Shown: positions 1-25,121 of the stretch, in pieces
Numbering within the stretch: position 1 is the stretch's first letter
How the letters are laid out: each line of letters starts with the position of its first letter
IMG/VR virus record: IMGVR_UViG_3300007234_000090
Span: 1-25,121 of that record
Direction: 5' to 3' (one strand)
Length of the DNA: 25,121 nucleotides
DNA from: a virus
Position numbers and translations under genes: made by a program
The notes under the pieces: generated by a model
Told to the model about the DNA's origin: nothing
The model's database searches: none
Seen by the model: the letters and a program-made list of their open reading frames with translations, nothing else

Positions 1-2
1 CT

Positions 3-1193
3 GTGTTAATGGGAGAGATGACTCTACTCGATTCTTCTGGTTTATTAGATAATTATCCTATACTTGGCGAAGAAATACTCACTCTTACTTATAGTGATTT
101 TTATAATAATTCAATTACACAAGAATTTTTAGTTTACAGTTTAAGCGAGGCTGTTGTAAATAACCAACAGAATACTATGTTTTACAAATTGAAGTTTATA
201 TCACCACAACACTTTATGAGTTCTACGAAAAACATACGAAGAAGTTATACTGGTTCTACAAAGGAAATTGTTGAAAAAATCTTCAACGAATTTCTTGTTG
301 ATGATACCAAATTTAGAGATTCTGCAAATGAAATTGACATAGAGGACACAACTGGTATTCAAACAATTGTAGTCCCATCACTACAACCCATAGAAGCAAT
401 TGACTTTTTAAAACGAAAATCATTTTCAGCAGAGAACAAGAGTTCGAATTACTATTTCTTTCAAAATCGTCAAAAATTTAAGATGGTAACTCATGAAAAA
501 TTAATTCTCGATTCAAGAAGAGATTCCACTTCTTTCGACCAGAGGAAAATCTATACTTTTGATCCATCTCTGTTATCATCAGAGGTGAAAGATAGAGATA
601 GAGCGATGAACAATGTTATATCTTTTTTTCTACCTAAGAGACTGGACACTCTCGCTGAGATGAACGCCGGCGCAATGGTTTTGGATGTGGTTGAAATAGA
701 CATTCTTAAAAAACAATATCTTCATAATATACACAAATACAAAGAAACTTTTAAAGAGTATACTCACATTGATTCGAACTATAGGTTTCCTCACACCGAT
801 AACTTTGTAGAAGACTTCTTTAATGATGAAAATGTTATGAAAACAGCTTTAGTTTTTAAAGACTTCGAACGAGAAAATCAATACTATAAAGAAATTATTG
901 GTCCACGAGTATCAAACCGTTATTATCTTAGTAGTGTAGTTGCTGAAATTGAAATCTATGGGAGAAATGATTTATTTGCTGGTGATGTTATTAAATTAAA
1001 CATACCTCAATTTGAAAACGTCGGAGGGGGTAGACCAAAAAATCTACACACAAGTCTTTCTGGTTATTGGTTAGTAAATAACATTTCACATAAAATACAA
1101 GGCAAAAAATATACGTGCAAACTCGTTATAACAAAGGATTTGGTTATTAGTAATACTCTTACCAATTCAGTACTTACAAATATACCAAAATAG
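3..1193 (+). CDS. Baseplate hub protein, gp27-like (5' end probably outside window)
   Basis: This is the probable central hub subunit on which the tail spike sits. The reading frame is open to the window edge and the first possible start is a GTG at base 3 with no room for a ribosome site, so the true start is probably upstream. Visible features are an N-terminal beta-rich part (GLLDNYPILGEEILTL, about residues 13-28), a YTGSTKEIV segment near residue 82, a P..Q/PIEAIDFLKRK segment near residues 125-140, and a C-terminal beta region (residues 320-385) resembling the second barrel of hub proteins. Visible length, 396 residues, is close to T4 gp27 (391). It lies directly before a clear gp5-type spike gene, the expected partner of gp27. 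The assignment comes from context plus general hub-like pattern; direct similarity to T4 gp27 was not demonstrated. Confidence 0.7.
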   Translation: MLMGEMTLLDSSGLLDNYPILGEEILTLTYSDFYNNSITQEFLVYSLSEAVVNNQQNTMFYKLKFISPQHFMSSTKNIRRSYTGSTKEIVEKIFNEFLVDDTKFRDSANEIDIEDTTGIQTIVVPSLQPIEAIDFLKRKSFSAENKSSNYYFFQNRQKFKMVTHEKLILDSRRDSTSFDQRKIYTFDPSLLSSEVKDRDRAMNNVISFFLPKRLDTLAEMNAGAMVLDVVEIDILKKQYLHNIHKYKETFKEYTHIDSNYRFPHTDNFVEDFFNDENVMKTALVFKDFERENQYYKEIIGPRVSNRYYLSSVVAEIEIYGRNDLFAGDVIKLNIPQFENVGGGRPKNLHTSLSGYWLVNNISHKIQGKKYTCKLVITKDLVISNTLTNSVLTNIPK

Positions 1194-1201
1194 GATATAG
1201 T

Positions 1202-2494
1202 ATGGCAGAAAAAGGTTTTAGAAATATACTTTGGTTTATGGGTGTTGTAGAAGACCGTCGCGATCCATGGAAAATGGGTCGTGTTCGTGTGCGGTGTTTT
1301 GATATACATCCAGACTCGAAGCAAGAAGTGCCCACAGAACATCTACCATGGGCAATACCTATTATCGGTTCATATAATCTTGACTACAAACCACCACTTG
1401 AAGGGTCATGGGTATTTGGTTTCTTTCTTGACGGTACCGACGCTCAACATCCAATGTTGTTGGGTGTAATGCCGGGTATGCCAACTACCTTTGTTGATAC
1501 TAAAGAAGGTTTCAATTCGAATTCAGATCAGTATCCTCCACTTAACGATATTTGGCAGCCAGACATGCCAAAACTTTCTCGTGGTGAGGACATTCAGGAT
1601 GTTGCTAATGTGATTCGTAAGTATGCGTTTAGAGAAGAAATGGCCGGGTACGGTGATATCGAAGAACCATCAACACCGTATAACGCACAATACCCATATA
1701 ACAAAGTACATGGAACAGAAGGTGGGCACGTTCTAGAACTTGATGATACTCCTGGTTCCGAACGTGTTAATTTGGAACATAGTGTTGGTACATTCATTGA
1801 GATGGCACCAAACGGAAACGAAGTTCATAAAATTAAGGGTGATAGTTACACTATTGTAGAGAAGAACAACGTTTTATTCGTTAAAGGTAGAGCAGATATT
1901 GTAATCCAAGGGTCTGCGAATGTAACGATTGATAACAATTGCACTTTGAATGTGATTGGTAATATGGAAACTAATGTGTCTGGTGATTATAGACTAAATG
2001 TAGCGGGTGGCGTTTATATCAATTCTGGTGACATATTCAGTCAAAAAAGTTCGTCTATTAGACAAGAAGCGTTTTTAGACAGTATTCATCATTATGCTAA
2101 AGTAGATTATTCGATGGAAGCAAAGAATAATATCACAATCAATGCTAATACTGGTTATCTTGCATCTTATGCAAAAACAAATGTATTAGTAGAGAGTGAT
2201 GGTGATTTCTACCAAGACGTATTTGGCAATACAAATATTTTAAGCAGAGCAGGAAATATTGCCGTGGAGGGAGCAAGAATAGATTTGAATACCGATGGCG
2301 CAATTCAATTTGACCCGTATAAATCTTCTTTAGAGAGACCTGCGGGTGCGAGAAACTCTCTAAGAACTTTATTGCCTGACCCATTATCAAGAAAGTTTCC
2401 GACCGAAGTGCCTGTATCATCAGAACCTTATAGGATATATACAGACCCCGATGAACCAAATCTCGATGAACATTCGATTGATCCTGGAGAATAA
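1202..2494 (+). CDS. Tail spike, gp5/VgrG-like OB-fold and beta-helix, no lysozyme domain
   Basis: This is the probable trimeric membrane-puncturing spike at the tip of the tail tube. Residues 8-95 form a gp5-type OB-fold: GVVEDRRDPWKMGRVRVRC, then LPWAIPIIGS, a GSWVFGFFLDG strand and HPMLLGVMPGMP. Residues about 175-350 show the DTPGSERV...GTFIEMAPNG.. start and the repetitive polar strand pattern (IVIQGSANVTI, LNVIGNMETNVSGD) typical of the gp5/VgrG triple-stranded beta-helix. T4 gp5 (575 residues) carries a lysozyme domain between these parts; here (430 residues) nothing like it is present. The wall hydrolase is apparently supplied by the next gene. Start is the ATG at 1202, preceded by AGGA at 1192-1195, which overlaps the stop of the hub gene. 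The C-terminus is proline-rich and acidic. Confidence 0.87.
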   Translation: MAEKGFRNILWFMGVVEDRRDPWKMGRVRVRCFDIHPDSKQEVPTEHLPWAIPIIGSYNLDYKPPLEGSWVFGFFLDGTDAQHPMLLGVMPGMPTTFVDTKEGFNSNSDQYPPLNDIWQPDMPKLSRGEDIQDVANVIRKYAFREEMAGYGDIEEPSTPYNAQYPYNKVHGTEGGHVLELDDTPGSERVNLEHSVGTFIEMAPNGNEVHKIKGDSYTIVEKNNVLFVKGRADIVIQGSANVTIDNNCTLNVIGNMETNVSGDYRLNVAGGVYINSGDIFSQKSSSIRQEAFLDSIHHYAKVDYSMEAKNNITINANTGYLASYAKTNVLVESDGDFYQDVFGNTNILSRAGNIAVEGARIDLNTDGAIQFDPYKSSLERPAGARNSLRTLLPDPLSRKFPTEVPVSSEPYRIYTDPDEPNLDEHSIDPGE

Positions 2495-2496
2495 AC

Positions 2497-4221
2497 ATGG
2501 CTCTCAAATCTTATGATTTACCGGACGTAGACCCTTTTGATTATATTGGTGAACCTGACGTTGCTCAAGTGAAAACTGAGGTTCAAAAATTAAACGAAAT
2601 TGTTCCATCTGCTGCGTTTTCTCCAGACCAGATGAAAAATCTCAAAGACAAAATTGGCGCTCAATTAGAATCGTTAGGTACTTCTTTACCATCAGACCTT
2701 GTTGGATTTAAAGCTAAATTAGATACTATTACTCCAAAAACATTATCTTCTGTACTTTATGATTCTGGAGTAAATCCTGCTGATTTTAATGTCGAATCAT
2801 TCGACTTATCTTTAGAATCCATAACAAATTTACAAAATAGTGTAAGAGGATTTGAAGCGGCTGTGAATGGTGGATGTGATGCTTTAGTCACAGCATTAAA
2901 CACAAGTGTCGATTTAAGTAAGTTAAGTACTGCTGATATTAAAATGCCGTCAATACCATCCCTTGCTTTTTTTGAAGCAAGTGCTGAGGATCTAATTCGT
3001 GAAGCAGCAAAGACTGCAAATGAAATCGCAGAAGACATAGAACAGGAAATCAACAGTGTTAAAGACAATCTTACTACAGCATTTGATAATCTCTCCGAAA
3101 CGGTTTCTACGTCAATCACTTCTGCTGAAAATTACATCAAAGATGTTGCAAATTCCATTGAAAAGACTTATTCTATTCAGATAGAAAGTACATTGTCCGG
3201 TGTGAAAGACAGTCTCGCTTCTCTTAAATCTATTGCTGAATCCTGTGGAGATCATCTTCAAAAAACGACAGAATCTAAGATCGAAAATAATAAAAAATCA
3301 GTAGAAACTCTGTCTAAAAAACTTACTGAAACAAGTCCAAATGTTGTTAATGAAATTCAAAAGAATCACAAACAAGCGCTTGATACTTTAAAAGGCTTAG
3401 TATCACAAGAAACAAATTTAAAGAAACAAGCAGAGATTGCTGCGTTTATAAAGAACTATGAGAAAAACAACCCTACCGCAAATCTAACTGAAGTTGAAAA
3501 TGCCGTAAAAAGACAAATAGCGACCGCCTCAAAATATAATGATGAATTAATTAAAAGAAAGATGGATGAAGCCCAAAAGAAAGTTCAACACACTGAAGCA
3601 AAATTAAAAGATTTGTCCAAGAAATCAAAGAAAGTCATTGCTAATTCCGGTATAGAAGGTAGACCACTTAAAGGTAAAGAACAAGTTGTTGAGAGTGCTA
3701 CAGAATGGACTGGCGAAAAGAAAACTTTTGATAAGTCTTATTTTGGTGGTCCTTATAATGCTGAAATTGCAAATCACATTAACACACTACACCCTAAAAT
3801 TCGTCAAAGATTTGCTGATGCGATGTATGATCTTACAACCGATGAAACTTTAATTGCAGCAGGTATTCGAGCGAGGGTTACTTCTTCAACGAGATCATAC
3901 GCAAAACAACAAGAACTTTACGACTACTATAAACCTCGCGGCACTCCAGTCGCAAGACCAGGAAATAGTTGGCACAACTTTCAATGTGCGATTGATATTC
4001 AGGTGATTGTAAATGGTACTAAGAAAGGTAAGACAAGTAAATATTATACTGGTATTCCTAGACAAATATTCGCAAAATATGGATTAATAAATCCTTTCGC
4101 GAATGATTATATTCATTTTCAACCAAAAGAACTACTTTTAAGCCCAAGAACTATTAAATCAAAATTACTTATTAATGGATCAACAGTGAACTTAGATGCT
4201 GTTGGTGCCTTGTTAAAGTGA
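2497..4221 (+). CDS. Baseplate hub-associated protein with C-terminal M15 peptidase domain
   Basis: Probable virion-carried peptidoglycan hydrolase that opens the cell wall during DNA injection. The first 150 residues have no domain I recognise. Residues about 150-400 are strongly helical and charged, very likely coiled coil. Residues about 425-560 match the M15 (VanY-type D-Ala-D-Ala peptidase) fold: STRSYAKQQELYDYY, then SWHNFQCAID with the zinc ligands H493 and D500, and DYIHFQP with the third ligand H540. The usual SxHxxGxAxD motif has Q instead of G at position 496. It starts 2 bases after the spike gene ends, with GGAG at 2486-2489. With a spike gene that lacks lysozyme next to it, the natural reading is that the two activities of T4 gp5 are divided between two proteins. 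Substrate is inferred from the family only. Confidence 0.82.
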   Translation: MALKSYDLPDVDPFDYIGEPDVAQVKTEVQKLNEIVPSAAFSPDQMKNLKDKIGAQLESLGTSLPSDLVGFKAKLDTITPKTLSSVLYDSGVNPADFNVESFDLSLESITNLQNSVRGFEAAVNGGCDALVTALNTSVDLSKLSTADIKMPSIPSLAFFEASAEDLIREAAKTANEIAEDIEQEINSVKDNLTTAFDNLSETVSTSITSAENYIKDVANSIEKTYSIQIESTLSGVKDSLASLKSIAESCGDHLQKTTESKIENNKKSVETLSKKLTETSPNVVNEIQKNHKQALDTLKGLVSQETNLKKQAEIAAFIKNYEKNNPTANLTEVENAVKRQIATASKYNDELIKRKMDEAQKKVQHTEAKLKDLSKKSKKVIANSGIEGRPLKGKEQVVESATEWTGEKKTFDKSYFGGPYNAEIANHINTLHPKIRQRFADAMYDLTTDETLIAAGIRARVTSSTRSYAKQQELYDYYKPRGTPVARPGNSWHNFQCAIDIQVIVNGTKKGKTSKYYTGIPRQIFAKYGLINPFANDYIHFQPKELLLSPRTIKSKLLINGSTVNLDAVGALLK

Positions 4222-4229
4222 TATAAATA
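4222..4229 (+). promoter_or_regulatory. T4-type late promoter motif TATAAATA before gp25
   Basis: An exact copy of the T4 late promoter core starts immediately after the stop codon of the M15-domain gene and lies 22 bases before the ATG of the gp25 homologue. The spacing would place a transcript start near 4234. It occupies the only appreciable gap (30 bases) in the first 11 kb, which supports function. Five exact copies occur on this strand in the window; with this base composition about two would be expected by chance, so position is the main evidence. Confidence 0.6.
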
Positions 4230-4251
4230 AAAATAAAACAACGAGAAAAAT

Positions 4252-4653
4252 ATGGTCACACCGTTAACTCAAAGAATTGTTTACTCAGATTTTTATACCG
4301 ATTTGGATAAACATCCAATTCGGAACACGCTGTTGCGCAAAACAAACGTCGATGCTGTAAAACAGTCTATTCGAAATTTGTTGTTGACGGATAAAGGTGA
4401 AAGACTATTTCAACCAAATTTGGGTGGTCATATTCGAGGTATGCTATTTGAGAACATCACCGCTCAAACATTTCTTACGATGCAAGAACACATTAGAGAC
4501 GTTTTAACAGCACATGAGCCAAGAGCAAATATTATTGATGTTGTTGTCTCAGAAACTTTCAATCAACATGAAATTCAGATAAGTATAGTTTTTACAATAG
4601 TAAACTTACAAGAACCTGTTACATTAGAAATAATTTTAGAAAGAGTGCGGTAA
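4252..4653 (+). CDS. 25: Baseplate wedge subunit gp25
   Basis: This small wedge protein helps join the inner baseplate to the start of the sheath. Its length of 133 residues is nearly that of T4 gp25 (132). Family hallmarks are visible: a YSDFYTDLD opening (residues 11-19), KQSIRNLLLTDKGERLFQPNLG, the LFENIT motif (residues 65-70) and the EPR motif (residues 89-91), which are conserved from T4 to type VI secretion TssE proteins. It stands directly before gp6, its partner in the wedge core. It begins after a late promoter motif and has only a weak purine-rich ribosome site (ACGAGAAAAA). Confidence 0.93.
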   Translation: MVTPLTQRIVYSDFYTDLDKHPIRNTLLRKTNVDAVKQSIRNLLLTDKGERLFQPNLGGHIRGMLFENITAQTFLTMQEHIRDVLTAHEPRANIIDVVVSETFNQHEIQISIVFTIVNLQEPVTLEIILERVR

Positions 4654-4654
4654 T

Positions 4655-6433
4655 ATGGCTGAAACCATTATATCAGAATTAGACTTCAATCAAATCAAAG
4701 CGCAGTTGAAGTCCTTTCTTCAAGGACAGACTCAGTTCGCTGATTACGATTATGATGGTTCGAATATGTCTGTATTACTAGATATTCTAGCGTACAACAC
4801 ATTTCAGAACAGTTTCTATACAAACATGGCGCTTGGTGAAATGTTTCTTGATTCGGCAAAACTGAAATCATCTGTAGTTTCGCATACAAAAGAATTAAAT
4901 TACTTACCTAGGTCATATCGTAGTTCTATTGCTAAAATCAACATATCGTTTAGTCCATCTGACTCTCCTGCTGCAATAACTATTCCAAAACATACAAAGT
5001 TTACAACAACGCTTGACGGTACAACATACACTTTTTCAACTGATGAGACGAATATTATAACTCCTGTAGATGGAGTGTATAGTATCACAAACGTTTCTGT
5101 TTATGAAGGAAGAATTATCAAAGAGTATTTTGATGTTACAGCATCTACAAAATATGAATTAAGTAACAAAAGACTTGATACTAATAGTATAGAAGTTGTT
5201 GTTTACGACTCAAATGTTGCTGGTGCTGCTTCAAATTCGTATACTTACAAACCCAATCTATTTGGTGTAAATGCTACCGATAAAGTGTACTATTTACAAG
5301 CCTCAAAAGAAGATCAATATGAAATCTATTTTGGACAGAATAGTTTTGGATATGAACCACAAATTGGACAGGTTGTTGAAGTCGCTTATAGAGTTTCTAT
5401 AGGAGAAGATGCTAACAACGCTAAAACATTTGCATCTGTTGGTTCAATAGATGGATATGTACCAACTGTGACAACACAATCAATTTCTTCTGGTGGAGCA
5501 GAACGAGAAACAATTTCATCCATAAAATATTTTGCTCCAAAATCAATACAAATTCAAGACAGAGCAGTGACAGAATCAGACTATAGAAACCTACTCCTAA
5601 GTAACTTTTCGGAGATTAACGATGTTTCTGTTTATGGAGGAGAGAGAGTCGATCCACCAAGATATGGTAAAGTTATCGTATCGATTGATAATGAAAATGT
5701 TGATGGTATTTCAGAGAACTTAAAAGAGAAATATAAGAATTTTCTTTTAGAGAGAACCTCTCTTGCTATTGAACCAGTAATTCAATCTGCCCAATACATA
5801 TACGTTAGTGTTACAAGTGATGTGTATTACAATACTAACATTACCTCAAAAACGATAGGCGAGATTGAAACTCTCGTTCGAAATTCAATTTCTTCATATT
5901 CAAACACATACTTAAATAGTTTTGATAAAAATGTCAGACACTCTCGATTAGTTCGGGCAATTGATGATACAGACTTTTCTATCGTTGGTAATGACACAGA
6001 AATTAAGATGTATGTATACATAGCACCTACGTTGGACACAGATAGCAACTTTACGATAGAGTTTCGTAATCCAATTTTCATTGAACATGAACTTCATATC
6101 GATGAAGACGTTTCAAGAAACTTTCCAGGTGTAAAGTCTACATTGTTCACATATAACGGGGATTCAGCATATCTTCAAGATAATGGTTTGGGTGTATTAC
6201 AAATCTTAACAAACACTGCTAGCGGCGCTTTTATTTTAAATAACAACGTTGGTACCGTTAATTACACTACTGGTAAAGTGATCATTCGTAATATTAACGT
6301 CTCTAATTATTCTGGCCAGGGCATTAAAATTTATGTCAAACCAACAACATTAGATATCTTAGGTCCATTTGATAGAATTATCGCAATTGATAATTCTGAT
6401 GTCACTCTTACGATAAAGGCTGCGACTGACTGA
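4655..6433 (+). CDS. 6: Baseplate wedge subunit gp6
   Basis: This is the main wedge component; in T4 it forms the inner ring as a dimer and binds gp25, gp53 and gp7. The family signature is in the N-terminal part (residues 35-75): MSVLLDILAYNTFQNSFY, MALGEMFLDSAKL and the KELNYLPRSYRSS segment. Further recognisable parts are a RAVTESDYRNLLLSNF segment near residue 305, typical of gpJ/gp6 family proteins, and RHSRLVRAIDDTDFSI near residue 428. It has 592 residues against 660 in T4. It starts one base after the gp25 stop and its own stop overlaps the next start (TGATG at 6431-6435), so translation is probably coupled. The C-terminal 100 residues are beta-rich and less conserved. Confidence 0.92.
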   Translation: MAETIISELDFNQIKAQLKSFLQGQTQFADYDYDGSNMSVLLDILAYNTFQNSFYTNMALGEMFLDSAKLKSSVVSHTKELNYLPRSYRSSIAKINISFSPSDSPAAITIPKHTKFTTTLDGTTYTFSTDETNIITPVDGVYSITNVSVYEGRIIKEYFDVTASTKYELSNKRLDTNSIEVVVYDSNVAGAASNSYTYKPNLFGVNATDKVYYLQASKEDQYEIYFGQNSFGYEPQIGQVVEVAYRVSIGEDANNAKTFASVGSIDGYVPTVTTQSISSGGAERETISSIKYFAPKSIQIQDRAVTESDYRNLLLSNFSEINDVSVYGGERVDPPRYGKVIVSIDNENVDGISENLKEKYKNFLLERTSLAIEPVIQSAQYIYVSVTSDVYYNTNITSKTIGEIETLVRNSISSYSNTYLNSFDKNVRHSRLVRAIDDTDFSIVGNDTEIKMYVYIAPTLDTDSNFTIEFRNPIFIEHELHIDEDVSRNFPGVKSTLFTYNGDSAYLQDNGLGVLQILTNTASGAFILNNNVGTVNYTTGKVIIRNINVSNYSGQGIKIYVKPTTLDILGPFDRIIAIDNSDVTLTIKAATD

Positions 6434-9400
6434 TGGAAAACCTATCAAAGACCATTTCTGAATACATAGAGCAACAATTTCCTGATGTCTACAGAGAAGA
6501 TGGCGACAACTTAGTTGCGTTTGTAAAGGCGTATTTTGAATTTCTAGAAGATACAGAATTCAGCCCAATCAGATTAAATCGTAGCATGTTTGACCATCGC
6601 GATATTGACAGAACACTTGACGATTTCATTTATCATTTTAATGACAAATATCTAAATGAGTTTCCGTTTGTAAAGACTGTTGATAATAGATTTGCAGTCA
6701 AACATATTATGGACTATTATAGGTCAAAAGGAACTCCAAGAGCGGCAGAACTTTTAATTCGTTTTTTGTTTAACTCTGATTCTACAGTATACTATCCTGG
6801 AAAAGATGTTTTTTCTTTATCCGATAGTAAATGGTTTGTCCCTAGATATCTTGAAGTCACTCAATCTTCTAGAACACCCAGTTTTGTTAATACTCAGATT
6901 ACAGGCTCTGTTTCTGGTGCAAAAGCGTTTGTTGAAGGTATAGTGAGAAAGAGAATTGCAGGAAGATTCATTGATGTAGTATACATCAGCAGCTTAAAAG
7001 GCAACTTTATTACTGATGAGTATATCACAAATGATAGTGTATTAGGTGATGCCCCAAGAGTTATAGGTTCATTAACTTCGATTACGATTACTTCTGGTGG
7101 TTCTGGAAATCAAGTTGGCGATATTTTCAATGTCACATCTTCTTATGGTCTCCAGGGCAAAGCGAGAATTACAGAACTTGTAGAAGAAACTGGTAAAATT
7201 ACCTTTGATCTCACAGACGGTGGTTCTGGTTATACACTCGATGATAACACTGATGCGTATGTTGCTGATGCGATGATTGCAGGAGATAATTCAGCGGGCA
7301 ATTTCAATCTTTACGAAACTATTCAACAGAAAAGAGTAATACTCGACCTTGATTCCGCAACAAACATCAATACACAATATGCAGCAAACAATAATGTTGG
7401 CGATACTTTAGAAGGCGTTGATTCTGGTGGCAGTCATGTAGCAACTGGTATAATTTACTCTTTTGCTAATACTGACGCTGGTGGAAATACTGTTACAACA
7501 TCTTCATCGTATTCTAAAGTAGAAGTTGTTGTAACTGATGGAAGTTTTCTTCCAAAATATTCCGTCGATTTTGCTAGCGCTAATGTCGATTTTATTATCA
7601 ATGAGACAGTCACTGAAGAGTCTGCTGTTACAATCGAACTCGGTAACATTTCGGGTACATTCTCAAACGACGATGTTGTTGCTGTTTATGTCTACTCTGA
7701 TCCTTCTGAAGTTGGTGGTGATACAGTAGTTACTAATTATTCTAAAGGTGTTATTTTAGAAGCAAATGATTCTCACCTTACTTTGATTGATGCTTGGGGA
7801 GATTTCACTGCTGGTGAGACGATTGGTGTTTATGAAGCGAACGGCACACCAGTCGCTACTGCTGATATCGTATCGTCAACTGTCACTTCAGGTGGTGCTG
7901 TTGGAACGATAAAAACAGAAACAGATTCTAATACATGGGTTATCGAATTAACTTCAGGATCTCTTGATGTTGGTAATAAAGTAAGAGGAAACACGTCAAA
8001 AGTAGAAGACACAATATCAGCACTCACTGAAACGGGTGTTGTTGAAGTTTGGTTGAATAGTAACTCAAGTCATGATGGATTAAAAACTTCAGTTACGAAT
8101 ACTTCAGTTTCTGGTATGCTTGTAGGTCAAAACACATCAACAATTGGCATATATGCTAATACTGGGTCATTCTATTATACAGAAGATGCCGGATTTACAG
8201 TCCAAACAGATAGAACAACAACCAATGTATCTATGGTTATTACCAATCTTTACACAGGAGAAGGAGCAGATTTCGCAGTCGCTTCTCTTTCTGATACCGA
8301 ATATGTTGAGTTGAATACCGACGATGTTTCTGATACGAATGTTGTTGGACAACCCTATACAAATATAAACTTTGATGGTTCTAACTCTGGCGTTGGGTAT
8401 TTATCGAGTGTTTCGTCAACTGGAGGTTCTGGATACGCAAATAACCAATATACTCTGTCTGGTGGTGGTGCTGCAAACGGAAATCCAATTATAGATGCAG
8501 TTGTTACAGTTACGACGAATGTTAGTGGTGTGATAACTTCTATTGTTGTTGATAATCCAGGCGAAGGTTATTATCAAGAACCAACACTTACTCTTTCTCC
8601 AGGTTCAGGCGCAACTATCACTATCGATATGATTTATGGATATGGATTTCCTAAAAATCCATACGGCGATGCGAACACCGACATTGAAGATTTGTTGACC
8701 TTTGCAAATACAGAAATTGGTAGTATTGCATCAATCACGACAAATCCAGGTAGCGATTATAACGTAAATCCTTTTGTTTCTATATACAACGAACTTGTTG
8801 CGGGATACAATAAACAAGATACTAGACTTGATATCACAATTTCATCTGGTTCGTTCTCGGTTGGTGAGAATATATTATTAGATGGAAATGTTATGGGTGA
8901 GATTAAAACTGCAAATTCGACAGTAATATTCTTAAAAAGAACTATATTTGAACCAGTTTGGTCATCAAATACGACAATTGTTGGTCAAACAACTGGCGCA
9001 GTTGCAACAATCGATATTAGAGCAACCGACGCTGCTTCTTCTCCAATGGGAGATAATGCTATTATCGAATCATCTGTGACAACTGATGCTGGTACAGCGG
9101 GTGTTGTTGAAATTGTCAATTCAGGATATGGATATCTGAATGATAGTAGTGTGACTTTGACAAAAACAGGATCAAATGATATAACAGGTACGGCATTATT
9201 AGGTAGACAGGGTATTGGCACTGGATATTGGACAACAACAAAAAGTCATATTAGCGACACAAGTAAGATTCATGATAATAAATATTATCAAGAATACTCG
9301 TATGAAATACAAAGTAACGTATCTTTGAATAAATATAGAGATATTGCTAGAAATGTTCTTCATGTTGCTGGAACAGAACTATTTGGTGCCGTTATAAAGA

Positions 9401-11127
9401 ATACGAAGATTGACATGAATCAGACATCAATTGGTTCAACAGTAAAAGTTCAAGATCCTTTTATTATGACGGTCACTACTAACGCAGCATCTCAGACATT
9501 TGCAATACCTACTCAAGATGTTGGTACTTTTGATGCTATAATTGATTGGGGTGATGGTAAAGCTCGATCAATTATTACATCATACGATGATGCTGGTTTG
9601 TCTCATGTATATGATGTCCCAGGCGAATATCAGATTCGCATCGCCGGCACATTCCCTTACGTTCGTTTCAGGGATAGTGGTTATGAAGATATGGTTACTT
9701 CAGTTGAAAATCTTGGTGATGTTGGTTGGATCAGTTTTGAGAATTCGTTCTATAACTGTTCAAATATGACTTCGTTTACTGTTGGTACAACGGACACTTC
9801 TTCTGTTACTAATATGTCCTTTATGTTCAATCAATGCTCTGGGTTAACAACTCTTGATCTCAGTGGTTTCGACACTTCTTCTGTTACTACTATGTATGCT
9901 ATGTTCAGAAACTGCTTTGGATTAACAACTCTTGATCTCAGTGGCTTTAATACTGCCCTTGTTACTAATATGTGGGATATGTTCTATAACTGCTCTGGAT
10001 TAACGGGCATCACAGGTATAGACACCTTTGACACTTCTTCTGTTACTACTATGCGTTATATGTTCTTTGGATGCTCTAGCCTAACAACTCTTGATGTAAG
10101 TGGATTCAACACAGCCCTTGTTACTGATATGTATGATATATTCTATAACTGCTCTAGCCTAACAACTCTCGATGTAAGTGGATTCAATACCGCTCTTGTT
10201 ACTGATATGCATGGTATGTTCTATAACTGCTCTGGAGTAACAACTCTTGATGTAAGTGGATTCAACACAGCCCTTGTCACTGATATGGGCTTTATGTTCT
10301 ATAACTGCTCTGGAGTAACAACTCTTGATGTAAGCGGATTCAACACTTCTTCTGTTACTACTATGTATGCTATGTTCTATAACTGCTCTGGAGTAACAAC
10401 TCTCGATGTTAGTAGCTTCGACACTTCTTCTGTTACTGATATGTATTCTATGTTCAGGGAATGCTCTGAATTAACAACTCTTGATGTTAGTAGCTTCAAC
10501 ACTTCTTCTGTTACTAATATGAGCTTTATGTTCTATTACTGCTCTGGAGTAACAACTCTTGATGTAAGTGGATTTAATACTTCTTCTGTTACTGATATGC
10601 AATCTATGTTCCGTCTATGCTCTGGAGTAACAACTCTTGATGTAAGTGGATTTAATACTTCTTCTGTTACTACTATGCGTTATATGTTCCTTAACTGCTC
10701 TGGAGTAACAACTCTTGATGTAAGTGGATTTAATACTTCTTCTGTTACTAATATGAGCTATATGTTCTATAACTGCTCTGAATTAACAACTCTTGATGTT
10801 AGTAGCTTCAACACTTCTTCTGTTACTAATATGAGCTTTATGTTCTATTACTGCTCTGGATTAACAGACATCATTGGTGTAGATGCTTTTGACATCAGTG
10901 GTCTCAGTTTCAGTTCTAGTCTCTACAACTTCGCAACTAATGTTACTCTCCCAACATCCCGCTATGATGCACTGTTGATAGCATGGGAGGCGCAAGACCC
11001 GTTAAACGGCATGGCTCCAAACTTTGGTGGTTCAAAATATACTGGTGGCGGGGCGGCTGCTGCGGCTCGCTTAAATCTAACAACTGTACCGGTCAACTGG
11101 ACGATCACTGATGGAGGTATAGCATAA
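6433..11127 (+). CDS. gp7-position baseplate wedge protein fused to a C-terminal PKD + leucine-rich-repeat adhesin module
   Basis: This 1564-residue protein lies between gp6 and gp8, where T4 has gp7 (1032 residues). Residues 1-150 are a domain I recognise from marine T4-like phages (YIEQQFPDVYREDGDNLVAF, MDYYRSKGTPRAAELLIRF). Residues 200-905 are beta-rich with recurring GSGY-type turns (about 222, 263, 664, 710, 897). Residues 951-1008 (KYYQEYSYEIQSNVSLNKYR, VLHVAGTELFG) look like the family's natural C-terminus. It then continues: a PKD-like domain (DWGDG at 1038-1042, HVYDVPGEY at 1058-1066), 13 full DUF285/BspA-type repeats of 26 residues (1127-1465) flanked by degenerate ones, and a cap (SRYDALLIAW...WTITDGG) characteristic of bacterial BspA-like surface proteins. 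Overlaps gp6 by TGATG. The wedge role is inferred from gene order; I could not show similarity to T4 gp7. The module is presumably exposed and binds a host surface. Confidence 0.85.
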   Translation: MENLSKTISEYIEQQFPDVYREDGDNLVAFVKAYFEFLEDTEFSPIRLNRSMFDHRDIDRTLDDFIYHFNDKYLNEFPFVKTVDNRFAVKHIMDYYRSKGTPRAAELLIRFLFNSDSTVYYPGKDVFSLSDSKWFVPRYLEVTQSSRTPSFVNTQITGSVSGAKAFVEGIVRKRIAGRFIDVVYISSLKGNFITDEYITNDSVLGDAPRVIGSLTSITITSGGSGNQVGDIFNVTSSYGLQGKARITELVEETGKITFDLTDGGSGYTLDDNTDAYVADAMIAGDNSAGNFNLYETIQQKRVILDLDSATNINTQYAANNNVGDTLEGVDSGGSHVATGIIYSFANTDAGGNTVTTSSSYSKVEVVVTDGSFLPKYSVDFASANVDFIINETVTEESAVTIELGNISGTFSNDDVVAVYVYSDPSEVGGDTVVTNYSKGVILEANDSHLTLIDAWGDFTAGETIGVYEANGTPVATADIVSSTVTSGGAVGTIKTETDSNTWVIELTSGSLDVGNKVRGNTSKVEDTISALTETGVVEVWLNSNSSHDGLKTSVTNTSVSGMLVGQNTSTIGIYANTGSFYYTEDAGFTVQTDRTTTNVSMVITNLYTGEGADFAVASLSDTEYVELNTDDVSDTNVVGQPYTNINFDGSNSGVGYLSSVSSTGGSGYANNQYTLSGGGAANGNPIIDAVVTVTTNVSGVITSIVVDNPGEGYYQEPTLTLSPGSGATITIDMIYGYGFPKNPYGDANTDIEDLLTFANTEIGSIASITTNPGSDYNVNPFVSIYNELVAGYNKQDTRLDITISSGSFSVGENILLDGNVMGEIKTANSTVIFLKRTIFEPVWSSNTTIVGQTTGAVATIDIRATDAASSPMGDNAIIESSVTTDAGTAGVVEIVNSGYGYLNDSSVTLTKTGSNDITGTALLGRQGIGTGYWTTTKSHISDTSKIHDNKYYQEYSYEIQSNVSLNKYRDIARNVLHVAGTELFGAVIKNTKIDMNQTSIGSTVKVQDPFIMTVTTNAASQTFAIPTQDVGTFDAIIDWGDGKARSIITSYDDAGLSHVYDVPGEYQIRIAGTFPYVRFRDSGYEDMVTSVENLGDVGWISFENSFYNCSNMTSFTVGTTDTSSVTNMSFMFNQCSGLTTLDLSGFDTSSVTTMYAMFRNCFGLTTLDLSGFNTALVTNMWDMFYNCSGLTGITGIDTFDTSSVTTMRYMFFGCSSLTTLDVSGFNTALVTDMYDIFYNCSSLTTLDVSGFNTALVTDMHGMFYNCSGVTTLDVSGFNTALVTDMGFMFYNCSGVTTLDVSGFNTSSVTTMYAMFYNCSGVTTLDVSSFDTSSVTDMYSMFRECSELTTLDVSSFNTSSVTNMSFMFYYCSGVTTLDVSGFNTSSVTDMQSMFRLCSGVTTLDVSGFNTSSVTTMRYMFLNCSGVTTLDVSGFNTSSVTNMSYMFYNCSELTTLDVSSFNTSSVTNMSFMFYYCSGLTDIIGVDAFDISGLSFSSSLYNFATNVTLPTSRYDALLIAWEAQDPLNGMAPNFGGSKYTGGGAAAAARLNLTTVPVNWTITDGGIA
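9331..9450 (+). repeat. Upstream copy of a 120-bp diverged direct repeat (end of the baseplate domain)
   Basis: This stretch codes for residues 967-1006 of the gp7-position protein and matches 11341-11460 at a constant offset of 2010 bases without gaps. By hand count 93 of 120 bases are identical; the best part is 9391-9440. At protein level 28 of 41 residues agree (VLHVAGT, NTKID, IGSTV shared). It marks the boundary between the baseplate part and the added PKD-LRR module. Confidence 0.88.
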
Positions 11128-11340
11128 TGACGCATGAGATAACACAAACTTATCCAGGGTTTTTCATTATAGATAGTCATGCAGTTGAGTTGGTCCCAGG
11201 GCAAGTAGTTTCCTATCGAAATGACGCAACAGTTCAAACATTTAATACGGCAGAGGAAATGCGAACTGCTCATCAACTTCAATTCCCAGAACAATATGTA
11301 GTTGATTCGGCGAATACGATTTATGATGACTATATTGTAT
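9454..11340 (+). other. Putative inserted adhesin cassette (PKD + LRR + cap + 71-aa gene) between duplicated gene ends
   Basis: The cassette comprises everything between the two copies of the baseplate gene's 3' end: the 557 extra codons of the upstream gene and the coupled 71-codon gene. Removing the DNA between equivalent points of the two copies would restore a protein of about 1008 residues ending in STVEIE, directly followed by gp8. No integrase, transposase, homing endonuclease, intein or inverted-repeat signature is visible, so homologous or illegitimate phage recombination is the likely route. The boundaries are approximate, because they are defined only by loss of similarity between the copies. 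That it is an insertion rather than a duplication with loss is an inference. Confidence 0.7.
9811..10827 (+). repeat. Tandem 78-bp coding repeats (13 DUF285-type LRR units)
   Basis: Thirteen in-frame units run without interruption; twelve are 78 bp and one (10,000 region, containing GITGIDTF) is 81 bp. The unit consensus is xMxxMFxxCSGVTTLDVSGF followed by NTSSVT. The last 70-odd bases of many units are nearly identical, while the codons in the MxxMFxxC segment differ. The block 10462-10548 recurs exactly at 10774-10860 (87 bp, four units apart), pointing to recent duplication or gene conversion inside the array. A degenerate unit precedes (from about 9730) and one follows (to about 10908). 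Confidence 0.95.
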
Positions 11341-11342
11341 AA
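11127..11342 (+). CDS. Small protein of unknown function coupled to the LRR baseplate gene
   Basis: A 71-residue soluble, acidic protein with no domain I recognise. It begins MTHEITQTYPGFFIIDSHAV and has a middle segment rich in Q, E and T. There is no signal peptide, membrane segment, HNH or GIY-YIG motif. Its ATG overlaps the stop of the preceding gene (TAATG at 11125-11129) and a strong ribosome site, GGAGG, lies at 11113-11117, so it is almost certainly translated. It sits inside the putative cassette, between the LRR module and the stranded gene end, so it probably travelled with the LRR module. A role as folding helper or binding partner of that module is possible, by analogy with chaperones encoded after fibre genes, but nothing in the sequence shows it. 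Confidence 0.72.
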   Translation: MTHEITQTYPGFFIIDSHAVELVPGQVVSYRNDATVQTFNTAEEMRTAHQLQFPEQYVVDSANTIYDDYIV

Positions 11343-11466
11343 ATATAGAAATATAGGTGGCAAAGTATTGCACGTAGCTGGTACTAAGCTCTTTGATGCT
11401 GTTATTAGGAATACGAAGATTGACGTGATTCAGACAGCAATTGGTTCAACGGTAGAAATAGAATAA
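11323..11466 (+). pseudogene. Stranded duplicate 3' end of the gp7-position gene (47-codon ORF)
   Basis: From 11341 the DNA codes for KYRNIGGKVLHVAGTKLFDA and on through NTKID to STVEIE and a TAA stop at 11464-11466, clearly homologous to residues 967-1007 of the upstream gene. The reading frame is intact: it opens after a TAG at 11299-11301 and has in-frame ATGs at 11323 and 11326, giving 47 or 46 residues, overlapping the 71-codon gene in another frame. No ribosome site precedes these ATGs, so translation is doubtful. It ends 11 bases before gp8, where the ancestral baseplate gene would be expected to end. I read it as the old gene terminus left behind after the cassette was added. Intact frame despite divergence could mean residual function or just short length. 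Confidence 0.8.
11338..11345 (+). promoter_or_regulatory. Late promoter motif TATAAATA at the cassette/repeat junction, upstream of gp8
   Basis: The exact T4 late core spans the stop codon of the 71-codon gene and the first bases of the stranded repeat copy. The matching place in the upstream copy reads GAATAAATA, so the motif exists only because of this junction. A transcript starting near 11351 would lead into gp8 (start 11478). It could restore gp8 and downstream expression after the cassette lengthened the operon. Chance occurrence cannot be excluded. Confidence 0.5.
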
Positions 11467-11477
11467 GGTATATGTAA

Positions 11478-13559
11478 GTGGCCACAAAAATTGCTACAAA
11501 TAAATTTCGTGTGCATAGTGTCAATAAGTTTATTGATTCGGTGCAGAGTACAACAAACAGCAACAGCTATTATGTTTTTGCTGGTAGATCAAATCCATTC
11601 AGTGATGAGGTTACTCCTCCAGATGTAACATCGTCAACAGACGAAATTCATTATAATATCTATGACGAAATGTTATTTGGAAAAAGAGTAACATCTAATG
11701 ATGTGGTTTCTATGATTAGGCGAGTAGATTGGCAAAGCGGAAATACGTATGTGCAGTGGACAAATACACTAACTTCTCCGGAAGAAAAAAACTTCTACGT
11801 TGTTTCACAAGAAGGTGCAAATTATTATGTCTTCAAGTGTCTTGATAATAACAATAACAGCGCTGTAAGCGACCAACCCTTATTCAGCGAAACGTCTGCT
11901 GAAGATTCGTTATATCAAACAAATGATGGCTATATCTGGAAATATATGTATACAATTAGTGCAGCAAATTGGTCTAAATTTGCCACGAACGATTACGTTC
12001 CAGTTATTGTAGACTCGGATGTAACAGCAAATTCTATCTCTGGCTCCATCGAATTAATAAATGTAAATTCTAATGGTCTTAGATACGATGCTTATGCTAA
12101 CGGGACAATCTTAAACGCTGCCGTGGGCGGCGACACAACTAAATTCAATCTTGCTACTGGTTCTAGAACTCTCTCTTCAGCATCTGATTTTTACAATACC
12201 AGCGCTATATATATCCGTTCGGGTACCGGCGCGGGCCAAGTTAGAACAATAACTGATTATATCGTATCTGGTTCCACCTATCAAATCATGATCGATAGCG
12301 CATTTACTGTATTACCAGATATCACATCTGTTTTCGATATTGGTCCAAAGATTACAATAACCGGTGATGGTTCTGGTGCTATTGCTATTGCAAACATTAA
12401 TACTTCAGCAAACTCCATTTCTAAAATTGAAATGGTAACCGTTGGTTCAGGTTATAGTTATGCTGATATTACAATTTCAAGTAATACAACAGGCACAATC
12501 ACAGCAGTAAGTCTTACTCCTATAATTTCTCCTCCTGGTGGTCATGGTTCTGATGTGAAGAATGAATTAGTAGCGAAGTTTGTTGGTGTTAGTGCTACCT
12601 TTAAAAACAACGAATCAGGAACAATTCCAACGACAAACGATTATCGTAAGATTGGATTGTTAAAAGACCCTCTATTTGAAACTCTTACTATTGATTTGAC
12701 CACTTCTGTAGCGTCTTCATTTACAGATGGCGAGACGATAATCCATTGTACTCCAGATTGTACCAACGCATCTGATGCGATTGGTAAATCTTCTGGTGTT
12801 ATCACATCACGAAACGGTACAGAACTCCAACTTACAAATGTGAGAGGTGTTTTTGAATCAACAAATTCGATAAAAGGATTGACTTCTAACACAGAAGCAA
12901 TAATTGATACAGTTAGTAAATCATTATCTACCTTTAATCAGTTAACAAAAATTACAGCATCAATAGTTTCAACAGGCAGTGGTGGAGGCGGGCTTGCTAA
13001 CACTGGATTTACATCAGACGATACAATAACACATTCAAACGATTCTACAGGAAGAATATTTGATGTATCGTATGATATAACAAGGTCGATTTCAAATATA
13101 TCTATTGCCGATCCTGCTGTTGTGACAACAGCAGTAAATCATGGATTTGCAAACGGACAATCAGTAACATTTGATGGCCTTAATGGAAGTGCTATCAACG
13201 AAGGTGGAGTTTATTGGATTGATAATGCGGATATAAATACATTTGAACTTTACACCGACAGTGGACTAACAACATCGTTTGATAATTCTGCAAATACTGT
13301 TGCGAACACTGGTATTGTAACGAGTGCTGGTGATGTAAGTTCCTCATTTAGAACATTCCACATAAGTAATGTGAGAGGTAGTATTACAGATTCAGGAACA
13401 ATTACTTCTGATACGACTAGCGCAAGTGTAACTGTAACAGAATCCTTTCAGCCTGATCTTATAGACAACAGTGGTGAAGTGTTGTATCTAGAAAATGTTA
13501 TAGCAATAGAAAGAGCAAACGACCAAAGCGAAAAAATTAAGATTATTTTCGAGTACTAA
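11478..13559 (+). CDS. 8: Baseplate wedge subunit gp8, enlarged
   Basis: This wedge protein sits in T4 beside gp7 and gp10 as a dimer. Homology is visible at both ends: residues 1-40 (ATNKFRVHSVNKFIDSV, then YYVFAGRSNPFSDE), MIRRVDWQSGNTYVQW near 77-92, DGYIWKYMYTIS near 151-162, and the end SGEVLYLENVIAIERANDQS followed by EKIKIIFEY, which parallels the T4 gp8 end. It has 693 residues against 334 in T4; the extra part, about residues 200-640, is beta-rich, includes a GSGY turn at 323-326 and a module with NHGFANGQSVTF...NTFELY (about 553-593), a type widespread in phage appendage proteins. Start chosen is GTG at 11478, giving the family-like MATKIATNKF; the ATG at 11472 is followed at once by a stop. 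AAGG at 11465-11468 is the ribosome site. Confidence 0.92.
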   Translation: MATKIATNKFRVHSVNKFIDSVQSTTNSNSYYVFAGRSNPFSDEVTPPDVTSSTDEIHYNIYDEMLFGKRVTSNDVVSMIRRVDWQSGNTYVQWTNTLTSPEEKNFYVVSQEGANYYVFKCLDNNNNSAVSDQPLFSETSAEDSLYQTNDGYIWKYMYTISAANWSKFATNDYVPVIVDSDVTANSISGSIELINVNSNGLRYDAYANGTILNAAVGGDTTKFNLATGSRTLSSASDFYNTSAIYIRSGTGAGQVRTITDYIVSGSTYQIMIDSAFTVLPDITSVFDIGPKITITGDGSGAIAIANINTSANSISKIEMVTVGSGYSYADITISSNTTGTITAVSLTPIISPPGGHGSDVKNELVAKFVGVSATFKNNESGTIPTTNDYRKIGLLKDPLFETLTIDLTTSVASSFTDGETIIHCTPDCTNASDAIGKSSGVITSRNGTELQLTNVRGVFESTNSIKGLTSNTEAIIDTVSKSLSTFNQLTKITASIVSTGSGGGGLANTGFTSDDTITHSNDSTGRIFDVSYDITRSISNISIADPAVVTTAVNHGFANGQSVTFDGLNGSAINEGGVYWIDNADINTFELYTDSGLTTSFDNSANTVANTGIVTSAGDVSSSFRTFHISNVRGSITDSGTITSDTTSASVTVTESFQPDLIDNSGEVLYLENVIAIERANDQSEKIKIIFEY

Positions 13560-13568
13560 GGGAATAAA

Positions 13569-16500
13569 ATGGCAATAGATACCAATCTAAATCAAGATCC
13601 ATATTTTGACGATTATAGCGTTAATAAGGACTTTCATAGAGTTCTATTCAAACCTGCTGTTGCTGTTCAAGCAAGAGAGATGAATCAGCTTCAGGCAATT
13701 CTTCAAAATCAAATTGAACAGTTCGGTGATAACATACTTCAAAATGGTACTATTGTCAAAGGGTGTAATTTTACCTATTTGAACCGTTTACCGTTTGTGA
13801 AAATTCTCGATCTTGACACTTCTTCTCAAAATGTTACAATGTCTAATTATGTGGGACTTCGTGCTGTTGGCCTTTCAACTGGTGTTGAGGCTTATGTTGT
13901 CGCAGTAAAAACCGGTCTTCAATCTCAAACGCCAAATTTAAACACTTTATACATCAGATATGTAACCTCTTCTGGCGCGAATAAAACATTTTCGTCTACT
14001 GAAAACATTAGGCTTGAGAATTTTACGACTGCTGCTGTTGTAACAACAGTAACTGCCGCTGGTACGATTGGAACTTCTATAGGTAATGGTGTTGGATTAA
14101 CTGTAGGCGATGGGTTTATATATCAAAAGGGTAACTTCATTCGAGTTGATCAACAAACTACTATTATTGAAAGATATTCAACTACTCCTGATGGTGTAGC
14201 AGTTGGATTTAACACTAGTGAAGAAATTATCAATTCTAATGTTGATACTACTCTATTAGACAACGCTGAAGGTTTCAACAATGAAAATGCTCCTGGTGCT
14301 GATAGATTAAAACTTACTCCAACATTAACAGTAAAAACTGTTGCAGCAGCAAACGCTGACGAAAATTTCTTTACGTTGATTGAATATCAAAATGGTAATG
14401 CTGTTCGTCGTAAAGAAAAAACACAATATTCGGTTATTGGAGAAGAGTTTGCCAGAAGAACATCAGAAGAATCTGGTGATTATGTTGTTGAAAAATTTCC
14501 TCTGAATATTGAGGCAACAGATAACGCCAACACTCTGAATGTTAGAATTGGTAGCGGTTTAGCATATGTTGATGGTTATAGGGTTAAGACACATTCTTCA
14601 ATCGATACAGAAATTGATGTGTCAGGAAATTACGTTTCGGTAACACAACAGAACGTAACAACCAATCTCGGACACTATATTATAGTTGATGAGTTTTACG
14701 GTGATATGAAATTTGATCAACTTCAATCTGTAAATCTTCATGATGGTACTCAGAGTGCAGCCACTGCGGCCACCGTTGTTGTGCCTGCTTCAGCCAACGG
14801 TTCTGTCATTGGCACGGCAAAGATTCGCGGGGTTGAGTATCATAGTGGCACAGTTGGGGCAGCAGATTGTCAATATCGATTATATCTCTTTGATATTCGT
14901 ATGGCAAATAACTCAGTTACTTTTGATAGTACAAAGAGTATTGTTTATGATGGCACTAGAGATGGTTCTGGTGACATAGTACTTGAAGGTGGTAAGGCAA
15001 AGATTAAAGACTTCTCGTTTAAGAAGAATTTCTGGCCTATTGGTAAGAATGCAATCAAGACTGTTCTGGGCGGTCCTTCTTCTGATTATGTTTATAGAAC
15101 ATATACTACCATGAATGTTACTGCTGGAGTTCCGGGAGAAGGATCAATTACTGCACCGACTGATAGTGTATTTCCGTATAGTGATGGCACTTTGTCCCTT
15201 ACACAAAAAAGAGATGACCTTGTTGTAGTCGATGTCAATGGTCTTCCTGTAAATCTCGACAGTGTAATTGTTACAATTGCTGCGTCTGGTACAACAATGA
15301 ATTTTAGTGGTTTTAGTGGAATCGCAACTGATGGTCTTGCAGCAGTTTCCTATAAAGTGAAACGTAACGCTAATCTGATAAAAACAAAAGATTCAAAAAC
15401 AGTATATGTTAAAGTGTGGGTAGATGTCACTCCAGGTGGAACAACTGGCACATGGTCACTTGGTCTACCCGATTGTTATGAGCTTGTTGGTGTTTGGCAA
15501 GGTACAGATATCACCGTTTCTGAATTGGACACAGACGTCACATCAAACTTCCGATTATATCCAAATCAACGAGATGCTTACTACGACCTTTCTTTTGTAA
15601 AGAAAGCACGTGCTTTTACGATTTCCTCAGGTCAGTGGTATCTTTTAAAAGTGAAAGTTTTCGAAGAATCTGGTTCTGGTCTTTGCATGGCCACTGTTGA
15701 TAGTTATGTAAGTCTTCCATCTGCACCAATTGATATTCAAGATATCCCAACTTATACTTCAGAATCTGGTGTAAGATACGATCTTCGAGATGTTCTTGAT
15801 TTTAGACCTCATTGTTCCAATACAGTTAGCTACACTTCTGATGATGTTGCAGCAAGTGTCGTAACAAGCACTGTTGGCGATACACCAACATTTCCGGCGT
15901 CAGATGCTTTCACTCCAGCCCCCAATGAAAATGCTGAAATTGATTATGATTATTATCTTGGTCGAATTGATAAACTTATTGTTGATAATGTGGGTCAGTT
16001 TAAACTTATTACTGGTGAACCATCTGAGAATCCAACTCCACCTTCAGACCCATCAAAAGGTTTAGTTCTGGCAAAAGTGAATATTCCACCATATCCAGCA
16101 TTAACTCCTCTTGTAGCAGCAAGAGCAAATAAAGACTCTTATGGAACTAAGATTATTCCTAATACGAATAATAAAGGTTATACGATGAGAGAGATTGGAT
16201 CGCTTGACCGAAGAATCACAAATCTCGAATATTATGCGTCTTTGAACGCTCTTGAAACTTCAGCAAAAGATAAAGCAATCGTTGATGCGAATGGTCTTGA
16301 TAGATTTAAGAATGGTATCTTTGTTGATAATTTCTTAGACTTTTATTCTGCTGATGTGAAGAACAGTGAATTTGGCGCTTCTATTAATCCATCATTCGAA
16401 GAAGCTCAACCAAAGTTCCGTCAATTTGATGTTGACTTGAAGGTTTCAACAACTTCAGGCGTAACTAATTTTGGTAAACTTGCTACATTAAACAAGACTG

Positions 16501-19085
16501 ATGTAACGTTTATCACTCAACCATATGCGACAAAAACACGTAATGCTGTACAAGATTTCTATCAATATAATGGAAACATGTTTATTTTTCCTGATTATGA
16601 TAGTGGATACGATGTAACTAGAGCGCCCGATTTTAATATTGATATTGACATTACTCAACCATTTGTCGATTTTGCTGAAGCAATCAATGAGTTCGTGCCT
16701 CTACAGCAAGTCAGAAGGCGTGTTGCTCGTACAGGTCGTCAGACTGATCCTAACACATTCACCACAACAACTACAACTACAACCACGACAACTGAATTGA
16801 ACATTAATACTGAAGAAACTCAGCGGGATGTTGGTGAGTTCGTTACTGATGTTCGATTTAATCCATTCATGAGATCCCAAGAAATCAAGATTCTTGTTCA
16901 TGGTCTTCGTCCAAACACAACTTTCTATTTCTACTTTGATGGGCAATCAATCACAAATGATGTTGCGCGGGCAGTATCTATCGATGACAATACTGATGAC
17001 GTTGTAAACTTTAGACGTTCTTCAGAATATGGTGCTACTATCACCAGTGATTCAAATGGCACTCTTCGTGCAATCTTTAAGATTCCATCTGGAACTTTCT
17101 TTGTTGGAGAGAGAAAACTTGAGATTATGGATGTCTCTAGTTATTCTGACAAAGTGACAGCTATCAGTAGAGCCCAAAAGAATTACAATGCGTTTAACTA
17201 TTCAGTTGAGAAAACTAATGTTGGTGTAAACGTAAGACAACCATCAATTAATGTTACGAGAAGCACAAGCGTCAGTCGTTCAGTTGACACTAGAATTATC
17301 GAGGCATTCGATAACGAATCCTCGACGAACGGCGACGGCTCAGATGGCATCGATCCAATAGCGCAAACATTCTATATTAAGAGTAGTATGTGTTCAGGCG
17401 ACAACGTTCTTTATGCAACGAAGATCGATCTTTATTTCAAGGAGAAATCAGATACTGCTGGATTTACATTTGAAATTCGTGAAGTTGAAAGTGGTTTTAT
17501 TACAAATAAGATACTTCCATTCTCTACTGTTCACGTTCTTTCTTCATCTGTCAACGCAAACAACACCGCAGCAGCGGCAACAACCGTAACCTTTGATGGA
17601 CCGATTGCACTTGAAGCAGAAAGGGAATACGCATTTGTAATCAAACCAGATGGAAACAATCCAGATTATCTCATTTGGGTTGCAAAGACTGGTGAGACTG
17701 ATGTATTGAATAATATTGCGATTACTCAAGATTCAAATGATGGAACACTCTTTACTTCAACTAATGCGAGAACTTGGACTCCATATCAAGACGAAAACAT
17801 TAAGTATACTCTTTATAGAGCTAACTTCTCTACTTCATCAGGCACAGTAACATTCACTAACAAAGATTCAGAATATTTAACAATTAATAGTATTTCTGGT
17901 TCATTTAAAAGTGGTGAATATGTGTTTTTAGATGCTGCTAACAACAGCGGTACAGTTTCCATCGTTGCTGGTAACAGTGAAATTAACGGCGACGCAAGTT
18001 GTACCTTCACAAGCGATTATACCGTTGGTGACTTTATTGTGGTTAGAGCAACAAATTCAATATATGACGTTTTAGAAATCAAATCTGTTGCTAATGATAA
18101 TTTTATGGAAGTTTATGATCCACCCAAGTATTCTAACAATGCATCAGCGCATTTCCAATCGATTGTTGGTAAAGTATCTTTGTTTGAAAGTAGACTGCCG
18201 TCTAGATTATACTTAGAAGAATCTTCTGCGGCAAGTGGTGCTGGAAACTACTTTGAAGCCAATACTCAAGTTATCGGCGCTGAGAGTAATGCAACATGCA
18301 CTATTGAAAGTGTTGATGATAAAAACGTTTCATTCGTTGCTCCTAATATCTATAAAACAAACACAACACAAACAAAAACGACTTTGAAACTTGGTGTGCC
18401 AGGTTCTTTGACAACGTCCAGTTTCGATAATTATAACTATCTAAACACAACTGATACTGTAATTAAAAGTCGTTCTAATGAGATTGTTGATGATGCTGGA
18501 GCAAAGAGTTTCTCTTGGGAAGTTACTCTAGAAAATACTTCTGGTACTACACCAAGATATAGTTCGCCAGTAATTGACGTTGATGTTGCTTCTTGTAAGA
18601 TGTTTGAATATGTTGTTAACAATACAAACACTGATGAAGATACTACAGACGGTGCAGCAGAAAGTAAGTACATTTCGAAAATCATAACTTTATCGGATGG
18701 GTTAGACGCTGAAGATTTGAGAGTTTATTTAACTGCTTATCGACCTCCTGCGACGACAATTGAAGTTTATGCAAAGTTTTTGGCGTCTTCAGATAGTGAA
18801 GAATTTGCGTTGAAACCATGGACAAAAATGGATGGTTCAGCATCAAATCCAGTATCACAGAACTCAAACAGGTATGACTTCAGAGAACACCAATTTAATC
18901 TTCCAACAACCGCTCCCGTTTCTGGCGCAGCGTACTTAAATTCGAGTGATGTTATTGAATATACTAATACAAATGGTATATTCAATAACTACAAATATTT
19001 TGCTTTGAAGATTGTATTCTTGGCTTCTGCACATAATGTTGTCCCAAGACTGAAAGATATTCGGGCGATTGCTTTGAGCGCTTAA
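13569..19085 (+). CDS. Giant DUF4815 baseplate/appendage protein
   Basis: This 1838-residue structural protein is probably a peripheral baseplate component that connects or forms short fibres; T4 has gp9-gp10 at this place. The N-terminus (YFDDYSVNKDFHRVLFKPAV, AREMNQLQAILQNQIEQFGD) is the DUF4815 start known from T4-like marine phages. Other family features are RRITNLEYYASLNALE (about 880-895), a threonine run of 11 residues (1065-1075), EFVTDVRFNPFMRSQEIKI with GLRPNTTFYFYFDG (about 1090-1125), DPIAQTFYIKS near 1262, and a typical end VPRLKDIRAIALSA. The start has a strong ribosome site (AAGGGA at 13558-13563). Codon and base use shifts locally at about 14750-14840. The exact position in the particle is inferred from order only. 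Confidence 0.85.
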   Translation: MAIDTNLNQDPYFDDYSVNKDFHRVLFKPAVAVQAREMNQLQAILQNQIEQFGDNILQNGTIVKGCNFTYLNRLPFVKILDLDTSSQNVTMSNYVGLRAVGLSTGVEAYVVAVKTGLQSQTPNLNTLYIRYVTSSGANKTFSSTENIRLENFTTAAVVTTVTAAGTIGTSIGNGVGLTVGDGFIYQKGNFIRVDQQTTIIERYSTTPDGVAVGFNTSEEIINSNVDTTLLDNAEGFNNENAPGADRLKLTPTLTVKTVAAANADENFFTLIEYQNGNAVRRKEKTQYSVIGEEFARRTSEESGDYVVEKFPLNIEATDNANTLNVRIGSGLAYVDGYRVKTHSSIDTEIDVSGNYVSVTQQNVTTNLGHYIIVDEFYGDMKFDQLQSVNLHDGTQSAATAATVVVPASANGSVIGTAKIRGVEYHSGTVGAADCQYRLYLFDIRMANNSVTFDSTKSIVYDGTRDGSGDIVLEGGKAKIKDFSFKKNFWPIGKNAIKTVLGGPSSDYVYRTYTTMNVTAGVPGEGSITAPTDSVFPYSDGTLSLTQKRDDLVVVDVNGLPVNLDSVIVTIAASGTTMNFSGFSGIATDGLAAVSYKVKRNANLIKTKDSKTVYVKVWVDVTPGGTTGTWSLGLPDCYELVGVWQGTDITVSELDTDVTSNFRLYPNQRDAYYDLSFVKKARAFTISSGQWYLLKVKVFEESGSGLCMATVDSYVSLPSAPIDIQDIPTYTSESGVRYDLRDVLDFRPHCSNTVSYTSDDVAASVVTSTVGDTPTFPASDAFTPAPNENAEIDYDYYLGRIDKLIVDNVGQFKLITGEPSENPTPPSDPSKGLVLAKVNIPPYPALTPLVAARANKDSYGTKIIPNTNNKGYTMREIGSLDRRITNLEYYASLNALETSAKDKAIVDANGLDRFKNGIFVDNFLDFYSADVKNSEFGASINPSFEEAQPKFRQFDVDLKVSTTSGVTNFGKLATLNKTDVTFITQPYATKTRNAVQDFYQYNGNMFIFPDYDSGYDVTRAPDFNIDIDITQPFVDFAEAINEFVPLQQVRRRVARTGRQTDPNTFTTTTTTTTTTTELNINTEETQRDVGEFVTDVRFNPFMRSQEIKILVHGLRPNTTFYFYFDGQSITNDVARAVSIDDNTDDVVNFRRSSEYGATITSDSNGTLRAIFKIPSGTFFVGERKLEIMDVSSYSDKVTAISRAQKNYNAFNYSVEKTNVGVNVRQPSINVTRSTSVSRSVDTRIIEAFDNESSTNGDGSDGIDPIAQTFYIKSSMCSGDNVLYATKIDLYFKEKSDTAGFTFEIREVESGFITNKILPFSTVHVLSSSVNANNTAAAATTVTFDGPIALEAEREYAFVIKPDGNNPDYLIWVAKTGETDVLNNIAITQDSNDGTLFTSTNARTWTPYQDENIKYTLYRANFSTSSGTVTFTNKDSEYLTINSISGSFKSGEYVFLDAANNSGTVSIVAGNSEINGDASCTFTSDYTVGDFIVVRATNSIYDVLEIKSVANDNFMEVYDPPKYSNNASAHFQSIVGKVSLFESRLPSRLYLEESSAASGAGNYFEANTQVIGAESNATCTIESVDDKNVSFVAPNIYKTNTTQTKTTLKLGVPGSLTTSSFDNYNYLNTTDTVIKSRSNEIVDDAGAKSFSWEVTLENTSGTTPRYSSPVIDVDVASCKMFEYVVNNTNTDEDTTDGAAESKYISKIITLSDGLDAEDLRVYLTAYRPPATTIEVYAKFLASSDSEEFALKPWTKMDGSASNPVSQNSNRYDFREHQFNLPTTAPVSGAAYLNSSDVIEYTNTNGIFNNYKYFALKIVFLASAHNVVPRLKDIRAIALSA

Positions 19086-19086
19086 T

Positions 19087-19269
19087 ATGAGTGAACATAA
19101 GTTTATGAGAGATCAGATTTCGGGCGCACTCATAAATACTGATGAGGATGGTCTATTGAGGTATAAAATGAAAAAGAAAAACGCTGAAAGAATTGATAAA
19201 ATGGAAGAAGAAATTTTAGAAATTAAACAACTACTGATTAGTATAAACTCAAAACTGCAAGGTAAATAG
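19087..19269 (+). CDS. Small coiled-coil protein following the DUF4815 gene
   Basis: A 60-residue protein with two parts: an N-terminal segment with MRDQISGALINTDEDGLLRY (residues 7-26), a motif I recall in small genes after DUF4815 proteins in marine T4-like phages, and a C-terminal amphipathic helix (residues 28-57; KNAERIDKMEEEILEIKQLL) with heptad-spaced hydrophobics, likely a coiled coil. It begins one base after the DUF4815 stop and ends two bases before the next gene, so it belongs to the same transcript. It could be a minor structural or assembly protein bridging baseplate and fibre. A second small coiled-coil gene stands in the same relation to a fibre gene at 23180. Confidence 0.78.
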   Translation: MSEHKFMRDQISGALINTDEDGLLRYKMKKKNAERIDKMEEEILEIKQLLISINSKLQGK

Positions 19270-19271
19270 GA

Positions 19272-20393
19272 ATGGCTCTTACTTCATACACTGGTACAGA
19301 GATTGGTTTAAACGGTTCTTCAGGTACATTTGATGCGTGGAGAACCAAAACCAACGATATTATTGGCGATTTATCGACAGTTGTTGTTACAGTATCAAGT
19401 TCTGCGACTGTAGCAAACAATACAAACGGTTCACAAACAACTGGTAACATGGACATTGATGGATATCTATCAGCGAGTGATGTTGTAGTTTGGGGTACAA
19501 TTCGAGGTGGTTCAAATTATACTTGGGCTACTTCAGCCACTCTTGCCATTGACTCTGCTGTCACAGCAAATGGAAATATTGATGTTACTGGAGATGTGAC
19601 TGCTACAACATTTAGTGGTTCTGGCGCTAGTTTAACAAGTATTCCTGCAGGACAGCTTACTGGCACAGTAGCATCTGCTAGACTTACCGGAACTTATGCT
19701 ATTGATATTTCAGGGACGGCTGCAACAGCTACTTCTGCAACATCAGCAACTACAGCTACTGGCGCAACAAATATTGATATTGATGCAACAACATCTACAG
19801 ATATAACAACGTATCCTGTATTGGTCGGTGCCAATACAACAGGAAATCAAGTTCCGTTTATTGATAATGCGGATCTAAGTTATAACGCCTCAACTGGTGC
19901 TCTCAGTGCAGTATCATTTGTTGGTGATGGGTCATCTTTGACTGCACTGAACGCCACACAGCTTACATCAGGAACAGTTCCTGCTGCTAGATTGTCTGAA
20001 GCGAGCGCCGCAAATATTCGATCTGGTGCTGCAAATGTTTTGGTTACACCAGCAGAAGTTCAGAATGCTCTAGCAGTTGTTACGCTTACAGACACAGGCG
20101 GAACCCTAGACTTCGATTGGGATACTTTTATCAACGGCACATATACTATGTCTGCAAACACAACACTTCCGATACCAACAAACCCGGTTGAAGGCGAAAC
20201 AAGAAGAATTGAGTTCAATCAAGATGGAACCGGTGGGTGGTTTATACATTATGCTTCTGGTTATGAATTTGTTAATAAATTTAAACCAACAATAACGACA
20301 GATGCTAATGCAAAGTTTATTGTTTATGTTTTCTGTGCAAATAGTTCATCTTTCGTCGTTTCAACACAAGATAATGTTGGAGTACCTGCATAA
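19272..20393 (+). CDS. Tail fibre-like protein
   Basis: A 373-residue beta-rich, Ser/Thr/Gly/Ala-rich protein typical of phage fibres. The N-terminus (MALTSYTGTEIGLNGSSGTF, DAWRTKTNDIIGDL) resembles the attachment ends of fibre proteins in marine phages. Residues about 95-260 are low-complexity repeats (DVTATTFSGSGASLTSIPAG, QLTGTVASARLTGTY, QLTSGTVPAARL) expected of a trimeric shaft. The C-terminus (about 275-373: TLDFDWDTFINGTYTMSANT, EFNQDGTGGWFIHY) is a beta-sandwich known from ends of marine phage fibres. Ribosome site TAGGA precedes the ATG. Its stop overlaps the start of the next gene (TAATG at 20391-20395), so the two are coupled and may act together as shaft and tip. Confidence 0.82.
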   Translation: MALTSYTGTEIGLNGSSGTFDAWRTKTNDIIGDLSTVVVTVSSSATVANNTNGSQTTGNMDIDGYLSASDVVVWGTIRGGSNYTWATSATLAIDSAVTANGNIDVTGDVTATTFSGSGASLTSIPAGQLTGTVASARLTGTYAIDISGTAATATSATSATTATGATNIDIDATTSTDITTYPVLVGANTTGNQVPFIDNADLSYNASTGALSAVSFVGDGSSLTALNATQLTSGTVPAARLSEASAANIRSGAANVLVTPAEVQNALAVVTLTDTGGTLDFDWDTFINGTYTMSANTTLPIPTNPVEGETRRIEFNQDGTGGWFIHYASGYEFVNKFKPTITTDANAKFIVYVFCANSSSFVVSTQDNVGVPA

Positions 20394-21892
20394 TGGTGGC
20401 ATATTATCCTGGAGTTCATTATGAAATACTAGCGGCGGCTGGTCTTGGAGAGTTGACTATTGAATATTTGTGGTCAGCTGAAAGAGGACCCAACGAAATA
20501 ACAACTACATTCTCCAATAGAAGTTTAGGTGATCCAGACCCAAAAAGAAGAATTGTTATTGTTGCATTTGGTGATGCGGACGATCCTGCGTATGGTCTCG
20601 ACCCACCTGTTTCGTACCGGGCTATGTATAATAATCCAGATACTGGATATGTAAAGGTTGGTGATAAATATGCGATCCCTCACGTTAATGGTGAAACAAC
20701 CTATGGAGAGGACGACCATGTTTCTATTCATAGTGTTCTAATGCCAACAGGGACCACGGCAGATTTTGTTTTAAGTGGGGGTGATAGCAATGATAGAAAA
20801 GCAATTGCTGTCTATAGAGTTACCGGCGAACACTCTATGATTTATCAATACGATTGGGGAGATAATTCCAGCACTTCAAGCACATATTATTCTATGACGC
20901 TTGATTTGCCGGAAAAGGGTGTAGCATTATTTGGGGTTAATTCAAGATATGATGACAGAACCTTTACGCCAAATGAAAATATAATGCAAATCGATGCAAG
21001 CAACCTTAGTATGGGGGGTGAACCATACAATGCATGGGCAGCAGGATCAACCGAAAATTATGGAAGCCTAGACGCACCAAATAATAATTATGATGCGGGT
21101 GGTAGCCTTTCATCTTCTGATCGTTCGGCATACTGTTCTATATCGTTTGCACCGATGTCAGGAGCAAGACCTCCCGTTAATTCAAAATATATTTTATCAA
21201 GTAATTCAAGCGTATCCTCAAACAGTTATACATTTTCAAATATATTCATTGGAAATGAACAAGATGATAGATATGTTGTTGTAGCAACACACGCAGAGGG
21301 TGGTATTAGAGGAGACGAACAACCTACAGTGAAGTTAAATAGTGTTACTATGAATGCGGCGGGGTTTGGTGGCACTAGCAATTTGGGCGCTGGTTTGTTT
21401 TGGTTAAAGTATGGATCTACTCCTTGGCCCGATGGTGACACAGCAACAATTACAGTTAGTTGGGATGGTGTTAGTACTGCTTCTAATATGTGGATTAGCG
21501 TTTGGACTATGACAAATCACGAAAGCACAGTCCCTATTCTTGTTTACAGTGCAAATAATGCGGTGCAAGAAAAAACTGGACCTACTGCGTCAATGGAGTT
21601 AAATCATATTACTGGTGGAGCAGGATTTACCGTTGCTACTTTTCGGGCACCTACGACTACAACTATGGATGTGGGATCGGGTACACCTCGTGTTGCGGCT
21701 AGAAACAACACCATGCCAATAACTGAAACATACTATGACTACGATTCGGAGTATGGATATTTAAATCAATCTCAAGCATCTGGATTAAGTTTCCAATTAG
21801 CTGAAAATGGCACAGGGGTTACATGGACATGGGAAAGTGGCAGAGAGGACACCTATATTGCTTTTTCTACGACTGGTGTTGTATTTTATTAA
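20393..21892 (+). CDS. Putative appendage/receptor-binding protein with two related beta-sandwich domains
   Basis: A 499-residue, largely beta-stranded protein with no signal peptide. It seems to have two copies of one domain. The first (about 30-190) has ITTTFSNRSLGDPDPKRRIV, IVAFGDAD, KAIAVYRVTG and EKGVALFGVNSR. The second (about 270-430) has SYTFSNIFIGNEQDDRYVVV, ATHAEGG, SNMWISVWTMTN and AGFTVATFRAP in the same order. Domains of this kind are frequent in phage virion proteins of uncertain function. It starts on the overlap TAATG with the fibre gene before it, with GGAG at 20379-20382. A role in receptor binding or decoration of the fibre is inferred from position. Base use is somewhat less A+T-rich than in the wedge genes. 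Confidence 0.7.
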   Translation: MVAYYPGVHYEILAAAGLGELTIEYLWSAERGPNEITTTFSNRSLGDPDPKRRIVIVAFGDADDPAYGLDPPVSYRAMYNNPDTGYVKVGDKYAIPHVNGETTYGEDDHVSIHSVLMPTGTTADFVLSGGDSNDRKAIAVYRVTGEHSMIYQYDWGDNSSTSSTYYSMTLDLPEKGVALFGVNSRYDDRTFTPNENIMQIDASNLSMGGEPYNAWAAGSTENYGSLDAPNNNYDAGGSLSSSDRSAYCSISFAPMSGARPPVNSKYILSSNSSVSSNSYTFSNIFIGNEQDDRYVVVATHAEGGIRGDEQPTVKLNSVTMNAAGFGGTSNLGAGLFWLKYGSTPWPDGDTATITVSWDGVSTASNMWISVWTMTNHESTVPILVYSANNAVQEKTGPTASMELNHITGGAGFTVATFRAPTTTTMDVGSGTPRVAARNNTMPITETYYDYDSEYGYLNQSQASGLSFQLAENGTGVTWTWESGREDTYIAFSTTGVVFY

Positions 21893-21904
21893 GCGGGGTA
21901 GTAA

Positions 21905-22285
21905 ATGGTGTATATTTTAGATATAATCTCAATCATAACCACAGGAATTATGAACCGTTTTAGAGGAACAGGTGGAAAGCTTGGTTTCTATAAAACGGGT
22001 GTCGGTAAAGCAAGAATTCTTGTTGGTGTAACTATTGCTATTTTCTCGTGGTTAATGGCATATTTTATTGTAGGTATTCCGTTTCTTCAAACGCTATATA
22101 CACTCGGCGCAATACCGCTTATGTGGGCTGGATTAAGTCTTGGTTGGGGATCATATATGGATCAAGGTACTGTAGCCAGACGTGGTAATGAAATATTCAA
22201 GCCATTAAAGAATGTAAAAGTAGAGGTGTTACATGGATTATGGGATTTGGTCCAAGAGAAAAGATCCTGTATGAATACGCTATGA
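21905..22285 (+). CDS. Small membrane protein (possible holin, uncertain)
   Basis: A 126-residue protein with two clear hydrophobic segments, about residues 37-58 (ILVGVTIAIFSWLMAYFIVG) and 60-81 (FLQTLYTLGAIPLMWAGLSL), and a shorter hydrophobic N-terminal stretch (residues 2-16). The loop before the first segment is basic (NRFRGTGGKLGFYKTG) and the tail is charged and soluble. Size and topology would suit a holin or another inner-membrane protein of the phage, but no endolysin gene stands next to it and no family is recognised. It is unusual among virion genes: membrane proteins are not normally part of a fibre block. Start is the ATG at 21905, with GGGG upstream in the short gap after the appendage gene. 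Confidence 0.62.
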   Translation: MVYILDIISIITTGIMNRFRGTGGKLGFYKTGVGKARILVGVTIAIFSWLMAYFIVGIPFLQTLYTLGAIPLMWAGLSLGWGSYMDQGTVARRGNEIFKPLKNVKVEVLHGLWDLVQEKRSCMNTL

Positions 22286-22374
22286 AGTATTATGCAAAAC
22301 ATGGATTTGAGGTAGTCTTGTCTGATATTGATAATCCTAATGGTTACGGCAAAGGTTATTATTATAAAATATAA
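22240..22374 (+). CDS. Tiny ORF of 44 codons overlapping the membrane protein gene
   Basis: A short frame from ATG 22240 to TAA 22374 overlaps the end of the membrane-protein gene by 46 bases in another frame. The product starts MGFGPREKILYEYAMKYYAK and ends GYGKGYYYKI: basic, aromatic-rich, with a likely helix at residues 6-20. AGAGG at 22222-22226 is 13 bases upstream, which is rather far. The frame fills the gap before the next late promoter motif, and amino-acid composition looks protein-like. No family is recognised. It may be a real small phage protein or a chance frame. Confidence 0.42.
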   Translation: MGFGPREKILYEYAMKYYAKHGFEVVLSDIDNPNGYGKGYYYKI

Positions 22375-22377
22375 ATA
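22370..22377 (+). promoter_or_regulatory. Late promoter motif TATAAATA before the 22403 gene
   Basis: An exact late core lies 25 bases before the ATG at 22403, overlapping the stop of the 44-codon ORF. A start near 22383 would give a short leader that includes AAGG at 22391-22394. Placement in the longest gap between confident genes of the fibre region (22286-22402) supports a real promoter for the last fibre cluster. Confidence 0.55.
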
Positions 22378-22402
22378 AAAGAAAACTCTAAAGGTATAAG
22401 TA

Positions 22403-22729
22403 ATGGCAATCAAATCAAATCTCACCATCGACCAAGGTTCTGATTATTCAGTCACGTTCAATCTTACTGATGAAAATGACGTTGCTTTAGACTTGACTGG
22501 TTATACTGGCAGAGCACAAATGAGAAAGAGCCCAACATCATCAACAAAGAAAGACTTTACCGTTTCTGTTAATGTTTCTGGTTCAATTACGTTATCTATG
22601 ACATCAGAATACACATCAGGAATCACAGCAACTAGATATATGTATGATGCTGAAATCGTAAGTGTTGCTAATAATGTAACTCGTGTTGTTGAGGGTATTG
22701 TTACTGTAACTCCAGAAATCACTAGGTAA
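22403..22729 (+). CDS. Small Ig-like/BppU-N-like virion protein
   Basis: A 108-residue beta-sandwich-type protein. The pattern NLTIDQGSDYSVTFNLTDEN, ALDLTGYTGRAQMRKS and the closing VTRVVEGIVTVTPEITR is that of the small immunoglobulin-like proteins found near baseplate and fibre genes in many marine phages, similar in plan to the N-terminal domain of siphophage baseplate upper proteins (BppU). It probably decorates or anchors an appendage. It starts behind a late promoter motif with AAGG 9 bases upstream of the ATG, and ends 4 bases before the next gene. Exact role unknown. Confidence 0.72.
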   Translation: MAIKSNLTIDQGSDYSVTFNLTDENDVALDLTGYTGRAQMRKSPTSSTKKDFTVSVNVSGSITLSMTSEYTSGITATRYMYDAEIVSVANNVTRVVEGIVTVTPEITR

Positions 22730-22733
22730 TAAA

Positions 22734-23180
22734 ATGGCAATAAGAGCAGTCCAAGTTAGAAGAACTGGTGAAATAATTCCGTCTAAAGCAATCATCGGTT
22801 CTCTTGCAATGGGTGGTTTGCAAGATGTAAATCAACCTACACCAACAGATAATCAAGCAATTCCTGTATATAATAGTTCAACATCTTCATTCTCTATTAT
22901 TCGTCATCCTCTACTGGATCACAATCCAGGAACTTTGACAGCAGAATCAGCGATTGTTGTCGATTCAAACTCTCATATCGATTATTTAAACGTATCAGAG
23001 TTTCGTATTCAAACTGCTGGAGCAAATACTTCATATATAGATGAGATAGTGGAATCGATTACTGGAAGTGCAAGTAACAATCAATTAGCAACAGCATATG
23101 CAGTAAAAACATACGTAGACGATCATGTAGCAGATGAATTGGATCTTGCTATAGCGAATATAGATGGAGGAATTTATTAA
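22734..23180 (+). CDS. Structural protein of the fibre cluster
   Basis: A 148-residue protein, mostly beta and polar. The N-terminus (MAIRAVQVRRTGEIIPSKAI, IGSLAMGG) loosely resembles the IQIKR-type start of the two fibre genes further on. The C-terminal part contains SASNNQLATAYAVKTYVDDH (about residues 112-131), a motif that recurs in phage fibre and baseplate connector proteins. It is probably a short fibre or connector. Its stop overlaps the start of the next gene by one base (TAATG at 23178-23182). Confidence 0.65.
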   Translation: MAIRAVQVRRTGEIIPSKAIIGSLAMGGLQDVNQPTPTDNQAIPVYNSSTSSFSIIRHPLLDHNPGTLTAESAIVVDSNSHIDYLNVSEFRIQTAGANTSYIDEIVESITGSASNNQLATAYAVKTYVDDHVADELDLAIANIDGGIY

Positions 23181-23404
23181 TGGATGAAAATTATGAGGTG
23201 CTGAAAGTATATTGTGATAAGCAAAAAATTATGATTGCGGATTTGTTCTCTAAATTATTGATGTTAGAAACTAAACTTGAAATTCTTCAGGCTCAAATGA
23301 GAAACTCTCCTACATCACAAGAAGATTCTTTAGAAAAAGATAAGTCTATAAATAAAGAAGAAATAAAATCAAAAACTTTCGGAAGAAGAGAGTTAACAAA
23401 ATAG
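23180..23404 (+). CDS. Small coiled-coil protein before the fibre genes
   Basis: A 74-residue protein: residues 5-42 form an amphipathic helix with regular leucines and isoleucines (CDKQKIMIADLFSKLLMLET, KLEILQAQM), followed by a charged, Lys/Glu-rich, probably disordered tail. It has a strong ribosome site (GGAGGA at 23166-23171) and its ATG overlaps the previous stop. In size, coiled coil and location just before a fibre gene it resembles the 60-residue protein at 19087, although no clear sequence relation is visible. The coding end holds a late promoter motif. Confidence 0.7.
   Translation: MDENYEVLKVYCDKQKIMIADLFSKLLMLETKLEILQAQMRNSPTSQEDSLEKDKSINKEEIKSKTFGRRELTK
23347..23354 (+). promoter_or_regulatory. 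Late promoter motif TATAAATA before the 23419 fibre gene
   Basis: An exact late core lies inside the end of the 74-codon gene, 64 bases before the ATG of the fibre gene. A transcript starting near 23360 would have a leader of about 60 bases including the strong ribosome site AGGAGA at 23408-23413. Being inside a coding sequence it is weaker evidence than the copies at 4222 and 22370. Confidence 0.42.
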
Positions 23405-23418
23405 ATTAGGAGACTTCA

Positions 23419-24681
23419 ATGGCTTCAACAATTCAAATTAAGAGAAATACTACGGGTACTCCTAGTAGTCTTGAACATGGTGAATTGGCTGTTAATACCA
23501 ATGATAAAATACTTTATGTTGGCAATAGCATCAGTGGTGTAATAGAGCTTGCTCGTAACACAATAGACGGTCTCATTTTGAGTGATGGAACAAATAATGT
23601 TACTATTCAAGCTGCAAGTGGCACCGGTGCTTATACACTCACTCTTCCGTCAGATGATGGTGGCATAAATCAAGTTCTAACCACAGATGGAAGTGGTGGA
23701 CTTTCTTGGACAACTGCTAGTGGCACATTAAGCGCTTCTGGAACACCAGTAGACGGTCAAATTGCTGTTTGGGCCAGTGCTGCATCATTAGAAGGTGATG
23801 CTGCTCTATCATTCGACACCACAACAGACACTCTATCAATCGGTGCAACCAATGACGGTACGTTGGTTATTGGTGGTGTAACAATCATCGATAACGGCGG
23901 TGCAGGTGCAGTTTCGCTCAATGGTATCAACTCTATCGATGCAACAACCGAGTCAACAATCGAATCTGCCATCGATACTCTAGGCAATCTCACATCTGCT
24001 TCAAGTCTAGCAACTGTTGGTACAATCACTTCTGGTACATGGGAAGCAACAGATATTGCTATATCACACGGTGGTACAGGTGCTTCTACAGCAGCCGACG
24101 CTAGAACAAATCTTGGTGTTGATGCTGCTGGTACAGACAACTCAACTGATGTTACTCTAGCTGGCTCACTAGATTACATCACAATCAGCGGTCAGACAAT
24201 CACGAGAAATGCTATTGACCTTGCTGCTGATGTGACCGGTACACTTCCAGTCAGTAACGGTGGTACAGGTGCAACAACTCTTGCGAGTAATGGCATTCTA
24301 ACTGGTAATGGCACATCGGCTATTCAGTCTGAAACTAATCTAACATTTGATGGTTCAACATTGTCTGTAACTGGCGATGTTTCTATCACAGGTGATTTAA
24401 CAATTGCCGGTAATACGACATTTACTGATACAACAACTGTTACTATTGAAGACTCTATGCTTGAATTAGCATCAAACAATAGTGCTACAGACACTGTTGA
24501 TATTGGTTGGTACGGTGTTTATAATAGTAGTGGTGTTAAATATGCTGGTATTGTTCGTGATGCCTCTGATGGCGTTTTTAAAGTTCAATCTGGTATTACA
24601 ACTCGCCCAGGAACAACAGTAAATTTTGGTGAAGGCGCTCTAGCGCAACTTGATGCTGTTATCGACGGCGGTACATACTAA
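23419..24681 (+). CDS. Tail fibre protein
   Basis: A 420-residue fibre protein. Residues 1-45 (MASTIQIKRNTTGTPSSLEH, GELAVNTNDKILYVGN) are an attachment-type domain also found in the N-terminus of Mtd and many marine phage fibres. Then come TLPSDDGGINQVLTTDGSGG with LSWTTASG (about 75-100), and shaft repeats including ISHGGTGASTAADARTNLGV (about 215-234) and LPVSNGGTGATTLASNGIL (about 275-293), classical phage-fibre motifs. The C-terminal part (SVTGDVSITGDLTIAGNTTF, TVTIEDSMLEL, then a domain ending VDGGTY-like) is common to marine phage fibres. A strong ribosome site is at 23408-23413. The next gene has a related N-terminus, so two fibres or two segments of one fibre may be made. Confidence 0.85.
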   Translation: MASTIQIKRNTTGTPSSLEHGELAVNTNDKILYVGNSISGVIELARNTIDGLILSDGTNNVTIQAASGTGAYTLTLPSDDGGINQVLTTDGSGGLSWTTASGTLSASGTPVDGQIAVWASAASLEGDAALSFDTTTDTLSIGATNDGTLVIGGVTIIDNGGAGAVSLNGINSIDATTESTIESAIDTLGNLTSASSLATVGTITSGTWEATDIAISHGGTGASTAADARTNLGVDAAGTDNSTDVTLAGSLDYITISGQTITRNAIDLAADVTGTLPVSNGGTGATTLASNGILTGNGTSAIQSETNLTFDGSTLSVTGDVSITGDLTIAGNTTFTDTTTVTIEDSMLELASNNSATDTVDIGWYGVYNSSGVKYAGIVRDASDGVFKVQSGITTRPGTTVNFGEGALAQLDAVIDGGTY

Positions 24682-24693
24682 ATAGTATAAAAT

Positions 24694-24730
24694 GGAGTGG
24701 ATGGGGAATATTCCTTTCATCCACTTCTCC
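24694..24730 (+). terminator. Hairpin between two fibre genes, possible terminator
   Basis: AGTGGATG (24696-24703) pairs with CATCCACT (24718-24725), and GGAG/CTCC at the outer ends can extend the stem with a bulge; the loop holds the palindrome GGAATATTCC (24705-24714). No clear T-run follows, only TTATATAAGG, so it is not a typical intrinsic terminator. It could instead be a transcript-stabilising or processing structure. It fills most of the 67-base gap. Confidence 0.42.
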
Positions 24731-24748
24731 TTATATAAGGAATAAGAG

Positions 24749-25121
24749 ATGGCTTCTACGATTAAGATTAAACGCAGTGCTGTATCAGGTAATGCGCCAA
24801 ATACTTCTAATATTACTACAGGTGAACTTGCTTTAAATACAGCAGATGGTATTCTATATTCATCTGATGGTTCTTCTATATTTGAAATCGGCGCTAATCT
24901 CTCATCCCTTTCTGTTGCGGGTATCACATATCCAACATCCGATGGTACATCTGGACAAGTATTAACGACTAACGGATCTGGTACTCTATCTTTTACCGCT
25001 GCAAGTGGTGGCGGTGGGTTGACTCAAGAACAAGAAGATATACTCGAAATTCTTCAAGATGATTCTTCTTATTTTTATACTGCGATAGGCGATTTATATA
25101 CAAAAGCTGAACCAAGCGGAT
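24749..25121 (+). CDS. Second tail fibre-type protein, N-terminal part (cut by window end)
   Basis: The open frame starts at ATG 24749 and runs off the window after 124 codons. The N-terminus (MASTIKIKRSAVSGNAPNTS, TTGELALNTADGILYSSDG) is a clear paralogue of the start of the preceding fibre gene, and it shares the SGQVLTTNGSGTLSFTAASG element. After residue 90 it turns helical and acidic (LTQEQEDILEILQDD). Ribosome site AAGGA at 24737-24741 lies within an exact palindrome CCTTATATAAGG (24729-24740). Its receptor-binding end is outside the window. Confidence 0.82.
   Translation, partial: MASTIKIKRSAVSGNAPNTSNITTGELALNTADGILYSSDGSSIFEIGANLSSLSVAGITYPTSDGTSGQVLTTNGSGTLSFTAASGGGGLTQEQEDILEILQDDSSYFYTAIGDLYTKAEPSG

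Follow-up and report, generated by a model that had tools for sequence, protein, structure and literature searches.

The locus studied here raises the question of how the 3′ end of a phage baseplate gene came to stand on both sides of an adhesin cassette. We addressed it in a 25,121-nt stretch of viral DNA (IMG/VR virus record IMGVR_UViG_3300007234_000090, positions 1–25,121; hereafter the window), in which the parts of the locus, from the gp7-position gene to gp8, lie on the + strand. In a repeat search of the window, the two ends form a gapless direct repeat of copy A (9325–9447) and copy B (11335–11457), with 97 of 123 bases identical (79%) and a spacing of 2010 nt; their translations are 67% identical over 43 residues. 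The initial annotation had claimed this gene-end duplication at 9331–9450 and 11341–11460, with 93 of 120 bases and 28 of 41 residues identical. The duplication is real and its location and lack of gaps stand, but the repeat starts 6 nt earlier. Chance similarity is ruled out: copy A, used as a blastn query against the window, matched only itself and copy B (E = 8e-26), and the local alignment score of the pair, 142, lies 36 SD above block shuffles. An assembly artefact of a single contig is likewise rejected, because independent contigs agree. Contig 3300025818_000473 covers copy A through gp8 at 100% identity to the window, and contig L004 (sample 3300006916; 75% amino acid identity in gp7) has the same order of copy A, leucine-rich repeats (LRR), small gene and copy B, its own A/B pair being 89% identical.

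The gene that carries copy A (6433–11127) encodes a T4-type gp7-position baseplate wedge protein in its first 964 residues (6433–9324), as seen from the gene order gp25-gp6-gp7-gp8 and from sequence matches to the baseplate wedge subunit family phrog_17744 (E = 1e-187) and to the phiM12 protein (38% identity over 98%). Its cultured relatives are found in the Sinorhizobium phages phiM12, phiM7 and phiN3 and in the Caulobacter phage Cr30. In phiM12, the gene ends in one copy of the end motif and gp8 follows directly. In the window, no stop codon interrupts the frame in copy A or in the LRR array, and the predicted fusion protein has about 1564 aa. Copy A, a C-terminal motif that now lies inside the open reading frame, serves as the working end of the baseplate gene; confidence in the structure model is too low around the gp7 end for the fusion to be located. 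Copy B continues to the stop codon TAA at 11464–11466, 11 nt upstream of the GTG start of the wedge gene gp8 (11478–13559; PF09215, E = 4e-14; phrog_438, E = 3e-94), so that the second copy does reach a stop just before gp8 as first described. Two further tail-related features lie elsewhere in the window. A tail-region protein with a VanY-type D-Ala-D-Ala carboxypeptidase domain (2497–4221) is possibly a cell-wall-cutting tail part, and the adjacent genes at 23419–24681 and 24749–25120, with similar N-termini (MASTIQIKR.. and MASTIKIKR..), are possibly duplicated tail fibre or attachment genes.

Between the two copies lie a fused module and a small gene. The module begins with a PKD-like β domain (9460–9790, starting FIMTVTT), which is joined at the same fusion point to other anchors elsewhere. 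It continues with an LRR array (9791–11124, ending ..WTITDGGIA) of the DUF285/PARCEL type, whose 26-residue (78-nt) repeats score above the curated cut-offs of both PF03382 (E = 8e-79, 262 bits, cut-off 25) and TIGR02167 (E = 2e-139, 452 bits in 13 stretches, cut-off 30). A repeat search found 12 copies of the 78-nt period. The array was modelled as a solenoid with pLDDT >90, and its best solved natural matches are LRR cell surface proteins; we infer a putative receptor-binding adhesin. Since the array is about ten 78-nt units longer than that of L004, as expected of tandem arrays, its length seems to change quickly. The small gene (11127–11342, 71 aa) is translationally coupled, overlapping the stop codon of the long gene (TAATG) with a GGAGG ribosome site upstream. 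Its last codons, ATT GTA TAA, enter copy B out of frame, and copy B supplies the TAA. The in-frame module and the coupled small gene proposed initially are thus seen in the open frame, the LRR and the TAATG overlap, while the "PKD" label rests on a DWGDG-type β domain in sequence and model and was not confirmed by Pfam. For the small protein, no reliable match emerged from Pfam, PHROGs, NCBIfam or PDB folds, and its model, of medium confidence (pLDDT 74), matches no solved fold; matches to Plasmavirus L2 (E = 0.04) and to SAM_4 were taken as chance. No recombinase family matched either of the two cassette genes, and no homing endonuclease domain was detected between copies A and B.

The same module occurs on other anchors. 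The β domain, the LRR array and a directly following small gene were found in about ten contigs with differing N-terminal parts and the same boundary (L163, L164, L166/L167, L169/L170, L173 twice, L174, L190, L191 and L198). The small-gene homologues each stand directly after an LRR gene, as in the co-inheritance of tail fibres and their chaperone partners, and since this holds on varied anchors, the two proteins appear to travel together. This recurrence shows a portable module of LRR and small gene joined to other anchors in unrelated phages. The small protein may be a helper in LRR assembly or capping, by analogy with pairs of tail fibre and chaperone (PMC10579305). The proteins of 55–86 aa encoded directly 3′ of phage β-domain-LRR genes form a family without a name in Pfam, PHROGs or NCBIfam; for the small gene of KZY1 (L156), BLASTP found no significant similarity. 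In L173 (3758–6299), the whole unit of a 77-aa anchor, β domain-LRR and small gene stands twice in tandem. The 219-nt repeat of this contig, considered as a second case of end duplication, is this tandem copy of the whole unit. Repeats around the module in L194 and L176 reach scores of 40. A search of bacterial genomes for the module returned no relative.

Comparison of the gp7-gp8 junction among relatives reveals both empty and filled forms, as the initial annotation had predicted in asking for relatives with an empty site or with other cargo. A single native end is present in L005–L007, L011–L015 and cultured phiM12, and the architecture of copy A, LRR and copy B occurs elsewhere in L004 only. 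In many of the fetched relatives, the motif closes gp7 and gp8 starts immediately after it; in others, gp7 has a C-terminal extension (up to 1782 aa) or is followed by separate genes of 192–859 aa. Besides LRR, the cargo at the gp7 3′ end includes lectin-like (Laminin_G_3) and S74 tail-fibre domains. In a second contig set, 35 junctions were empty and 41 filled, the latter count including the window phage and L004, with junction contigs partly redundant in both sets. Since empty and filled junctions both occur among relatives, the 3′ end of the gp7-position gene is, on the evidence of these junctions, a cargo hotspot in T4-like phages. Near this hotspot, phiM12 carries an HNH nuclease-like gene between gp25 and gp6 (L159:1391–2200). 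A cassette-free close relative (>75%) was not found.

The duplicated end itself is not part of this general pattern. No convincing second copy was present in the other cargo-bearing junctions tested (33 + 39, partly redundant, about 70), the weak matches of 30–58 nt in L017 and L124 looking like chance, and a general rule by which gp7 cargo comes with duplicated ends is ruled out. L015 (11187–11420) and L033 (8294–9860), phages that are 80% identical, show one and the same site without and with cargo. L033 carries an inserted 417-aa gene, its last few gp7 codons are replaced, and a second end is absent. Because about 70 other cargo contigs lack a convincing duplication, the end duplication seems to mark one event and not a general swapping machine, and its proposed role as a mechanism for exchanging host-binding modules is not supported, the spot that is empty in L015 being filled in L033 without it.

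How the cassette reached the window phage can be read from silent sites. Between the window and L004, fourfold-site identity is 0.36 in gp6, 0.44 in the gp7 body and 0.44 in the rest of gp8, versus 8/8 in the 3′ half of copy A, 0.92 in the LRR and 0.96 in the small gene. A two-change-point fit on codons for shared residues gave a maximum-likelihood block of 9391–11550 (2 delta lnL 252), with a left boundary inside copy A (9382–9400, 2-lnL range) and a right boundary about 25 codons into gp8 (11541–11577). The left limit places the left crossover inside the duplicated motif. The block is thus far more alike than both of its flanks, and its breakpoints lie in conserved sequence, as in homologous module exchange. 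Silent-site identity above 90% in the block against about 45% in the flanks shows passage of the cassette block from one phage lineage to another by homologous recombination inside copy A. The suggestion that cassette and gene end were imported from a related phage is borne out by this profile and by the breakpoints. Vertical inheritance, with the cassette and both copies dating back to an ancestor shared by the window phage and L004, would account for the same order and junction sequence in both phages, but it is extremely improbable and is ruled out by the silent-site profile, with 92–100% identity in the block versus 36–44% in gp6, the gp7 body and gp8 and with sharp change points between them. 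The direction of transfer is indicated by a comparison of the four copies. Over its first 66 nt, copy A of the window stands apart from the remaining three copies, mostly through silent changes, whereas in the last 57 nt it is identical to copy A of L004 at 56 of 57 positions, making it a mosaic with a 5′ half of its own lineage and a 3′ half of the donor. At the 15 sites of the 5′ half where the two A copies differ, copy B of the window agrees with L004 at 12 and with the window at one. Since copy B follows L004 at 12 of 15 sites, it appears to derive from an L004-like gp7 end, which favours a donor that was probably L004-like. A block transfer by itself is directionless, and the cassette might instead have been born in the lineage of the window and then moved to L004; this is unlikely, since at 12 of the 13 informative 5′-half sites copy B of the window agrees with the gp7 end of L004 itself. 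The 22% divergence between the copies, initially put down to an old event or an import, is mostly explained by the crossover, with the 5′ half of copy A from the phage's own lineage and copy B from an L004-like one. At the sites that split A from B, every residue of copy A in L004 is of the A type, which counts against recent gene conversion from B. The silent divergence between copy A of L004 and copy B (pS about 0.17–0.21) exceeds that between the two phages in the small gene (0.04) and in copy B (0.14) and falls far below the value for the two gp7 genes. This ranking, drawn from few sites, suggests the order of lineage split, duplication and transfer.

Copy B with its stop codon (11335–11466) is detached from gp7 and lies in a different frame from the small gene. 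The native C-terminal residues, VEIE, are still present in it but have been lost from copy A; relatives end in SIEI, VTIE or EIEI. A and B differ consistently in the two phages at eight sites, seven nonsynonymous and one synonymous, whereas the ratio for the two A copies is about 4:12 (Fisher p = 0.008); the polarising of these changes draws on 41 codons and few sites. Copy B has Asp at a position where 18 of 18 relatives have Gly, and with a gp7-end profile of relatives it scores 42–44 bits, about 20 bits less than copy A (60–64 bits). Because it is cut off from its gene, has lost the invariant glycine and shows an excess of amino acid changes, copy B is best read as a decaying relic, while copy A seems to have stayed constrained. 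Copy B might instead be a separate small functional gene held by selection, a possible 47-codon frame starting at ATGATG (11323–11466). The frame is open in both phages over 54 codons from stop to stop, and the B copies of the two phages give a dN/dS of 0.21, from seven changes only. However, no Shine-Dalgarno sequence was seen, other relatives have no second copy of the gp7-end motif, and the lost glycine and the 7:1 amino acid excess also speak against it, so that we regard a functional gene as quite unlikely. The repeats might also act as a switch: by recombining with each other, A and B would remove the cassette and give back a native gp7 end, and adhesin-on and adhesin-off forms would coexist in phage populations. 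The 123-bp direct repeats (79% identical in the window, 89% in L004) are in register, and a crossover would leave an open gp7 with its native stop. On the other hand, a search of viral_contigs returned no cassette-free contig of either lineage, the repeats have diverged, and a decaying copy B would damage the restored end; such a switch is very unlikely. It is hardly more probable that the duplicated end was kept as a built-in homology arm of a recombinase-free mobile cassette, which would enter and leave the gp7 ends of phages and restore the native gp7.

We consider it highly probable that the region 9382–11577 is an adhesin cassette of β domain, LRR solenoid and small gene that was added to the 3′ end of the wedge gene and later transferred. 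In an L004-like ancestor, the cassette would have been joined in frame behind one gp7 end, now copy A, while the native end with its stop remained as the detached copy B. The join on the right was probably illegitimate (non-homologous), because the small gene takes its stop from copy B in another frame. Freed from the protein, copy B has decayed while copy A remained constrained. Later, the stretch from mid-A to the start of gp8 entered the lineage of the window by homologous recombination, with one crossover in the gene-end motif and one in the conserved gp8 start, and with copy B as a passenger. With two known carriers only, the initial duplication step is a reconstruction rather than an observation. 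A cassette added to a structural gene end with the old end left behind, as envisaged at the outset, is nevertheless supported by the four-copy comparison and the block analysis.

The locus offers a readable snapshot of how a whole binding module can be added to an essential structural gene without breaking it: the gene end is kept in frame, the module is appended and the old end is left outside. It also marks the gp7-position 3′ end as a site for cargo and defines a portable module with a small protein partner unnamed in the libraries. That T4-like phages exchange adhesin modules through homologous recombination is known; what is unusual here is the place, the end of a baseplate wedge gene, together with the relic left behind and the exact readability of the breakpoints. 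Arbiol et al. in 2010 reportedly described mobile regulatory cassettes (PeSL) in T4-type phages, with repeats serving as homology for module shuffling. These are said to be early-promoter stem-loops, unlike the coding gene ends of this locus. In the distal tail fibre genes of T-even phages, recombination between conserved motifs swaps adhesin domains (Tetart et al. 1998, cited in PMC3797505). As that work is outlined in PMC3797505, both cases have a crossover in a conserved coding motif beside a variable host-binding part in T4-like phages, but here the motif forms the 3′ terminus of a wedge gene of the baseplate, and the old gene end persists as a second copy. Fibritin of T4-like phages swaps its C-terminal domain (PMC3797505), which is likewise an exchange of modules at the end of a structural gene, and one fibritin type has a downstream chaperone gene. 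That swapping is ancient and has ceased, whereas the exchange seen here is recent, links two lineages and has left readable breakpoints and a relic. The tail fibre and cognate chaperone modules of Alteromonas phages (PMC10579305) resemble our module in that a binding protein and a small downstream partner co-travel across unrelated phages; the protein families differ, and the putative partner here has 55–86 aa and no known fold. Finally, the module shares its 26-residue repeat, horizontal spread and variation of array length with the PARCEL or BspA-like LRR surface proteins (DUF285, TIGR02167; PMC2996958). While the PARCEL proteins are mostly membrane proteins of bacteria and eukaryotes, the repeats here are fused to a phage baseplate protein.
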